The notes below the pieces were generated by a model that searched no databases, was not told where the DNA came from, and saw only the letters and a program-made list of their open reading frames with translations. From Flavobacteriaceae bacterium NBU2977 (GTDB lineage Bacteria; Bacteroidota; Bacteroidia; Flavobacteriales; Flavobacteriaceae): DNA of 64,000 nucleotides. Where the stretch lies: contig JAIOUW010000001.1 in NCBI GenBank assembly GCA_019931105.1, positions 682,001-746,000 on the forward strand. The letters are read 5' to 3'. Shown here one piece after another: positions 1 through 64,000 of this stretch. Numbering within the stretch: position 1 is the first letter of the stretch; each line of letters begins with the position of its first letter. Both the position numbers and the translations under genes were made by a program.

Positions 1-1
1 T

Positions 2-1270
2 GAAGCATTGCTAAGGCAGATCAATACCGGTGCCGCTTTAACGGTAAAAGGCACTTTGGTAGAAAGCCAGGGCAAAGGGCAAAATGTTGAAATTCAGGTC
101 AAAGATGTAACCGTTCATGGAGGTGCTGACCCTGAGACATATCCCATTCAACCCAAAAAGCACTCTTTGGAATTTTTAAGGGAAAAAGCCCATCTTCGCG
201 TTCGCACCAACACTTTTGCCGCTGTAATGCGCGTGCGCTCGGCCTTGTCATTTGCCATTCATCAATATTTTAGAAAAAACGGATTCTATTATTTTCACGC
301 CCCCATAATCACTGGATCCGATGCCGAGGGAGCAGGCGAAATGTTCAGGGTAACAACTTTAGATGGAAAAAACCCACCTTTAGATGGCAATGGCAATATT
401 GATTACAAGGAAGATTTTTTTGGAAAGGAGACCAATCTGACCGTCTCTGGCCAATTGGAAGCAGAGGCCTATGCCATGGGCCTTGGCAAGGTATACACCT
501 TCGGACCGACTTTCAGGGCCGAAAATTCGAACACTTCTAGGCACTTGGCCGAGTTTTGGATGATCGAACCAGAAATGGCCTTTTTTGATCTTGATGCCAA
601 TATGGACCTTGCGGAAGATTTCATCAAAAGCGTAATCAAGTATATTCTTGAAAATTGTGAAGATGATCTCGTTTTCCTGGAAAAGCGATTACTCGATGAA
701 GAAAAATCGAAACCTCAGGCCGAACGTAGTGAAATGGCCCTAATCGATAAGTTGAAGTTTATCGTGGAAAACCGTTTCAAAAGGTTGACCTATACCGAAG
801 CAATCGAAATTCTTAAAAATTGCAAGCCCAATAAGAAGAAAAAATTCCAGTATATAATCGAGGAATGGGGAGCGGATCTGCAAAGTGAACATGAGCGTTT
901 TCTCGTCGAAAAGCACTTTAAGTGCCCCGTAATTCTCTTCGATTACCCGGCAAATATTAAGGCCTTTTACATGCGTTTGAACGAAGATGGCAAGACGGTG
1001 CGCGCAATGGATATTTTGTTTCCCGGTATCGGTGAGATCGTTGGCGGATCGCAGCGCGAAGAACGTCTTGACATACTAAAGGAAAAGATGGCGGCCTTGG
1101 ACATACCCGAGAAAGAACTTTGGTGGTACCTTGACCTACGAAAATTCGGTACCGCCGTACATAGTGGTTTTGGCCTTGGTTTTGAAAGATTGGTTCAATT
1201 CGCTACTGGAATGGGAAATATACGGGATGTAATCCCTTTTCCACGAACCCCCCAGAATGCGGAGTTTTGA
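2..1270 (+). CDS. asnS: Asparaginyl-tRNA synthetase, 5' end cut by the window
   Basis: Class IIb aminoacyl-tRNA synthetase that charges tRNA-Asn in the cytoplasm. The frame is open to the left edge, so the true start lies outside the window; about 420 of the usual 460-480 residues are present, beginning inside the N-terminal OB-fold anticodon-binding domain. Motif 2 is seen as [15 protein letters not shown] and motif 3 as [15 protein letters not shown] near the C-terminus, followed by [10 protein letters not shown]. The [14 protein letters not shown] stretch is typical of AsnRS rather than AspRS. It is followed 40 bp later by rpoN on the same strand, a pairing I believe is frequent in Flavobacteriia. 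The identification is secure; only the N-terminus is missing. Confidence 0.97.
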
Positions 1271-1310
1271 TTTGAATTCGTTAACTTTATAAGGCACTCA
1301 ATCGACCTGT

Positions 1311-2768
1311 ATGCTAAAGCAACATTTACAGTTCAAATTATCTCAAAAGCTATCCCCCCAGCAGATTCAGCTCATGAAGCTGATACAACTTCCTACACAA
1401 GCTTTCGAACAAAGGTTAAAACAAGAACTCGAAGAGAATCCTGCCTTGGAGAGCGGCAAGGATGAATCAGACCTCATCAATGATGACTACGACGACGTAT
1501 TCGAAGGTGAAACGGATAATGAAACCATAACCGCTGAAGACATCAATATCGACGAATATCTCAGCGATGACGAAATACCCGACTATCGCACCAAGGCTAA
1601 CAATTACAGTGCCGACGATGAAGAAAAAAGTGTACCCTATGCAGCGGGTATCTCTTTCAATCAGTACCTTCTAAATCAACTTAACACTGAATATTTGACC
1701 GAGGAGGAATGGGCCATTGCGGAATTTTTGGTGGGTAGCGTTGACGAAAGCGGATATATTCGAAGGCCATTGACCGATATCTTGGACGACCTCGCATTCA
1801 CACAGAACATATATACCGATGAAAAAACCATTGGTAGAATATTGAGAACGGTACAAGAGTTGGACCCCCCAGGGGTAGCGGCCAGGTCTTTGGAGGAGTG
1901 TTTGATAATACAACTTAAACGAAAAGAACCCACACCAAGCGTTCAATTGGCACAGACCATACTTGAAAAATCATTTGAACAGTTTACCAAGAAACACTAT
2001 AAAAAACTAATACAAAAACATAGTATTTCAGAAGTACAATTAAAAGATGCCATATCGGAAATTGAGAAACTGAACCCAAAGCCCGGCGGGTCATATTCAG
2101 GAAACAACCGAATCGTCGAGCATGTCGTGCCCGACTTTTCCATTAAGATCATCGATGGCGAACTCGAACTTTCCCTTAACGGCAGAAACGCCCCCGAACT
2201 TCATGTTTCTAGGGAGTACAGTAATATGTTGAAAGGGTATAAGGATGCCAAGGAGAAATCTAAATCGCAAAAAGATACTGTACAGTTCATCAAGCAAAAA
2301 TTAGATGCGGCAAAGTGGTTTATCGACGCGATACGCCAAAGGCAGCAGACCCTTTTTATTACGATGAACGCCATCATGCAATATCAGAAAGAATATTTCT
2401 TGACCGGAGATGAGCGCAACCTTCGCCCCATGATATTGAAGGATATTGCCGATGAAATACATATGGATGTTTCAACCGTCAGTAGGGTGGCAAACAGCAA
2501 ATATGTCGATACGCCCTACGGGACCAAATTGATCAAGGAATACTTTTCTGAGTCAATGAAAAATGACCAGGGAGAAGATGTCTCTACCAAAGAAATAAAG
2601 AAAATTCTTGAAACCGTCATCGGTGAGGAGAACAAAAAGAAGCCACTTACCGATGATAAACTGGCCTCCATATTAAAAGAAAAAGGATATCCTATCGCGC
2701 GAAGAACTGTTGCCAAATACAGGGAGCAACTAGATATTCCCGTGGCACGGTTGAGAAAGCAAATCTGA
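1311..2768 (+). CDS. rpoN: RNA polymerase sigma-54 factor
   Basis: Alternative sigma factor that recognises -24/-12 promoters and needs AAA+ enhancer-binding proteins. The 485-residue protein has the Gln/Leu-rich activator-interacting region I at the N-terminus (LSQKLSPQQIQLMKLIQLP), an acidic spacer at about residues 50-110, the core-binding region, a helix-turn-helix around residues 381-400 (IADEIHMDVSTVSRVANSKY) and the RpoN box ARRTVAKYRE at 463-472 that reads the -24 element. Its length is normal for the family. The TGA stop overlaps the ATG of the next gene by one base (TGATG), which suggests translational coupling. Confidence 0.97.
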   Translation: MLKQHLQFKLSQKLSPQQIQLMKLIQLPTQAFEQRLKQELEENPALESGKDESDLINDDYDDVFEGETDNETITAEDINIDEYLSDDEIPDYRTKANNYSADDEEKSVPYAAGISFNQYLLNQLNTEYLTEEEWAIAEFLVGSVDESGYIRRPLTDILDDLAFTQNIYTDEKTIGRILRTVQELDPPGVAARSLEECLIIQLKRKEPTPSVQLAQTILEKSFEQFTKKHYKKLIQKHSISEVQLKDAISEIEKLNPKPGGSYSGNNRIVEHVVPDFSIKIIDGELELSLNGRNAPELHVSREYSNMLKGYKDAKEKSKSQKDTVQFIKQKLDAAKWFIDAIRQRQQTLFITMNAIMQYQKEYFLTGDERNLRPMILKDIADEIHMDVSTVSRVANSKYVDTPYGTKLIKEYFSESMKNDQGEDVSTKEIKKILETVIGEENKKKPLTDDKLASILKEKGYPIARRTVAKYREQLDIPVARLRKQI

Positions 2769-3373
2769 TGGGGAAGTTTCTAAAGTTGGTTTCATTGGTG
2801 TTCCATCCACTTTTTGTTCCGATTGTGGGTACTTTGACCTATTTTATCATTACCCCTAAATATAGTCCCCTCGAAATTCAGGGAGGCAATGTTCTCCCTA
2901 TTTTTATTCTCACGGTTATCATCCCAATAATTTCATTTTTAATCCTGAGAAATCTAGGTTTGGTCACCAACATTCATATCCCCGATATTCGTGAAAGAAA
3001 ATATCCGCTGTACATCAATATCCTACTCTTGTTCTTGATCCTGTACAAAGTGATCCCGAATAATTACATTGTGGAGCTATACTATTTTTTTTTAGGGCTC
3101 ATCGCCGCTTCCATGACCGCCTTATTGTTGTTGTTTCTCAATCTTAAATGTAGCATGCACTTAATGGGCATGGGCAGCCTATTGATGTTCATGATTAGCC
3201 TGAGTGTTCATTTTGAAATCAACATAACCATAGCCTTGAGCATAATAACCTTGTTGACGGGACTTGTGGCCAGTTCAAGACTTTATCTAAAGGCACATTC
3301 CAAGGCCGAATTGTTCATCGGGCTCTGTATCGGTATGACCACTCAATTGTTGACCGTCAAATTTTGGTTATAA
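2768..3373 (+). CDS. Six-helix membrane protein with degenerate PAP2-like motifs
   Basis: A 201-residue integral membrane protein with about six hydrophobic segments and no signal peptide. It starts on the last base of the rpoN stop codon, so the two are probably translated together. Three short motifs lie in the order and spacing of PAP2-type phosphatases: RERKYP in the first third, KCSMH in the middle (compare PSGH), and SRLYLKAHSKAE (SRx5Hx3E; the family has D in the last position). The substitutions suggest either a divergent lipid-phosphate phosphatase or an inactive relative. The function is unknown; the PAP2 link is my inference from motif layout. Confidence 0.85.
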   Translation: MGKFLKLVSLVFHPLFVPIVGTLTYFIITPKYSPLEIQGGNVLPIFILTVIIPIISFLILRNLGLVTNIHIPDIRERKYPLYINILLLFLILYKVIPNNYIVELYYFFLGLIAASMTALLLLFLNLKCSMHLMGMGSLLMFMISLSVHFEINITIALSIITLLTGLVASSRLYLKAHSKAELFIGLCIGMTTQLLTVKFWL

Positions 3374-3392
3374 AACTAGGTTTCAGTCCAAT

Positions 3393-3890
3393 TTAATTAT
3401 CGGTTTTTCTTAAATTCATAAAAGCATCGCCATCGTAGGTCGTATAATTTACCTTTAATGCGTTTACTTTACGCAACTCTTGTTTAATGTCCGATATCAG
3501 ACCCATACCTGTACGCTTATCAACTTTTAGTGAAATGGTGGCATATGGCCTTAAATGTGCTGGCATCTTGCCAATCTGTTCGAGCACATAGGTACCAATA
3601 TCGCTCACTTCGGCATATTTGTCGTTCAATTGAATTTTTGGTTCGGATCCGAAAACTGCGCTATATTTTTCTGTAGGTCTCCCCACATGAATATAGATGA
3701 TGCGATCTTTCTTTTCCATTTTTTTGACCTCACTGGCATTGGGCAGTTCATTGGCGACTTTCAATGTTGAATCTTTCATAACCGTTACCGTCATAAAAAA
3801 GAACAGAAGCATAAAAACAATATCTGGAAGTGAAGCGGTAGACACTGGAGGAACTCCGCCATCTGTCTTGTTGGAATATTTTATCATCAT
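3393..3890 (-). CDS. ExbD-type biopolymer transport protein, second pair, short form
   Basis: A 165-residue ExbD/TolR family protein: a short cytoplasmic N-terminus, one transmembrane helix (about residues 23-42, LPDIVFMLLFFFMTVTVM) that carries the conserved Asp used for proton coupling, and a periplasmic domain. It is a clear paralogue of the protein at 5447-5929: the helix and the segment GLISDIKQELRKVNALKVNY are nearly identical. It lies 8 bp downstream of the long-form ExbD at 3899-4507, so the two are cotranscribed. No ExbB accompanies this pair, so it would have to use the ExbB encoded at 7028-7777 or a distant one. Confidence 0.93.
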   Translation of the reverse strand: MMIKYSNKTDGGVPPVSTASLPDIVFMLLFFFMTVTVMKDSTLKVANELPNASEVKKMEKKDRIIYIHVGRPTEKYSAVFGSEPKIQLNDKYAEVSDIGTYVLEQIGKMPAHLRPYATISLKVDKRTGMGLISDIKQELRKVNALKVNYTTYDGDAFMNLRKTDN

Positions 3891-3898
3891 GTATTGGT

Positions 3899-4507
3899 TT
3901 ATTTGATTTCGGCCTCCGATAATTTTTGTGGATAGCGTCTTTTGATAGTTTCAATTTTCTCTTTAAGTTTTGCCTTTCTACCCTTTGAGGTGACATTGAG
4001 GTATTCAGATTCCATATCGGTATATTTTACCCCATATAATTTTAACGCTTCTCGATTTCTCAATTGATTATAGGCACCGACCAATTCGTTTTGTATGGCT
4101 ATAAAGGTGGCATAACCAGTATCCCGTTCGCTGCTAAGCGAAATAACCGCTTTGTTCGGGTTTTCGGAAGAAAATACACTTCTTTCCCCCTGACAATAAT
4201 CACAATAGTGCTCTGAGTCTAGAGTAGCACCTCCATTATCGATAAATGCGACTGCGATCCTTCTTAAATCAGTAATATCAACCAATTCATTATCGACGAG
4301 AATCTCATTATTGTGATTGACCTGTACGAGTAGTATGTTTTTATCATTATAGGGCAATGGCGGCGATATATCAATCGGCGAAAGCATACGATTAAAACCG
4401 ACATCGGTCTCGATACTGGTGGTCACTAAAAAGAAAATCAATAATAAAAATGCGATATCGGCCATTGAGCCCGCATTTACCCCTGGTGTTTCTCCCCTGT
4501 TTTTCAT
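3899..4507 (-). CDS. ExbD-type biopolymer transport protein, second pair, long form with CxxC
   Basis: A 202-residue ExbD/TolR family protein with a transmembrane helix at about residues 14-31 (MADIAFLLLIFFLVTTSIET). I chose the ATG at 4507 over the upstream ATG at 4585 because it gives exactly the length of the paralogue at 5956-6564 and begins with a matching N-terminus (MKNRGETPGVNAGSMADIAF against MPRRAGAPEVNAGSMADIAF). The periplasmic domain has an insert carrying C102-x-x-C105 (CDYC). The paralogue has CTYC at the same place, so a disulfide or metal site in this ExbD subtype is likely. The gene precedes the short-form ExbD. Confidence 0.92.
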   Translation of the reverse strand: MKNRGETPGVNAGSMADIAFLLLIFFLVTTSIETDVGFNRMLSPIDISPPLPYNDKNILLVQVNHNNEILVDNELVDITDLRRIAVAFIDNGGATLDSEHYCDYCQGERSVFSSENPNKAVISLSSERDTGYATFIAIQNELVGAYNQLRNREALKLYGVKYTDMESEYLNVTSKGRKAKLKEKIETIKRRYPQKLSEAEIK

Positions 4508-4682
4508 ACTTAAGTGGTTTATGTATTGGACAATACTATTTTTGCCCGCCAGGCAGGTGTTGAAAACATGTGAATTCTGGGGCACTAAATGTTGCTCTAG
4601 GAAGGAAAGGTTGTTTTAAGGGAACATTTACCAAGCATTTCCCAACCAAAAAGTAGCAACTTTCGTGCCACGACCACTAATA

Positions 4683-5363
4683 TTAAAGGATATAAAATAT
4701 GAAACCTACACGCAAAGGCTTCATTTCAATGGGTTCACCGTCAATGGTGATATCATCCTTAAAAATGCTACTCAAGGCATAATAGACGTGGGCGTTGAAA
4801 GTATTCCATCCAAAACTGAATGTCAACCCATATTGAAATTGGCGCACATCGCCGTTGGAGAACGATATTTTTTCACTTTCGGTAACAAATTTTGACCTAC
4901 TTGCAAAAACATATCCCAATTTCACCCCGGTATATATTCTCCAAAACTTATATTCTTCGAGAGTGGAGTTTCTCCAACGATACTCTATCGGAAGTTCAAT
5001 CAAGTGGTTTTCTATCTTACTTCTCTTAAGATCCACATTACTACCTACCGGGGAATAAGTAATAACACCGTTGATTTCCTCAGCTTTCATATTTGAATAA
5101 TAGGAATTGACAGCATAGCCCAAACCTAATCCAAATGCCCTTGTTCTGCTCCGATTGATGGGAAAATCCCTGACTAGACCACCTTGAAGGCCATATGATA
5201 AGTTACGCTGGGTAATATCGTTGGGTTTGTTCCTAACAAAATTATAGGTAATGCCCACATAGAATTGATCTTCCAAATAATTAGTATCGAGCGGTTTCGA
5301 AATACCTTGGGCAGACACCTGAGAGGCACAATAAAGAAGTAAGATTGAGAAAACAAATCTCAT
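4683..5363 (-). CDS. PorT-family outer-membrane beta-barrel protein
   Basis: A 226-residue protein with an N-terminal signal peptide (RFVFSILLLYCASQVSAQ) and alternating beta-strand patterns that end in an aromatic-rich strand (LRVGFIFYIL), as expected of a small outer-membrane barrel. It resembles PorT/SprT proteins of Bacteroidota (FYVGITYNFV, YGLQGGLVRDFPINR, HLIELPIEYRWR, YTGVKLGYVFASRSKF). PorT is needed for type IX secretion in some relatives, but the family also has members without that role, so I do not assign the symbol. It sits between two ExbD pairs on the same strand, downstream of a terminator-like hairpin at 5393-5424, and may be cotranscribed with the second pair. Confidence 0.85.
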   Translation of the reverse strand: MRFVFSILLLYCASQVSAQGISKPLDTNYLEDQFYVGITYNFVRNKPNDITQRNLSYGLQGGLVRDFPINRSRTRAFGLGLGYAVNSYYSNMKAEEINGVITYSPVGSNVDLKRSKIENHLIELPIEYRWRNSTLEEYKFWRIYTGVKLGYVFASRSKFVTESEKISFSNGDVRQFQYGLTFSFGWNTFNAHVYYALSSIFKDDITIDGEPIEMKPLRVGFIFYIL

Positions 5364-5392
5364 AGTATTAAAGTTACAACAATTGATAGCAC

Positions 5393-5424
5393 AAAAAAAC
5401 GCTCCAAATAAATATTTAGAGCGT
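5393..5424 (-). terminator. Rho-independent terminator after the ExbB-ExbD-ExbD operon
   Basis: On the minus strand the arms ACGCTC and GAGCGT flank an AT-rich middle that can pair further, followed by seven T residues. It lies just downstream of the ExbD stop at 5447 and upstream of the PorT-like gene. It should end the first ExbB/ExbD transcript and separate it from the PorT-like gene and second ExbD pair. Confidence 0.75.
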
Positions 5425-5446
5425 CTTTGGTTCTTTAATAACTAAT

Positions 5447-5929
5447 TTAATTGATGTTGTTGAAGGCATCGCCTTCATACGTAGTGTAGTTCACCTTTAA
5501 GGCATTGACCTTACGCAATTCCTGTTTAATGTCAGATATCAATCCCATATTTGCATTCTTATCGACCTTAAGTGAAGTGGTCAATACATTTTGAAGTTCT
5601 TGGGCCTTTTTGGCACGTTCCATCAAAATAAAATCACCGACCTCCGAAGGGCTTGCAAACTTATCGTTCAACTGAATCTTCGGCTCACTACCGAATGTAC
5701 TTTGATATTCTTGGGTAGGGGCACCCACGTAAATGGTGATTACCCTATCCTTTTTCTCAAGCTTTTTTATTTCACTGGCATTCGGCAAAGTATTCTCTAC
5801 TTTGACCGTACTGTCTTTCATTACCGTTACGGTCATGAAAAAGAACAAAAGCATGAAAACGATATCAGGCAAAGAGGCAGTCGATACCGCAGGTAGCTCT
5901 CCACTCTTTTTCTTGGCAAATTTTGACAT
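5447..5929 (-). CDS. exbD: ExbD-type biopolymer transport protein, first pair, short form
   Basis: A 160-residue ExbD/TolR family protein and stator partner of ExbB in the inner membrane, which couples the proton gradient to TonB-dependent outer-membrane transport. It has one transmembrane helix around residues 20-40 (LPDIVFMLLFFFMTVTVMKD) with the conserved Asp, then a periplasmic domain ending in KQELRKVNALKVNYTTYEGDAF. It is the last gene of an operon with ExbB (7028-7777), a four-helix membrane protein and the long ExbD. The intergenic gap to the long ExbD is 26 bp, and a terminator hairpin follows. Confidence 0.94.
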   Translation of the reverse strand: MSKFAKKKSGELPAVSTASLPDIVFMLLFFFMTVTVMKDSTVKVENTLPNASEIKKLEKKDRVITIYVGAPTQEYQSTFGSEPKIQLNDKFASPSEVGDFILMERAKKAQELQNVLTTSLKVDKNANMGLISDIKQELRKVNALKVNYTTYEGDAFNNIN

Positions 5930-5955
5930 AATATTATCTTCTTTATAAAAATCGT

Positions 5956-6564
5956 TTAATTCGACGTAGAAGTTTCCGCCTCGGAAAACTTTTGAGGGAA
6001 CAAATCTTGAATTCTTTTCACCTTCTCCTTTAGTTCGTCCCTAACGCCGCTCGGTGTTTCCGGATTAAGATACGTCGCCTCCATGTCGGTAAAATCTTGA
6101 CCATATAAGCGTTGTGCCTCACGATTTCGCAAGTCGTTATATGCACCCACAATTTCGTTTTGAACCGTAATATAGGTACCGTACTTGGTCTCCCTATCAT
6201 TTTTTAAGGAAATAATGGCCTTGGTGGGATTATCTGAAGATTCCGCATCTTTCTTGCCCTTACAATAGGTACATGTACCATCACCATTATTGTCCAGGAA
6301 ATCCATTGCCTTAACTCTAAGCTCTTTGAGGCCTATTATATTATCATCGGCGAGCAATTGACCATTTTTATTGATCAATACCTGAAATATATTTTTCTGC
6401 TTGATAATAACATCCTCTTCCGGTGGTTCAATCGGCGGCAACATACGGTCCAAACCTGCGTCAGTCTCAATCGTGGTGGTCACCAAGAAAAAGATCAACA
6501 ACAAGAATGCGATGTCGGCCATCGAACCGGCGTTTACTTCTGGTGCTCCTGCTCTTCTAGGCAT
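5956..6564 (-). CDS. exbD: ExbD-type biopolymer transport protein, first pair, long form with CxxC
   Basis: A 202-residue ExbD/TolR protein with a transmembrane helix at about residues 14-31 (MADIAFLLLIFFLVTTTIET) and a periplasmic domain that is longer than a classical ExbD (about 140 residues). The extra segment has C98-x-x-C101 (CTYC) next to a Lys-rich loop, and the paralogue at 3899-4507 keeps both cysteines. It lies 7 bp downstream of the four-helix membrane protein at 6572-7003. Bacteroidota commonly have two ExbD-like proteins per ExbB; the CxxC is the unusual part. Confidence 0.94.
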   Translation of the reverse strand: MPRRAGAPEVNAGSMADIAFLLLIFFLVTTTIETDAGLDRMLPPIEPPEEDVIIKQKNIFQVLINKNGQLLADDNIIGLKELRVKAMDFLDNNGDGTCTYCKGKKDAESSDNPTKAIISLKNDRETKYGTYITVQNEIVGAYNDLRNREAQRLYGQDFTDMEATYLNPETPSGVRDELKEKVKRIQDLFPQKFSEAETSTSN

Positions 6565-6571
6565 AATTTTA

Positions 6572-7003
6572 TTATTTACTGGTCATTTTTTTCAAGCCTC
6601 CATATAACATTGCCCCTACGGCAACAATGGTAAGGATAAAGAACACATTCAGTCCCATTCCAATCTTCTTGACAGTAGATTCATTCGACATGGCCATATA
6701 TTCATCGGCAACGTCGGTACCACTAGACAATACATAAGAAATAATAACGACCACTGCCAAGCCCGCCACTCCGAAAAGTGTTCTTTTCAAACCGGCTGGA
6801 TTGGAGAATACGTTCTTTAATCCGAAGATCAAACTTGCGGCGACAGCGATTGCCAATAGAATATAGGTTATCCAGAACATGGCGTTCATCGCACCGCTTT
6901 GAGCGGCCTCGTTGGCAGGCATCTCTTTTTCGGGCAACATAAACCACAGTACCGCACCTATCAGACCCAATACTATTAATGCTATTTTAACTATTTTGTA
7001 CAT
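6572..7003 (-). CDS. Small four-helix inner-membrane protein of the ExbB operon
   Basis: A 143-residue protein of unknown function with hydrophobic segments at about residues 5-23, 42-64, 78-98 and 115-138, and short polar loops. The N-terminus (MYKIVKIALIVLGLIGAVLWF) reads as a membrane anchor. It lies between ExbB and the long ExbD with gaps of 24 and 7 bp, so it is very probably made with the energy-transducing complex. I know of no function for it; a fourth subunit or assembly factor is the simplest guess from position. It is not an ExbB, since it lacks the long cytoplasmic loop. Confidence 0.88.
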   Translation of the reverse strand: MYKIVKIALIVLGLIGAVLWFMLPEKEMPANEAAQSGAMNAMFWITYILLAIAVAASLIFGLKNVFSNPAGLKRTLFGVAGLAVVVIISYVLSSGTDVADEYMAMSNESTVKKIGMGLNVFFILTIVAVGAMLYGGLKKMTSK

Positions 7004-7027
7004 AATATTTTTGGTATTAAGTCAGAC

Positions 7028-7777
7028 TTATTTTTTATGGTCTACCAACATATCGATCAATGAAATCGAAGAATCTTCCATATCATTGACGATACTATCG
7101 ATCTTTGCAATGATATAGTTGTAAAAGATTTGAAGGATAATGGCCGTAATAAGACCGAATACCGTAGTCAATAAGGCCACCTGAATGTCACCCGCAATAA
7201 GTGAGGCACTTAAGTTACCGACGGCACTAATCTTTTGGAAGGCCTGAATCATACCGATTACCGTACCCATGAACCCAAGCATCGGGGCAATGGCAATGAA
7301 CAAGGACAACCAAGACACATTTTTCTCTAATTGGCCCATTTGAACACCTCCATAGGCAACAACCGCTTTTTCGGCATTGTCAACTCCTTCGCCAGCCCTA
7401 TCCAATCCTTGGTAATAAATCGATGCAACGGGGCCTTTTGTATTTCTGCATACTTCTTTTGCGGCTTCAATACCTCCTGAAGCCAATGCATCCTCAACTT
7501 GCTGCTTCAACTTGGTCGTATTGGTGCTGGCCATATTCAAGTAAATGATACGCTCGATGGCCACCGCCAAACCGAGAATCAAACACAAAAGAACAATACC
7601 CATAAACCCGGCACCTCCCTGAATGAACATTTCCTTTAATACTTGAGTAAAGCCTTTCTCGGCTTCCGGCGCCGCATCTTGCAAAACCATCATCGCCGAA
7701 GTAGCTTTTGCACTTACTGTATTTGTACCTGCTACAAATAACCCAGCCGTTGCCAGGATAGAGAATAATTTTTTCAT
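7028..7777 (-). CDS. exbB: MotA/TolQ/ExbB-type proton channel protein
   Basis: A 249-residue inner-membrane stator protein. It has a signal-like N-terminus (residues 1-23), a transmembrane helix at about 58-78 (GFMGIVLLCLILGLAVAIER), a cytoplasmic loop, then two helices at about 155-180 and 195-220. The conserved stretch APMLGFMGTVIGMIQAF is typical of the MotA_ExbB domain. It is the first gene of the operon exbB - membrane protein - exbD - exbD and is expected to power TonB-dependent receptors such as the one at 27781-30180. About 85 bp separate it from the tRNA-Ser gene upstream. Confidence 0.95.
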   Translation of the reverse strand: MKKLFSILATAGLFVAGTNTVSAKATSAMMVLQDAAPEAEKGFTQVLKEMFIQGGAGFMGIVLLCLILGLAVAIERIIYLNMASTNTTKLKQQVEDALASGGIEAAKEVCRNTKGPVASIYYQGLDRAGEGVDNAEKAVVAYGGVQMGQLEKNVSWLSLFIAIAPMLGFMGTVIGMIQAFQKISAVGNLSASLIAGDIQVALLTTVFGLITAIILQIFYNYIIAKIDSIVNDMEDSSISLIDMLVDHKK

Positions 7778-7864
7778 TTTTTCAAACTTAAATTAGTTAG
7801 TTAATAAAGAATAAGGTTTAAAGATAAAAAAAAAACGTAATAAACAAAGTAAAACGATTCGTTG

Positions 7865-7952
7865 CAGAGAGGAAGGGATTCGAACCCTCGATACACTTTT
7901 GGTGTATACACACTTTCCAGGCGTGCGCCTTCGACCACTCGGCCACCTCTCT
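7865..7952 (-). tRNA. tRNA-Ser (anticodon GGA)
   Basis: An 88-nt class II tRNA. The acceptor arms AGAGAGG and CCTCTCT pair fully, with G as discriminator. The anticodon arm CACGC-CTGGAAA-GTGTG has one G-T pair and the anticodon GGA at 7916-7918. It has the long variable arm expected of tRNA-Ser and a T-arm loop TTCGAAT. CCA is not encoded. It reads UCC and UCU codons. Confidence 0.96.
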
Positions 7953-8021
7953 AAGTTAGCCTTTTAAGGGTTGCCCAAATAACGAAAAAAATATTAGTTG
8001 AAGAAATTAAAGCCGGTATTT

Positions 8022-9050
8022 TTATGACATTTCTCCGCGTAGCGAAGTCTCGAATATTGTTTTCATCAGCTTAGGGGAAATACCGTTTCCGAGGAGATAC
8101 ATAAGTTTAGTTATTGCCGCCTCAGATGTAATATCCTTACCATTAATGACTTGCATCTTTTCAAGTCGTTGACTTGTCTCATATTGGCCCATAATCACAC
8201 TGCCTCCTGAACATTGGGTGACGTTAATAATGAACAAACCCTTGGCAATTGCCTTTTCAAGTTCCAGCAGCAACCATTCATCGGTAGGCGCATTGCCAGC
8301 ACCATAGGTCTCCAAAACCAACGCCTTAAGGCCGGGTATTGCTAGCACACTCTTCAAAACCGATTCGTTAAGTCCTGGAAAAAACTTCAATATGGCGACG
8401 TTGTTATCGAGGTCTTTATGAACACATAATTTTTTGTGGTCGCTTTTTGGGTATAGGTTGGCCTCATGCACTTTAAGGTGCACACCTGATTCCGCAAGCG
8501 CAGGATAATTCAAAGATGCGAATGCCTCGAAATGTTCAGAATTGATCTTGGTTGTACGATTGGCACGATACAATTTGTATTCAAAATACAATCCTACTTC
8601 TTGTATCACCGGGCGACCGCTTTTTTTCAAAGCGGCAATTTGAATCGAGGTTATGAGGTTTTCCTTGGCATCGGTTCTCAGATCACCGATTGGTAGTTGG
8701 CTTCCCGTGAATATCACTGGTTTCGTTAAATTCTCAAGCATGAAACTCAGGGCAGAGGCAGTATAACTCATGGTATCACTACCGTGCAGTACGACAAAAC
8801 CATCATGACTTTCAAAATGATCTTCGATAATCGTTGCTATCTCGACCCAATGTCCAATATTCATATTCGATGAATCGATAGGCTTCTTGAAAGAAATGCT
8901 ATCTATATGACAATCCAATTGGGCCAGTTCAGGTATGTTCTTCTCAAGCTTCCTGAAATCGAAAGGCTTTAAAGTTGCCGTTTCATAATCCTTCATCATA
9001 CCGATGGTTCCACCTGTATATATGAGCAATATGTTCGTTTCGTTCTTCAT
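8022..9050 (-). CDS. ansA: Type I (cytoplasmic) L-asparaginase
   Basis: Hydrolyses L-asparagine to aspartate and ammonia. The 342-residue protein has no signal peptide, consistent with the type I cytoplasmic enzyme. The first catalytic motif is TGGTIGM with the nucleophile at Thr15; the second is HGSDTM at residues 89-94, with Thr93 and Asp92. Length is normal (about 340). It lies 5 bp downstream of tatD and is probably cotranscribed with it; the pair precedes tRNA-Ser and exbB on the same strand. Confidence 0.95.
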   Translation of the reverse strand: MKNETNILLIYTGGTIGMMKDYETATLKPFDFRKLEKNIPELAQLDCHIDSISFKKPIDSSNMNIGHWVEIATIIEDHFESHDGFVVLHGSDTMSYTASALSFMLENLTKPVIFTGSQLPIGDLRTDAKENLITSIQIAALKKSGRPVIQEVGLYFEYKLYRANRTTKINSEHFEAFASLNYPALAESGVHLKVHEANLYPKSDHKKLCVHKDLDNNVAILKFFPGLNESVLKSVLAIPGLKALVLETYGAGNAPTDEWLLLELEKAIAKGLFIINVTQCSGGSVIMGQYETSQRLEKMQVINGKDITSEAAITKLMYLLGNGISPKLMKTIFETSLRGEMS

Positions 9051-9055
9051 ATTAT

Positions 9056-9826
9056 CTAGATACCGAAGACATTGATCGAGTTCTTGGTCGTAGTTTCAAT
9101 AATGGTTTCAGTAGAAACCCCATAAATATCCGACAATCTTTCTAGTACATGAACCAGATAAGCGCTCTCATTTCGCTTTCCACGTAACGGCGCCGGAGCC
9201 AAATAAGGTGAATCGGTCTCAAGCACGATATGATTTAAATCAATTTGGTCAAGAAAGGTATCCAACTTTCCATTTTTAAAGGTGACGACACCGCCGATAC
9301 CCAATTTCATATTATAGGAAATGGCCTTTTTTGCCTGTTCGAAAGTTCCTGTAAAACAATGGAAGACCCCGAAAAGATCTTCCGCTCTTTCACCTTCCAA
9401 AATTTCAAAAATCTCGTCAAAAGCTTCCCTGCAATGTATGACGATCGGAAGTTTGTGCTTTTTTGCCAATCGGATCTGATTTTCAAAGGCTTCCTGTTGT
9501 TCCTTTAAAAAGGTCTTGTCCCAATAAAGGTCGATCCCTATTTCACCGATTGCACAAAACTCATATTCTGACAACAACTGTTCAACATGACCCAGTTCCT
9601 TCAAAAAATCATCCTTGACATGTGTAGGATGCAGTCCTGCCATCAAGAACATATTCTCGGGATAGGCTTTTTTCAAATCAAGCATTCTTTGGGTATAAGT
9701 CGAGTCGATAGCCGGTATAAAGAACCTTTTTATACCATTTTTAAAAGCCCTTTCTATAACCTCTTCACGATCTTTATCGAAGGCCTCACTATATAGATGC
9801 GTATGGGTGTCGGTAATTATCATCAC
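9056..9826 (-). CDS. tatD: TatD-family metal-dependent DNase
   Basis: A TIM-barrel metal-dependent hydrolase of 256 residues. It has the N-terminal DTHTHLYSE motif (His8, His10), GEIGIDLYWD with a metal-binding Glu, HCREAF, HCFTGT and the C-terminal ETDSPYLAP motif. Family members show 3'-5' exonuclease or endonuclease activity on DNA and RNA. It is followed after 5 bp by ansA. The start codon faces that of the aspartic protease gene at 9861 across 34 bp, so the two promoters must overlap. Confidence 0.94.
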   Translation of the reverse strand: MMIITDTHTHLYSEAFDKDREEVIERAFKNGIKRFFIPAIDSTYTQRMLDLKKAYPENMFLMAGLHPTHVKDDFLKELGHVEQLLSEYEFCAIGEIGIDLYWDKTFLKEQQEAFENQIRLAKKHKLPIVIHCREAFDEIFEILEGERAEDLFGVFHCFTGTFEQAKKAISYNMKLGIGGVVTFKNGKLDTFLDQIDLNHIVLETDSPYLAPAPLRGKRNESAYLVHVLERLSDIYGVSTETIIETTTKNSINVFGI

Positions 9827-9839
9827 ACAAAAATAGGAC

Positions 9840-9847
9840 TATCTTTG
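9840..9847 (+). promoter_or_regulatory. Probable -7 promoter element TATCTTTG
   Basis: TATCTTTG matches the Bacteroidota -7 consensus TAnnTTTG and sits 13 bp before the ATG of the protease gene at 9861. I do not see a clear TTG or TTTG at the -33 spacing. The very short intergenic space supports this placement. Confidence 0.5.
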
Positions 9848-9860
9848 TCAAAAAGAATAA

Positions 9861-10313
9861 ATGGCCAGCCTTAAAAAGCTTCTGCTAAGAAAAAGGTACA
9901 TCAAAATACCTTTGGTGCTTACCGCTACGAATCACCTTGAAATTGTGGCACGAATCAACGGAGTGAAGGGTAGGTTTATTTTAGATACCGGTGCTTCGAA
10001 CACCTGTATCGGCTTTAATAAAATTGATCTGTTCAAACTCACTTCTGAAGAGACAGACATAAAGGCCGCCGGTGCCGGTGCTACCAATATGGAAACACTG
10101 ATCTCACCCAAAAACCAAATTCAAATCGGTGATTGGAAGAAGAAAAAAATCAAAATCGTACTATTCGACCTCGTTCATGTAAACGAGGCGTTAACTGCAC
10201 ACAATGCCCTGCCAGTCGATGGCATCATTGGCGCCGACGTACTCAAAAAGGCAAAAGCGGTAATCGATTATGGCAAAAACTGCGTTTATTTGAAATCAAA
10301 GCACCCGAAATAG
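9861..10313 (+). CDS. Retropepsin-like aspartic protease (clan AA)
   Basis: A 150-residue single-domain pepsin-like protein. The active-site motif is FILDTGASNTCIG (DTGAS), and the second hydrophobic-hydrophobic-Gly motif is GIIGADVLKK near the C-terminus; this layout is that of retroviral-type proteases that act as dimers. There is no clear signal peptide; the N-terminus is Lys/Leu-rich. The substrate is unknown. It is transcribed divergently from tatD and convergently with odhB, so it forms its own unit. Confidence 0.88.
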   Translation: MASLKKLLLRKRYIKIPLVLTATNHLEIVARINGVKGRFILDTGASNTCIGFNKIDLFKLTSEETDIKAAGAGATNMETLISPKNQIQIGDWKKKKIKIVLFDLVHVNEALTAHNALPVDGIIGADVLKKAKAVIDYGKNCVYLKSKHPK

Positions 10314-10343
10314 CGTCATACGAAAACCTCAGATAATCTGACC

Positions 10344-11585
10344 TTACATTTCCAATGCCTTTTTAACATCGTTATCCATTAAGATTTCTTCAGGGCTTTC
10401 CAAGGCCTCTTTTACCGCGACCAAAAAGCCAACAGATTCTTTACCGTCGATTATTCTATGATCATAAGAGAGGGCCACGTACATAATCGGGGCAATGGCG
10501 ATCGCACCGTCACGGACAATGGGACGTTCGACAATGTTATGCATGCCCAGAATAGCGCTCTGCGGAGGATTGATGATCGGTGTTGACAGCATCGAACCGA
10601 AAACACCACCATTCGTTATGGTGAAGGTACCGCCCGTCATCTCATCGACAGTTATCTCGCCTTCCCTAGCACGTATCGCCAATCGTTTTACTTCTGATTC
10701 GATACCCCTAAAAGTTAGGTTCTCGGCATTTCGAATAACAGGCACCATCAATCCTTTCGGGCCCGACACGGCGATACTGATATCACAGAAATCATACGAA
10801 ATCATTTCCTTGCCATCGATCATCGAATTCACCGCCGGATACATTTCAAGTGCACGGACCACAGCTTTTGTAAAAAATGACATAAAGCCAAGACTAACCC
10901 CATGTTTTTCTTTGAAATCTTCTTTATACTTCTCCCGCAATGCAAAAATCGGAGACATATCCACCTCATTGAACGTGGTCAACATGGCCGTCTCATTTTT
11001 GGCGGCCACCAAACGTTCGGCGACCTTGCGTCGCAACATCGAAAGTTTGGATCGGGTTTCACCCCGATTTCCCCCAGTGGGGCTTCCCATGGAAGGCACC
11101 GCATTCACCGCATCTTCTTTGGTGATTCTGCCATCTCTTCCCGAACCTTTTACGGCCGTGGTGTCCATTCCCTTTTCGTCCAATATCTTTTTGGCGGCCG
11201 GAGAAGGTGTTCCAGAAGCATAAGTTTCTTTCTTTGTAACCGTTTCAATGGCCTTTTTGTCATCGGCCTCTTTCGTTTCTTCCGACTGGTCATTTGCGGT
11301 ATTGACATCGGAACTTTCAGCTCCTTGGCCCGAATCGGTCGGTTTGGCGGCACCGGTATCGATTAAACATACCACGGCACCAACGGCAACGGCATCGCCT
11401 TCCTCGGCTTTCAAGGTAATCGTTCCACTCTCTTCGGCAGGAAGTTCCAGGGTTGCCTTGTCGGAATCCACTTCCGCTATTGCCTGGTCTTTCTCGACAT
11501 AATCGCCATCTTTTACAAGCCATTCCGCAATTTCGACTTCTGTTATCGACTCCCCCGGGGAAGGAACTTTCATTTCTAGAATCAT
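10344..11585 (-). CDS. odhB: 2-oxoglutarate dehydrogenase E2, dihydrolipoyl succinyltransferase
   Basis: E2 core of the TCA-cycle 2-oxoglutarate dehydrogenase complex, which transfers succinyl from lipoate to CoA. The 413-residue protein has an N-terminal lipoyl domain with the lipoylated Lys43 in EVDSDKATLEL, an acidic/Ser-Thr linker at about 80-120, a peripheral-subunit-binding domain around 125-160 (TPSPAAKKILDEKGMD), and the catalytic domain ending in ALSYDHRIIDGKE with His376 and Asp380. It is the last gene of odhA - M23 peptidase - odhB; 21 bp separate it from the peptidase gene. Confidence 0.96.
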   Translation of the reverse strand: MILEMKVPSPGESITEVEIAEWLVKDGDYVEKDQAIAEVDSDKATLELPAEESGTITLKAEEGDAVAVGAVVCLIDTGAAKPTDSGQGAESSDVNTANDQSEETKEADDKKAIETVTKKETYASGTPSPAAKKILDEKGMDTTAVKGSGRDGRITKEDAVNAVPSMGSPTGGNRGETRSKLSMLRRKVAERLVAAKNETAMLTTFNEVDMSPIFALREKYKEDFKEKHGVSLGFMSFFTKAVVRALEMYPAVNSMIDGKEMISYDFCDISIAVSGPKGLMVPVIRNAENLTFRGIESEVKRLAIRAREGEITVDEMTGGTFTITNGGVFGSMLSTPIINPPQSAILGMHNIVERPIVRDGAIAIAPIMYVALSYDHRIIDGKESVGFLVAVKEALESPEEILMDNDVKKALEM

Positions 11586-11606
11586 TCTAATGATTTTAAA
11601 GTATTC

Positions 11607-12572
11607 TTAATTTACATTTTCAATAAAGTCTTCCTTTACCGGAAGATAATCCGTTTTTAATTCGCTATTGACCATAATTTGGTCAAAAAACAACTTCGCC
11701 CCAGTGGACTGAAGCATGTCAACATGGTTTTGTAGACTCAAGTGCAAATGGGGTTCGGTCGAATTTCCTGAATTTCCGCATTGGCCTAAAAGCTCTCCTT
11801 GCCTGACATCTTGCCCCTCTTGGACAACTATACTTCCTTCTTTTAAGTGAGCGAACAAAATGAACTCGCCATTATCAGTCTCTAAAACCACGGTATTACC
11901 CGTTAATTGCCGTGGATTCAATTCACCAGGAATATTATCGTGCACCCCGGTAACCACCTTTGCCACCCTCGCATCACATGGGGCAATAATCTCTTTGCCA
12001 AAGGCAAAATAGCTCTCGTTCTTTTTAGGATCGCCCTCATAAGAGCTTCCATTGGCGACCATCAAGATATCGTAGGCGTACTGCTGATCGGCATAATCTA
12101 CATGATAGTTCTGTTCAACGGTGGTGCCTCCCCAAAAAACAAACCATTTACCGTTGAAAGGCAGCGCCATCTTTGTAACGTTTCTTTCTAAAACGGGAAT
12201 CTCATCATCTTTTAATGGTTTTATGGCAAGTCCGTTTATCCTGTTTTGTGGTGTCAAAGAAATTAAGACTTCGGCCACCGCCCTTTCAAAATCCGTTCTA
12301 TAAATGTGCGCTCCTTTATCGATTCGGTCAAACCTCATTTCAGTAATATCACCCATAAGGTTGTTGACGTTCTGTTCAAAAAATGCCAATGTTTGCTCTC
12401 TGGGCAAGGCTTTTTTCATGTCTACATTAAAACGGTCAAAAATCGCGATATAATCACGGTCGTTATATCGGGACATAAATTCAGTCGCCGCCTCGGCGTA
12501 CCTTCCTTGTTCTTCTTGCGAAAAGGAAGCACCAAAAGTGAACAAGAGCAGTAGCAAGGTTACGAATCTCAT
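11607..12572 (-). CDS. Secreted M23-type peptidase with DUF3887-like N-terminal domain
   Basis: A 321-residue exported protein (signal peptide about residues 1-18, RFVTLLLLLFTFGASFS). Residues of about 25-110 look like the DUF3887-type domain often found before hydrolases. The C-terminal LytM/M23 domain has FAHLKEGSIVV and PHLHLSLQ, the usual later metal ligands. At the expected first ligand (HxxxD) the sequence is QYAYD, so His may be replaced by Gln, although a nearby NYH could substitute. It may therefore be a non-canonical or regulatory member. The start overlaps the odhA stop by 4 bp (ATGA), tying a cell-wall gene to a TCA-cycle operon. Confidence 0.9.
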   Translation of the reverse strand: MRFVTLLLLLFTFGASFSQEEQGRYAEAATEFMSRYNDRDYIAIFDRFNVDMKKALPREQTLAFFEQNVNNLMGDITEMRFDRIDKGAHIYRTDFERAVAEVLISLTPQNRINGLAIKPLKDDEIPVLERNVTKMALPFNGKWFVFWGGTTVEQNYHVDYADQQYAYDILMVANGSSYEGDPKKNESYFAFGKEIIAPCDARVAKVVTGVHDNIPGELNPRQLTGNTVVLETDNGEFILFAHLKEGSIVVQEGQDVRQGELLGQCGNSGNSTEPHLHLSLQNHVDMLQSTGAKLFFDQIMVNSELKTDYLPVKEDFIENVN

Positions 12573-15385
12573 TTGGCTTTCTCAGTTTTGACCTTTGGAC
12601 GGGTCATATTGTTCTTAGACCTATCGAATACATAATCGATAACCTGTTGATGTCGCATTTTAGAACGTACCGCACTACCGGCAGCCGGTGATGCGTAGAA
12701 TCGCCTCGATGCGACCCTGAACTTGTTCGCATCACTAAAATGCATCATCAAATGGCTCCATGCCCCCATATTACGAGGCTCTTCTTGCGCCCACACCAAA
12801 TCATCGGCAAACTTATATTTGGCAATGATTTTCTTCATCGCTTCGCTCGGCAACGGAAACAACTGCTCCAGGCGGACAAGAGCCACGTCATCACGACCCT
12901 CTTCTTCTCTTCGGACCAGCAAATCATAATAGAATTTTCCGGTGCAGAACACCAACGATTTTACTTTTTTCACATCGGCGGATTCATCGTCAAGAACCTC
13001 TTGAAAACTTCCATTTGCCAAATCTTCGATCGTCGAAACGGCTCTTGGATGCCTCAATAAACTTTTTGGGGTAAAAATGACCAATGGTTTTCTAAAATCG
13101 ACCTTCATTTGTCTCCTCAGAATATGAAAAATCTGGGCAGGGGTCGAAACATCCGCCACATACATATTATCTCTCGCGCATAATTGCAGATAACGTTCCA
13201 TACGTGCCGAAGAATGTTCGGCACCTTGGCCTTCATAACCATGAGGAAGCAACATGACCAATCCGTTTTGTAGCTTCCATTTATCTTCGGCGGCGGATAT
13301 ATATTGATCGATCATGATCTGTGCGCCGTTACTAAAATCACCGAATTGGGCCTCCCAAATGGTCAATGTGTTCGGACTTGCCATGGCATAGCCATAATCA
13401 AAACCTACAACGCCGTATTCCGACAACAAAGAATTGTAGATTTGAAACCGCCCCTGCTTTTTCGAAATATTGTTCAAGAGCATAACTTCCTCTTCGCTCT
13501 CCTCAACCTTCATAACGGCATGACGGTGTGAGAAAGTCCCTCGCTCAACATCTTGGCCCGACATACGCACATCAAAACCTTCATACAATAAAGTTCCATA
13601 AGCCAAAAGTTCACCCATGGCCCAGTCGAGATTATTGGTCTCAAAGAACATGTTTCTTCGGTCCTTTACCAATTTTTCGACCTTTCGCAAGAATTTTTTA
13701 TCGGAAGGAAGTTCGGTGATCGCCTTGGCGATCTCGGTCAGCTTCTTTTTATCGAACGAAGTGTCGACCGAATCCATCATTTCCCATTCACGCACATTGA
13801 CGAAACCTTTCCATTCGTCGGCCATAAAAGGCGTTATGATCGTCTTGTCCTCTTTTCTTGAGTCTTCCAATTCTTCTTCCAGTGAAGCTTTGTACTGCTC
13901 TTCAAGTTGCTTGACATATCCCTTTTCAATTACCCCTTCGGCCAAAAGGCGTTCAGCATAGATATCGCGTGGGTTTTTGTGCTTTGCGATCGCTTTGTAC
14001 AATTTAGGCTGGGTAAAACGCGGTTCGTCCCCCTCGTTGTGCCCATATTTTCGATAGCCCAATAAATCGATAAATACATCGCGTTTAAAGCGCATTCGAT
14101 ATTCCAGGGCAAAAAGGGAAGCATGTACGACCGCCTCTGCATCATCGGCATTTACATGTAGAACGGGACTCAAAGTAACCTTACCTACATCGGTACAGTA
14201 AGTCGACGTTCTGGCATCGAGATAGTTCGTGGTAAAACCGATCTGGTTGTTGACCACGATATGGATCGTACCCCCGGTTCGATAACCGTCAAGATCTGCC
14301 ATCTGAACGACCTCGTAGACCAGGCCTTGCCCCGCAATGGCCGCGTCACCATGTACCACGATCGGTAAGACTTTGGAAAAATCGTCGGCGTAATGCGCAT
14401 CTTGCTTGGCTCTGGTAATCCCTTCGACCACCGCCCCAACAGTCTCTAAATGCGATGGATTGGGGGCTATGTTCATTCTTATCTTCTTGCCGTTGTCGGT
14501 TTTCCTTTCCGAGGTCCATCCCAAATGGTACTTCACATCTCCATCGAAAATCTCTTCCTCATAATCCTTACCATCGAATTCGCTGAAAATATCCTTCGCC
14601 GCCTTGCCAAAGATATTTGTAAGCACGTTCAAGCGGCCGCGGTGCGCCATACCCATTACAAACTGTTCGACGCCCAATCGCGCGGCGCGTTCAACAACCG
14701 CATCCAAAGCAGGAATCAGCGATTCGTTGCCTTCCAGTGAAAATCGCTTTTGACCAACGTATTTGGTATGCAAGAACCCTTCAAAAGAAACGGCCTCGTT
14801 CAGCTTCTTTAAAATGTGCTTCTTTTGCGCGCTATCGAACTTCGGGTGGTTATCATTGATATTCAACCAATTTTGAATCCATTCGATACGTTCAGGGTTT
14901 CGTATGTACATATATTCGACCCCAATGGCATCACAATATATCTTTTGCAAATGGACTATTATTTCACGGAGCGTAGCGGGGCCCAGACCCAAAATCTCCC
15001 CTGCGTTGAACAACGTATCAAGGTCTTCGTTGGAGAGCCCAAAATTTTCAATATCAAGGGTCGGGGAATACTTTCTTCTCTCCCTTACCGGATTAGTTTT
15101 TGTGAACAGATGCCCCCTACTGCGATAGCCATCGATCAATCGAATGACCTGAAACTCTTTTTGCAATGACCGGGGCATGTCCAAGGGCTGCCCGTTGTTT
15201 ATGCCCGCAGCATCCGTTATCGTCTGAACATCCAGTTCATCGAGCGAACTTTCAACGCCAAAATCGAAGCCTTGAAAGAAAGCTCTCCAACTTGGCTCTA
15301 CGCTATCGGGATGTTGCAGATATTTGTCATAAAGCTCTGCAAAAAAAGAAGTGTGTGCAGTGTTTAAAAAGGAAAATTTATCCAT
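12569..15385 (-). CDS. odhA: 2-oxoglutarate dehydrogenase E1 component
   Basis: Thiamine-diphosphate enzyme that decarboxylates 2-oxoglutarate and succinylates the lipoyl group of E2. It has 938 residues, as expected for E1o. The N-terminal E2-binding segment is seen as YDKYLQHPDSVEPSWRAFF, the TPP domain as FVMGMAHRGRLNVL and HGDAAIAGQGLVYE with NNQIGF, and the transketolase-like domain as GQDVERGTFSHRHAV and FGDFSNGAQIMIDQY. Glucose or oxaloacetate control cannot be seen here. It is the first gene of the odhA - peptidase - odhB operon, and its stop overlaps the peptidase start. Confidence 0.97.
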   Translation of the reverse strand: MDKFSFLNTAHTSFFAELYDKYLQHPDSVEPSWRAFFQGFDFGVESSLDELDVQTITDAAGINNGQPLDMPRSLQKEFQVIRLIDGYRSRGHLFTKTNPVRERRKYSPTLDIENFGLSNEDLDTLFNAGEILGLGPATLREIIVHLQKIYCDAIGVEYMYIRNPERIEWIQNWLNINDNHPKFDSAQKKHILKKLNEAVSFEGFLHTKYVGQKRFSLEGNESLIPALDAVVERAARLGVEQFVMGMAHRGRLNVLTNIFGKAAKDIFSEFDGKDYEEEIFDGDVKYHLGWTSERKTDNGKKIRMNIAPNPSHLETVGAVVEGITRAKQDAHYADDFSKVLPIVVHGDAAIAGQGLVYEVVQMADLDGYRTGGTIHIVVNNQIGFTTNYLDARTSTYCTDVGKVTLSPVLHVNADDAEAVVHASLFALEYRMRFKRDVFIDLLGYRKYGHNEGDEPRFTQPKLYKAIAKHKNPRDIYAERLLAEGVIEKGYVKQLEEQYKASLEEELEDSRKEDKTIITPFMADEWKGFVNVREWEMMDSVDTSFDKKKLTEIAKAITELPSDKKFLRKVEKLVKDRRNMFFETNNLDWAMGELLAYGTLLYEGFDVRMSGQDVERGTFSHRHAVMKVEESEEEVMLLNNISKKQGRFQIYNSLLSEYGVVGFDYGYAMASPNTLTIWEAQFGDFSNGAQIMIDQYISAAEDKWKLQNGLVMLLPHGYEGQGAEHSSARMERYLQLCARDNMYVADVSTPAQIFHILRRQMKVDFRKPLVIFTPKSLLRHPRAVSTIEDLANGSFQEVLDDESADVKKVKSLVFCTGKFYYDLLVRREEEGRDDVALVRLEQLFPLPSEAMKKIIAKYKFADDLVWAQEEPRNMGAWSHLMMHFSDANKFRVASRRFYASPAAGSAVRSKMRHQQVIDYVFDRSKNNMTRPKVKTEKAK

Positions 15386-15505
15386 AAAAAGGTTTCTCTA
15401 TCCTACAAACAAAATAAATTCAAAAATACAACATTTACATTTTCTGCATGTTATCTTAGTGGCAATAATGAAGAAACTAATAGGATAATCACAAAAATAG
15501 ATCAA

Positions 15506-16021
15506 ATGGCGACCAAAAACATTTTATCGTGCCTTATCTTATTTGCTATAGGTTTTGTTGCTACCGCCCAGAATCCGAATGCCAAGGGCGACTTTTGGCG
15601 CCATGTTCGATTTGGTGGCGGACTTGGTCTCGGATTTACAAACGGCGGTTTCAATGGTTCAATCTCGCCCAGTGCAATCTATCAGGTCACCGACAATTTT
15701 GCCGTTGGCACAAGTCTCAGTTTCAACTATGCCAAATTCAATGACAACAAGCTATTGGCCTATGGCGGAAGTGTTCTTACGCTGTTAAACCCTATTGATT
15801 TCGTTCAATTTTCAGTCGAATTCGAAGAACTTCGTGTGAATAGAACCCTTGCTGCAATACCTAATGACATTAAAGATGATTATTGGTCTCCCGGCCTATT
15901 TCTGGGCCTGGGCTATACCGACAGAAATTTCACTGTCGGCATTCGTTACGATGTACTCTACGATGATCAAAAAAGTATTTACGCCAATGCCTGGACGCCC
16001 TTTGTTAGGGTCTATTTTTAA
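15506..16021 (+). CDS. Small outer-membrane-type barrel protein
   Basis: A 171-residue exported protein: signal peptide about residues 1-21 (LSCLILFAIGFVATAQ), then glycine-rich alternating strands (VRFGGGLGLGFTNGGF, VGTSLSFNYAKF, GLFLGLGYTDRNFTVG) and an aromatic C-terminal strand (WTPFVRVYF), the pattern of a small eight-stranded barrel. It is divergent from odhA. In some databases such neighbours carry the name alpha-ketoglutarate decarboxylase, which the sequence does not support. The function is unknown. Confidence 0.85.
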   Translation: MATKNILSCLILFAIGFVATAQNPNAKGDFWRHVRFGGGLGLGFTNGGFNGSISPSAIYQVTDNFAVGTSLSFNYAKFNDNKLLAYGGSVLTLLNPIDFVQFSVEFEELRVNRTLAAIPNDIKDDYWSPGLFLGLGYTDRNFTVGIRYDVLYDDQKSIYANAWTPFVRVYF

Positions 16022-16090
16022 TAATCTATGCGGTGCCATAGGTTATTTGTAGAGCACCATTACAAATACCCATCATATGAGTTCTGCCGC

Positions 16091-16444
16091 TCAATCGAAT
16101 TCTTCTTTAAATCTGACCTTTTGTAATTCTCGGCGAAGTATCGAGAAGGTTACCATCTCGGCAAATTCAACAATATCACTTTGATTAGTGTCTTTAAGTG
16201 TACTTTCTGGAATATCTATCAAGTACATGAGGTTAAGATAGTCATTGAACTTTTCCATAAGAAGAAAATAGATCTTTTCATGAAGCTCGCGTTTTAAATC
16301 CTGAGGAGTAATCAAAAGTGTAAACCCCACAGATATGTTCGCCAATTGAAAATCTTTCAGCAGTTGCACGATTAGCTTTGTGTAGCGATTTTCTTTCTGG
16401 GCCTTTTGCAGAACCTTGATACAGTTAACATGATGCTCGTTCAT
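16091..16444 (-). CDS. Conserved hypothetical protein, 117 residues
   Basis: I do not recognise a named family. It is soluble, mostly helical in character, and rich in Leu, Glu and Lys; it has no signal peptide, cysteine motif or membrane segment (one Cys near the N-terminus). It lies 15 bp downstream of the amidohydrolase gene on the same strand, so it is probably cotranscribed with it. Codon use and the spacing support a real gene. Confidence 0.72.
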   Translation of the reverse strand: MNEHHVNCIKVLQKAQKENRYTKLIVQLLKDFQLANISVGFTLLITPQDLKRELHEKIYFLLMEKFNDYLNLMYLIDIPESTLKDTNQSDIVEFAEMVTFSILRRELQKVRFKEEFD

Positions 16445-16459
16445 TCTTTAAACAACCAT

Positions 16460-17734
16460 TTACTGCTTAAAAACTTCACCATTCTTCATCACAAAAACGA
16501 CATTTTCAAGCGTATTTACATTCTTAAGAGGGTTTTCGTCAACGGCAATTATATCGGCCAGAAAACCGCCTTTCAATTGACCCAGATCATTTTCCATGCC
16601 CAATAATTCGGCATTGATAATTGTTGCAGACCGTATCGTTTCGATAATGGGCATACCCGCCTCGTGCATGAAACCAAATTCTTTGCCATTTTCACCGTGA
16701 GGAGAAACCCCGGCATCGGTTCCGAAAGCGATAGGAACTCCCTTTTTATAGGCCTTGCCGAACGTAGCTTGGCTGACAGGACCTATTTCGCGTGCTTTCT
16801 GGGCCACTATCGGGGGAAGAAACCCAGGTATCTCGGCCATTTCGGCCGCTGCCTTGCCTGCAGAAATAGTGGGCACCAAATAAGTTTTATGTTGTATCAT
16901 CAGATCCATGGTTTCCTCACTCATCAGGGTACCATGCTCAATAGTTTTAATACCACCTTTGACCGCCCTTTGCATACCTTCATCGCCATGGGCATGGGCC
17001 GCGGTCAACATGCCGTAATCTTTGGCCGCTTCGACGATACCCCTAATCTCTTCTTCGGTAAACTGGGGATTTTGCCCGTTCTTTGCCACGCTCATTACAC
17101 CACCGGTTGCCGTAATCTTGATTACGTCGGCCCCATTCTTGTAGCGTTGCCGTACCGCTTTCTTGGCATCTTCAGGAGAATTGACAACACCTTCCATAGG
17201 CCCGGGATCCCCCATCAATTCCTTTTTCATTCCATTGGTTGGGTCCGCATGCCCCCCAGTGGTCCCGATGGCCTTGCCCGCCGTGAAGATTCGGGGCCCT
17301 TTCACAACACCTTTGTTAATTGCGTTTCGTAGTGCGATATTCACTCCTGAGCCCCCCAAATCCCTGACCGTGGTAAAACCGGCCATCAAGGTTCGTTCGG
17401 CATAGACAGTTGATTGAAAAGCGATATCGGCCTCGTTCTTGGTAAAACGCTCAATGTATCTCGAAGGACTCGATTCTCCTTCGATATGAACATGCATATC
17501 TATGAAACCGGGAAGTACAAACTTACTTTTCAAGTCTATGACCTTATCATTCGAAGTACCGTTGACAAAGCCGTCTTGAATACTTTTTATCCGGTCACCG
17601 GAAACAATAATGGTTTTTTCGGATAATAATCCACCCGATTGGGGATCAACAATCTTTCCACACTGTAAATAGTAGTCCTGCGCCGTAATAACCGTGGTCA
17701 AAAATAGGATGAACAGCAGTAGCAGTTTTTTCAT
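16460..17734 (-). CDS. Exported amidohydrolase (imidazolonepropionase / prolidase-like subgroup)
   Basis: A 424-residue metal-dependent hydrolase with a signal peptide (residues 1-18, KKLLLLFILFLTTVITAQ). Metal-site motifs are GFIDMHVHIEGE, the conserved Lys region GADVIKITATGGVMS, TAAHAHG, IEHGTL and FGTDAGVSPHGEN, followed by LGQLKGGFLADIIAVDENPL. This subgroup includes exported Xaa-Pro and Xaa-Arg/Lys dipeptidases; the exact substrate cannot be read from sequence. It is separate from the hut imidazolonepropionase at 57728. A 31-nt hairpin upstream at 17756-17786 separates it from galE. Confidence 0.9.
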   Translation of the reverse strand: MKKLLLLFILFLTTVITAQDYYLQCGKIVDPQSGGLLSEKTIIVSGDRIKSIQDGFVNGTSNDKVIDLKSKFVLPGFIDMHVHIEGESSPSRYIERFTKNEADIAFQSTVYAERTLMAGFTTVRDLGGSGVNIALRNAINKGVVKGPRIFTAGKAIGTTGGHADPTNGMKKELMGDPGPMEGVVNSPEDAKKAVRQRYKNGADVIKITATGGVMSVAKNGQNPQFTEEEIRGIVEAAKDYGMLTAAHAHGDEGMQRAVKGGIKTIEHGTLMSEETMDLMIQHKTYLVPTISAGKAAAEMAEIPGFLPPIVAQKAREIGPVSQATFGKAYKKGVPIAFGTDAGVSPHGENGKEFGFMHEAGMPIIETIRSATIINAELLGMENDLGQLKGGFLADIIAVDENPLKNVNTLENVVFVMKNGEVFKQ

Positions 17735-17755
17735 TCTGTTGGTATTTCAAATAAA

Positions 17756-17786
17756 ATGAGGGGAATATACGTAATATTCCCCTCAT
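17756..17786 (-). terminator. Strong hairpin terminator after galE
   Basis: Two perfect 13-nt arms (ATGAGGGGAATAT and its complement) enclose a 5-nt loop. On the minus strand they are followed by TTTTATTTG. It lies between the galE stop at 17832 and the amidohydrolase start at 17734, so it should end the aminotransferase-galE transcript. Confidence 0.8.
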
Positions 17787-17831
17787 TATCATAATTACCT
17801 TTAAATGGTCCTATTCTATTTCAAATGGGCG

Positions 17832-18848
17832 TCATCCCCGTATTTTCCGTTCCCAGTCCCATGCAGATTTCATTGCTTGGTCAAGGGTATACTCGGCCTT
17901 CCAACCCAAAACTTTGTTCGCCTTGGTCGTATCGGCATAAGCGGTAGTTATATCACCTGGCCGTCTTCCGACAATTTTGTAGTTCAGTTTTTTTCCCGAA
18001 ACCCGTTCAAAACTTCGAATGGCCTCCAAAACCGAACTTCCTTTGCCCGTGCCCACGTTGAAGACTTCATAGTTCTCTTTATTTTTGGCTTCTAAAAGTC
18101 TTTTTAGGGCGACCACATGGGCTTTTGCCAAATCGACCACATAAATATAGTCGCGTATGCATGTGCCATCTTCGGTCGGGTAATCATCACCAAAAACGGA
18201 TAACTGTTCTCTTAAGCCAACACCGGTTTGCGTAATAAACGGGACTAGATTTTGCGGAACGCCTATCGGCAGCTCCCCTATTTCGGTGCTCGGATGTGCC
18301 CCCATCGGATTAAAATAACGCAGCGCGATCGCATTCAAATTGGGGGTCACCTTACATGTATCGGCAATAATCTCTTCGCCCATCTGCTTTGTATTGCCAT
18401 AAGGAGATTCGGCCGGTTTGACGGGCGCATCCTCTGTAATCGGCATCTTATCGGCCTGACCGTAAACGGTACAGGAAGAACTGAAAATGAAGCTCGACTT
18501 ATCCTTTTTTTTCAGTTCCTTTAACAAATAAACAAGGGTGCCAATGTTATTTTCATAATACAGCAATGGTTTTTCAACACTTTCGCCAACGGCCTTGGAC
18601 GCCGCGAAATGGATAACGCCCTCGACATCATGGTGCCTTTTGAAAAAATCCTCGACTTTGGCTTTTTCCTTAAGATCCAGCTTTTCGAAAATCGGGGTCT
18701 TACCCGTAATGGCCGTAATTCCCTTCAATACATTTTCAGAAGAGTTCGAGCAATCGTCTATAATGACCACTTCGAAACCTTCGTTTTGCAATTCGACAAC
18801 TGTATGCGAGCCGATAAAGCCCAACCCGCCCGTAACAAGTATTTTCAT
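17832..18848 (-). CDS. galE: UDP-glucose 4-epimerase
   Basis: NAD-dependent extended SDR enzyme that interconverts UDP-glucose and UDP-galactose. Its 338 residues match the family length. The Rossmann motif GGLGFIGSHTV is at about residues 7-17, the catalytic Ser/Tyr-x3-Lys is seen as FSSSCTVYG and SPYGNTKQ, and it has ALRYFNPMGAHPS and CIRDYIYVVDLAKAHV typical of GalE. It lies 53 bp downstream of the aminotransferase at 18902 on the same strand. Together with waaA opposite, the context suggests surface polysaccharide or lipooligosaccharide synthesis. Confidence 0.95.
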   Translation of the reverse strand: MKILVTGGLGFIGSHTVVELQNEGFEVVIIDDCSNSSENVLKGITAITGKTPIFEKLDLKEKAKVEDFFKRHHDVEGVIHFAASKAVGESVEKPLLYYENNIGTLVYLLKELKKKDKSSFIFSSSCTVYGQADKMPITEDAPVKPAESPYGNTKQMGEEIIADTCKVTPNLNAIALRYFNPMGAHPSTEIGELPIGVPQNLVPFITQTGVGLREQLSVFGDDYPTEDGTCIRDYIYVVDLAKAHVVALKRLLEAKNKENYEVFNVGTGKGSSVLEAIRSFERVSGKKLNYKIVGRRPGDITTAYADTTKANKVLGWKAEYTLDQAMKSAWDWERKIRG

Positions 18849-18901
18849 TTAATTATAATCTTTGGTTAGTGTACGAACGTCAAAATTAGCAATATCGTTT
18901 A

Positions 18902-20056
18902 TCACGCATTGACAAAACCGATGACCGTAGATGAAATAAAGGCAATCTGCTCATCATCAAGCTCGGTATGCATCGGCAACGAGATGACCTCTTCGACCAA
19001 CTGATTGGTAACCGCGAAATCTTTTTCATCATATCTAGTGTCGGCATAAGCCTTTTGCCTGTGCAAGGGTATCGGGTAGTATACACCGCACGGAATATTT
19101 TTCTCGCCCAGATGTGTGACCAAGGCATCCCTTTTTCCATTGGTTATCCGTAAGGTGTACTGATGAAAAACATGGCAATCACATGTATCGTTACCATCTT
19201 TGCAGGTGTGGTTTGTTCTGGGCAACACTATGTTTTCCTGACCGTAAAAAGCGGCCGAATACTTGTCTGCGGCTTCCCTTCTACGGTTGCAATATTCATC
19301 CAATTTTGGCAATTTGGCCCTTAAAACGGCGGCTTGAATCGAATCTAAACGTGAGTTTACGCCCACGACATCGTGATGGTACCTTTCATACATGCCATGG
19401 TTCACGATTCCTCTTAACCTATGTGCAAGGGTATCATCATTGGTGAAAATAGCCCCTCCATCTCCATAGCAACCCAGATTTTTAGACGGAAAGAATGAAG
19501 TCGCACCGACGTGGCCCATGGCACCTGATTTTTGTTTATCGCCATTTTTAAAAGTATAGCTGGCACCTATGGCCTGGGCATTATCTTCAATGACATAAAG
19601 ATCATGCTTTTCGGCAAGTGCCAAAATTGCATCCATATCGGCACATTGGCCAAATAGATGAACAGGCACGATTGCTTTTGTCTTTGGTGTAATTGATCTT
19701 TCTACAGCGGCCAAATCGATATTGAAAGTCTCGGGATCCACATCGACAAGAACCGGGGTCAATTGCAAAAGGGCGATTACCTCGACCGTTGCGGCAAAGG
19801 TAAAATCAGCGGTAATGACCTCGTCGCCCGGCTTCAAACCCAACCCCATCATGGCAATCTGTAGGGCATCGGTACCGTTAGCGCACGGAATAACATGTTT
19901 GACCCCCAAATAATCTTCAAGTTCTTTTTGAAAAGCATGTACTTCCGGTCCATTGATAAAGGCCGATGTTTCCATTATATTGACCAGTGCGGAATTGATT
20001 TGGTCTTTTATTCCCTCATATTGGCCGCCCAAATCGACCATCTGGATTTTTCTCAT
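18902..20056 (-). CDS. DegT/DnrJ/EryC1/StrS-type sugar aminotransferase
   Basis: PLP-dependent aminotransferase of 384 residues that aminates nucleotide-linked keto sugars. It has GPEVHAFQKELEDYLG, CANGTDALQIAM, the cofactor segment VIEDNAQAIGA, the PLP lysine in FFPSKNLGCYGDGGAIF and GVNSRLDSIQAAVL. An unusual stretch near residue 290 (NHTCKDGNDTCDCHVF) holds three cysteines and a His in a loop. Such enzymes make amino sugars for O-antigen or glycans. It is followed by galE and is divergent from waaA. Confidence 0.92.
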   Translation of the reverse strand: MRKIQMVDLGGQYEGIKDQINSALVNIMETSAFINGPEVHAFQKELEDYLGVKHVIPCANGTDALQIAMMGLGLKPGDEVITADFTFAATVEVIALLQLTPVLVDVDPETFNIDLAAVERSITPKTKAIVPVHLFGQCADMDAILALAEKHDLYVIEDNAQAIGASYTFKNGDKQKSGAMGHVGATSFFPSKNLGCYGDGGAIFTNDDTLAHRLRGIVNHGMYERYHHDVVGVNSRLDSIQAAVLRAKLPKLDEYCNRRREAADKYSAAFYGQENIVLPRTNHTCKDGNDTCDCHVFHQYTLRITNGKRDALVTHLGEKNIPCGVYYPIPLHRQKAYADTRYDEKDFAVTNQLVEEVISLPMHTELDDEQIAFISSTVIGFVNA

Positions 20057-20148
20057 CGCGAATTTTAAACAAGTTTCGACACAAAAATACGAAACGGCGA
20101 ACTATGATTTCTTTAAAGAAACGTAATTTAGCCCCAAACGATACTTAG

Positions 20149-21384
20149 GTGCAATTTGTCTATAATTTTGTAGCGCTCATCAGCTGGTTCTTTTTAAAAG
20201 CGGTGGCACTTTTCAACCCAAAGATCAGGCTTTTCGTTCAAGGCAGAAAAAATGTCATTCCGACCTTAAAGAATGCCATTTCAGGATCCGATGAAATTAT
20301 ATGGGTACACGTCGCATCATTGGGAGAGTTCGAACAAGGGCTTCCAATAATGGAGAAATTACGCACCGAATTTCCAACGTATAAAATATTGGTAAGTTTT
20401 TTTTCCCCATCGGGATATGAAATCAAAAAAGATACCCGGGTCGCAGACCTGACCACATATCTTCCTATCGATACGGCCAAAAATGCCACTCTTTTTTTAG
20501 AATTTGCCCGTCCTAAATTGGCCATATTCATCAAATATGAAATCTGGCCGAACTATTTGAAAGAACTAAACAAGAGACAGATCCCGACCATTTTGGCCTC
20601 CGCTATATTCAAACAGAACCAAATATATTTTAAATGGTACGGTGGCTTTATGCGCGACACCCTGAGAACCTTTTCGCATATTTTTCTACAGGACGATTCG
20701 TCAGCCCGATTGCTCGAATCTATAGGAATAAAAAATACAACCGTTAGCGGTGACACGCGCCTCGATAGGGTTTCAGAAATTTTGGAACGCGATAACCGGC
20801 TTTCTTTTCTAGAGCAATTCAAAAAGAACCGTCTGTGCTTTGTGGCAGGAAGCACCTGGCCAGAAGATGAGGCTATTCTTGTCGATTACATAAACAACGC
20901 GCCCAAGGGCCTTAAGTATGTCTTGGCACCCCATAAAATCGAAAACAACAAAATATTGGGGCTGACCGGGGCGATTTCGAAGAAAACGGTACGCTATTCA
21001 AAATTTGATGAAAATACCATTGCCGACTTTGAGGTACTCATTATTGACCATATCGGACTGCTGACCAAAATATATAGCTATGCGGATATTGCCTACGTGG
21101 GCGGGGGTTTTGCCACAGGTCTTCACAATACCCTTGAACCTGCCGTTTTTGGAATTCCTGTAATTGTCGGCCCTAATTACCATGGTTTCAAGGAGGCCGA
21201 AGATCTAGTGGCCAAAAAAGGGATTCTATCGGTCGCCGATAGCTTTCAGTTCAGTGAACTGATGAAAAAATTGCTCGACGATGTAGGACTTCGTTCAAAA
21301 AGCGGAACCATAAACGCATCCTATATTTCCAAAAACAAGGGCGCAAGCATCCAGATTATTGAGTACATCCGTAAATTACTCTGA
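20149..21384 (+). CDS. waaA: 3-deoxy-D-manno-octulosonic acid transferase
   Basis: Adds Kdo from CMP-Kdo to lipid A precursor in the inner membrane. The 411-residue protein starts with a membrane anchor (YNFVALISWFFLKAVALFNPKIRLFVQGRK), then has the N-terminal Rossmann domain (WVHVASLGEFEQGLPI), FIKYEIWPNY and the C-terminal GT domain (FVAGSTWPEDE, APHKIE, YVGGGFATGLHNTLEPAVFGIPVI). The frame begins at a GTG; this gives the expected family N-terminus, so I keep it. It is divergent from the aminotransferase gene. Confidence 0.95.
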   Translation: MQFVYNFVALISWFFLKAVALFNPKIRLFVQGRKNVIPTLKNAISGSDEIIWVHVASLGEFEQGLPIMEKLRTEFPTYKILVSFFSPSGYEIKKDTRVADLTTYLPIDTAKNATLFLEFARPKLAIFIKYEIWPNYLKELNKRQIPTILASAIFKQNQIYFKWYGGFMRDTLRTFSHIFLQDDSSARLLESIGIKNTTVSGDTRLDRVSEILERDNRLSFLEQFKKNRLCFVAGSTWPEDEAILVDYINNAPKGLKYVLAPHKIENNKILGLTGAISKKTVRYSKFDENTIADFEVLIIDHIGLLTKIYSYADIAYVGGGFATGLHNTLEPAVFGIPVIVGPNYHGFKEAEDLVAKKGILSVADSFQFSELMKKLLDDVGLRSKSGTINASYISKNKGASIQIIEYIRKLL

Positions 21385-21401
21385 ACCTGTTTTGCCCTGA
21401 T

Positions 21402-21647
21402 ATGAATTTTTTTAGGATCATCCTACTTTCGGCCATATGCCACACTTTTATTTCTTGTCGCGAAACTTTGGGAGAACAACACCAAGATTCTAGAAAAGAA
21501 CAATCGGTTCCATCATACGATTCGGTGCAATTGCGAAAAACACCTGACGTTGACAAGTCACGTGATTCTGACGATACCAAACCTAAGAAACCTTTACGGT
21601 CTAAAAAACGTGATACACTAAAACCATTGCAGGCGAAACTGCAATAA
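21402..21647 (+). CDS. Small putative lipoprotein, 81 residues
   Basis: A short protein with a lipoprotein-like signal (LSAICHTFISC, with Cys19 as the likely lipidation site) and a charged, Lys/Asp/Ser-rich tail of about 60 residues without predicted structure. It lies 17 bp after waaA on the same strand and 60 bp before the transporter gene, so it may be part of either unit. I do not recognise a family. Gene status is moderately likely from the signal sequence and position. Confidence 0.6.
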   Translation: MNFFRIILLSAICHTFISCRETLGEQHQDSRKEQSVPSYDSVQLRKTPDVDKSRDSDDTKPKKPLRSKKRDTLKPLQAKLQ

Positions 21648-21707
21648 AATGACTTGAGTTCGTTTGTCGATTTTTGTTAGCTTTACAAAAACCAACAAAC
21701 CATCTCA

Positions 21708-23030
21708 ATGAATTCCAAGATTTTAAGAATTTCCATGATCGCTGCACTAGCAGGATTTTTGTTCGGATTCGACACCGTAGTTATCTCAGGGGCGGAGAAA
21801 AAATTGCAACTCCTTTGGAACTCCTCAGATGCCTTTCATGGTACGGTCGTAATCGGAATGGCCCTTTTCGGCACGATAGTAGGAGCCGTATTCGGTGGCT
21901 TTCCTACCAATAAAATAGGTCGAAAAAATACACTAATTTGGATTGGAATACTTTTTACGGTCTCGGCAATTGGTTCTGCATTCGCAAATGATCCTTATAC
22001 TTTTGCCATCGCAAGGTTTATCGGAGGTCTGGGAATCGGGGCCTCGACCGTTGCGGCACCCGCCTACATCTCGGAAATTGCCCCCGCCGAACATCGTGGC
22101 AGACTGGTCGGCCTATATCAGTTTATGTTGGTATTCGGTATTTTGATGGCATTCGTTTCGAATTATGCCCTGAGTGATATGGGTGATGATGATTGGCGGT
22201 GGATGGTCGGGGTAGAAGCCTTCCCGGCGATTATCTATACTATGTTCGTCTTCACTGTGCCCAAAAGTCCGCGTTGGCTTTTGACCAAAAACAGAATTCA
22301 CGAGGCACGCGAAATTCTTGCCGCGACAAATCCTGAATTGACGGTAGAAGCTTTACAAACTAGTATGGATGCCACACAAGGAAAGCATGAAAACTCCGAA
22401 AGCATTTTCATGAAGAAATATCGATTTCCCTTGATATTGGCATTTTTGATCGCTTTTTTCAACCAATTTTCGGGCATCAACGCATTTTTGTACTATGCCC
22501 CACGAATTTTTGAATCGGCCGGATTGGGTGAAAGCACTGCACTATTAAGCAGTATCGGTATCGGAATTACCAATCTGTTATTTACTTTGGTCGGCATATT
22601 CTTGATCGACAGGTTGGGCCGAAAACAATTAATGTATATAGGTTCGGTAGGGTACATCGTATCGTTATCATTGGTATCGGCCGCCTTTATCTTGGAGTGG
22701 AGCGGACTAGCGGTACCCATTTTTCTTTTTCTTTTCATTGCTTCTCATGCAATTGGCCAGGGGGCTGTTATCTGGGTATTCATTTCAGAAATATTTCCGA
22801 ACCACCTTAGAGGTTCGGGACAATCATTCGGCAGTTCAACACATTGGGTACTAGCTTGGCTCATACCTTCATCAATTCCATTTTTGTTCGGGTGGATAGG
22901 CCCAGGGCCCGTGTTCGCCTTTTTTGCCTTTATGATGGTGCTCCAATTATTGTTCGTTCGTTTCATGATGCCAGAGACCAAGGGCGTTTCTTTAGAGGCC
23001 CTTACCAAGAAATTGATCAAAGGAGAATGA
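21708..23030 (+). CDS. MFS sugar porter (sugar:H+ symporter family)
   Basis: A 440-residue inner-membrane transporter with twelve hydrophobic segments. Sugar-porter signatures are present: GFDTVVISGA in helix 1, GRKNTL in the loop between helices 2 and 3, RFIGGLGIGASTVAAPAYISEIAPAEHRG, NQFSGINAFLYYAPRIFE in helix 7, and the C-terminal PETKGVSLE. It is close in type to xylose or galactose symporters, but the substrate cannot be told. It appears to be a single-gene unit after the small lipoprotein gene. Confidence 0.93.
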   Translation: MNSKILRISMIAALAGFLFGFDTVVISGAEKKLQLLWNSSDAFHGTVVIGMALFGTIVGAVFGGFPTNKIGRKNTLIWIGILFTVSAIGSAFANDPYTFAIARFIGGLGIGASTVAAPAYISEIAPAEHRGRLVGLYQFMLVFGILMAFVSNYALSDMGDDDWRWMVGVEAFPAIIYTMFVFTVPKSPRWLLTKNRIHEAREILAATNPELTVEALQTSMDATQGKHENSESIFMKKYRFPLILAFLIAFFNQFSGINAFLYYAPRIFESAGLGESTALLSSIGIGITNLLFTLVGIFLIDRLGRKQLMYIGSVGYIVSLSLVSAAFILEWSGLAVPIFLFLFIASHAIGQGAVIWVFISEIFPNHLRGSGQSFGSSTHWVLAWLIPSSIPFLFGWIGPGPVFAFFAFMMVLQLLFVRFMMPETKGVSLEALTKKLIKGE

Positions 23031-23182
23031 TAGACCAAGGTCTTTAAGCTTAACGGCTTGTCGATTATTTCGACCTTTTATCGCCTGAACACACTAATTA
23101 TGAAGCTGTTAGTCGAAATAATTGTTGAAAAATCCTATTATTCGACTTCAAATCACTACATTTAAGGTAAATAATAATAATC

Positions 23183-23311
23183 ATGGAACAGGAAATTACC
23201 TTCGGCGCAAGGTTATTGAACGGTTTCTTAAGTGTAATGGTGGTCGTTTTGGTAGGTATTTTACTTGCCGTTGTCGTTAGCCTTATACTTTGGGCGTTCG
23301 GTTTCTTTTAG
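23183..23311 (+). CDS. Small single-helix membrane peptide, 42 residues
   Basis: An ATG frame of 42 codons ending TAG, with a polar start (MEQEITFGARLLNGFL) and one hydrophobic helix at about residues 17-40 (VMVVVLVGILLAVVVSLILW). It is followed by a strong terminator at 23384-23411 and preceded by about 150 bp of non-coding sequence with inverted repeats. The good codon use, the helix and the terminator suggest a real small gene. I do not recognise a family. Confidence 0.6.
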   Translation: MEQEITFGARLLNGFLSVMVVVLVGILLAVVVSLILWAFGFF

Positions 23312-23383
23312 AAAATGCCGTATTAATTTCCCCAAATTTTGTGCCCCTATTTATTGTTTACCATTTTGATTTTGACAAGTACC

Positions 23384-23411
23384 AAAAAAGCCCCTTATCG
23401 GGGCTTTTTTT
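23384..23411. terminator. Bidirectional Rho-independent terminator
   Basis: Arms GCCCC and GGGGC with a 5-nt loop, flanked by runs of A on the left and T on the right, so it works on both strands. It lies between the small membrane-peptide gene (plus strand) and the 74-residue gene at 23433-23657 (minus strand), which converge here. Confidence 0.85.
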
Positions 23412-23432
23412 AGTCTGTTCCAATCATTAAAA

Positions 23433-23657
23433 CTAATCTACGGTAAGCCTGCCGTTTAACCGTTTATCAATTTTCTTTTTCTTTACGGTTATTCTTTTCA
23501 TGAGATCCATCAACTTCTCATCTTTGGTCTCCTTATATACCTCGTTGATCTTCAATATTAAATCCTTGGCTTCCCGAGAAGCCGTTACCCTATCGCTAGT
23601 AGACATATTGCTCATTTTCCTACTCTCGAATTCCAGGGCCAATTCTGTAAAATCCAT
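23433..23657 (-). CDS. Small helical hypothetical protein, 74 residues
   Basis: A charged, Lys/Glu/Asp-rich protein, probably all helical with coiled-coil character (ASREAKDLILKINEVYKETK), and no membrane segment or signal. I recognise no family. It converges with the small membrane-peptide gene at a shared terminator, and about 590 bp without genes lie upstream. Confidence 0.65.
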   Translation of the reverse strand: MDFTELALEFESRKMSNMSTSDRVTASREAKDLILKINEVYKETKDEKLMDLMKRITVKKKKIDKRLNGRLTVD

Positions 23658-24244
23658 GCTTGTTTTTATGCTAAGATACTTTAAACCAATAGGTTTAAGG
23701 TCCAGTATCCATTGTTAATCCTTATTAAATAATCAGCTTTCTATATTTGTGAAAACTTTAATATGCACAATATAGTAAGTGAAATCTTAAATTTAAATTA
23801 AATCATAACATTTTAATAAAAAAATAATCGAAACAGAAACACTTCCCGACATATAGGTCTATCTAACCAATCGGATCCGTACTAACTTTTTCGCGATACC
23901 CGATGTAACAAAGATTTTATAACGAAGATGCAAGAAGTTATGATAAGGGCATTTACGTACATATTAAAGCAACCGCGCTACATCATTACTTAAATACACT
24001 ACCTTTCAATGTTATGAATGGTTTGTAACGGCAATAGCCATTGGTTCAAATAGTATTCGCCAGGTAAAACTTCCCTTTCATGACATTTTGTTTCTAATCA
24101 CCCACTAACTTGAACTATGCGTATTTATGAACCTGTAAATTGAATTACTCTTGGTTATTAATTAAAGCACTTCAAGCCCAGGGCCCAAATAAAATATAAT
24201 ATGGTTTTGATAGTATATTTGTATAATACTATAAAGATCGAAGC
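23658..24244. other. Gene-free AT-rich stretch
   Basis: About 590 bp between divergent genes with no convincing coding frame; the longest ATG frame is about 20 codons. It holds a TATATTTG at 23742-23749 and another at 24214-24221, both matching the TAnnTTTG -7 element on the plus strand. The second serves msrB; the first has no gene within 490 bp and could start an untranslated RNA. I see no tRNA-like fold or tandem repeat. Confidence 0.5.
24214..24221 (+). promoter_or_regulatory. Probable -7 promoter element of msrB
   Basis: TATATTTG matches the Bacteroidota -7 consensus TAnnTTTG and lies 23 bp before the msrB ATG at 24245. There is no clear -33 TTTG at normal spacing. Confidence 0.5.
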
Positions 24245-24694
24245 ATGTTAACTTGGAAAGACATTATACACTTTACGGTTAGTGGAAACCCAAAACCTGA
24301 TCGAAGGGTTGAAAAGACCGAAGAGGAGTGGAGGGCGATATTGACTCCCGAACAATTCAGAATCACGCGAAAGGCTGGAACCGAAGTACCTCACAGTGGC
24401 GCACTATGCAGCAGATATGATGCCGGAAGATACAACTGTGTATGCTGTGGCACCCCTTTGTTCGATTCGACGATAAAGTTCGATTCAGGCACGGGTTGGC
24501 CAAGTTTTACCCAACCCATGAAAGAAAACGCGATCAAGTATATCAAGGACAGTTCATTTGGCATGGTTCGTGTCGAGGTTCAATGCAACACGTGTGACGC
24601 CCATCAAGGCCATGTCTTTCCAGATGGCCCGGAACCCAGTGGTCTAAGATATTGCATCAACTCCGAGTCGTTGATACTCCAGACGGATGCATAA
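24245..24694 (+). CDS. msrB: Methionine-R-sulfoxide reductase B
   Basis: Reduces the R-epimer of methionine sulfoxide in proteins. The 149-residue protein has both zinc CxxC pairs (NCVCCGTPLF and CNTCDAHQGHVF), the substrate motif FDSGTGWPSF, and the catalytic Cys in LRYCINSESL. There is no signal peptide, so it acts in the cytoplasm. It is the first gene of the set msrB - selO - small gene - msrA, which handles oxidised methionine and thiol stress. Confidence 0.96.
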   Translation: MLTWKDIIHFTVSGNPKPDRRVEKTEEEWRAILTPEQFRITRKAGTEVPHSGALCSRYDAGRYNCVCCGTPLFDSTIKFDSGTGWPSFTQPMKENAIKYIKDSSFGMVRVEVQCNTCDAHQGHVFPDGPEPSGLRYCINSESLILQTDA

Positions 24695-24727
24695 AAAGCG
24701 CTTTAATATAACCAAAGGGGCATCATT

Positions 24728-26296
24728 TTGACTTTAAGTTTAAAAATAAACGACCGTTTGACCAAAGAGTTGCCTGCCGACCCTATTAAAGAAAATGTAA
24801 GAAGACAGGTAAAGGAATCTTGCTTTTCTTATGTTAAGCCAAAAAAACCTGGCAATCCGTTTCTTTTACATACATCTCCCGAAATGATCGGAGCACTAGG
24901 TCTTTCGGATGCAGATAGCAGTTCAAAAGATTTTTTGGAAGTATTTACAGGCTCGCAGATTTTGCCGAAAACCAATCCCTACGCCATGTGCTATGGCGGA
25001 CATCAATTCGGCAATTGGGCCGGACAATTAGGTGATGGAAGAGCTATCAATCTTGCCGAAATAGAACACGACGACAAACGCTGGGCATTACAATTGAAAG
25101 GTGCAGGCGAAACTCCGTATTCACGCTCTGCAGATGGCCTTGCAGTGCTTCGCTCCTCCATTCGAGAGTATCTGTGCAGTGAGGCCATGCACCATTTAGG
25201 AGTTCCAACGACTCGCGCATTGTCCTTGGCACTTTCAGGGGATCAAGTATTGCGCGACGTCATGTACGATGGAAACCCTGCTTATGAAAAAGGAGCCATT
25301 GTTACCAGGGTCGCCCCATCATTTCTGCGTTTCGGAAGTTATGAGATTTTTTCGGCAAGAGGAGATAAGAAGACATTGAAGACATTGGTCGATTACACCA
25401 TACGCAACCACTATTCCCATCTCGGGAAACCTTCAAAAAAAGCATATGTCAATTTTCTCAAGGAAGTGGCCATCAAGAGCTTGAAAATGGTCATTCATTG
25501 GCAAAGGGTAGGTTTTGTGCACGGCGTTATAAACACTGACAACATGTCGATTTTAGGACTCACCATAGATTATGGCCCTTACGGATGGTTGGAAGGTTAC
25601 GATCATGGATGGACACCTAATACCACAGACAGGGCAAACAAACGATATCGTTACGGCGCCCAGCCTCAAATCGTGCTATGGAATCTATTTCAACTGGCCA
25701 ACGCCCTCTATCCTTTAATCGAACAAGCCGAACCCCTTGAAACCATATTGAAAGAATATCAGGAAGAACTTGATGCAGCCCATTTAGCGATGATGCGGTC
25801 TAAACTCGGATTACAACTAGAAAACAATTCTGATATTATGCTAATTGAGGTTTTGGAGAAGATGATGCAGCGTTCTGAGACCGATATGACCATTTTTTTT
25901 AGAAATCTGGCCAATCTTGAAAAAGGCGCTTATGAAAATTGGTTTCCCGTGGTGAAAAAGGCTTTTTATAGACCCGAAGAAATAAGAGATCGAATAAAAG
26001 AAGAATGGTTTGATTGGTTTAAAAACTATGCCGAAAGGTTATCCTTGGAAAAATTAGGCGATAATCAACGTAAAATTGAAATGAACAAGGTCAACCCCAA
26101 ATATGTTCTGCGCAATTACATGGCCCAATTAGCGATTGATGAAGCCGACAAAGGAAGTTATGGACTGATTGAAGAGCTATTCGTGTTACTGAAAAAACCC
26201 TATGATGAACAGCCGGGCAAAGAAAAATGGTTTGCCAAACGGCCCGAATGGGCTAGACACAAGGTAGGATGCTCCATGCTTTCCTGTAGCTCTTGA
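24728..26296 (+). CDS. selO: SelO/YdiU-type protein adenylyltransferase (pseudokinase fold)
   Basis: SelO proteins transfer AMP from ATP to Ser, Thr or Tyr of target proteins and affect glutathionylation under oxidative stress. The 522-residue protein shows the kinase-like core: LQLKGAGETPYSRSADG at about residue 120, and VINTDNMSILGLTIDYGPYG at about 263-282, with the Asn and Asp that bind metal. It ends in CSMLSCSS, the conserved C-terminal Cys motif of the family. The frame opens with TTG at 24728; this start gives the usual N-terminus LKINDRLTKELPADP. It lies 33 bp after msrB. Confidence 0.94.
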   Translation: MTLSLKINDRLTKELPADPIKENVRRQVKESCFSYVKPKKPGNPFLLHTSPEMIGALGLSDADSSSKDFLEVFTGSQILPKTNPYAMCYGGHQFGNWAGQLGDGRAINLAEIEHDDKRWALQLKGAGETPYSRSADGLAVLRSSIREYLCSEAMHHLGVPTTRALSLALSGDQVLRDVMYDGNPAYEKGAIVTRVAPSFLRFGSYEIFSARGDKKTLKTLVDYTIRNHYSHLGKPSKKAYVNFLKEVAIKSLKMVIHWQRVGFVHGVINTDNMSILGLTIDYGPYGWLEGYDHGWTPNTTDRANKRYRYGAQPQIVLWNLFQLANALYPLIEQAEPLETILKEYQEELDAAHLAMMRSKLGLQLENNSDIMLIEVLEKMMQRSETDMTIFFRNLANLEKGAYENWFPVVKKAFYRPEEIRDRIKEEWFDWFKNYAERLSLEKLGDNQRKIEMNKVNPKYVLRNYMAQLAIDEADKGSYGLIEELFVLLKKPYDEQPGKEKWFAKRPEWARHKVGCSMLSCSS

Positions 26297-26328
26297 AAAA
26301 TTATCGGCCAAACCTTATGGTGTAAATA

Positions 26329-26601
26329 ATGAACGAATCGGTTCTAAATATGATGGATAAAATACCCGAAGGTTATTCAGAAGGTATTTATTGCGGTACC
26401 AAATATGGAATAACAAAAACCTTTTTCAATAAGGGCAAATCACTTAAAATTTTTGGCAAGGCCCTGGGAGGATCTGATTTTGTAAGTTTCAATTATTATT
26501 TCATAAAAAATGAAGGTTTATTAAAGCCATGTGAGATGCCTGAATCAAAAGTCATTGATTTTCTTCAAAAATTGATGCTTACGCCTGACAAGGAACAATG
26601 A
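26329..26601 (+). CDS. Small conserved protein of the methionine-sulfoxide cluster, 90 residues
   Basis: A soluble protein without a named domain, with GYSEGIYCGTKYGITKTFF in the N-terminal half and LLKPCEMPESKVIDFLQ in the C-terminal half. I recall similar small proteins beside msr genes in other Flavobacteriia, sometimes mislabelled peptide methionine sulfoxide reductase because of the neighbour; no MsrA or MsrB active site is present here. It lies 32 bp after selO and 103 bp before msrA. The two Cys could be redox-active, which I cannot show. Confidence 0.78.
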   Translation: MNESVLNMMDKIPEGYSEGIYCGTKYGITKTFFNKGKSLKIFGKALGGSDFVSFNYYFIKNEGLLKPCEMPESKVIDFLQKLMLTPDKEQ

Positions 26602-26704
26602 GCCATAAATAATCGCTTTGAATTGACTTTCGCGTTATTCCATGTAATTTTATTATGCGATTGCAGACTAAATAAAGAAGTTTTCTAAATAAAAAAATAT
26701 CAAA

Positions 26705-27217
26705 ATGGACCATTATAAGAAAGCATATATTGCCGGTGGTTGTTTCTGGGGCATGGAAGACCTTTTTAGACTACGGCCCGGCATCAAGGATACCGAAGTA
26801 GGGTACCAAGGTGGACAAAATGACCATCCTACCTATAGTAATCATCCTGGGCATGCCGAAGGTATCGAATTGACCTATGACCCTAATATTACATCTTTCA
26901 AAGAAATTTTGGACTATTTTTTCAGAATGCATGATCCAACCACCATTGACCGGCAGGGCAATGATAAAGGTTCAAGTTACCGTTCTGCCATTTTTTATCA
27001 AGATGAAGAAGAAAAGGCGATTGCGAAAGAAATAATCGAGATCGTCGATGCCTCTGGCAAGTGGCAGGGCAAAGTGGTCACCACCTTGGAACCCTATTCT
27101 ACCTTTTGGCCCGCTGAGGAATACCATCAAGACTACTTGGTGAAGAATCCCAATGGCTACACTTGTCATTACCTCAGATTCGAAGATAGTTTTATAAAAG
27201 AAGCGGCAAGCCGATAA
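26705..27217 (+). CDS. msrA: Methionine-S-sulfoxide reductase A
   Basis: Reduces the S-epimer of methionine sulfoxide. The 170-residue protein has the active-site motif GGCFWGMEDLF near residue 13, VGYQGGQNDHPTYSNHPGHAEG, FFRMHDPTT and AEEYHQDYL. There is no signal peptide. The typical resolving Cys at the C-terminus is weak: only NGYTCHYL is present, so it may recycle through a single Cys or an external thiol. It completes the msrB-selO-X-msrA set. Confidence 0.95.
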   Translation: MDHYKKAYIAGGCFWGMEDLFRLRPGIKDTEVGYQGGQNDHPTYSNHPGHAEGIELTYDPNITSFKEILDYFFRMHDPTTIDRQGNDKGSSYRSAIFYQDEEEKAIAKEIIEIVDASGKWQGKVVTTLEPYSTFWPAEEYHQDYLVKNPNGYTCHYLRFEDSFIKEAASR

Positions 27218-27403
27218 TTCGTTATCCACCCCTCTTTTTTTGCAAATGTGAGAATAGCATTTCAATGAATTAAGTATGAGATATGTTGAACCCACCAACA
27301 ATAATCCCAAGCAATTTTCTCTGGTATCCAAATAATTACAAAAGTTTTCATTATCGTTTCATATCTTTACGATTACATTTTTCAGTTGGAAAATACAATT
27401 TAG

Positions 27404-27742
27404 GTGAGTACCCAAAAAAAAATTGGACATATCATTGCAGCATTGATGCTATTGGCGGCATTGATGCTACCTACCACTGTACAGTTTTTTCATATCGTAG
27501 ATGGTGAATCTCACGAACAAGTTGAGTGTAAAGACCAGAGCACCCACATTCACCAAGGCGTTCCCGACTGTCAGGTATGTCAGTTTCATTTGGCCTCTTT
27601 CAACTATGATTTGGCCCGATATTCCGATTTTACCCCTACTATTGTACCGTCAAGGGTTGAAAATCAGTTTCGTGTACTTAGACTTCATTCCTTCAAAGTA
27701 ACAAATACCCAATTAAGGGCGCCCCCACAGTTTCTTAGTTAA
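27404..27742 (+). CDS. Small His/Cys-rich exported or membrane protein
   Basis: A 112-residue protein from a GTG start. One hydrophobic segment (residues 8-27, HIIAALMLLAALMLPTTVQF) is followed by a loop rich in His and Cys: FFHIVDGESHEQVECKDQ, then THIHQGVPDCQVCQFH, which contains CxxC with His on each side. That arrangement suggests periplasmic metal binding. It lies 38 bp before a TonB receptor gene and is probably cotranscribed with it. The family is not recognised; the GTG start is the only suitable one upstream of the hydrophobic segment. Confidence 0.72.
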   Translation: MSTQKKIGHIIAALMLLAALMLPTTVQFFHIVDGESHEQVECKDQSTHIHQGVPDCQVCQFHLASFNYDLARYSDFTPTIVPSRVENQFRVLRLHSFKVTNTQLRAPPQFLS

Positions 27743-27780
27743 AAAAAGAACCCAGTTTTTATTTTAATCAAGAATTCCAT

Positions 27781-30180
27781 ATGCGTTTCTATGTAATGGT
27801 ATTATTGTTATTGAGCAGTATACCTTCTATATCGCAAAATTGCGATTATACCCTTTCGGGCACGGTGGCCGACCTACACGATGGCTCGGTTCTGGTCGGT
27901 GCATTGCTGATCGTAGCCGGCACTGAACAGGCGGTCGTGACCGATGTGGACGGAAAATTCGCTTTTGCCGGTCTATGTGAGAACACCTATTCGATACAGG
28001 TTTCTCACCCCTTCTGTATCACAAGGGGGTTTTCGGTGAAAGTATCGGGCAATACGACCCGAAATTTTCAGTTGGAACATCATTTGGAAGAGCTCAATGA
28101 AGTGACAATTCAGGGCAAGGCTTTCCAGAACAAGAGCAAGACCTCTTTTGAAAACGAAATATCAATAGTCGAATTGGAGCGTTTCAGCAACGGTTCTTTG
28201 GGTGATGCCCTAAATAGCTTGAGCGGTGTTTCATCATTGAACACGGGAAATACTGTCGTAAAGCCTTTGATCAATGGTCTGCACAGCAGCCGTGTGATCA
28301 TCATGAACGATGGGGTACGGATGGAAGATCAAGAATGGGGCGCCGAACATGCTCCCAATATGGACATCAATACCGCCGGGAACATTACTTTGATCAAAGG
28401 AGCAGGAGCTTTGCAGTTTGGTGGCGATGCGGTTGGCGGGGTCATTATCACAGAGGCGCCGAAGGTTTCCCTAAAGGATAGTCTCTACGGAAAGACCTCA
28501 TTGACAGGGGCTTCGAACGGAAGGGGCGGATCACTGACCTCTCGGCTTACCAAAAGTTTTCAGAGTGGTTGGCACGGTACCGTACAAGGAACCGTGAAGC
28601 GGTTTGGCGATTTTGAGGCACCGGACTACGTGCTGAGCAACACCGGTATTTTTGAGCGTAATGCCTCATTGCGTATCGGCCTAAATCGTTTCTCCTATGC
28701 GATAGAAGCCTATTATACATTGTTCAAGAACGAGATCGGTATTTTGCGGGCTTCCCATTTGGGCGGCGCGCAAGACCAATTGCGGGCGATTAAAAGTGAC
28801 CGACCGTTGGTAATTGATGATTTTACGTACGACATCGCCGAGCCCAGACAAGATGTCACCCACCATTTGGCCACGTTCAAGGCATTCAAAAGGTTCGATG
28901 GTTTGGGCAAATTAAGTCTGCAATACGATTTTCAGCGCAATCATAGACTCGAATTCGATATCAGGCGTGGGGATGATAGGGACAAGGCCTCGTTGGACCT
29001 TCAATTGGACACTCATACTTTGATGTTGGATTTAAATTCGCGTTTCTCGGAATCGGTAAATTTCAAAGCCGGATTATCGGCCCGTTACCAGAATAATTTC
29101 GCCGATCCCGGCACTGGTGTACGACGCTTGATTCCCGACTATGATAAATACGACTTGGGCGTGTATGGAATCTTGGATTATCGATTGAACGAAAGCTGGT
29201 TCTTAGAGGCAGGGGGGCGTTTTGACTATACGTATATGGATGTTTTCAAGTTTTATCGCACTTCCTTTTGGCAGTCACGCAACTATGACACCCTTTTTCC
29301 AGAGTTGGTAATCGAAGAGGTGGGAAACCAAATTTTGACGAATCCCCAATTGAATTTTTATAACCATTCGGCAACGGCAGGTGCGACCTATTCTTTTGGA
29401 AAAGGTTACAATCTGTTCATTAATTATTCATTGGCTACCCGTGCCCCTAATCCTTCAGAACTCTTTAGCGAAGGGTTGCACCATTCGGCCTCCAGGATCG
29501 AGCTGGGAGATTTGCGTTTCGATCCCGAGACCGCCCATAAATTTTCCTCGACGCTGCAGCGCGAGAATGAAAATTTCGGTTTCTCGTTGAATCCGTACAT
29601 CAATTTGATCAATGATTTTATCGTTATCGAACCAACGGAAATCCAACAGACCGTTAGGGGCAATTTTCAGGTTTGGGAATACCGCCAGACCGATGCCCGA
29701 TTATTGGGTGTGGATGTGGATGCCTCCTATGCCTTCGCCAAAAATTTCCGTTTCGACCACCAATTTTCCTTTGTCAAAGGATATGACCGCAGTCAAAAGG
29801 AAGCCTTGATCGATATTCCACCGGTCAACACCAAAAACGGACTGGTCTATCATAATCGCGATTTCAATAATATATGGTTGCAACTGCAAAGCGAATATGT
29901 GTTTCGGCAGAACGAATATCCAAATAACAATTTTGAAGTGTTCATACCGGAAACCGAAACATTTGAAATTGTAGATGTAAGCACGCCACCAAGCGCTTAC
30001 CATCTGCTAAATTTTAATTCGAGTATCGACTTTGACATTAGCCAAAAGTCGACACTTACCTTAGGCCTTGAAGTGACAAATATATTTAACACTTCATACC
30101 GAAACTACCTGAATCGACTGCGCTTCTATGCCGACGATTTAGGCAGAAACCTTTTACTTCATCTTAGAATTAATTATTAA
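27781..30180 (+). CDS. TonB-dependent outer-membrane receptor
   Basis: A 799-residue receptor: signal peptide residues 1-19, a carboxypeptidase-regulatory-like domain at about 20-100 (TLSGTVADLHDGSVLVGALL, VTDVDGKFAFAGL), a plug domain at about 115-230 (ISIVELERFSNGSLGDALN, IMNDGVRMEDQEWGAEHAP, GAGALQFGGDAVGGVI), then a beta-barrel to the C-terminal strand LRINY. It is not a SusC-type protein (too short, and no SusD follows). With the His/Cys-rich protein before it and the lipoprotein after, a metal or metal-complex substrate is likely, but not shown. Confidence 0.93.
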   Translation: MRFYVMVLLLLSSIPSISQNCDYTLSGTVADLHDGSVLVGALLIVAGTEQAVVTDVDGKFAFAGLCENTYSIQVSHPFCITRGFSVKVSGNTTRNFQLEHHLEELNEVTIQGKAFQNKSKTSFENEISIVELERFSNGSLGDALNSLSGVSSLNTGNTVVKPLINGLHSSRVIIMNDGVRMEDQEWGAEHAPNMDINTAGNITLIKGAGALQFGGDAVGGVIITEAPKVSLKDSLYGKTSLTGASNGRGGSLTSRLTKSFQSGWHGTVQGTVKRFGDFEAPDYVLSNTGIFERNASLRIGLNRFSYAIEAYYTLFKNEIGILRASHLGGAQDQLRAIKSDRPLVIDDFTYDIAEPRQDVTHHLATFKAFKRFDGLGKLSLQYDFQRNHRLEFDIRRGDDRDKASLDLQLDTHTLMLDLNSRFSESVNFKAGLSARYQNNFADPGTGVRRLIPDYDKYDLGVYGILDYRLNESWFLEAGGRFDYTYMDVFKFYRTSFWQSRNYDTLFPELVIEEVGNQILTNPQLNFYNHSATAGATYSFGKGYNLFINYSLATRAPNPSELFSEGLHHSASRIELGDLRFDPETAHKFSSTLQRENENFGFSLNPYINLINDFIVIEPTEIQQTVRGNFQVWEYRQTDARLLGVDVDASYAFAKNFRFDHQFSFVKGYDRSQKEALIDIPPVNTKNGLVYHNRDFNNIWLQLQSEYVFRQNEYPNNNFEVFIPETETFEIVDVSTPPSAYHLLNFNSSIDFDISQKSTLTLGLEVTNIFNTSYRNYLNRLRFYADDLGRNLLLHLRINY

Positions 30181-30200
30181 TTTTTTTAAAACAAAAGACA

Positions 30201-30758
30201 ATGAGAATTTTGAAATATATAAGCATAATATTGTTCACGGGAATTTTATCGATCGCTTGCTCAAGTGATGACAATGGCACTCCGATGGCCGTAAACGAAG
30301 AAGAGGTGATCACCACATTGGCCGTTACCCTAACCCCTGATGGGGGTGGCACGGCCATTACACTGCAGACCCGAGATTTGGATGGTGACGGCCCAAATGC
30401 CCCAGAGATAACCGTTTCAGGAAATTTGGCGGCAGGGGTCACCTACAATGGCAGCATTGTTTTATTGAACGAAACCGAAACGCCTGCCGAGGACATTACA
30501 AAAGAAGTGGTGGCAGAAGCCAAGGAGCATCAACTTTTTTACACTTCCGGCGGTGGACTTGAAATAACCACTGCGTACATTGATACAGACAGTGATGGCA
30601 ACCCATTAGGGACCAAATTCACCCTTACCGCCGGAAATCCCAGTTCGGGCACGCTCACCTTTACATTGCGCCACGAGCCTACAAAACCTAATGCCGGACT
30701 CTCCAATGCAGGCGGAGAGACCGATTTGGAGGCAACTTTTAGCGTTACTGTCGAGTAG
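30201..30758 (+). CDS. Lipoprotein paired with the TonB receptor
   Basis: A 185-residue lipoprotein: signal residues 1-19 with lipobox SIAC, so Cys20 is lipidated, followed by an acidic beta-rich domain (DGGGTAITLQTRDLDGDGP, VTYNGSIVLLNE, FTLTAGNPSSGTLTFTLRH). It starts 20 bp after the receptor stop. Proteins like this follow certain TonB receptors in Flavobacteriia and are sometimes called type 1 periplasmic binding fold proteins, a name I cannot confirm. A surface substrate-capturing role is the natural reading. A strong terminator follows. Confidence 0.85.
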   Translation: MRILKYISIILFTGILSIACSSDDNGTPMAVNEEEVITTLAVTLTPDGGGTAITLQTRDLDGDGPNAPEITVSGNLAAGVTYNGSIVLLNETETPAEDITKEVVAEAKEHQLFYTSGGGLEITTAYIDTDSDGNPLGTKFTLTAGNPSSGTLTFTLRHEPTKPNAGLSNAGGETDLEATFSVTVE

Positions 30759-30786
30759 GCCTGATATTATTTTACAGTAGATCGAA

Positions 30787-30814
30787 AAAAGCCGACTTTT
30801 AAAAGTCGGCTTTT
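30787..30814. terminator. Bidirectional terminator after the receptor/lipoprotein operon
   Basis: A perfect palindrome with 14-nt arms (AAAAGCCGACTTTT and its complement), beginning 28 bp after the lipoprotein stop. The outer A/T runs act as the U-tract in either direction. Confidence 0.85.
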
Positions 30815-30820
30815 CTATTT

Positions 30821-30837
30821 GTACAGGCGGAGAGACT
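30821..30837 (+). repeat. 17-bp duplicate of the tRNA-Leu 3' end
   Basis: GTACAGGCGGAGAGACT occurs here and again at 30933-30949, where it is the 3' end of the tRNA-Leu gene. The copy is followed by TTCGGCTACGCTCAGC-type sequence and an inverted GTCTCTCC, so this stretch can form a hairpin (GGAGAGAC / GTCTCTCC). Confidence 0.7.
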
Positions 30838-30900
30838 TATTTCGGCTACGCTCAGCATAAACTTCTCGTCTCTCCTTACAATATGATTTTGTCAAAATAA

Positions 30901-30928
30901 AAAAGCTTCTCGTTCAAGAGAAGCTTTT
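30901..30928 (-). terminator. Terminator of tRNA-Leu
   Basis: Arms AAAAGCTTCTC and GAGAAGCTTTT around a 6-nt loop, starting 6 bp past the 3' end of the tRNA gene; on the minus strand they are followed by a T-rich run. Confidence 0.8.
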
Positions 30929-30933
30929 TACAG

Positions 30934-31015
30934 TACAGGCGGAGAGACTCGAACTCTCACACCTTGCGGCACTAGATCCTAAGTCTAGCGTGTCTACCAA
31001 TTCCACCACGCCTGC
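30934..31015 (-). tRNA. tRNA-Leu (anticodon UAG)
   Basis: An 82-nt class II tRNA. Acceptor arms GCAGGCG and CGCCTGT pair with one G-T; discriminator A. The anticodon arm CTAGA-CTTAGGA-TCTAG carries UAG (30979-30981 on the plus strand as CTA). It has the D-loop GGTGGAATTGGTAGACAC, a short variable arm and the T-loop TTCGAGT. CCA is not encoded. It reads CUN codons. Confidence 0.96.
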
Positions 31016-31137
31016 ATTTCCCTCCCGATTGTATCGGGAAAAACGGGATGCAAATATAAGGCAAAAATTCAATTTTAAAATAGATCGACTTTAAAAAGTT
31101 CTTTTGCTAATTTTAGCCAAAGAACAAACTCGCTTCC

Positions 31138-32526
31138 ATGCAAAACATTCAACATTACATTGCCCAAAACAAAGACCGATTTATTAATGAACTTTTCGAA
31201 TTGCTTAAAATTCCCTCGATAAGTGCCGACTCGGCATTTTCCCAAGATGTGATAAATACCGCCGAAATGGTCAAAAAGTCATTGAAAGAAGCCGGTTGTG
31301 ATATCGTGGAAATCTGCGAGACCGATGGGTACCCGATCGTATATGGCGAAAAAACGATCGACGAGAATCTACCTACGGTTTTAGTCTACGGACACTACGA
31401 TGTGCAGCCTCCCGACCCAATGGATTTATGGAATTCTCCACCATTCGAACCCGTAATCAAAGAAACATCTAGACACCCTGACGGTGCTATTTTTGCCCGA
31501 GGTGCCTGTGACGATAAAGGACAATTCTATATGCATGTCAAGGCAGTGGAATTCATGATCAAAACAGATCAATTGCCCTGTAATGTAAAATTTATGATCG
31601 AAGGTGAAGAAGAGGTCGGTAGCAAAAGTCTTTCTGCATTTGTTGCTGGCAACCAGGCAAAACTTGCCAATGATATCATCTTGATCTCAGATACGGGTAT
31701 GATCGCGAACGACGTGCCCTCTATCACTACCGGTCTTCGAGGCCTTAGTTATGTCGAGGTCGAGATGACCGGTCCGAACCGAGATCTGCATTCAGGGCTC
31801 TACGGCGGTGCTGTGGCCAATCCGATAAATGTTTTGAGCAAAATGATCGCTTCGCTCCATGATGAAAACAACCATATCACCATTCCCGGTTTTTATGATA
31901 AGGTCGAGGAATTGACCGCTGAAGAAAGGGGCGAGATGGCCAAAGCTCCCTTTAGCCTTGAGGATTACCAAATGGCATTGGACATCGAATCGGTTTACGG
32001 CGAAAAAGGATATACCACCAATGAAAGGAACTCCATTAGGCCTACCTTGGATGTCAACGGTATCTGGGGCGGTTATATCGGCGAGGGTGCCAAAACCGTG
32101 ATTGCCAGCAAGGCCTATGCGAAAATCTCCATGCGTTTGGTACCCCATCAAGATTGGCAGGAAATCACCCGATTGTTTACCGAACATTTTGAGAATATCG
32201 CCCCAAAAGGAGTAAAAGTGAAAGTTACGCCCCACCACGGTGGACAGGGCTATGTGACCCCAATCGATACGATTGGCTACCGAGCAGCTTCAAGAGCATA
32301 TGAGACCACCTTCGGAAAAAAGCCGATACCACAGCGTAGTGGAGGAAGCATTCCTATCGTTTCCCTTTTCGAAAAAGAATTGGGCAGTAAAACCATCTTA
32401 ATGGGTTTTGGTCTTGACAGCGACGCCATTCATTCGCCCAACGAACATTTCGGTATCTGGAACTATCTAAAGGGCATTGAGACCATTCCTCATTTCTATC
32501 ATTTTTTTACCGAGATGAGTTCTTGA
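31138..32526 (+). CDS. M20-family dipeptidase
   Basis: Zinc metallopeptidase of 462 residues, in the M20 group with carnosinase-like and succinyl-diaminopimelate desuccinylase-like dipeptidases. Metal-site motifs are VYGHYDVQPPDP, ARGACDDKGQFYMH, IEGEEEVGSKSL, ISDTGM and the C-terminal PNEHFGIWNYLKG. The dimerisation insert GPNRDLHSGLYGG is also present. There is no signal peptide, so it acts in the cytoplasm on small peptides. Downstream lie heptamer repeats and a convergent gene. Confidence 0.94.
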   Translation: MQNIQHYIAQNKDRFINELFELLKIPSISADSAFSQDVINTAEMVKKSLKEAGCDIVEICETDGYPIVYGEKTIDENLPTVLVYGHYDVQPPDPMDLWNSPPFEPVIKETSRHPDGAIFARGACDDKGQFYMHVKAVEFMIKTDQLPCNVKFMIEGEEEVGSKSLSAFVAGNQAKLANDIILISDTGMIANDVPSITTGLRGLSYVEVEMTGPNRDLHSGLYGGAVANPINVLSKMIASLHDENNHITIPGFYDKVEELTAEERGEMAKAPFSLEDYQMALDIESVYGEKGYTTNERNSIRPTLDVNGIWGGYIGEGAKTVIASKAYAKISMRLVPHQDWQEITRLFTEHFENIAPKGVKVKVTPHHGGQGYVTPIDTIGYRAASRAYETTFGKKPIPQRSGGSIPIVSLFEKELGSKTILMGFGLDSDAIHSPNEHFGIWNYLKGIETIPHFYHFFTEMSS

Positions 32527-32570
32527 TGTTGGATGTTGAATCATGGATGTTGAATGTTGAATGTTGAATA
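32526..32570. repeat. Heptamer array, unit ATGTTGA
   Basis: Three tandem perfect ATGTTGA units at 32547-32567 and two further copies (ATGTTGG, ATGTTGA) upstream, in the space between the M20 gene and the PhnA-type gene. It begins right at the M20 stop codon. Confidence 0.8.
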
Positions 32571-32576
32571 AAGAAA

Positions 32577-32624
32577 CAACTATCAACTATCAACTATCAA
32601 CTATCAACTATCAACTATCAACTA
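32577..32624. repeat. Heptamer array, unit CAACTAT
   Basis: Just under seven perfect head-to-tail copies of CAACTAT. The array ends two bases before the stop codon of the PhnA-type gene. The reverse complement ATAGTTG resembles the ATGTTGA unit just upstream, so the two arrays could pair imperfectly. Confidence 0.9.
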
Positions 32625-32625
32625 A

Positions 32626-33228
32626 TTACACCTTCTTCACATATTTGGTAATGATCACGATATGTTGACCGTCAACCTTGCCTTCTATATATTCGGCGTT
32701 ATCCCGATCCAAAGAAATCCTTCTGACGGCCGTGCCCTGCTTTGCCACCATGCTTGAACCTTTGACCTTCAGGTCTTTGACCAAGACAACACTGTCGCCA
32801 TTTTCAAGGATGGCTCCATTGACATCTCTATGGATTATTTTTTCGCTTTCCGACAATCCTTCACCGGTCGCCTTCGCCCAAAGCAGTGTTTCATCATCGA
32901 GATAGAGCATATCCAATAGATCCTGCGGCCATCCTTCGGCTTTCAGACGTGTGAGCATTCGCCATGCCACTACCTTTACGGCATCGTGTTCGCTCCACAT
33001 ACTATCGTTCAAACAACGCCAATGATTAGGATCCATTTTAGCCACATCCTCAATTTGACCGATACAGGCGCTACAGGCCAATAAACTTCCATCTACACCA
33101 CCCGTCGATACCGGCGGAACTTCATATACTTGCAAATCAGCTGTGGCCGAACATAGTTCGCATTTTGAACCACTTCTGCCTTGCAACACTTCCAATAAAC
33201 CCATTCTATTCGTTTTTGAAGATTGCAA
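32626..33228 (-). CDS. PhnA/YjdM-type zinc-ribbon protein
   Basis: A 200-residue member of the PhnA/YjdM family (named alkylphosphonate uptake, although its role is unknown). An N-terminal zinc ribbon has CELC and CSAC; a helical middle of about 85 residues (WRCLNDSMWSEHDAVKVVAW) is followed by the C-terminal SH3-like domain (GDSVVLVKDLKVKGSSMVAK, ISLDRDNAEYIEGKVDG). The extra middle is usual in Bacteroidota members. It is divergent from the BlaI gene at 33321 and convergent with the M20 gene. Confidence 0.9.
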   Translation of the reverse strand: MQSSKTNRMGLLEVLQGRSGSKCELCSATADLQVYEVPPVSTGGVDGSLLACSACIGQIEDVAKMDPNHWRCLNDSMWSEHDAVKVVAWRMLTRLKAEGWPQDLLDMLYLDDETLLWAKATGEGLSESEKIIHRDVNGAILENGDSVVLVKDLKVKGSSMVAKQGTAVRRISLDRDNAEYIEGKVDGQHIVIITKYVKKV

Positions 33229-33256
33229 ACTTAATACAATCCCAAGAATTTTTCCT

Positions 33257-33300
33257 TTCTACATTTGTAGAATTAAAATATTTGTTCTATGTTTGTAGAA
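33257..33300 (+). promoter_or_regulatory. Two BlaI-type operators on the blaI/M56 promoter
   Basis: Two 16-bp palindromes, TTCTACATTTGTAGAA (33257-33272) and TTCTATGTTTGTAGAA (33285-33300), start 28 bp apart. They overlap the likely promoter: TTTG at 33264-33267 as -33, then 20 bp, then TATGTTTG at 33288-33295 as -7. A repressor on either site would block polymerase. The start codon of the regulator is 20 bp further on, so the operon is probably autoregulated. Confidence 0.75.
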
Positions 33301-33320
33301 CATTCTCTAAAAACGTAGAA

Positions 33321-33686
33321 ATGCAACTATCAAAATCGGAAGAAGAATTAATGAATTTGCTCTGGAAACAGAAAAAGGCCTTTATGAAAGACCTACTGGA
33401 TGCCTACCCCGAGCCAAAACCTGCGACGACAACGGTCGCCACGCTTTTGAAGCGCATGACCGATAAAGGTTTCGTCAATTATAAAAGTCTTGGCCGATCT
33501 AGGGAATATTACCCGTTGGTCAAAAAGAAAGACTATTTCTCAAAACACGTAAACGGACTCATAAAAAACTTTTTCAATGACAGTGCCAGTCAGTTTGCCT
33601 CATTCTTTGCGCAGGAAACAAACCTTAGCAAAACAGAATTGGAAGAATTAAAAAAATTGATCGATAACGAAATAAAAAAGAAATAA
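33321..33686 (+). CDS. BlaI/MecI-family repressor
   Basis: A 121-residue winged-helix repressor. The N-terminal DNA-binding domain runs from SEEELMNLLWKQKKAFMKDL through PATTTVATLLKRMTDKGFVNY; the C-terminal half (about 75-120) is the dimerisation domain, which in BlaI is cut when the M56 sensor fires. An upstream in-frame ATG at 33165 would reach across the operators, so I place the start at 33321, where the family N-terminus MQLSKSEEELMNLLW begins. It is followed after 2 bp by its M56 partner. Confidence 0.93.
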   Translation: MQLSKSEEELMNLLWKQKKAFMKDLLDAYPEPKPATTTVATLLKRMTDKGFVNYKSLGRSREYYPLVKKKDYFSKHVNGLIKNFFNDSASQFASFFAQETNLSKTELEELKKLIDNEIKKK

Positions 33687-33688
33687 CC

Positions 33689-36127
33689 ATGGTCATTTTC
33701 CTTGTAAAATCCGCTGCATGCATGCTCTTTTTCTTTCTTTTCTATAAGCTTTTGCTGGAACAAGAAAGCATGCATAAATTCAAACGGTTCTATTTATTGG
33801 CAGCCCTTGTGATTTCTTTTATAATACCGAGTATTGTCTTGACGGAATATGTTGAAGTACGGCCCGCAACATCATCCTTGCTCACCACCATACCTTCTGC
33901 AACCCCTGAAACAAGCCAAAATCCAGTAGCCGCCCAAGCCATAGACCCATTTGATTGGACGTTGTTTCTTTGGATTGTTTACGGAATAGGTTTCCTCGGT
34001 TTCGCAATCCGGTTCTTCGGTCATCTTTTTCAGATACGCAAAAGAATCAAGAAAAACCCCAAACTAAAAGGTCTTTTTATCACAAAAGTGCTTTTGTTGG
34101 AACAATTACCTCCGCATACTTTTTTCAGTTACATCTTCGTGAACAAAAAGAAATTCGAAAACAACGACATCCCCGAAGAAGTGATGCTCCATGAAGAAAC
34201 CCATGCCAAACAGCGGCATAGTATCGATGTGCTGTTCGTCGAATTTTTACAGATTTTATTCTGGTTCAATCCGCTTGTGCATTTGTATAAGACGGCCATA
34301 AAACTCAATCACGAATTTTTGGCGGATAATGCCGTACTAAAAAAGAACCAAAATAGCACCAACTATCAAAATACATTGCTCTCGTACTTATCACACGATA
34401 GCGCCGAAAAATATCAGTCGACCGGCATCGCGAATGCCATTAATTATTCATCAATCAAAAAACGTTTCACCATTATGAAAAAACAAACATCGAAGAAATC
34501 TATCTTGTTAAGAAGCCTTTTGCTAATACCCTTATTGGCCTTGCTGTTATTTGGATTTAGCTCAAGTAAACTGGTTGTAAAAAAGACCAATTCCGCCCTT
34601 GAAATTACGAATTACACCGCGAGAAGCTTAAGTATCGAAATTCTAGAAAACGGCAACTACTTAATTGAGGAAAAGAAGGCTAACAAGGATAACTTTAAGG
34701 AGGTGATCAATCAATTCAACACAGATGTCAAACCTGAAATTAGAAATAAGATTTTGAACATTCATTTGACCTCTTCCAAAGAAATTGCCAATAGTGAAAT
34801 CTGGTTTGTATATAATTCCGTTTTAGAATATGGCTTTTACCGTATAGTCACACCTAATCAAGAGATTATTAGAGAAAAAGGAAATAAGCCCTTTGCTGAT
34901 GAAGTTGACAGGTTAAATGAATTGGCACCCAATTTGATTGAAAAAGGATCTGACAATCTAATTAAATCAAGACTGAATCAATTTCAAATTCTCGTAACCA
35001 GTACCCCAAAAGGAATAAAATTAAATTGCATAGAAGGTTGTGCATGGTTAGAATTAGATTTCACGCTCGATACCGGAGCAAAGCAATTACTGGATAAATA
35101 TGGCATGGTGGATTCAAGACAAGTGAACGAAAAAAACACTGACAATCTCCTGATTTCATTCGAAAAAACAGGAGAAAAAATATTACTCCATGGACTCAAA
35201 GGGACTGCCTGGAATAAACTAAGCTTTTCCCTTGCTGAAAATAAACCTCAAAAAATCAATCAGTTAGGCAATGTAACCGAGCAACAAAACTTTTCAAAAG
35301 AACAAATTCTCATCGCTGAAGTTATCGAAATCCGTATTAATAAATCAGGGCAAGTTCTGATAAAAGACAAAATAGTCTCCATGGACGAATTGCCAACATA
35401 CCTATCAAAAATAAATACACACCTTTCCTTCGAACAGCGAAAAAAAACTGTTCGATCCATTGTAAGAGTGGATACCAACACCCCAAAAGATGTAATACAA
35501 AAAGTGGATCAGATCCTAACAGAGTATGGTTGCGCCACGATTAATATTATAGGTGCGGAGGATTCGCCTCGGTCAAAAGTTCAAAGTAGTGCGACCCGCA
35601 AGGAAATGAAGGAGTACAATGCCTTGGCCAAAAAGTACAACGAGATGGATCGCTCGAACATGATCATCAAAAAGAAGGATGTCGAAAGGCTAAAATATAT
35701 CTATGGTCTAATGTCGGACAAACAACGTGCCGATGCCGAACCTTTTCCCGATTTCCCAAAACCGCCACCACCACCGCCTCCTGCCCCTGTTCCCGATATA
35801 GAGGATGTAAAGGAACTTCCTCCACCTCCTCCTTCACCAAGAATGCATAAAGGACGGTCATCAGATGTTCCTCCACCTCCGGCCCCAAGAGGGGTAAATG
35901 AGATTATCGAGGTTCCACCCCCTCCTCCTCCGCCAAAAACGCCATTGGACCATGTCATAGAAATGGCAAAAAAAGATGCGGTTTTCTACTATCAAGACGA
36001 AAAAATAAGCTCTGATAGGGCGATTCAAATTCTGAAAGAGAACGATAAGATCAATATCGATTCACGCGCGAACGGAAAGAGGCCTATTGTAAAATTATCG
36101 ACGGCGCCAATCGTAATCGAAAACTGA
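33689..36127 (+). CDS. Very large M56 (BlaR1-like) sensor peptidase with extracytoplasmic modules
   Basis: An 812-residue membrane protein. The M56 peptidase part has four helices (about 5-22, 34-50, 92-112 and 272-292) and the zinc motif HEETH at 168-172, with EFLADNAVL as the third ligand region. After helix 4 come about 520 extracytoplasmic residues: an ExbD-like segment at about 312-388, a module with GCAW (430-475), a related one with GTAW (486-530), a second ExbD-like segment at 545-621, a helical region, three proline runs at 685-750, and a conserved tail (FYYQDEKISSDRAI). It is probably a BlaR1-type sensor that relieves its own BlaI. No beta-lactam-binding domain is seen, so the signal is unknown. 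Confidence 0.9.
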   Translation: MVIFLVKSAACMLFFFLFYKLLLEQESMHKFKRFYLLAALVISFIIPSIVLTEYVEVRPATSSLLTTIPSATPETSQNPVAAQAIDPFDWTLFLWIVYGIGFLGFAIRFFGHLFQIRKRIKKNPKLKGLFITKVLLLEQLPPHTFFSYIFVNKKKFENNDIPEEVMLHEETHAKQRHSIDVLFVEFLQILFWFNPLVHLYKTAIKLNHEFLADNAVLKKNQNSTNYQNTLLSYLSHDSAEKYQSTGIANAINYSSIKKRFTIMKKQTSKKSILLRSLLLIPLLALLLFGFSSSKLVVKKTNSALEITNYTARSLSIEILENGNYLIEEKKANKDNFKEVINQFNTDVKPEIRNKILNIHLTSSKEIANSEIWFVYNSVLEYGFYRIVTPNQEIIREKGNKPFADEVDRLNELAPNLIEKGSDNLIKSRLNQFQILVTSTPKGIKLNCIEGCAWLELDFTLDTGAKQLLDKYGMVDSRQVNEKNTDNLLISFEKTGEKILLHGLKGTAWNKLSFSLAENKPQKINQLGNVTEQQNFSKEQILIAEVIEIRINKSGQVLIKDKIVSMDELPTYLSKINTHLSFEQRKKTVRSIVRVDTNTPKDVIQKVDQILTEYGCATINIIGAEDSPRSKVQSSATRKEMKEYNALAKKYNEMDRSNMIIKKKDVERLKYIYGLMSDKQRADAEPFPDFPKPPPPPPPAPVPDIEDVKELPPPPPSPRMHKGRSSDVPPPPAPRGVNEIIEVPPPPPPPKTPLDHVIEMAKKDAVFYYQDEKISSDRAIQILKENDKINIDSRANGKRPIVKLSTAPIVIEN

Positions 36128-36147
36128 CAAAATCATAATTTTTATCC

Positions 36148-36174
36148 AAAGCCTCGAAATTCGAGGCTTTTTTT
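36148..36174 (+). terminator. Terminator after the blaI/M56 operon
   Basis: Arms AAAGCCTCGA and TCGAGGCTTT around a 3-nt loop, followed by a T run, beginning 21 bp past the M56 stop codon. Confidence 0.85.
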
Positions 36175-36333
36175 GTAACAAAACGACCAAGGTCGCGTTC
36201 TAATACTATTGTTCCCTTTTCTTACACCTACCTTTCTGCTATTGGTCCCGGTTCGAGCGCAATCAAGAACTATCTATTATCTTTTGACGGCACTCGGCTA
36301 GACGGTAGTTATTAATTCATCGATCAATCGACT

Positions 36334-37434
36334 ATGTTACAAGACTTTTTCATTCTCTGCTCTGGGGCCGATGCGGCCATTTTAAAAACGTGTTCAAAAG
36401 GTGAACAGAACAAGTACGCCGGTATAGGCGCGACCGTTTTCTTCACTGCTGTAATGGCCTTCATTGCCAGTTCTTATGCTCTTTATACCGTTTTTGACAC
36501 TATCTGGTCCTCGGTTTTTTTCGGTTTACTATGGGGATTGCTGATCTTTAACCTCGATCGGTTTATCGTTTCCACTATCAAAAAACGAAACAGTTTCGGC
36601 AGTGAACTTGTACAGGCCTCTCCAAGAATCGTTTTGGCCATCATCATTGCAATGGTCATTTCCAAGCCTTTGGAAATGAAGATTTTTGAAAAGGAGATCA
36701 ATCAGGTGTTGCTCGAACAGAAGAACGAAATGACATTGGCCAACAAGCAACAGCTTGCCCTCCAATACACGCCTGCCGTGGACAAATTGAATCAAGAGAT
36801 CGTTGGCCTTAAAGCGGAAATAGCAGCGAAGGAGGCCGAAACCAATGCACTATACGACACATATATATCGGAGGCGGAAGGAAGGGCCGGAACCATGTTA
36901 TTGGGAAAAGGCCCCGTATATAAGGAAAAACGTGAGAAGCACGATGCCGCATTGGCCGAACTTACAGCATTAAAGGAAACCAACAACGAGAAAATAAAAG
37001 GTATCGAGGCGCAAATTGCCGCCCTGAATACCGAGTATGCCCAGGTAGTGAACGACTCGCAGCCCATAATCGATGGTTTCGACGGACTCATGGCCCGCAT
37101 AAACGCCTTGGGAGAATTGCCGTGGATGCCTTCATTTTTCATATTCCTGTTGTTTTTGGCCATAGAGACCTCGCCTATCATCGCCAAATTATTGGCTCCA
37201 AAGGGTGAATATGACCTAAAATTGGAAGATGAAGAGAGCACCTTAAAAACCTGGGTAACCCAGAAAGTAATGCAGCGTGAAAAATTATTGGCCACAGATA
37301 CCGAACTGAACGAAAAAATCTATGGGGAAATTGCCGAGGAAGAAGCGGTTTACGCCTACAAAAAACAGAAGGCCGAAGAACTATTGAAGTTACAGGCCGA
37401 TGCTTTTCACGATTTACAGGTAAAAAGCCTGTAG
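36334..37434 (+). CDS. DUF4407 membrane protein
   Basis: A 366-residue protein of the DUF4407 type. It has two or three helices near the N-terminus (AGIGATVFFTAVMAFIASSY, IWSSVFFGLLWGLLIFNLDR), a conserved NLDRFIVSTIKK, then a long coiled coil at about 120-250, a further helix (PWMPSFFIFLLFLAIETSPI) and a charged helical tail. The function of the family is unknown. It converges with the Hpt gene with 5 bp between the stops. Confidence 0.9.
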   Translation: MLQDFFILCSGADAAILKTCSKGEQNKYAGIGATVFFTAVMAFIASSYALYTVFDTIWSSVFFGLLWGLLIFNLDRFIVSTIKKRNSFGSELVQASPRIVLAIIIAMVISKPLEMKIFEKEINQVLLEQKNEMTLANKQQLALQYTPAVDKLNQEIVGLKAEIAAKEAETNALYDTYISEAEGRAGTMLLGKGPVYKEKREKHDAALAELTALKETNNEKIKGIEAQIAALNTEYAQVVNDSQPIIDGFDGLMARINALGELPWMPSFFIFLLFLAIETSPIIAKLLAPKGEYDLKLEDEESTLKTWVTQKVMQREKLLATDTELNEKIYGEIAEEEAVYAYKKQKAEELLKLQADAFHDLQVKSL

Positions 37435-37439
37435 AGTTC

Positions 37440-37820
37440 CTAGCCAACGTAATCGCCCTGCATACTGGATTCTGTCTCCTTCAGAAAAATATCGATTGTC
37501 TTTAATATCTTTTTAAAGTCTTCGTCAAGTTCCGTATCACCAATATGTAATTTTTCCTCATGCTGTTCAGCGAAATCAGATGCCTTTGGCATTCCCAATA
37601 CCCGAATCTTGTGCTTCAGTTTATGCACCATTTCTGCCGCGGCCCTTGGTTCTCCCCGATTGATATGAAAAAGGTATTTACCTAAATTCATGGAAAATTC
37701 ATGCTTAAGACTAGCTACGAACTTCTGCTCAAAATCAAAATCAGAAGTACCGGCCAGCTCCACTACATAAGCCAGATTTGGGGACTCCTCCCTATAATTA
37801 TTACGCTGCATAACAACCAT
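37440..37820 (-). CDS. Hpt-domain phosphotransfer protein
   Basis: A 126-residue, all-helical histidine phosphotransfer protein. The phosphorylated His is in AEMVHKLKHKIRVLGM, the Hpt signature. It would pass phosphate between a hybrid kinase and a response regulator, neither of which is in this window. The frame is open to 37859, but I place the start at the internal ATG 37820 (or 37811), because the family usually begins shortly before NLAYVVELAG. Compact size and the signature make it a solid call. Confidence 0.88.
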   Translation of the reverse strand: MVVMQRNNYREESPNLAYVVELAGTSDFDFEQKFVASLKHEFSMNLGKYLFHINRGEPRAAAEMVHKLKHKIRVLGMPKASDFAEQHEEKLHIGDTELDEDFKKILKTIDIFLKETESSMQGDYVG

Positions 37821-38100
37821 TGAATGACAAAATGGTGTGAATTTGTTGCTCTGAGTCAAAATCTTCTCTTTAAGTCAACTACCTATACAAAAGTAGGAAT
37901 TATATTACTTTTATATAATTTTTGTTGTGAAACACTTAATCTAGGTAGGTCATTTACGCAATATGTGTTTTTTCGTAAAGTTGAATCCCGATATAGATGC
38001 CGAATGCGAAAAGAAAGACAGCCAAGAGGGTTTAAAACAAATAGATCTAATCAATTTTGAAGAAATCAGGGCTTTATCACCATACAAACTTCTAAAATGT

Positions 38101-39183
38101 CTATTTCAGTTTTTCGGGGTTCAAGGTTATGTACTTGACGGTCTTTCGATTCCAGGTGTAGACCAAATGTATTGTTTCATCCTCAGCTTGTATGACTGTG
38201 GGATACGAATATTCTTCTCCCTCCTTGTCCGTAGTTTTGCGCAAAGGTTCAAGATCCAAAATACGTTTCCACTCTTTACCATTCTTTGAAATTGCGATAC
38301 TCAAAGGAACCCTATCGCCCCAATTTTTTTCGGTCGGATTATAGACCAAAAGTTGTCGGCCATCTTTTAACGTGATCCCATCGATACCCGAATTGGGGTT
38401 CGGAAGCGAAGTGGCCGTCATTTTGCTCCAAGTTTTTCCACTATCGGTAGACCAGTTTTGACCGATTACTCCATTTTTTGTCCGGCTCAATAATTGAAAT
38501 TTTCCGTTACCATAATAATAGATTACGGGTTGTATGGCTCCAAATTTATCTGGATCATTAAGTGGGCCGGTTTTGGACCAACTCTTTCCAAAATCATCGC
38601 TGGTTTCAATGTGAATCGTCCAAACTCCATCTTTCGTTTCGTTGCTCGATGGAGAGAGAATTGTACCATCGCCCAGCTGGATAGGTTGGTTCTTGATGGG
38701 CCCTAATATACCTTCCGGAAGTTTTGCAGGTTCGGACCATGTTATGCCATCATTTTCAGAGGTCATTACCATACCCCACCATTCTTGCGGACTCGGCCCT
38801 ACTTTATAGAACAAATGCAATGACCGATCTTTGGATTTGAACAGCACGGGATTCCAACATGGATATCGCGTATCATCTTCTTGAACCCCGTTGACGACCT
38901 CGACCGGAACCGACCAAGAACCGTTTACATTTCTAGAGACCCAAATACCAACATCCTTATTTTTTTCCTTGGTGCCCCCAAACCAAGATGCAACGACCGT
39001 TGCATTGCTCACTGCGACCGTAGAGGCGTGGCATTCAGGAGTCAAGGCGTCCTCCAAATCGTAAATAAACTCTTGGGTCATTACGGCCGGATGATCTAGA
39101 GGTCGAACCGAAGGTAATTTCTTTTCTTGCCCTAGACCAAAAATGGCCGTATTCAGGGCCACAATGATGAATAGTATTCTCAT
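38101..39183 (-). CDS. Exported sialidase-like BNR-repeat protein
   Basis: A 360-residue six-bladed propeller-type protein with a signal peptide (residues 1-18, RILFIIVALNTAIFGLG). Asp-box repeats are visible: SENDGITW, SDDFGKSW and STDSGKTW. It resembles BNR_2 family glycoside hydrolases rather than a proven neuraminidase, and the true substrate is not known. It follows the AraC regulator by 35 bp and faces the DapA/symporter operon, so it may release the sugar acid that those genes import and break down. Confidence 0.87.
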   Translation of the reverse strand: MRILFIIVALNTAIFGLGQEKKLPSVRPLDHPAVMTQEFIYDLEDALTPECHASTVAVSNATVVASWFGGTKEKNKDVGIWVSRNVNGSWSVPVEVVNGVQEDDTRYPCWNPVLFKSKDRSLHLFYKVGPSPQEWWGMVMTSENDGITWSEPAKLPEGILGPIKNQPIQLGDGTILSPSSNETKDGVWTIHIETSDDFGKSWSKTGPLNDPDKFGAIQPVIYYYGNGKFQLLSRTKNGVIGQNWSTDSGKTWSKMTATSLPNPNSGIDGITLKDGRQLLVYNPTEKNWGDRVPLSIAISKNGKEWKRILDLEPLRKTTDKEGEEYSYPTVIQAEDETIHLVYTWNRKTVKYITLNPEKLK

Positions 39184-39218
39184 ATTATATGGTTATTTAT
39201 ACTCATTTGAGCCCAAGA

Positions 39219-40067
39219 TCAAGCAAGGCTTTTTCGGTACTCCGAAGGGGTCATACCCATGATACTCTTAAAATAATGGTTGAAATTGGCCAAATTATTA
39301 TAGCCGCTTTCGAAACAAATCTGGGTTATCTGCCTATCTGATTCTGCCAACAACTTGGCCGCCATACCAACACGTACCCGCTTGACGTACTCCATAAATG
39401 TAAGATCGGTCTTTTTTTTGAAAAACCTACAAAACGAACCTGGGGCCATGTGCAATAATGCAGCAGCTTCTTCTAAACGAACGCCTTCCTGAACATGCTG
39501 AAAAACATATTCGTAGACCTTGTTGATCTTCTCAAGATTCTTTGAGAAGGAATCCGTTTTGTTTATGGGGTTCGAGAGTTTTTCACGCCCCTCGACCTGT
39601 AGCAGCAAATTAAACACTTTCAATAGCTCTATATAATATTCGAGACCTTCAAGCCATGTCATTTTTTCAAACGTTGCCTGAATTTTGCCATAATCCTCAA
39701 CTTTAAAACGTAGGCCCCGTTCCGATTGCCTTAAAAGTCGCAATACTTTTTCCAACTCGGGCATCCTGAAAAAATCCGATTTCATAACATCCTCCGAAAA
39801 ATGGGTAACGATGCAAAAAGAAGTGTTTTCCTTTTCGCAAGGCGACAATTCCCAACAATGTGGAAGATCAGGCCCCATCAACACCAAATCGCCCCTTTCA
39901 AATCCTGAAATATTGTCGCCCACGATCCTACGGCCCGATCCCGATAAGATGAAATTAAGTTCGAAATTTTTATGGGAATGAATATTATCCACAGACTTCA
40001 AAGGAAGTTTTCTCGTAATGAACGAGTGCCTATCGGGAACATGAATCTTCTCAAAAACAAATTCCAT
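39219..40067 (-). CDS. AraC-family transcription regulator
   Basis: A 282-residue regulator with an N-terminal cupin-type sensor domain (HSHKNFELNFILSGSGRRI is the longer form; INSGSGRR-type strand around residues 30-50) and a C-terminal double helix-turn-helix (RVGMAAKLLAESDRQITQIC, ESGYNNLANFNHYFK, GMTPSEYRK). It is divergent from the DapA-like gene across 124 bp, and upstream of the sialidase-like gene on the same strand. It probably controls both units in response to the imported sugar acid. Confidence 0.92.
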   Translation of the reverse strand: MEFVFEKIHVPDRHSFITRKLPLKSVDNIHSHKNFELNFILSGSGRRIVGDNISGFERGDLVLMGPDLPHCWELSPCEKENTSFCIVTHFSEDVMKSDFFRMPELEKVLRLLRQSERGLRFKVEDYGKIQATFEKMTWLEGLEYYIELLKVFNLLLQVEGREKLSNPINKTDSFSKNLEKINKVYEYVFQHVQEGVRLEEAAALLHMAPGSFCRFFKKKTDLTFMEYVKRVRVGMAAKLLAESDRQITQICFESGYNNLANFNHYFKSIMGMTPSEYRKSLA

Positions 40068-40191
40068 AACATTTATATTAACCCCAATCCTTCAATTTAC
40101 AACTTAAATGGATTTTTTTGAGTTAAAAAATCATGTATTTAGCACAATATTTTAGTAGCGCAAAAATCGATTTTGAGCGTTATTTGTTTTT

Positions 40192-41115
40192 ATGGACTTA
40201 CCGCTCAAAGGAATCATACCGCCTTTGGTCACCCCATTAACTGAAAATGGGGAACTCGACTTACATGGCCTCAATAATTTAATCGGCCATGTCATGGGCG
40301 GCGGGGTACACGGATTATTTCTTTTGGGCACTACGGGAGAAGGAACGAGCCTATCTTACAAAATAAGAAGACAAATGGTTACGGAGACCTGTAACCTTGT
40401 TCAAAACAGCATTCCCCTACTGGTATGTATCACCGACACGGCATTGGAAGAGTCATTGCATCTGGCCGAACACGCAAAGCAAGCGGGTGCCGATGTTCTG
40501 GTCATTGCACCTCCCTACTATCTGCCCATTTCACAAACTGAAATGCAAGACTATTTAGAACTACTGCTGCCCAAATTGCCGTTGCCCTTTTTATTGTACA
40601 ATATGCCAAGCTGTACCAAATTGAACCTATCCATAGATACGATCAAAAAGGCTCGAAACATGGGCGCCCTGGGAATAAAGGACAGTTCGGGTGATCTGGA
40701 TTACCTAAAAACATTGCTCAAAGAATTTGAGAACAATAAAGACTTCTCGATCATTACCGGTTCCGAACTATATCTGCCAGAGACCATCTTGAACGGTGGA
40801 CATGGTGCCGTAGCCGGGGGCGCCAATTTTTTTCCCAAGCTATTTGTAGACCTTTATGAAGCCTCATTGGCGAGGGATATGCAGAGAATTACGTTACTTC
40901 GTAAAAAAATAGTCCAAATAGACAATACCATCTACAACGTGGGGCAGAACAGTTCAAAATATATCAAGGGCATTAAAAGTGCACTAGCGGCTTTGGGTAT
41001 CTGTGGTGATTTTACGGCTCCACCCGTCGCGCGTTTTGACGAACTTGACCGTGGAAAAATCAAAGCGCATATGGATGAATTTTTCTTGGACACCTCATTC
41101 AGCCTTACCAAATGA
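40192..41115 (+). CDS. DapA/NanA-family class I aldolase
   Basis: A 307-residue dihydrodipicolinate synthase / N-acetylneuraminate lyase superfamily member. It has LGTTGEGTSLSYKIR at about residue 45, the Tyr in YNMPSCT, and the Schiff-base Lys in LGIKDSSGDL. It is not the biosynthetic DapA in context: it overlaps the symporter gene by 4 bp and lies beside a sialidase-like gene and an AraC regulator, so a catabolic aldolase for a sialic or other 2-keto-3-deoxy acid is more likely. The substrate is not clear. Confidence 0.9.
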   Translation: MDLPLKGIIPPLVTPLTENGELDLHGLNNLIGHVMGGGVHGLFLLGTTGEGTSLSYKIRRQMVTETCNLVQNSIPLLVCITDTALEESLHLAEHAKQAGADVLVIAPPYYLPISQTEMQDYLELLLPKLPLPFLLYNMPSCTKLNLSIDTIKKARNMGALGIKDSSGDLDYLKTLLKEFENNKDFSIITGSELYLPETILNGGHGAVAGGANFFPKLFVDLYEASLARDMQRITLLRKKIVQIDNTIYNVGQNSSKYIKGIKSALAALGICGDFTAPPVARFDELDRGKIKAHMDEFFLDTSFSLTK

Positions 41116-42602
41116 ACTATGAACTAGGCTACATCGATCTTGCCATAATTATCATCTATGGCCTCATACTGTTGGGTATGGGCGTATATTTTTTTAAAAA
41201 AAGTAGATCTTCCGAGCAGTTCATGGTCGCAGGCAAGAGCATTCCTGCCTGGGCAGCGGGCATCGCCGTCATGAGCACCTACACCAGTAGCATCTCATAT
41301 ATCGCCGTTCCGGGCAAGGCCTTCGATGATAATTGGCACCCTTTGATCTTCGCACTGACCGCCATCCCCGTAACCTGGTTCGTGACCAAATATGTCATTC
41401 CCCACTACAGAAAAAACAAAATCGTATCGGTCTACAGTTATTTGGAAGAAAAAATCGGCGGTTGGGGGCGACTGTACGCCGCGCTTTCATTCTTGCTCTT
41501 TATGGTCGGAAGGGTGGCCGTCATACTATATCTTTCATCACTTTTATTGACCTCGTTCGTCGATACCGATATCGGTACGGTCATCGTGCTCGTAGGAATC
41601 GTAACGATATTGTACACCCTAATGGGAGGTATGGAAGCCGTCATTTGGACGGATGTAATGCAGTCAGTGATCATGATCGTAGGTATACTTTTCGTAAGCT
41701 ATGTGCTGACCGCAGAAGTTTTTGCCCGACCCGAATATCTAATACAAAAGGCAGTCGACCAAAATAAGTTCAGTTTAGGAGATTCCGACCTTTCTCTAGG
41801 AAGCCGTACGATCTGGGTCATGGTCATTTACGGCATTACCGAGAACATTCGCAATCTTATCGCCGATCAGAACTATACCCAAAAATACAGTTCCGTAGCC
41901 ACCGAAAAAGAAGCTAAAAAATCAGTTTGGATCGCCATGTTGATCTATTTGCCGTTGACGATTATCTTTTTGTTTATCGGTACGGCCTTGTTTTCGTTCT
42001 ACGGAGGTAGCGAACATATTCTCAATGAAGCGATTACCAAGGGCGATGAGGTCTTTCCTTTTTTTATAGCCAATGAATTGCCCATTGGCGTAAAAGGGTT
42101 GATGATCGCCGCTATAATGGCCGCATCGATGAGTACCGTTGATTCGGCCTTGAACAGTTCGGCGACCGTTATGTTCATCGATTTTTACAAAAAGTATTTT
42201 AAACCCGGTGCCTCAGAAAAAAACAGCCTAAAATTCTTACGTCTTTCGACCGTTATCTGGGGAGTACTCGGTATCGGGTTTGCGCTTTTGATGATCCGGG
42301 CAAAAAGCGCGTTGGATGTTTGGTGGCAGATTTCCGGGATTTTCGGCGGGGGAATTCTAGGTCTCTTTCTACTGGCCATTTACAACGTAAAAATCACAAG
42401 ATTACAGGGAGTCGTATCGGTAGTCTTTAGTATTCTGATCATCATTTGGGGTACGTTCGCAAGGGATTTGCCCGAAAACTATTCGTGGATCGAATGTACC
42501 ATAGACCCCATACTGATCGGAGCGATCGGCACTGCGGCCCTAATCGGACTGGCATTGATTTTTGCCATGGGGAATAAACGAACCAAAAAGGTCAAGATCT
42601 AA
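41112..42602 (+). CDS. Sodium:solute symporter (SSS family)
   Basis: A 496-residue inner-membrane transporter with about 13 helices. It has the SSS features FMVAGKSIPAWAAGIAVMST, YTSSISYIAVPGKAF, GGMEAVIWTDVMQSVIM and AAIMAASMSTVDSALNSSAT. Within the family it is closest in style to sialic-acid or glucuronate-type symporters, which I cannot decide. Its start overlaps the aldolase stop (ATGA), so import and cleavage are coupled. Confidence 0.93.
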   Translation: MNYELGYIDLAIIIIYGLILLGMGVYFFKKSRSSEQFMVAGKSIPAWAAGIAVMSTYTSSISYIAVPGKAFDDNWHPLIFALTAIPVTWFVTKYVIPHYRKNKIVSVYSYLEEKIGGWGRLYAALSFLLFMVGRVAVILYLSSLLLTSFVDTDIGTVIVLVGIVTILYTLMGGMEAVIWTDVMQSVIMIVGILFVSYVLTAEVFARPEYLIQKAVDQNKFSLGDSDLSLGSRTIWVMVIYGITENIRNLIADQNYTQKYSSVATEKEAKKSVWIAMLIYLPLTIIFLFIGTALFSFYGGSEHILNEAITKGDEVFPFFIANELPIGVKGLMIAAIMAASMSTVDSALNSSATVMFIDFYKKYFKPGASEKNSLKFLRLSTVIWGVLGIGFALLMIRAKSALDVWWQISGIFGGGILGLFLLAIYNVKITRLQGVVSVVFSILIIIWGTFARDLPENYSWIECTIDPILIGAIGTAALIGLALIFAMGNKRTKKVKI

Positions 42603-42631
42603 GTCCTTGGGTTGACGACATGGAGACTAAA

Positions 42632-44404
42632 TCAACTCACGATTCCCATCTTCTTTAAAAGAAAGGAAGCATTCATATTCTGACAAATACCTTCTTTGAA
42701 TTTATAGTCAAAATGAAGTTCATTGTCTATGATCTCCGCATCGAAAAAGTAGTTCTTGATCTGCGACAGTTCTTCGCTTACTTTGCACAGACTCAGGTCG
42801 TGCGTGGCGATGATTCCCGTTGATCTTGAGGCCACCAATCGTTCAACGAACTTTCTTGATCCCTTGGCCTTGTCGGTACTGTTCGTACCTTTCAATATTT
42901 CATCGAGAACGATAAAATAGCGGTCTTTTTGAATTTGATCGACGATAAACTTCAGACGTTTCAACTCAGAAAAGAAATACGATTCATCATCGGTCAAAGA
43001 ATCGGTGGTACGCATGCTCGTAATCAATTTAATGGGCGAATAGATCGTACTTTTCGCACAGACCGGAAGACCGATGTTGGCCATCATGATCTGCAAAGAA
43101 ACAGTGCGTAGAAACGTGCTCTTACCCGCCATATTGGCCCCGGTAATGATGAAAAATTGTTCATCGTCGATTTGAAAATCGTTAGGCACACACTTTTTAG
43201 GGTCCAAAAGAGGATGCCCGGCCTCTTCTGATTTTATGACTATGTTCTCCGAAGTCAACTTCGGAAAAGTATAGGCAGGGTGATTAAATGCAAAATTTCC
43301 CAGGCTGTTATAAGCGTCGAAAAAGGCGATGGTATTGAACCAATTCTCGGTTTTTGCCCCGTGTTTCGCTACCCACGCCTCGATTTTAAAGCTTAGGTCA
43401 AGGTCTCGAAGCAAGAAAGCGTTGGTGAAAATACTTACGAGAATATTATTGCGTTGGTCCAAGGCCCCAAGCAACTTTGAAAACCGTTTTAAAATAGCAG
43501 AGGTTTTTTCATTTTCCGAAATAATCGTTTCCCTTCTCTCCTTAAGCAATTCAGAATCAAAATCAACAGCTTCCAAATCATGGATCAACTTTTGGTATTG
43601 GTTGAAAGTGCTTTGAATTTTTGCGGTATCAGATGAAAGTTTATTGACCGCTTTAAAATACTTTGCCGTTATGCCCAGGCCCAAAAGAAACCAAAGACCC
43701 AATATCCATCCCGGAACAAAATCCACAAAAAACCCTATGAACAACACCGCTGAAATTATGGAAAAAACCATCGGAAGGGTTTTCATAAAGGCAGGCAAAA
43801 ATGGTTGGTAACCTTGCATCCATTTATTAATTGCCTTATAGGAGGTTTCGGTTTTTACCAATGAAGCTATGGCCAAAAACTCTTGGCGCCAATCGTACAT
43901 CTCCCTCAGTTCTTGAATCGCTTTTTGTTTTTGCGCAATGTCAAGAATTGCGTTTTTGGTCAACAAGGCGGCCAACGTATCACTACCCTGTTGTAAAGCT
44001 GTACGGTTCAGATATTGGTAAAAAGAACCCCTACCGAACAAGTCGATATCTTGGCTAAAATGATGGCAGGGGTCTTTGTATTCGTTGCCCTGGGGCAAAT
44101 CGCCAAAATCCCGTCCGAGGACTTTCAGTTCGGTTTTATTCAGGTCGATAAGTGCCAGAAGTTTATCTCTTTGATACTGTAAATCGGTATGTCGGGAAAC
44201 CAAATAAAGGAAAAGTGCCATCCCAGGAATCAAAATCGCCAAAATCAACTTTATATTCCCCCAGCTCAGATAAATGCCGAACACCGTAACTATAAAGACC
44301 AACAAACGCAACAAGCTGGAACCCGAGAGATTTTGCTTGACTTTTGCCAAATGCCCGTCATATTTATTGATACGTTCTTGAAAAAATGAATGGAGGTCAT
44401 GCAT
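42632..44404 (-). CDS. Membrane-anchored MutS-type ATPase
   Basis: A 590-residue protein with a MutS C-terminal ATPase domain: Walker A GANMAGKSTFLRT at about residue 420, Walker B YFIVLDEILKGTN, and the His-loop region GIIATHDLSL. The mismatch-recognition domain I and connector are absent. The N-terminus has two helices (about 30-68, LLRLLVFIVTVFGIYLSWG), and another pair lies at about 213-250, so it should sit in the membrane. It is not the repair MutS or MutS2 (no Smr domain). The role is unknown; it is the last gene of a minus-strand set. Confidence 0.88.
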   Translation of the reverse strand: MHDLHSFFQERINKYDGHLAKVKQNLSGSSLLRLLVFIVTVFGIYLSWGNIKLILAILIPGMALFLYLVSRHTDLQYQRDKLLALIDLNKTELKVLGRDFGDLPQGNEYKDPCHHFSQDIDLFGRGSFYQYLNRTALQQGSDTLAALLTKNAILDIAQKQKAIQELREMYDWRQEFLAIASLVKTETSYKAINKWMQGYQPFLPAFMKTLPMVFSIISAVLFIGFFVDFVPGWILGLWFLLGLGITAKYFKAVNKLSSDTAKIQSTFNQYQKLIHDLEAVDFDSELLKERRETIISENEKTSAILKRFSKLLGALDQRNNILVSIFTNAFLLRDLDLSFKIEAWVAKHGAKTENWFNTIAFFDAYNSLGNFAFNHPAYTFPKLTSENIVIKSEEAGHPLLDPKKCVPNDFQIDDEQFFIITGANMAGKSTFLRTVSLQIMMANIGLPVCAKSTIYSPIKLITSMRTTDSLTDDESYFFSELKRLKFIVDQIQKDRYFIVLDEILKGTNSTDKAKGSRKFVERLVASRSTGIIATHDLSLCKVSEELSQIKNYFFDAEIIDNELHFDYKFKEGICQNMNASFLLKKMGIVS

Positions 44405-44448
44405 GAAAAGATACCCTAAATTATGAGGCCAAAGATATGTATTATTGA

Positions 44449-44934
44449 CTAGCCCGAGTGGTTTGCCCTATGCATGGCGTGCAACATGGCTATTTGGCCC
44501 AGATGGTAGATGTCATGCTGCGAAATACTGGTCAAAATAGGCAGAAAAGTGTACTTTTTACCGGGCACTTGTTCTTGCAGTATTGTCTCGGGCAGGTCGG
44601 ATAGTTTTTCGATAAGTTCATTCTGCGTCTCGACCAACCTGTCTTTCAGACCATTCCATTCCTTCTCGGTATGTATATGAATGATCGTCCAATCTTCAGG
44701 GCTGTCAATTTTCAGGTCATATTCCAAATCACCGTGCAATTTTTTCAAAAGAAAAATACGCCAGTTGATGATATGTTGTACCAAAACGGCAATCGACTTT
44801 GCACTATATTTCTGGTCGTTCACGATTTCCCAAGGGATGGAATCCAACTTTTCCATCATTGAGATTCCGTACCACGGCTTGCCGTTAAAACACTCCTTAA
44901 GATTATGGATGATATGTTCAAATTCAGTGGTCAT
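44449..44934 (-). CDS. DinB-family (four-helix) protein
   Basis: A 161-residue metal-binding four-helix bundle. The three His ligands appear as LVQHIINWRIF, SISQHDIYHLGQI and a further His nearby. Members include thiol-dependent S-transferases (bacillithiol or mycothiol types), but here the thiol and substrate are unknown. It lies 2 bp downstream of the MmcQ/YjbR gene and 44 bp before the MutS-type gene in the same direction. Confidence 0.88.
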   Translation of the reverse strand: MTTEFEHIIHNLKECFNGKPWYGISMMEKLDSIPWEIVNDQKYSAKSIAVLVQHIINWRIFLLKKLHGDLEYDLKIDSPEDWTIIHIHTEKEWNGLKDRLVETQNELIEKLSDLPETILQEQVPGKKYTFLPILTSISQHDIYHLGQIAMLHAMHRANHSG

Positions 44935-44936
44935 AT

Positions 44937-45296
44937 TTAATCAAGGGCTTCAAATTCGGTCTTTAACTTTCGTGTAAATTTTGAGACCACCAAGTCATAC
45001 GAGTGATCGGTCAACTCCAAAATCAATTTCGGAGGAAGGGATTCCAACAACAGCGTATTCCAATGCACTTTGTTCATATGATATCCCGCAATGATATCGC
45101 CATCGTATTCCTCTCGAAGTGAAATAGCCCTTTCGGGGTCGCATTTCAAATTGACCTGTGACGGGGTTCTTTCCAATCCCGATAGGGCAAACATTTTACC
45201 CATAACCTTAAAGACCAAAGTCTGTTCGTCAAAAGGGAAATCTTCGGTTACGCCTTTTTTCGATAAGCAATACTCCCTGAATTCTTCAATGTTCAT
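44937..45296 (-). CDS. MmcQ/YjbR-family protein
   Basis: A 119-residue protein with the family pattern: FREYCLSKKGVTEDFPFDE near the N-terminus, VFKVMGKMFAL, LKCDPERAISLREE and AGYHMNKVHWNTLLL. The fold is CyaY-like, and members are thought to bind DNA; the function is unclear. It lies between the GNAT gene (9 bp) and the DinB gene (2 bp). Confidence 0.92.
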   Translation of the reverse strand: MNIEEFREYCLSKKGVTEDFPFDEQTLVFKVMGKMFALSGLERTPSQVNLKCDPERAISLREEYDGDIIAGYHMNKVHWNTLLLESLPPKLILELTDHSYDLVVSKFTRKLKTEFEALD

Positions 45297-45305
45297 ATTC
45301 GCTAT

Positions 45306-45842
45306 TTAATGCGCCAATCTTGAAATAAACTCCAGATCCGGCCAATAGTACCTTGTCTTTGTAATCTCGCAATCTCCGATATCGATGTCATTTATGGTCT
45401 CCAAAGCATTTCCGCCGATACGTTCATAAAACCTTGCCGCTTTTGTATTGCCGATCAAGACCCATAGGTACATTGAAGTTCTGCCTTTTTCTTTCAAAAG
45501 GCCAGCTGCATCTATCATCAACCGCTCTCCGATTCGGCGACCTATAAAATTTGAATCTACATGTAGATTATCGATAAGGGTGCCATATTTTTGATGATCA
45601 TCGATATAGCCACAGATGAACCCGACTATTTCATTGCCTATTTCGGCAACCAGGACGAATTGATTCTGGCGCGGGTTTTCAAGACGACCCTTCCAAACGG
45701 TCAATCGTTCCTCCACAACCTTATTGTCTAAAAAATTATCGCTGAGAGCCCCGCGGTAATTCTGTTGCCAACTTTTGGCATGTAGCGCCGCAATGGCCCT
45801 ATAATCATGTTTTGAAGCAGTCCTAAAAGCAATCATTTTCAA
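45306..45842 (-). CDS. GNAT-family N-acetyltransferase
   Basis: A 178-residue acetyl-CoA-dependent acetyltransferase with the acetyl-CoA loop in RRIGERLM (Q/RxxGxG/A type) and strand IDNLHVDSNFIG before it, followed by LWVLIGNTKAARFYERIG. The substrate is unknown. It overlaps the stop of the Dabb-type gene by 4 bp and lies 9 bp before the MmcQ gene. Confidence 0.9.
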   Translation of the reverse strand: MKMIAFRTASKHDYRAIAALHAKSWQQNYRGALSDNFLDNKVVEERLTVWKGRLENPRQNQFVLVAEIGNEIVGFICGYIDDHQKYGTLIDNLHVDSNFIGRRIGERLMIDAAGLLKEKGRTSMYLWVLIGNTKAARFYERIGGNALETINDIDIGDCEITKTRYYWPDLEFISRLAH

Positions 45843-46231
45843 ATACCCTGCGAATCGTAGACGATTACTTTTGACCAGAGGTCGCTAGATTCTTCAATGA
45901 ACAATTTATGCGGTGCCTCGTCTTGATAATTCTGTTGCGCCTCGGCCGATTCAAAGGTTACGATCAATGAATAGGTGAACGAACCGTCTACCACATCACG
46001 GCTCGCCTTTGGGGGCTTGCCGATAAAATTGGTCTTGGCATAGGCCGAATTGTCCAAAAACTTCTGTAGAGAAGTCTCAAAAGCGCTTCGGTCTTCATGG
46101 CTATCGGGATTCTTTAGCCAAAAATAGACGGTGTGCGCAAAATTAGGGTCGAATTGTTTCATTTCATTTTTCGTTTGGCCGTAGGTGGTAACGGCGGCAA
46201 TTAATAATAAGGTGCAAATAATTTTTTTCAT
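45839..46231 (-). CDS. Exported Dabb-type (stress-responsive A/B barrel) protein
   Basis: A 130-residue protein with a signal peptide (KKIICTLLLIAAVTTYGQ) and a dimeric alpha/beta-barrel core: FAHTVYFWLKNPDSHEDRSA, then FIGKPPKASRDVVDG and YSLIVTFESAEAQQNYQDE. The metal- or heme-free Dabb fold usually has no known reaction. It overlaps the GNAT gene by 4 bp and heads the GNAT-MmcQ-DinB-MutS-type set. Confidence 0.85.
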   Translation of the reverse strand: MKKIICTLLLIAAVTTYGQTKNEMKQFDPNFAHTVYFWLKNPDSHEDRSAFETSLQKFLDNSAYAKTNFIGKPPKASRDVVDGSFTYSLIVTFESAEAQQNYQDEAPHKLFIEESSDLWSKVIVYDSQGI

Positions 46232-46328
46232 GTGTTTAACTTATTGTCATTCAATGGTCACATGTAACCTTTGAGAAAAAAATAATCTTTGTTCTGTGGG
46301 TTTAAGGATTATTTTAATCATGTCGGTT

Positions 46329-46952
46329 TCATTTCTCAAGTATTTTTTTCTGATTTTCTGCCAATTCCAAAGCGGAATAGTCCAATTTCCAACCGATGGT
46401 CTCCGCAATTTTCTCTATCAAAAGCACGGCCTCCAAAGCTTCCTTTTTTGCCGTTTCCATGAGTCCGCTTTTCGGTATTTTATCCATGATATGTTGCCGC
46501 GCCTCTTTGTTCAAGTTGGTCAGGTCATCTGAAGAAAATGTGTTGAACATGCTGTTCTTGATATCGTAGAACTTCAGATGGGGTTCGATCGACAATACTT
46601 CGGGTTGTGGAAAATGGGTCAGTATAATTTTCTTCTTATCGGTGTCGGCCCGCATTTCTATTTTTCTAAAATCGTAGCCAATATGGGTCTTGGCATTGAT
46701 AATGACCAAGGCTTTCTTTCTGCCGGCGAAAAGATTCATGAACAGGTCTTTGGTATTCTCATACGAATATATTTCGGCAAAATCGCCTTCGACCGAAATC
46801 AACTTGCAGACACTTCTGATCTTTTCCAACAGTATGACGGACTGTTCGTTGGTACGTTCTTTCTGTTGCTTCGAGCGAAAACGGGAGAACAGCCAATACA
46901 TGATGATGGCCCCGAGAATAAATCCTATAACGAGCAGGGGAAAACTATCCAT
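46329..46952 (-). CDS. DUF4230 membrane-anchored protein
   Basis: A 207-residue protein with one N-terminal helix (residues 4-23, LVIGFILGAIIMYWLFSRF), a charged linker and a DUF4230 domain (KIRSVCKLISVEGDFAEIY, IINAKTHIGYDFRKIE, ILTHFPQPEVLSIEPHLKFY). The function is unknown. It overlaps the DUF4260 gene by 8 bp. Confidence 0.9.
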   Translation of the reverse strand: MDSFPLLVIGFILGAIIMYWLFSRFRSKQQKERTNEQSVILLEKIRSVCKLISVEGDFAEIYSYENTKDLFMNLFAGRKKALVIINAKTHIGYDFRKIEMRADTDKKKIILTHFPQPEVLSIEPHLKFYDIKNSMFNTFSSDDLTNLNKEARQHIMDKIPKSGLMETAKKEALEAVLLIEKIAETIGWKLDYSALELAENQKKILEK

Positions 46953-47304
46953 TTTTCTTTCCTATTTCACCTAAATGGGTAAACTTGAATCCGTTATCGT
47001 ATTTGAGTCCGTAACCAAAAATCCTGTCCAAGCTGGCATGGGCGAACAAAATTACCCCGGTCAATTGAAGTAAAGGTACTGAAAGATAGATCCCCATAAA
47101 ATATATGGCGACGGCTAGGCCTTTATGATGAAACAAATTGTACGTAAAAGCGCCTATTCTGTTTCCAAAAAGATAACCAATCATCCCGATATCCGGGATC
47201 AATATCAGCAGAAGAAACAACCACCATTGATAACCAAGTAAACTGAACAGATAAATGCCCAAAATGAACATAAACAATTCTTCCAACTTCAATATCGCAT
47301 TCAT
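46945..47304 (-). CDS. DUF4260 membrane protein
   Basis: A 119-residue membrane protein with four hydrophobic segments and the family pattern LKLEELFMFILGIYLF, PDIGMIGYLFGNRIGAFTYN, FHHKGLAVAIYF and HASLDRIFGYGLKY. The function is unknown. It overlaps the cyclase gene by 4 bp and the DUF4230 gene by 8 bp, so the three are one transcript. Confidence 0.92.
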   Translation of the reverse strand: MNAILKLEELFMFILGIYLFSLLGYQWWLFLLLILIPDIGMIGYLFGNRIGAFTYNLFHHKGLAVAIYFMGIYLSVPLLQLTGVILFAHASLDRIFGYGLKYDNGFKFTHLGEIGKKNG

Positions 47305-48053
47305 TCTTCCAAAATTTTATATAAAACTGGACGGCTCGGACTTGCGTCATTTTCAAAAGGGGCCACCTGTAGGTTCAAAAAATAAGTACCGTCATTTATG
47401 TAATTGGGAACAAAAACGAACTCGGTTATGGTTGCATTTTTCCGAATTTTCCCCGTTGTGTTCCAAAAGGCATTGTGCGCCAACAAAGCCCCATTGTCTT
47501 TTTCCTTGTCCACAGATGGCAAATCGATCAGCAAATGCTCGACATTTCTGGCCGCCAAAAATTCGGCCGTCTGCTCCAACAAATAGGGCGGATTCGTATT
47601 CGAATATTGTCGCGATAACTTGTCTTTCAGATTAGGGATTGTTCTGATGACCACGGCATTTCTCTTTTTATCGCCCAAGGCATACTGCATCTGCTTTCTC
47701 GAAATCACGAAATCGTTTTGGTACTTCTCGGGGGCGATGGTCACCAACTCGGCCAAAAAGAAAAACCTGTTCAAGTTCTTATTTACCGAATGGAATTCCT
47801 CGGTGATATGGCCTACACATTCGGTGTGCGTAACATGCGCATGCGGATTGAACCAAATATCATTGAAGTTCGTAGAGGCCCCTTCGGAAACTTTACCGAT
47901 AAACTCGCCCTCGGTATGCGGTTCGATTCTCGGTTGATCTAGGTACCATGCGTTCACATTGGTAAAATTACCGAACAGGGGTATCGAAATATCCAAGGGC
48001 TTCGAAAGATCGATCCTGTAGTTTGTATCGTTGTTTTTTATAGTGGCTATCAT
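47301..48053 (-). CDS. Cyclase-family metal-dependent hydrolase (kynurenine formamidase-like)
   Basis: A 250-residue protein of the cyclase/KynB superfamily. The usual HxGTHxDxPxH metal motif is present only in altered form (FNPHAHVTHTECVGH), so activity is not certain; the later HLLIDLPSVDKE and LLAHNAFWNT keep the family order. An upstream ATG at 48077 lies in a GC-rich repeat, so I start at 48053 (MIATIKNNDTNYRIDL). It is the first gene of cyclase - DUF4260 - DUF4230. Confidence 0.88.
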   Translation of the reverse strand: MIATIKNNDTNYRIDLSKPLDISIPLFGNFTNVNAWYLDQPRIEPHTEGEFIGKVSEGASTNFNDIWFNPHAHVTHTECVGHITEEFHSVNKNLNRFFFLAELVTIAPEKYQNDFVISRKQMQYALGDKKRNAVVIRTIPNLKDKLSRQYSNTNPPYLLEQTAEFLAARNVEHLLIDLPSVDKEKDNGALLAHNAFWNTTGKIRKNATITEFVFVPNYINDGTYFLNLQVAPFENDASPSRPVLYKILEE

Positions 48054-48057
48054 AGGC

Positions 48058-48088
48058 CTCTCCCCAACCCTCTCCAAAGAAGAGGGAG
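48058..48088. repeat. GC-rich palindromic repeat, copy 1
   Basis: Arms CCCTCT and AGAGGG around a 7-nt loop, within CTCCCCAACCCTCTCCAAAG. It resembles the element at 49361-49389 and a class of short dispersed repeats I recall in Flavobacteriia. Confidence 0.6.
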
Positions 48089-48212
48089 CAAATTAATGTT
48101 CTTGATACTTTACGGGTTGACAATCTATCCCATAAACCATTCTTTGTAAATCAAAACTCTGGGGCATCTCGTTTTTACGATCGTAATGCTAGCATCCAGT
48201 AGTCCTTCAAAT

Positions 48213-49424
48213 TTACTTCTTTTCCAAAAAAAACAAATCGGCCGCGATTCCATCGACCAAAAACTTTCCTTTTTTGGTAACCTTTAGAATATCATCGTCA
48301 AACGTCAGTAAACCTTGATTTACATATTCCCGGCACTGCTTTGTTAGATAGTTCGAATATACGGCCCCATAGGCCGACGCAATTTTTTGTAATGATACGC
48401 CCCAGATCGTTCGCAGTCCCGTCATGATATATTCGTTATATCGATCGGTCGTAGTCAACATTTCGCTTTCAATTAGAAGCCTTCCTTCGTCGATGCCCTT
48501 TAGGTATTTTGAATTATTGCTCACGTTCCAGCTACGCCGGGCCCCATCAAAAGAATGTGCGGAGGGGCCGATACCCAAATATTTTTTTCCTTGCCAATAG
48601 GCCGAATTGTTTTTTGAGAAAAAGCCTTCTTTGCCAAAATTCGAAATTTCGTAATTGATAAGACCATTGGCTTGCATGATATCGACCAGCATATAAAATT
48701 GCCTCCCTGCATCTTCCTCGTCTACGTCGGCCACTTCTCCCTTTTTGACCATATGTGCCAAAGCCGTCCTTGGTTCAACGGTCAAAGCATAGCTCGAGAC
48801 ATGCGGAATGCCATATGTCAAGGCCTTATCTATATTTTTCTTCCAGCGTTTATCGTCCATCCCGGGAATACCATAGATCAAATCGATTGAAATATTTTCA
48901 AACTTCTTAGAGGCTTCCGAAATGCAGTTTTCAGCTTCGCGGGCGTTATGTGCCCGGTTCATCAACTTTAGATCGTCGTCGAAAAATGATTGTATACCTA
49001 TGCTGAGGCGGTTGATCCCGCTGTCAATATAGTCCGCAAAGATAGTTCTCGACTGCGCTCGAACAGACACCAAATCATCGGGATTGGCCTCCAAAGTGAT
49101 TTCTGGGGTTTGGGAGACTTGATAGTTATCGTAAACCGTACGAATCAATCGATCGATTTCTTGGGATGTCAATACCGATGGTGTGCCTCCCCCAAAATAA
49201 ATGGTTTCGACGATTTCACTTCCAAATTCATTTTTTCGGAGTTCCAGCTCTTTTTGCAAGGCCAAGACCATCGCATCCTTTTTTGCCATTGAGGTAGAAA
49301 AATGGAAATCGCAATAATGACATGCTTGTTTACAAAAAGGAATGTGGATGTAGATGCCAAGCCCCCCTCTTATCCCCCCAAAGGGGAGATGCTTTTCTGA
49401 TGCGTTCAAGGTTTTAGATTCCAA
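48213..49424 (-). CDS. hemW: Radical SAM protein HemW (heme chaperone)
   Basis: A 403-residue radical SAM protein, formerly called oxygen-independent coproporphyrinogen oxidase-like; it binds heme and hands it to other proteins. The iron-sulfur motif CKQACHYCDFHF (CxxxCxxC) is followed by ETIYFGGGTPSVL and LSIGIQSFFDD. HemW normally starts directly before GIYIHIPFCKQ. Here the only upstream ATG adds about 22 residues, of which roughly residues 12-22 (HLPFGGIRGGL) come from a GC-rich repeat. The upstream gene is ruvC, 9 bp away. Confidence 0.94.
   Translation of the reverse strand: MESKTLNASEKHLPFGGIRGGLGIYIHIPFCKQACHYCDFHFSTSMAKKDAMVLALQKELELRKNEFGSEIVETIYFGGGTPSVLTSQEIDRLIRTVYDNYQVSQTPEITLEANPDDLVSVRAQSRTIFADYIDSGINRLSIGIQSFFDDDLKLMNRAHNAREAENCISEASKKFENISIDLIYGIPGMDDKRWKKNIDKALTYGIPHVSSYALTVEPRTALAHMVKKGEVADVDEEDAGRQFYMLVDIMQANGLINYEISNFGKEGFFSKNNSAYWQGKKYLGIGPSAHSFDGARRSWNVSNNSKYLKGIDEGRLLIESEMLTTTDRYNEYIMTGLRTIWGVSLQKIASAYGAVYSNYLTKQCREYVNQGLLTFDDDILKVTKKGKFLVDGIAADLFFLEKK
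49361..49389. repeat. GC-rich repeat, copy 2, inside the hemW start
   Basis: GCCCCCCTCTTATCCCCCC followed by AAAGGGGAGA, containing the palindrome CCCCAAAGGGG. On the minus strand it encodes residues of about 12-22 of the HemW frame. It is related in composition to the element at 48058-48088. Confidence 0.65.
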
Positions 49425-49433
49425 AGGGATGAA

Positions 49434-50036
49434 CTATTTTTTCTTTTTTCTCAAATCGATGTTCGAAGCAATGGTGGTTCCCCTTTTGGTAATCAGTTGG
49501 CCATTCTGCTTCACGAAAGCCTCCCAACCTGAATAACTTTTACCGACCTCAACACGACCTTCATTATAGAAATGACATACTGCCGCGGCCAAGCCATCGG
49601 TACTATCAAGATTTTTGGGCAAGGTTTTCAATTGCAAGGTACTTTGCAACATCTTCGCGACCTGTTCTTTACTTGCATTGCCGTTGCCCGTAATGGCCAT
49701 CTTTATTTTCTTGGGAAGGTATTCGGTAATGGGGATCTGTCGTGATAATCCGGCAGCCATGGCCACACCCTGTGCACGCCCCAACTTTAACATCGATTGC
49801 ACGTTCTTGCCATAAAAAGGAGCTTCAATGGCCATTTCATCTGGGTGATAGGTGTCTATAAGCTGTAATGTACGTTCAAAAATGAGTTTGAGCTTGGTAT
49901 AAGGATCTTTGTACTTGCCTAGCTGCAGCTCGTTCATCTGAACGAATTCCATCTTCTTGTCAACGACCTTGATAATACCGAACCCCATAATCGTGGTTCC
50001 GGGGTCGATGCCGAGTATGATCTTTTCCTTGGACAA
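49434..50036 (-). CDS. ruvC: Holliday junction resolvase RuvC
   Basis: Endonuclease that resolves Holliday junctions with RuvAB. The 200-residue protein shows the RNase H-like fold with the first acidic residue in LGIDPGTTIMGFG, Glu in MAIEAPFYGKN, and the C-terminal acidic pair in STDGLAAAVCH. It is slightly longer than the family (about 185) through a lysine-rich tail. It lies directly before hemW. Confidence 0.95.
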   Translation of the reverse strand: MSKEKIILGIDPGTTIMGFGIIKVVDKKMEFVQMNELQLGKYKDPYTKLKLIFERTLQLIDTYHPDEMAIEAPFYGKNVQSMLKLGRAQGVAMAAGLSRQIPITEYLPKKIKMAITGNGNASKEQVAKMLQSTLQLKTLPKNLDSTDGLAAAVCHFYNEGRVEVGKSYSGWEAFVKQNGQLITKRGTTIASNIDLRKKKK

Positions 50037-50125
50037 TTTTTACGTTTTGGTTTTAAGTATTCCACAGCACTTTGACTAGCTCGGTGCGACGGATAGGGAT
50101 TACGATTTTAGGCCTACATATTTGA

Positions 50126-50182
50126 AATTATACCTGTGTTTGAACTTGTATTTGTAATTGAACTTGAATATGTGCTTGAACT
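50126..50182. repeat. Degenerate hexamer-periodic stretch
   Basis: Short units of the type TTGNNN run head to tail (TTGTAT TTGTAA TTGAAC TTGAAT), with TGAACTT returning every 18 bp at 50141, 50159 and 50177. It fills the space between ruvC and the lipoprotein gene at 50183. It looks like the decayed remains of a tandem array. Confidence 0.55.
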
Positions 50183-50659
50183 TCATTTGGCATTCAATTC
50201 AATGGGGATACGATATTTGCTTTTAACGGGAACGCCCCTTTTCAGGGCGGGCGCAATTTCAGGAAGCCCCTTAAGGCCCTGAACGATAATACCGTCGAAC
50301 TCGGGCATCTGCAAGTCGATCATTCTACTCTTCTCGATATTCAAAACCTCAATATTCCCTTCTTGATCGACAATGAAATCAACATAGATCGTGGCGTTTA
50401 TTCCTTCATTTAGAACAAATTCAAATTCTTGCAATGTGGTTGTAAAGTGCTTTATTACTTCGTTTTTAAAACAATCCTTCTGTGCCGATTTGTTCGAAAG
50501 TTCGTCACAATTTTCAAAAAGGGGATAGTTATCGACCTCGTTCCAATCGATATCGCGCATTTCTTGATTGACCAGTTCACGCGTTTTTTTTTCCTTCGAC
50601 TTTTCAAAATCACAGGAAACAAAAAGAAAAGTGATCACTAAGAACCAAAAAATTCGCAT
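50183..50659 (-). CDS. Small lipoprotein with TonB_C-like domain
   Basis: A 158-residue lipoprotein (signal RIFWFLVITFLFVSC, lipidated Cys16) with a charged linker and a C-terminal TonB_C-like fold (ATIYVDFIVDQEGNIEVLNI, GLPEIAPALKRGVPVKSKYR). Its pattern YPLFENCDELSNK, CFKNEVIKHF matches the end of the M56 protein at 51851-53404 (PPIFPGCENV, CFQDMMRKHIVQHF), so the two share a module. The function is unknown. Confidence 0.82.
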   Translation of the reverse strand: MRIFWFLVITFLFVSCDFEKSKEKKTRELVNQEMRDIDWNEVDNYPLFENCDELSNKSAQKDCFKNEVIKHFTTTLQEFEFVLNEGINATIYVDFIVDQEGNIEVLNIEKSRMIDLQMPEFDGIIVQGLKGLPEIAPALKRGVPVKSKYRIPIELNAK

Positions 50660-50696
50660 CCACCGTATTACTTGCGCTGAAATTACGATTTTTAAG

Positions 50697-51836
50697 TCAT
50701 TCGTGTGCCATATGGATTTCTTGCTTCAGTTCTGAAATCCGTTTTTTAACGAAATCGGATAGGTATGTTTTCTCAGCACCAAACTTTTTTATGAAGCCTT
50801 CATAAAGTTCCCATTTGGCTTTTGGGTCTTTGTAATATTGATCGGCGACCGTGCAAATTTGATAGTAGGCCCTATGATCGGTTTCATCTTCGTTATAGGC
50901 CAATCGATAGTAACTCAGGGCAGACTCCAAATCTTTCCTTGTACGAGCCAGGCTGGCCAATGCAGTATATTCTTGGCTTAAATTGGGCTTTTTGGCGGTT
51001 ATGGCCTTCTTGAAATAAACCTCGGCACTATCGATCTGTCTTTCCTTATAGAAAGTGTATCCCAGACCGTTATAGGCATCGGGCGCAAAATCAGGAAATT
51101 TTAGCAAGTCCCGATACATCTTTTTAGCCTTTTCGAATTCCCACAGCTGATAATAACTGTGTCCCAGTTTTTCATAGATATGTGGTTTTTCCTCCCGCAG
51201 TTCAAGCAAGCGCTCGAAAAGAGGTGCCGCCCCTTTATAATCGTAATCGTTAAACATTGCCAAGGCCTTTAGATTGAGCAGGGCTACATCGTCTTCGTAA
51301 AACCGCAACCCCATATCGATAAAATGCAAGGCTTGTTGCTTCTCCTTTTTGACAACGAAGTATCTACCCAACTGAAAAAGGCTTCGTAAATGAGTGCTAT
51401 CGATAGCGACCGCATATTTATAGGCGACCAGACTACCGGCATCATTTGCCATTTGGCGATACGTTTCACCCATGTAATAATAATATTCAGGGTTGTCATT
51501 TTCTTCTTGGGTGAGGGCGTAAAAAACCCCATTGGCCTTTTGAAACCTTCCTAGCTTAAAATAAAGTTTGCCCAGTTCGAATTGCGCAACGTTCGAGGTG
51601 TTGTTTGAGGCGATCAGGCCTTCATATTCCAAAATAGCCTTATCATAGTTTCCAATAGCATTATACGCCCTGGCAATCTGAAGTTTTGAAGTCGCAGAAC
51701 CATCTTTTGCATACTGATTTATGGCTTCTGAATAATTGCCCAACCGATACAGGCTATCGGCAATCATTGTCGGCCCGTCTTGTGCATAAACGTTAAAACA
51801 AGAGATTGTAAGAAAATATAAAATCGCCTTTTTCAA
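50697..51836 (-). CDS. Exported TPR-repeat protein
   Basis: A 379-residue protein with a signal peptide (KAILYFLTISCFNVYAQ) and about nine TPR units, starting with YRLGNYSEAINQYAKDGSAT and running to YRLAYNEDETDHRAYYQICT. TPR arrays bind other proteins. It lies 14 bp downstream of the M56 gene in the same direction, so it belongs to the BlaI-controlled operon and could be a partner of the M56 protein. Confidence 0.88.
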   Translation of the reverse strand: MKKAILYFLTISCFNVYAQDGPTMIADSLYRLGNYSEAINQYAKDGSATSKLQIARAYNAIGNYDKAILEYEGLIASNNTSNVAQFELGKLYFKLGRFQKANGVFYALTQEENDNPEYYYYMGETYRQMANDAGSLVAYKYAVAIDSTHLRSLFQLGRYFVVKKEKQQALHFIDMGLRFYEDDVALLNLKALAMFNDYDYKGAAPLFERLLELREEKPHIYEKLGHSYYQLWEFEKAKKMYRDLLKFPDFAPDAYNGLGYTFYKERQIDSAEVYFKKAITAKKPNLSQEYTALASLARTRKDLESALSYYRLAYNEDETDHRAYYQICTVADQYYKDPKAKWELYEGFIKKFGAEKTYLSDFVKKRISELKQEIHMAHE

Positions 51837-51850
51837 CTATCAACTTCTTT

Positions 51851-53404
51851 TTATTGCAACCTGAAGGTAATCGGAACCGAAAACGGCACCTTGACCAACT
51901 CGCCTTTGTGCTTGCCCGGCATCATCTTGGGCAATAGACTGACGATACGTTCGGCCTCGGCCTCCAACAATGCGTCAGGACCCCGTTTTTTTAATTCGGT
52001 CACATGGCCTTGTTCATCGATAATAAAACTAAGGTATACCTTGCCCTGTATGCCTTTTTCTTGAGCTTCTTGGGGGTATTTGAAATGTTGCACAATGTGC
52101 TTTCTCATCATGTCTTGAAAACATTCGGTCTTATCATTTACATTTTCGCAGCCTGGAAAAATGGGCGGTTCATCAACTAGTCGAAAAGGCATCATCTTCC
52201 CATTGCCATCAATTCCAACAACTGTTTCTTCGTCTTTGGATGATTCCGTAATTATCATCATAGTAGCCGAAATTTTTTCGTCATGTCCATCAATTGTAAT
52301 ATAAGAACCATCGTCCGAATGGACATATCGGACAGCATTGCTATTAGCATCTTGTACTTGCACCGCCCAAGTTTTAGGCTTTTTCGAGAGGTTTACCAAT
52401 GAGCTAAATACCAAATTTTTTTCTTCATCCGTTAAATTTTTGATATCACCAACAGCATAAGAAACGAATACATCATATTTTTCTAAATATTTCGTACTGG
52501 ACTTGCTAGACAAGTCGCTTTCCCCTATTTCCGGTGATTCTATTCTTATATTCTCCTGTTCACAAGAGGTATAGACCAACATCCCTAAAACCAAGGGCAC
52601 CAACATCAAATACTTTAATTGCCAAACTTTTTTTGATTTTGCTTTTTGTAACATGACTATTCGTTTTTTGATTAATGAACTTTTAAAAAATTGATTGATA
52701 AAAGAAATGTTCTCGGTCTGAAATATTTGCGAAAGCAAAACTTCGTACTGTTCTTTTTTATGGGTCTTGGCGACGTAAGAATCGGCGATGAACTCGTGCA
52801 GTTCAGAAACCCGTTGCTGATAAACATATACCAAAGGGTTGAACCAACCTATGATACGCATCAACTCAAAAAACAGCAGGTCCCATGAATGTTTTTGCTC
52901 AATGTGTACCAACTCGTGCCGTATGATACTTTGATGTTCCCTTTGCAAAACCTTGTCACCCAAGAAAATGAACCTAAAAAATGAAAAGGCCATTTGACTG
53001 TTCGCAATGACTATTCTTGTGAAATTTGGAAAATATCGAATCTCTCCATTTTTTCGAAGTCGGTAGATCTGAAATAATTTATGGCCAAAGTAAATCGCGG
53101 CCAAGAACATTCCCCCGAACAAAATCGTCTCTCCCCAAGAAATATTGAATCGCGGGCCTTCGGTCAGAGAACCGTTACCGATTGCATCGATATCCGCCAA
53201 GAACATGGGGTACACAAAATACCGTTCGGGCAAAGTACTCCTTAAAGCCTCGATCTTGACCCAGGGAAGCACCAGGGACAATACATAGGTGCCGATCAGG
53301 TACGCACGGTTCCATTGGAAAAAAGTTTCCCTTTTGAGCATAAAATCATAGATGACGAGGAACACCAATTGAAAGGCGATACACTCCAACATATATTGTA
53401 TCAT
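51851..53404 (-). CDS. M56 (BlaR1-like) sensor peptidase with TonB_C-type C-terminus
   Basis: A 517-residue membrane protein with the M56 peptidase domain: helices at about 3-19, 34-51, 92-112 and 272-290, zinc motif RHELVHIEQKHS and HEFIADSYV. After helix 4 lies a short extracytoplasmic region with no beta-lactam-binding domain, then a TonB_C-type domain (GIQGKVYLSFIIDEQGHVTE, VPFSVPITFRLQ), as in other Bacteroidota M56 proteins. It follows BlaI (10 bp between) and precedes the TPR gene. The signal it senses is unknown. Confidence 0.9.
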   Translation of the reverse strand: MIQYMLECIAFQLVFLVIYDFMLKRETFFQWNRAYLIGTYVLSLVLPWVKIEALRSTLPERYFVYPMFLADIDAIGNGSLTEGPRFNISWGETILFGGMFLAAIYFGHKLFQIYRLRKNGEIRYFPNFTRIVIANSQMAFSFFRFIFLGDKVLQREHQSIIRHELVHIEQKHSWDLLFFELMRIIGWFNPLVYVYQQRVSELHEFIADSYVAKTHKKEQYEVLLSQIFQTENISFINQFFKSSLIKKRIVMLQKAKSKKVWQLKYLMLVPLVLGMLVYTSCEQENIRIESPEIGESDLSSKSSTKYLEKYDVFVSYAVGDIKNLTDEEKNLVFSSLVNLSKKPKTWAVQVQDANSNAVRYVHSDDGSYITIDGHDEKISATMMIITESSKDEETVVGIDGNGKMMPFRLVDEPPIFPGCENVNDKTECFQDMMRKHIVQHFKYPQEAQEKGIQGKVYLSFIIDEQGHVTELKKRGPDALLEAEAERIVSLLPKMMPGKHKGELVKVPFSVPITFRLQ

Positions 53405-53414
53405 CGTAAAAGTT

Positions 53415-53777
53415 TTAATTATCGGTTTTCTTTATCTCTTTTAAAATGGATTCCAATTCGGAAAGGCTCAAATCGTTATTCTTCATAAAAAAGGAAACCA
53501 TACTCTTAAAGGAACCCTGAAAATAACCATCGACCAATTTGTTGATGGACTGGTTGCTGTAGTCCGATTTCTTGACTACCGGAAAATACAGGTAACCCTT
53601 ACCCTCTTGCTCGTGATCCACAAAACCTTTACTTTCTAGAATGCGCACTATGGTCGATACTGTGTTGTATGCCGGTTTCGGGTCAGGTAGTTTTTTGATG
53701 ATGGCCGCCACATTGCATTTTTGCAACCGCCATAAAATCTGCATTACCTCTTCTTCGGCTTTTGTAAGTTGCTTCAT
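53415..53777 (-). CDS. BlaI/MecI-family repressor, second locus
   Basis: A 120-residue winged-helix repressor with the DNA-binding domain at about 1-75 (LTKAEEEVMQILWRLQKCNV, AYNTVSTIVRILESKGFVDH) and a C-terminal dimerisation part. It pairs with the M56 gene 10 bp downstream. Three palindromes upstream (53826-53893) are probable operators. Compared with the first BlaI the recognition helix differs (NTVSTIVRILE against TTVATLLKRMT), fitting the different operator sequence. Confidence 0.93.
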   Translation of the reverse strand: MKQLTKAEEEVMQILWRLQKCNVAAIIKKLPDPKPAYNTVSTIVRILESKGFVDHEQEGKGYLYFPVVKKSDYSNQSINKLVDGYFQGSFKSMVSFFMKNNDLSLSELESILKEIKKTDN

Positions 53778-53825
53778 GAATTAAAGTGTTTTATTATGGT
53801 TTCATCCTTCACGGGAGTCTTTTTG

Positions 53826-53893
53826 AACTAATTTTTTAGTTGAATGATAAAACAAATATAACTAAAGCTTTAGTTTTAACTAATTTTTTAGTT
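53826..53893 (-). promoter_or_regulatory. Three operator palindromes and promoter of the second BlaI operon
   Basis: Three 16-bp sites: AACTAATTTTTTAGTT (53826-53841), the perfect palindrome AACTAAAGCTTTAGTT (53860-53875) and AACTAATTTTTTAGTT (53878-53893). On the minus strand a -7 element TATATTTG sits at 53853-53860, touching the middle site; the outermost site lies where a -33 element would be, and the first lies in the leader. A repressor on these sites would block the blaI-M56-TPR operon. Confidence 0.75.
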
Positions 53894-54008
53894 TAAAAAA
53901 TCGAAAACTTATAAAATATTAAAAAACCATAAAGTTCGATGTGTAACAAATTCGGTTTATCTTCGTCCAACGGGGAACTGCTCCCTTCTGGGAGATAATG
54001 ATCACCTT

Positions 54009-54518
54009 ATGGATATTGCACTTTTTGTTATTGGTTTTATCTTGATGTTCGTGGGTATTTTGGGGAGCTTCTTGCCCGTACTTCCCGGGCCACCGGTAAG
54101 TTGGCTGGGGCTTCTTTTGCTCTTCATGACCCAAGCGGTAGCCGACGATTGGTGGGTTTTGGGAATTACCGGGGCGGTGGCGCTGATCGTTTTTGGGCTT
54201 GATTATGCCATACCTGCAATTGGAACCAAAAAGTTCGGCGGTACAAAAGCAGGAATGATAGGTGCGACCCTTGGATTGATCGTCGGTCTTTTGGCCCCCA
54301 TTCCCGGCGGCATTATTATCGGGCCTTTCGTGGGTGCATTTATTGGGGAAATCATCAATAAGGCAGATCAAAAAACAGCCTTAAAGGCCGCCTTTGGATC
54401 ATTTCTTGGATTCTTAACCGGTACTTTTATGAAATTGATCGTTACCCTTATATTCTTGGGCATCTTTATCTCTACGGCTTGGGATTATCGTCGTGCCCTA
54501 TTTCCTTTCTTCGATTGA
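54009..54518 (+). CDS. DUF456 membrane protein
   Basis: A 169-residue membrane protein with four or five helices and the family motif of glycine-rich segments: GTKKFGGTKAGMIGATLGLI, IPGGIIIGPFVGAFIGEII. The repeated small residues suggest tightly packed helices. The function is unknown. It converges with the nitroreductase gene with 4 bp between the stops. Confidence 0.92.
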   Translation: MDIALFVIGFILMFVGILGSFLPVLPGPPVSWLGLLLLFMTQAVADDWWVLGITGAVALIVFGLDYAIPAIGTKKFGGTKAGMIGATLGLIVGLLAPIPGGIIIGPFVGAFIGEIINKADQKTALKAAFGSFLGFLTGTFMKLIVTLIFLGIFISTAWDYRRALFPFFD

Positions 54519-54522
54519 GCGC

Positions 54523-55074
54523 TTATCCCCAGACCACTTTATCCTCGATCGGCCTTCGTGTCATTTCAGGAATTTCCCCTTCGTAATACCCCATATAAAA
54601 AAATCCCAAACATTTTTCTCTGGGCGCCAGTTCAAAGAACTCGTCCATATATTTTATAAGTCCGGGCGAACTCCAATAACAACCAATGCCCATTTCGGTG
54701 CAACAGAGCCACATGTTCTGCACGGCCATGGCAGTGGCGGCGATCTCTTCCCATTCAGGTAAACTTTCCAATGAATCTCGCTGCATGCATATGACAATAA
54801 TTGCCCCTGCCCTTTTCGGATTGTCCATTAACTTTTTGGCCTTGAACTCTTTTGGTCTGGGCTCGGTTTCCAAATATTTTAGAGATAAGAACAGCCCCAA
54901 TTTTTCTTGAGATTCGCCTTGTAGAACTTTAAAGCGCCATGGTTCGGTCTTTTTATGGGTAGGTGCCCAGTTGGCCGCTTGCAGTATTTTTTCAATATCC
55001 GATTTCGCTATTGGTTTATCGATATATTGATTGGGAAATATGGAGCGTCTTCTTCTAATAATATCGTATATCAT
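54523..55074 (-). CDS. Nitroreductase-family flavoprotein
   Basis: A 183-residue FMN-dependent reductase of the small nitroreductase type, with RRRSIFPNQYIDKPI near the N-terminus, WAPTHKKTEPWRF, and the C-terminal FFYMGYYEG. Substrates of this group vary (nitro compounds, quinones) and cannot be told here. It converges with the DUF456 gene. Confidence 0.92.
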   Translation of the reverse strand: MIYDIIRRRRSIFPNQYIDKPIAKSDIEKILQAANWAPTHKKTEPWRFKVLQGESQEKLGLFLSLKYLETEPRPKEFKAKKLMDNPKRAGAIIVICMQRDSLESLPEWEEIAATAMAVQNMWLCCTEMGIGCYWSSPGLIKYMDEFFELAPREKCLGFFYMGYYEGEIPEMTRRPIEDKVVWG

Positions 55075-55225
55075 AGACTATGTCTTAAGGGTCTGTTTTC
55101 TATTAATAAAGTTAATACGTGAGTATTGTAATATTAATTCGAAAATAGCAACTTATCAAGACCATTGACATAAAAAATCAAGGTAACACGGGCAGTAAAA
55201 TTAGAAAATGACTCTAGGTGAAAGC

Positions 55226-55990
55226 TTACTCAAGTCCGTTACCCTGATATAAATCCAGTACTTCCGTCGGGTTCAATGCCTTTTCATATATAATGAAGTC
55301 GTCTATGGCCCCTTTCCAAAACGTATCGGGATCATTGGTCGTATCTTCACGAATAATAGCCCCTAGATAAGAGTCCAACGTAAAATCAGGCGACACATCG
55401 GTCGAACCATTGGCATTAGCCTGTTGGGCGACCAATGTTCCGTTTATATAAATCTTGCTATGATTATCCTTTTGGTAAACCCCAACCACATGGAACCATT
55501 CATCATCATCAAAGTCATGACAGTTGTTTTTCCAACCCGAATCAATGTAATTGTCAAAGCAAACCGCAGAGTTTGAATTATCGAGTTTTGTAATCCTGAT
55601 ATTGCAGACCGTTCCTTGGCGCATTACGACTACCAGATTGCCGTTGAACGGTTCTTCGGGTTTGAACCAACCGCTTATCGAATAGGCGCGACCCGATTCG
55701 CGAAGCGGATTTTCAAATTTAAGACGATCATCGATGCCATCAAAGTAAGCGGCACTTTCAGGGTTTCCTTGACGGTCTTCTGCGAACACTACGCCTCCGC
55801 TTTGAATGCCATTGTTGCCCGTTCCCGCAATATTGATAAAGTTACCATTGAAATTATAATGTAGCAAGGGCTCTTCACTATAGGGTTTTTCTTCAATTTC
55901 ATTATCGTTGCTACACGCTTGCAGCACCAAGAATAATGATAGGCCATATAGGCTCTTCTTCGACCAAAAACTGACTATACTGTTATTCAT
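55226..55990 (-). CDS. LamG/concanavalin-like lipoprotein
   Basis: A 254-residue lipoprotein (signal SLYGLSLFLVLQAC, lipidated Cys) with a single LamG-like jelly-roll domain from about residue 45: LHYNFNGNFINIAGTGNNGI, AYFDGIDDRLKF, YSISGWFKPEEPF, DEWFHVVGVYQKDNHSKIYI, and DDFIIYEKALNPTEV. This domain usually binds sugars or proteins on the cell surface. There is no catalytic domain. It lies alone, divergent from the hut operon. Confidence 0.88.
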   Translation of the reverse strand: MNNSIVSFWSKKSLYGLSLFLVLQACSNDNEIEEKPYSEEPLLHYNFNGNFINIAGTGNNGIQSGGVVFAEDRQGNPESAAYFDGIDDRLKFENPLRESGRAYSISGWFKPEEPFNGNLVVVMRQGTVCNIRITKLDNSNSAVCFDNYIDSGWKNNCHDFDDDEWFHVVGVYQKDNHSKIYINGTLVAQQANANGSTDVSPDFTLDSYLGAIIREDTTNDPDTFWKGAIDDFIIYEKALNPTEVLDLYQGNGLE

Positions 55991-56114
55991 TTATATCGAT
56001 TTGGGGGCACAAACTAGCTATTTAATGGCCATCTTCCCATTTCTTGTGTCTATCGGTTCTTAAAATCGTTAAAAGGTCATTAATTGTAAGTGCAACAATT
56101 AAAATTAGAATCGA

Positions 56115-56122
56115 TATTTTTG
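56115..56122 (+). promoter_or_regulatory. Probable -7 element of the hut operon
   Basis: TATTTTTG matches TAnnTTTG and lies 20 bp before the ATG at 56143. It supports that start: the upstream ATG at 56044 would lie before the promoter. No -33 TTG is at normal spacing. Confidence 0.5.
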
Positions 56123-56142
56123 AAAAACGAAGCGACCAATTC

Positions 56143-57723
56143 ATGACGAATTTTCCAAAAACATTTGATCTGGGAGAAGGCCATTTGACTTCAGGAATTG
56201 CACTTGCCATCTCCACTGGGCATACAAAGCTCAAAATCAGCGCCACGGCGAGACAAAAGATAAAATCGAGTTGGAAGGTGGTACAAGAGATTGTCGAGCA
56301 GGGGTATCCTGTCTACGGGATCAATACCGGTTTCGGGCCACTATGTACAACAAAAATATCAAAGAACGAGACCAAGGTACTACAGACCAACATTCTCAAA
56401 AGCCATAGTGTCGGGGTGGGCGAACCGATCGACACAGAAATCGCCAAACTGATGCTTATTCTCAAAGCTCATGCTTTGGCCAAGGGCTATTCGGGCATTT
56501 CAGAAACAACTTTGGAAAGGATTATATGGCATATTGAAAATGACGCTGTTCCTGTGGTTCCTTCACAAGGTTCGGTGGGCGCTTCCGGTGATCTCGCCCC
56601 ACTTTCGCATTTGTTCTTACCCTTGATAGGTCTTGGCAAAGTGCATTATAAAGGGAAAGTCATTTCGACACGTACGCTCTTTAAGAAAGTAAAGTTACAA
56701 CCCTTGGAATTAGGTCCGAAAGAAGGGTTGGCCCTCATCAACGGCACCCAGTTCATAGCCGCCCATGCCATAAAAGCCGTCGAAAAGTTACAAAGTTGTT
56801 TGGCACAGGCCGATATTATAGGGGCCATGATGATCGAAGGATTGCAGGGGTCCGTTAAACCTTTTTACAACGAATTACATTCCGTCCGGCCTTATAAGGG
56901 AAACATGCATGTTGCGAAAAGGGTCAAAAGACTTTTGAAAGGTTCAGAAATTCTTGAGGACCATATCGATTGTGAACGTGTTCAAGACCCGTATTCGTTG
57001 CGTTGCATTCCGCAAGTGCACGGTGCCAGCCGAACTGCATGGTTGCATTTGAAGGAACTCCTGGAAATCGAACTGAACTCCGTTACCGACAACCCCGTGA
57101 TCATTAGCGATGAGCTGACCATTAGTGGGGGCAATTTTCATGGACAACCCTTGGCCATGGCCTTGGATTATGCCTGCTTGGCCGCATCGGAAATCGGTAA
57201 TATTTCAGATCGTCGTATTTACTTGGCGTTAGAAGGCAATAGTCCCGGTGTGCCCAAATTGTTGATGGAAGATACAGGGATCAATTCCGGTTATATGATC
57301 TTACAGTACACCAGCGCAGCTTTGGCAAGCGAGAATAAGGGACTGTGCTTTCCTTCAAGTGCCGATAGCATACCGACTTCCTTGGGACAAGAAGATCATG
57401 TAAGCATGGGCTCCATCTCGGGGAGAAAAGCCCTGCAGGTCATCAAAAACGTGGAAAAAATATTGGCCATTGAATTATTGACCGCCGCGCAGGCGTTCGA
57501 ATATAGAAAACCCTTAAAATCCGGGGTTTTCTTGGACGAGATCCACAAAGAAATCAGAAAAAAAGTTGCCTTTGCCAAAAAAGACAGGGTCTTCGCCGAC
57601 GATATTGAAAAAGGCATTGAAATGATAAAGGACAAAACCATTATTAAAGTTATCGAAAGGGTCAAAAAGCAAAAGAAGTTAAGATTTGAAGTGCCCTATT
57701 CCGAAGAATTCGAGAATTATTAA
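56143..57723 (+). CDS. hutH: Histidine ammonia-lyase
   Basis: Removes ammonia from histidine to give urocanate, the first step of histidine use. From the ATG at 56143 it has 526 residues, slightly above the usual 500-515; the frame runs further back to 56044 but that start is upstream of the promoter. The MIO-forming Ala-Ser-Gly is in SVGASGDLAPLSH, and GINTGFGPLCTTKIS, NPVIISDELTISGGNFHGQP and QEDHVSMGS are family marks. It is the first gene of the operon, 4 bp before hutI. Confidence 0.95.
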   Translation: MTNFPKTFDLGEGHLTSGIALAISTGHTKLKISATARQKIKSSWKVVQEIVEQGYPVYGINTGFGPLCTTKISKNETKVLQTNILKSHSVGVGEPIDTEIAKLMLILKAHALAKGYSGISETTLERIIWHIENDAVPVVPSQGSVGASGDLAPLSHLFLPLIGLGKVHYKGKVISTRTLFKKVKLQPLELGPKEGLALINGTQFIAAHAIKAVEKLQSCLAQADIIGAMMIEGLQGSVKPFYNELHSVRPYKGNMHVAKRVKRLLKGSEILEDHIDCERVQDPYSLRCIPQVHGASRTAWLHLKELLEIELNSVTDNPVIISDELTISGGNFHGQPLAMALDYACLAASEIGNISDRRIYLALEGNSPGVPKLLMEDTGINSGYMILQYTSAALASENKGLCFPSSADSIPTSLGQEDHVSMGSISGRKALQVIKNVEKILAIELLTAAQAFEYRKPLKSGVFLDEIHKEIRKKVAFAKKDRVFADDIEKGIEMIKDKTIIKVIERVKKQKKLRFEVPYSEEFENY

Positions 57724-57727
57724 GAAT

Positions 57728-58975
57728 ATGAGCGACCTAAAACTTATTGGCCCTTTCAAACAATTGCTCCCGATGACAGGTTTGCCCCTCAAAGGTGCCC
57801 TATCGGACGACCAACTTATTGTTTTAAAAGATGCTGGAATCCTGATTGCGGATGACAAAATACATGCGATAGACAACTTTGACGAACTCAAAAAAGCATT
57901 TCATGAAGCGGAAATCTACGAGTTAAAAGGAAACCATACGGGGCTGCCCGGATTTGTCGATTCGCACACCCATATCTGTTTCGGGGGTTCACGTGCCAAC
58001 GATTATGCGATGCGAAATGCGGGCATGACCTATCTAGAGATCGCCAAAGCGGGTGGCGGCATTTGGGACACCGTGACCCAAACCAGAAAGGCAAGTCAAG
58101 AAGACCTCGTAAAAAATACAGCCAAAATCGCAAAAAGACATTTAAAAAACGGCACGACCACGATAGAGGTAAAAAGCGGTTATGGGTTATCCGTTGATGA
58201 AGAACTGAAGATACTACGGGCCATAAGAAGGGCCAATATGGAAACCTATGCAGATTTGGTTCCGACCTGTCTCGCGGCACATATGCTTCCCAAGGATTTT
58301 GCAGGAAGTGCGGAGGATTACCTGAATGAAATGGCGACCACACTTTTTCCCATTCTAAAACAAGAAGGCCTCACAACCCGAATCGACGCCTTCATCGAGG
58401 AAAGTGCCTTTTCTGCCAAACAAATCGCCCCGTATTTTCAAAAAGGAAAGAATATGGGTTTCGACCTCACCGTACATGCCGACCAATTTACAACCGGAGG
58501 TAGCCAGGTCGCGGTGGATTTTGAAGCACTTAGCGCAGACCATTTGGAAGCTAGCGCGGAACGTGAAATCGAACTTTTGGCCAAAAGCGGCACCATTGCC
58601 ACTGCCTTGCCCGGAGCCTCCATAGGGCTAGGATGTTCCTTTACGCCGGCCCGCAAGATTTTAGATGCCGGCGGATCCGTATCCATTGCGAGCGACCATA
58701 ACCCTGGTTCGGCACCCATGGGCGATCTGTTGACCCAGGCGGCCATTTTGGGAGCTTTCGAGAAGTTATCGAATGCAGAAGTTTTGGCGGGAATTACGTT
58801 TCGGGCAGCGGCCGCCCTGAAATTGCAAGACCGTGGTCAACTCACGAAAGGCTTTTTGGCCGACCTTGCCATTTTCCATACAGATGATTACAAGGAAATT
58901 TTATACAACCAGGGCAACCTAAAACCGTGCAGCGTCTGGAAGAACGGAACGAAAGTTTTTGATAAACATAGTTGA
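57728..58975 (+). CDS. hutI: Imidazolonepropionase
   Basis: Hydrolyses 4-imidazolone-5-propionate to N-formimino-L-glutamate, the third step of the pathway. Its 415 residues have DSHTHICFGGSRANDY (metal His pair), KSGYGLSVDEELK, HADQFTTGGSQ, SADHLEAS and the Asp in ASDHNPGSAPM. I placed the start at 57728 (MSDLKLIGPF), because an earlier ATG at 57686 is inside hutH. A 7-bp repeat array of about 90 bp follows before hutU. Confidence 0.95.
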   Translation: MSDLKLIGPFKQLLPMTGLPLKGALSDDQLIVLKDAGILIADDKIHAIDNFDELKKAFHEAEIYELKGNHTGLPGFVDSHTHICFGGSRANDYAMRNAGMTYLEIAKAGGGIWDTVTQTRKASQEDLVKNTAKIAKRHLKNGTTTIEVKSGYGLSVDEELKILRAIRRANMETYADLVPTCLAAHMLPKDFAGSAEDYLNEMATTLFPILKQEGLTTRIDAFIEESAFSAKQIAPYFQKGKNMGFDLTVHADQFTTGGSQVAVDFEALSADHLEASAEREIELLAKSGTIATALPGASIGLGCSFTPARKILDAGGSVSIASDHNPGSAPMGDLLTQAAILGAFEKLSNAEVLAGITFRAAAALKLQDRGQLTKGFLADLAIFHTDDYKEILYNQGNLKPCSVWKNGTKVFDKHS

Positions 58976-58981
58976 AAAGTA

Positions 58982-59072
58982 CCGAGTACAAGGTTAGAAG
59001 TATGAAGTATGGCGAATGGCGAACAGCGTATAGCGTATAGCGTATAGCGTATAACGTATAACGTATAACGAA
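58982..59072. repeat. Heptamer array between hutI and hutU
   Basis: Thirteen 7-bp units in unbroken phase fill the gap. The last seven are nearly uniform (CAGCGTA, three TAGCGTA, two TAACGTA, TAACGAA); the first six are diverged (CCGAGTA, CAAGGTT, AGAAGTA, TGAAGTA, TGGCGAA twice). The array ends 9 bp before the hutU start. Confidence 0.9.
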
Positions 59073-59081
59073 CATAGTCAA

Positions 59082-61085
59082 ATGAACTTTAAAGAAGAAA
59101 TATTACAAGGCATCCCGGCAAAGCTTCCCCCAATAAAAAAATATGAAGCCAACGCCAATCATGCACCCGTACGCAAAGAAATCCTGTCCCCGGTTGAAAA
59201 AAAGTTGGCTGTTCGCAATGCCCTACGCTACTTTCCCAAAGCCTGGCACACCGAGCTGGCCGCGGAATTTGCCCAAGAATTGAAACGATATGGTCGAATC
59301 TATATGCATCGTTTCAAACCAAGTTATGACATATATGCACGTCAGATTGGGGAATACCCGGCTAAAACACCTCAGGCCGCAGCCATCATGCTAATGATCC
59401 AAAACAATCTGGATCCGGCAGTGGCACAACATCCGGAGGAGCTGATCACATATGGGGGCAACGGTGCCGTATTCCAGAATTGGGCGCAATACCTTCTGAC
59501 AATGCAATACCTGGCCACCATCACCGAAGAGCAGACGTTGCACATTTATTCGGGACATCCGATGGGGTTGTTTCCATCTTCAAAAGAAGCGCCTCGTGTG
59601 GTAGTTACGAACGGCATGATGATTCCCAATTACTCCAAGCCAGACGACTGGGAAAAATACAATGCCCTCGGAGTGACCCAGTACGGTCAGATGACCGCTG
59701 GTTCGTATATGTATATCGGCCCACAAGGAATCGTGCATGGTACGGCCATTACCGTTATGAACGCTTTTCGCAAGGTTTTGAAAAAGGATGAATCCCCGGC
59801 CGGAAAAGTTTTCTTGACGGCCGGCCTTGGAGGTATGAGCGGCGCCCAGCCAAAAGCGGGCAACATTGCCGGATGTATCACGGTATGTGCCGAGGTCAAT
59901 ACGGCGGCAGCTACCAAAAGACACGCACAGGGCTGGGTCGATGAGCTCATCGTCGATATGGATAGTTTGGTTCTCAGAACAAAATCGGCGATCAAAAAGA
60001 AGGAAGTCGTTTCACTTGCCTTTATCGGCAACGTGGTCGATGTTTGGGAGCATTTTGACAAAGAAAACATTTTCGTGCACCTCGGGTCGGACCAGACATC
60101 GTTGCACAACCCCTGGGCAGGGGGTTATTATCCGGTCGGGCTTTCTTTTGAGGAATCGAATCGCATGATGAGTGAAGACCCTGACACCTTTAAAACAAAA
60201 GTTCAGGAGTCCCTTAGAAAGCACGCAGCGGCGATAAACAGGCACACCGCAAAGGGTACTTATTTCTTCGATTACGGAAATGCCTTTTTATTGGAGGCCT
60301 CACGTGCCGGGGCCGATGTATTTGCTACGAATAGAATTGATTTTAAATATCCTTCCTATGTACAGGATATTCTTGGGCCCATGTGCTTTGATTACGGATT
60401 CGGGCCTTTTCGTTGGGTATGCACTTCGGGAAAACCGGAAGACCTGCAAAAAACGGATGCGATCGCATTGACCGTCATGAAGGAGATCAAGGCAAATGCA
60501 CCGGAAGAAATCCAACAGCAAATGCAGGATAACATTAAATGGATCTCGGAGGCCGAACAAAATAAGTTGGTCGTTGGTTCCCAAGCAAGGATCCTATATG
60601 CCGATGCTGAAGGACGGACCAAGATTGCGGAAGCCTTTAACCAGGCCATCGCTTCAGGCAAGATTTCAGCGCCGGTAGTTCTAGGAAGGGATCATCACGA
60701 TGTAAGCGGTACCGACTCCCCGTTCCGGGAGACGAGCAATATTTACGATGGAAGCAAATTTACCGCCGATATGGCCATTCACAATGTCATTGGCGACGGT
60801 TTTCGAGGAGCTACCTGGGTATCCATCCACAATGGCGGTGGTGTCGGTTGGGGCGAGGTGATCAATGGCGGGTTCGGCATGGTGCTCGATGGAAGCGGGG
60901 AAGCTTCCAAAAAGTTGAAAAATATGCTGTTCTATGATGTGAACAATGGCATATCGCGTAGAAGCTGGGCGCGTAACGCAGAAGCCGTGTTCGCCATCAA
61001 AAGGGAAATGGAGCGCACGCCCGAACTCAAGGTCACTTTACCCAATTTAGTAGAGGACGGATTACTAGAAAACCTATTCGATTAA
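59082..61085 (+). CDS. hutU: Urocanate hydratase
   Basis: Adds water to urocanate to form imidazolone propionate (NAD as electrophile), the second step of the pathway. The 667-residue protein is of the long type, against about 555 in Pseudomonas. It has MYIGPQGIVHGTAITVMNAF, LTAGLGGMSGAQPKAGNIAG, the NAD site segment GNVVDVWEHF, FVHLGSDQTSLHNPWAGGYY and GRDHHDVSGTDSPFRE. It lies 5 bp before hutG. Confidence 0.95.
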   Translation: MNFKEEILQGIPAKLPPIKKYEANANHAPVRKEILSPVEKKLAVRNALRYFPKAWHTELAAEFAQELKRYGRIYMHRFKPSYDIYARQIGEYPAKTPQAAAIMLMIQNNLDPAVAQHPEELITYGGNGAVFQNWAQYLLTMQYLATITEEQTLHIYSGHPMGLFPSSKEAPRVVVTNGMMIPNYSKPDDWEKYNALGVTQYGQMTAGSYMYIGPQGIVHGTAITVMNAFRKVLKKDESPAGKVFLTAGLGGMSGAQPKAGNIAGCITVCAEVNTAAATKRHAQGWVDELIVDMDSLVLRTKSAIKKKEVVSLAFIGNVVDVWEHFDKENIFVHLGSDQTSLHNPWAGGYYPVGLSFEESNRMMSEDPDTFKTKVQESLRKHAAAINRHTAKGTYFFDYGNAFLLEASRAGADVFATNRIDFKYPSYVQDILGPMCFDYGFGPFRWVCTSGKPEDLQKTDAIALTVMKEIKANAPEEIQQQMQDNIKWISEAEQNKLVVGSQARILYADAEGRTKIAEAFNQAIASGKISAPVVLGRDHHDVSGTDSPFRETSNIYDGSKFTADMAIHNVIGDGFRGATWVSIHNGGGVGWGEVINGGFGMVLDGSGEASKKLKNMLFYDVNNGISRRSWARNAEAVFAIKREMERTPELKVTLPNLVEDGLLENLFD

Positions 61086-61090
61086 ACCCT

Positions 61091-62056
61091 ATGGGCAACT
61101 TTGTAAAACCTGATAAAAAACTGTGGACTGGCAGAATTTCTGACCGACAACTTTACTTGCATGAAAAAGTAGAGTTCGTTGATCTAAATGAATCGAACTT
61201 GGAACATCCCCAAAAAACATTTGCGATAATAGGCTATGCCTGTGACGAAGGTGTCAAGAGAAACCATGGTAGAACGGGGGCTTTCGAAGGCCCTGATGCC
61301 ATTCGAAAACAATTGGGCAAAATGCCCAATCATTTGGATACCGGCACACGGTTTCTCGATATCGGCACGATCCAATGTTCTGACGGAAATATGGAAGCGA
61401 CCCAAGATCTTGTAACTGAAAAAGTACACCAGCTCTTGAACAGCAGTGCCTTTCCCATTCTATTGGGTGGCGGACATGACATTGCCTACGGACATTACAA
61501 CGGTATCAGAAAGCATTTAGGAAGCGGCAAGTCGCTCGGCATTATCAACTTTGATGCACATTTCGATCTACGGAATAATTCAAAAGGAAACAACTCGGGC
61601 ACCCCTTTCTTTCAAATTGCCGAAGATTGTAAAGAAGATGGTTCGGCATTCAAATACCTCTGTCTGGGCGTTCGAAAAGATGCGAACGATGCCGAATTGT
61701 TCGTAACCGCCGAAGCATTGGACGTTACCTATATGCCGAGCGAAAAGTTTTCAATGTCGTACCCTAAAATTGTGGTGCGAGAATTATTGGATTTTATCGC
61801 ACAAGTAGACCATATCTACGTGACCATAGATCTGGATGGGTTTTCATCGGCCTATGCACCAGGGGTCAGTGCCCCTTCTCCAATGGGCTTTTGTACTCAA
61901 ATCGTATTGGAGTCATTGGAACTTATCATCAAATCACAAAAAATGGTTTCATTCGATATTGCCGAAATGAACCCGAAATACGACATCGACGATCAAACTG
62001 CCAAGTTGGCGGCATCATTGGTTCACTTTACTATAACTTCTTTGAACGGTCAATAA
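61091..62056 (+). CDS. hutG: Formimidoylglutamase (arginase-type)
   Basis: Hydrolyses N-formimidoyl-L-glutamate to glutamate and formamide, the last step of the pathway. The 321-residue ureohydrolase-fold enzyme has the manganese ligands in GGGHDIAYGHYNG, NFDAHFDLR and TIDLDGF, and FDIAEMNPKYD near the C-terminus. It follows hutU by 5 bp, completing the operon hutH-hutI-hutU-hutG. Confidence 0.95.
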   Translation: MGNFVKPDKKLWTGRISDRQLYLHEKVEFVDLNESNLEHPQKTFAIIGYACDEGVKRNHGRTGAFEGPDAIRKQLGKMPNHLDTGTRFLDIGTIQCSDGNMEATQDLVTEKVHQLLNSSAFPILLGGGHDIAYGHYNGIRKHLGSGKSLGIINFDAHFDLRNNSKGNNSGTPFFQIAEDCKEDGSAFKYLCLGVRKDANDAELFVTAEALDVTYMPSEKFSMSYPKIVVRELLDFIAQVDHIYVTIDLDGFSSAYAPGVSAPSPMGFCTQIVLESLELIIKSQKMVSFDIAEMNPKYDIDDQTAKLAASLVHFTITSLNGQ

Positions 62057-62089
62057 GAAAATAGAGGTTATATGACAACAAGCCCAAGA

Positions 62090-62977
62090 TCAATCCGTGA
62101 TCCATACGGGCTTGGTTTCCTTGTCGTTCACAGAGACAAGCCTTGGTCTGGGCATACTACCGTCGAAAATCAATTTCGAGGCGAACAATAATCTTTCATT
62201 GCCCCTGAAAGCGACCCAATGGGGCGTATCTGGGTCATCTAATTGCCAGACTATTTCCCTGTTTCCGTTTTCATCGATACTATAAAAACATCTTTTTCCC
62301 CAATAGGCCACCAACAACTTTCCATCCGAATAATCGACATCGAAGATTTGATTCCTACCTAGGGGAGGTTCATCGACATTTTCGTCTATCAGGTTTTTCC
62401 ATTCCTTAAAAACATTGCCTTGATCATCGGTCAACCAACATCTATCATCGGCCAATAATAGAATGTTGCCATCGGTCAAAAATCTTGCCCTTTTCACTTC
62501 TCGTCCGAATTCGAGAAAAGGTTTCGGGGCCTTTCCTTTTTTCAATCTTAAAATATCCGGATAGCTGCAAAAAACTATTTCATCATCTGAAGGCATTGCG
62601 AAACCACCCTCGCCAATTCTCCATTCATCTTTGAACCAAGGCCAAATCTCTTCAAATTCGCCATCTAAAGACCCTTTCAAAACTCTTGCCTCAAACGTGT
62701 CATTTTCTTGAATATATTTTCTTTCGATGAGATAAACCGTTCTGCTCTTGGCGTAGGCCATAAAATCACTTGCGGGAAACTTAGAGGTTATCAACGGTCT
62801 AGGTTCCGTACCCTCCTTCCAAATCATGATACAAGCATGGTGGTCTTTGTCTTGCACGGGATTGATGTACGACCAAAGCACGTAATCGTTAACAACGATC
62901 AAATTACCGGTCGGGTGTGAATGAACCTTGAACGCGAACATTACGATCGTAAATAAGGAAATAACTCTTAAACACAT
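62090..62977 (-). CDS. Exported beta-propeller-like protein, 295 residues
   Basis: A secreted protein: signal residues 1-19 (LRVISLFTIVMFAFKVHS), then a repeating pattern of four-stranded blades (NLIVVNDYVLWSYINPV, DEIVFCSYPDILRLKKGKA, DGNILLLADDRCWLTDDQGN, DGKLLVAYWGKRCFYSIDEN, NERLLFASKLIFDGS). I recognise no named family or catalytic motif. It lies 15 bp downstream of the homogentisate dioxygenase gene and converges with hutG. Confidence 0.8.
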   Translation of the reverse strand: MCLRVISLFTIVMFAFKVHSHPTGNLIVVNDYVLWSYINPVQDKDHHACIMIWKEGTEPRPLITSKFPASDFMAYAKSRTVYLIERKYIQENDTFEARVLKGSLDGEFEEIWPWFKDEWRIGEGGFAMPSDDEIVFCSYPDILRLKKGKAPKPFLEFGREVKRARFLTDGNILLLADDRCWLTDDQGNVFKEWKNLIDENVDEPPLGRNQIFDVDYSDGKLLVAYWGKRCFYSIDENGNREIVWQLDDPDTPHWVAFRGNERLLFASKLIFDGSMPRPRLVSVNDKETKPVWITD

Positions 62978-62992
62978 GGCTCTTATTAAGTT

Positions 62993-64000
62993 TTATTCCA
63001 ACCAACTTTGATAATACTTGCCATCATCGATATCCAGGGCAGCCTGCGTCAATTGCAATGGTTTGAACGTATCGATCATTACGGCAAGTTCTTCGGTGCC
63101 TTTTTTGCCAATACTTGCCTCATAAGTACCGGGGTGCGGCCCATGTGGAATACCGGCCGGATGCAATGAAATATAGCCTTGATCGATACCCTTTCTGCTC
63201 ATAAAATCGCCATCGACATAATATAAGACTTCATCAGAATCTATGTTCGAATGGTTATAGGGTGCCGGTATCGCCTCGGGATGGTAATCGTACAATCGTG
63301 GACAGAACGAGCAGACAACAAAAGCAGCGGTCTCAAAAGTCTGGTGTACCGGGGGCGGTTGGTGCACACGGCCCGTGATGGGCTCGAAATTATGTATGGA
63401 AAATCCGTAGGGAAAATTATAACCGTCCCAGCCAACGATATCAAAAGGATGCGTTGCATAAATCAAATGGTGCAATTGCCCTTGTTTCTTGACCTTTATC
63501 AAAAACTCTCCCTTCTCATCGTGGGTCTTTAGGTTTTGGGGCAACTTAAAATCCCGTTCGCAGAATGGAGAATGTTCAAGATGTTGCCCAAACCAGTTAC
63601 GATATCTTTTCGGGGTATAGATCGGATGATACGATTCGGTTATCAAAAGCCTATTGTCATTTGTATTGAACTCCATTTGATAGATCATTCCTCTTGGAAT
63701 CAAAAGATAATCGCCATATTCGAATGGAATTTCACCGAGCATAGTTTTTAAAGTTCCCGTTCCTTTATGGACAAATAAAAGTTCATCGGCATCGGTGTTC
63801 TTATAAAAATAATCTGTCATTGATTTTTTTGGCGCCGCCAGGCCAACATGAACATCGCCATTGAAAAGCACTACCTTTCTACTTTCCAAAAAATCATCCT
63901 TGGGCTTAATCTCAAGACCCTTTAACAATCGTGATTTGATATTGTAATCGACCGCGGCCCTCGGAGAAATATCCAAAGTCTTCCCCACATCTTTAACCTG
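62993..64000 (-). CDS. hmgA: Homogentisate 1,2-dioxygenase, 5' end cut by the window
   Basis: Iron-dependent dioxygenase that opens the ring of homogentisate in tyrosine and phenylalanine breakdown. The frame is open to the right edge; about 335 of roughly 385 residues are present, so the start lies outside. The cupin-type core has GDYLLIPRGMIYQ, and the metal-binding end is HPAGIPHGPHPGTYE, with Glu and His ligands. The rest of the tyrosine pathway is not in the window. Confidence 0.93.
   Translation of the reverse strand, partial: QVKDVGKTLDISPRAAVDYNIKSRLLKGLEIKPKDDFLESRKVVLFNGDVHVGLAAPKKSMTDYFYKNTDADELLFVHKGTGTLKTMLGEIPFEYGDYLLIPRGMIYQMEFNTNDNRLLITESYHPIYTPKRYRNWFGQHLEHSPFCERDFKLPQNLKTHDEKGEFLIKVKKQGQLHHLIYATHPFDIVGWDGYNFPYGFSIHNFEPITGRVHQPPPVHQTFETAAFVVCSFCPRLYDYHPEAIPAPYNHSNIDSDEVLYYVDGDFMSRKGIDQGYISLHPAGIPHGPHPGTYEASIGKKGTEELAVMIDTFKPLQLTQAALDIDDGKYYQSWLE

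Follow-up and report, generated by a model that had tools for sequence, protein, structure and literature searches.

A flavobacterial BlaI/M56 locus with predicted ExbD-type domains in a mosaic sensor ectodomain

Introduction

How a cell knows that its outer-membrane uptake motor works, beyond substrate-specific signalling of the FecA/FecR type, is an open question. It is raised in a particular form by a locus of Flavobacteriaceae bacterium NBU2977, in which a BlaR1-type protease appears to carry a domain of that motor outside the membrane: what would such a protein report, and to whom? With a sensor whose outer part comes from the coupling domain of the motor itself, the question could be put to the test on a single repressor, a single promoter and a defined operator. 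Here we describe this locus within a 64,000-nucleotide stretch of the genome (the window; contig JAIOUW010000001.1, positions 682,001 to 746,000).

In the BlaR1/MecR1 systems the sensor cleaves its repressor BlaI directly (PMC9834060), and the locus studied here resembles them in its M56 protease with an HExxH motif, its adjoining BlaI gene and the palindromic operators at its own promoter. Such pairs can also serve a purpose other than the response to beta-lactams, as with PetP/PetR of cyanobacteria, which belong to the BlaI/BlaR1 family and respond to copper, the accessible part of the source mentioning no ExbD-like ectodomain (PMC7896320). BlaI-family regulators are further listed among polysaccharide-induced ones (PMC5613140). 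In the open-licence literature we found no description of M56/BlaR1 proteins with ExbD-like domains, in keeping with an initial annotation of this DNA that knew of none; in the accessible part of PMC12578637 “M56” denotes the number of a reagent, and BlaI regulators do not occur.

Results and Discussion

A BlaI-family repressor and an M56 protease form the operon

The genes at the centre of the locus, with the parts of the protease that lie in or near the membrane, are as follows.

33321..33686, + strand: blaI-family repressor gene, 121 aa (Pfam, structure match, orthologue start)
33689..36127, + strand: M56 sensor protease, 812 aa (ORF, Pfam, relatives)
34151..34474, + strand: M56 peptidase domain, residues 155-262 by Pfam, HExxH at 168-172 (Pfam, motif)
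34502..34561, + strand: last membrane helix, residues 272-291, without an acidic residue (sequence)
36148..36170, + strand: predicted intrinsic terminator, AAAGCCTCGAAATTCGAGGCTTT plus a T run (consensus scan)

That the 812-residue product is an M56 peptidase sensor, as the initial annotation had it, is borne out by the Pfam M56 family (PF05569; 69.8 bits against a cut-off of 31), its sole credible Pfam match, by the motif HEETH with NHEFLAD downstream, and by a BlaI gene that ends 2 bp upstream. The NCBIfam blaR1 model scores 48.3 bits, its cut-off being 400, and blaR1_generic covers residues 156-301 only. Neither a penicillin-binding (transpeptidase-type) sensor domain nor the TonB C-terminal domain (PF03544) was matched in Pfam at E values up to 1. 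With BlaR1 as the model, the domains that follow the last helix would lie outside the inner membrane. The repressor matches the Penicillinase_R domain (PF03965) at 101.5 bits and MecI/BlaI structures at E 2e-11; its start was taken from orthologues, the listed 173-aa ORF beginning too early. An alignment with the cleavage site of S. aureus BlaI, read by eye, keeps the P1' Phe and not the P1 residue.

The predicted terminator (10 pairs, 5 of them G-C) ranked first in a scan that is weak in bulk, yielding 9 sites compared with 5.2 in shuffled sequence, and its position directly after the protease gene indicates that the operon most likely consists of blaI and the M56 gene. Pfam assigns the neighbours to an M20 peptidase, a YjdM protein on the opposite strand and a DUF4407 membrane protein. 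No ExbB/TolQ gene is found among them, and the operon holds no ExbB, TonB or transporter gene. Across 45 loci (44 related ones and the window) blaI directly precedes the M56 gene in 43, an M20 peptidase lies within four genes in 38, and a DUF4407 gene lies at most two genes downstream in 37 (36334-37434 in the window). The DUF4407 gene was considered as an operon member and rejected on the terminator and on six loci with an intervening gene, which leaves it a conserved neighbour. Unlike BlaR1/MecR1, the window sensor lacks a penicillin-binding domain and has a mosaic ectodomain, with no resistance gene at the locus; the annotation “BlaR1” in these genomes does not mean beta-lactam resistance.

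In a genome of the same genus both genes are frame-broken (L037), with a blaI of 21 aa and an M56 gene split into two overlapping ORFs, either through decay or through assembly errors.

Two segments of the ectodomain are predicted to adopt the ExbD periplasmic fold

Behind the last helix the protein is built from the following predicted modules.

34610..34858, + strand: ExbD-like domain 1, residues 308-390 (profiles, fold of model)
34979..35116, + strand: GCAW module, residues 431-476 (GCAW at 450), with Cys 447 and 451
35132..35269, + strand: GTAW module, residues 482-527 (GTAW at 505), the second copy
35312..35554, + strand: ExbD-like domain 2, residues 542-622 (profiles, Pfam below cut-off, fold of model)
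35582..35776, + strand: EYNALAKKYN module, residues 632-696, helical in the model and tandem in many relatives
35783..35932, + strand: proline-rich linker, residues about 699-748
35933..36124, + strand: conserved tail, residues about 749-812, predicted alpha-beta-beta-alpha-beta-beta (model, relatives)

Taken as single sequences the two ExbD-like domains give a weak signal: domain 1 matches NCBIfam TolR over 308-385 at E 0.2, and domain 2 matches PF02472 over 542-622 at 18.6 bits, below the curated cut-off of 25.4. Profile comparison with hhalign, in contrast, relates domain 2 to true ExbD/TolR proteins of related genomes with a probability of 89.8% (E 1.7e-6) and domain 1 to domain 2 with 96.6% (E 5.5e-10), domain 1 alone against true ExbD being not significant (2.7%). 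The domain 2 profile picks up domain 1 (E 7.3e-5) together with ExbD-sized proteins (E 1.7e-6 to 1e-3), and 17 of its 23 members match PF02472 at E up to 0.1. A same-genus relative reaches 30.1 bits with PF02472, above the cut-off.

AlphaFold2 models of residues 300-539 (mean pLDDT 76.9) and 536-812 (mean pLDDT 87.0) lead to the same family. ExbD periplasmic structures take ranks 1-5 in Foldseek for both models, with TMt values against the chains of 8p9r of 0.81-0.82 for domain 2 and 0.74-0.75 for domain 1. VIA-align superimposes the domain 2 model on E. coli ExbD (8p9r) with Z 10.3 and an rmsd of 1.8 Å over 74 residues and the domain 1 model with Z 8.6 and 2.4 Å over 73 residues, in both cases 1-3 Z units over the best unrelated rows; TolR (5by4) is also matched, at Z 8.7. 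The initial annotation had seen an ExbD pattern at about 312-388 and 545-621, and the models together with profile homology make the predicted ExbD periplasmic fold of 308-390 and 542-622 a firm assignment. A merely coincidental likeness between common alpha/beta arrangements is highly improbable. Pantothenate kinase and MOC1, alpha/beta proteins with no relation to ExbD, do reach Z 6-7.6, but for either domain the two programs rank ExbD/TolR at the top, the evidence from sequence profiles and from Pfam cut-offs independently points the same way, and M56 relatives of other families that score 28.2-44.0 bits with PF02472 contradict such a reading.

The membrane helix of ExbD bears an acidic residue, Asp25 in E. 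coli. The last membrane helix of the M56 protein, ILLRSLLLIPLLALLLFGFS, has none, as is the case in all 24 relatives in which a script could place this helix. The protein is therefore not itself an ExbD, having neither the acidic helix nor an ExbB neighbour; it shares with ExbD/TolR (PF02472) the predicted fold and a distant sequence homology, and differs from them in carrying two copies per chain behind a protease, with no ExbB/TolQ gene alongside.

True ExbD/TolR genes are also clustered elsewhere in the window, at about 3393-7000 on the - strand, without a link to the M56 operon.

3432-3845, - strand: true ExbD/TolR, PF02472 match (Pfam)
4073-4495, - strand: true ExbD/TolR, PF02472 match (Pfam)
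5477-5899, - strand: true ExbD/TolR, PF02472 match (Pfam)
6145-6549, - strand: true ExbD/TolR, PF02472 match (Pfam)

The remaining modules complete a mosaic

By sequence and model, the ectodomain is a mosaic of two ExbD-type domains, the GCAW/GTAW pair, the EYN module, a proline linker and a tail. The initial annotation had already taken the GCAW and GTAW modules as related, which fits the stand-alone relatives with their two copies, and had pointed to the proline runs and the conserved tail, of which we count four runs of 4-7 prolines and find the region 742-812 kept in most relatives. It did not mention the EYNALAKKYN module (632-696), the cysteine pair (447/451) or the twin operator (33258-33319) described below.

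The GCAW pair is present in 20 of 299 same-family genomes, distributed over four long ORFs (the window genome, G031, G160 and G256), 15 ORFs of 131-176 aa and one fragment; the three fused relatives are M56 proteins. Both cysteines of the first module occur in 8 of 19 sequences and neither in 11, never one alone, and since these sequences are mutually related the pairing does not represent 19 independent events. All four M56-fused copies have both; the 11 copies that lack them stand alone. Pfam gave no match to the pair in the window protein, L054 or L056 and a chance-level one in L055. The fold search with the 300-539 model was filled by its ExbD part, and the comparison of the tail named no family, so that absence from these match lists is no sign of a new fold in either case. 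Modules that follow GCAW in L161 and L046, or the membrane part in L172, were tried as ExbD copies and rejected (hhalign not significant, best 10.6%), as were stand-alone GCAW genes as BlaI targets, with an operator at most 300 bp upstream in 0 of 15. In one genome (L172:1658-6840) such a gene stands between an M20 peptidase gene and genes for DoxX-like, BlaI, M56 and DUF4407 proteins, in one same-strand run.

On the other strand of the linker, an 85-aa glycine-rich ORF (35701-35958, - strand) is the mere reverse of the proline runs.

The ectodomain is reshuffled among close relatives

Relatives were drawn from whole genomes (39 of 60 relatives; residues 532-812 as query, 141 of 299 same-family genomes), and profiles were built. 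The closest relative (L036) is 82% identical over residues 1-301 and 80% over 542-812, with other sequence between; its M56 part, blaI and promoter are retained and its ectodomain is reshuffled. Of the modules whose presence in close homologues the initial annotation had put in question, ExbD-like domain 1 and the GCAW pair are missing here, whereas the part from domain 2 onwards is held in common. A stretch of L036 that looked carboxypeptidase-regulatory-like by eye was dropped, as Pfam matched nothing there with E up to 0.1.

EYN modules and tails occur in none to three copies across the relatives. Among the 18 orthologues that the relatives search supplied, 4 have an ExbD-like domain, so that many sister sensors do without it. 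To judge from these sequences, modules of the ectodomain have been gained, lost and duplicated in evolution, whereas the M56 part has been kept and the tail mostly so, and the sharply differing domain sets of close relatives make the window architecture one of many. The domain 2 profile matches in 79 of 299 same-family genomes, in 38 of them within ORFs of 570-939 aa and in the rest within shorter ORFs, nearly all ExbD-sized, and every one of the 30 long ORFs fetched (one cut by a contig end) has an M56 domain in front.

The blaI promoter lies within a twin palindromic operator

Three palindromes precede blaI.

33258..33271, + strand: predicted BlaI operator 1, TCTACATTTGTAGA, whose TTTG can serve as the -33 box (palindrome scan, promoter consensus)
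33286..33299, + strand: predicted BlaI operator 2, TCTATGTTTGTAGA, containing TATGTTTG, a TAnnTTTG -7 box (palindrome scan, promoter consensus)
33306..33319, + strand: a further palindrome, weaker than the other two, TCTAAAAACGTAGA, directly ahead of the blaI start codon (palindrome scan)

Allowing at most 2 mismatches, a scan of the window for the operator gave 5 matches where 0.5 would be expected. In 46 of the 48 M56 loci examined the blaI start could be located by pattern, and 36 of these 46 promoters have twin TCTA...TAGA palindromes, spaced 13-15 bases apart (14 in 28 of them), the second of which holds TAnnTTTG in all 36. TAnnTTTG is the flavobacterial -7 box (PMC9723704), and TAnnTTTG/TTTG the -7/-33 consensus (PMC2483708); with these boxes inside the palindromes, the predicted operators contain the promoter. 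This arrangement, a twin palindromic operator enclosing the -33 and -7 boxes, is to be read from sequence as a new feature of the blaI promoter and sets the locus apart from BlaR1/MecR1.

The twin pattern was found at 130 sites in 125 of 299 same-family genomes (0 in the reversed control), and in a draw over the order in 17 of 296 genomes, all of the same family. Among 51 of the 130 sites looked at, 46 lie just upstream of blaI, one at a contig end and four before envelope-lipoprotein-like genes. One of the latter, in G020 (L264:3349-4572), is a PF00144 beta-lactamase-family lipoprotein gene (215 bits) with the operator 74 bp before it; the others are, in G173, a ChaN/Tiki-like gene that stays below threshold and a second gene with no assignment, and, in G225, a DUF4886-like gene just below cut-off. 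Of the G173 twin sites, one is part of another system next to it, which has a short M56 protein. The window genome has the twin operator only at its own blaI promoter. Its operator-like matches with up to 2 mismatches number 37, the own promoter included, compared with 9+12 in the reversed control. A wider regulon was considered and set aside, both one-mismatch sites outside the own promoter falling inside coding regions; among the sites with two mismatches, an intergenic one (L209) is found 51 bp ahead of a gene for a lipoprotein.

Ton-derived ectodomains recur on M56 proteins of the phylum

In a phylum sample of 296 genomes, 13 have a domain 2 profile match at E up to 1e-4. The four long ORFs fetched from outside the family are all M56 proteins and exceed the PF02472 cut-off of 25.4 bits (28.2, 44.0, 39.3 and 41.2 bits), and at the two of these loci that were looked at (L320, L321) a BlaI-like gene, read by sequence, lies directly upstream. 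Besides its ExbD domain, L320 carries TonB_C twice (95.8 bits), and its Plug match stays under the threshold (19.3 against 23.9 bits); the window sensor has no TonB_C. A second M56/BlaI-type pair lies in the window (51854-53404 and 53415-53777, both - strand), and its M56 protein ends in TonB_C (54.8 bits), with no ExbD match, unlike the sensor at 33689-36127; with that sensor both it and L320 share the M56 protease, the BlaI partner and a Ton-derived ectodomain. The window genome holds another match of M56 with Plug (24.5 bits, cut-off 23.9). TonB_C, Plug and ExbD on several M56 proteins make Ton-derived ectodomains a recurrent theme of these proteases, and this phylum-wide pattern came as a real surprise. 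BlaR1-TonB fusions were reportedly noted by Chu et al. 2007.

The initial annotation had pictured a mosaic sensor in which Ton-type domains feed a BlaI circuit. An ExbD-type mosaic joined to that circuit holds up, and its search among M56 proteins was answered by the 30 same-family ORFs, the four M56-ExbD proteins outside the family and TonB_C on L320 and the second window protein, the last two findings and the spread beyond the family speaking for the label Ton-type; the particular architecture, given how sharply it varies, does not stand as a fixed type.

What the sensor might report

We read the locus as an autoregulated BlaI/M56 envelope-sensing operon with the ExbD-like domains on its input side, to which we would give a probability of roughly 55%. 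The sensor most likely reports the state of the envelope, be it the Ton motor or peptidoglycan, to BlaI. The periplasmic dimer of ExbD takes up the D-box strand of TonB (PMC10907165), and the ExbD-like domains of the sensor might pair in the same way and either take up an extended periplasmic peptide, such as a strand like the TonB D-box, or touch peptidoglycan. The resulting change in the ectodomain would pass through the membrane helices, whereupon the M56 site would cleave BlaI and so free the blaI promoter. With the operon itself as the only clear target in the window genome, induction would raise sensor and repressor together. Against this reading stand the non-significant direct comparison of domain 1 with true ExbD, the small share of orthologues with an ExbD-like domain, the P1 residue of the BlaI cleavage site that is not kept, and an operon with no ExbB, TonB or transporter gene. 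More speculative, and on balance doubtful, is a general form of the reading: the repeated joining of Ton force-chain parts (ExbD periplasmic domain, TonB_C, plug) to M56/BlaI proteases in the phylum would have made a class of sensors for the engagement of the Ton motor. The window protein would be its ExbD form, whose paired ExbD-like domains bind strands of the TonB type and in this way signal to BlaI that TonB is free or idle.

Other readings place the input or the output elsewhere. The ExbD-like domains could act as in TolR and hold or probe peptidoglycan; the protein would then sense the cell wall in a manner akin to BlaR1 and be unconnected with the Ton motor. The match to TolR 5by4 would suit this, as would the finding that ExbD itself switches state and touches peptidoglycan (PMC10771500), the twin operator before a PF00144 gene in G020, and the peptidoglycan fragment that sets off beta-lactam resistance by way of BlaI in B. 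licheniformis (PMC3305447). However, the PF00144 target is known from that one genome, and M56 relatives bear TonB_C and Plug-like domains, not known wall-binding ones, so that we hold the proposal as a tentative possibility. A self-only regulon means that the sensor protein may also be the output, and taken further the M56 protein would itself be the effector, a proline-rich periplasmic tether or force transducer anchored in the inner membrane, with M56/BlaI as its thermostat. The terminator after its gene, the TonB-like proline linker, the M56 paralogue with TonB_C and the finding that no further intergenic site in the window genome matches with one mismatch or none speak for such a role; it nevertheless seems unlikely, as that scan rests on sites with at most one mismatch and weaker ones are possible, twin operators precede envelope-protein genes in three other genomes, and the window protein has no TonB_C match. 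We are similarly disinclined to see the real detector, for redox or metal, in the GCAW pair with Cys 447/451. Its all-or-none cysteines, their presence in every M56-fused copy, the copper-responsive PetP/PetR of the same family and the best NCBIfam score of BlaI, which is to CopY_TcrY and far under cut-off, are set against the rarity of the pair, which most M56 relatives lack, and the 11 stand-alone copies without cysteines.

Short M56 proteins behind blaI

A different type of locus was met in three genomes (L301, L302 and L266, in G173, G160 and G102), where the M56 protein behind blaI is short, at about 290-326 aa, and has a C-terminus rich in His and Glu. After these genes come small secreted proteins, several of them His/Glu-rich and some having their own twin BlaI operators, and to judge from these sequences the short-M56 loci look like a metal-responsive BlaI/M56 system.
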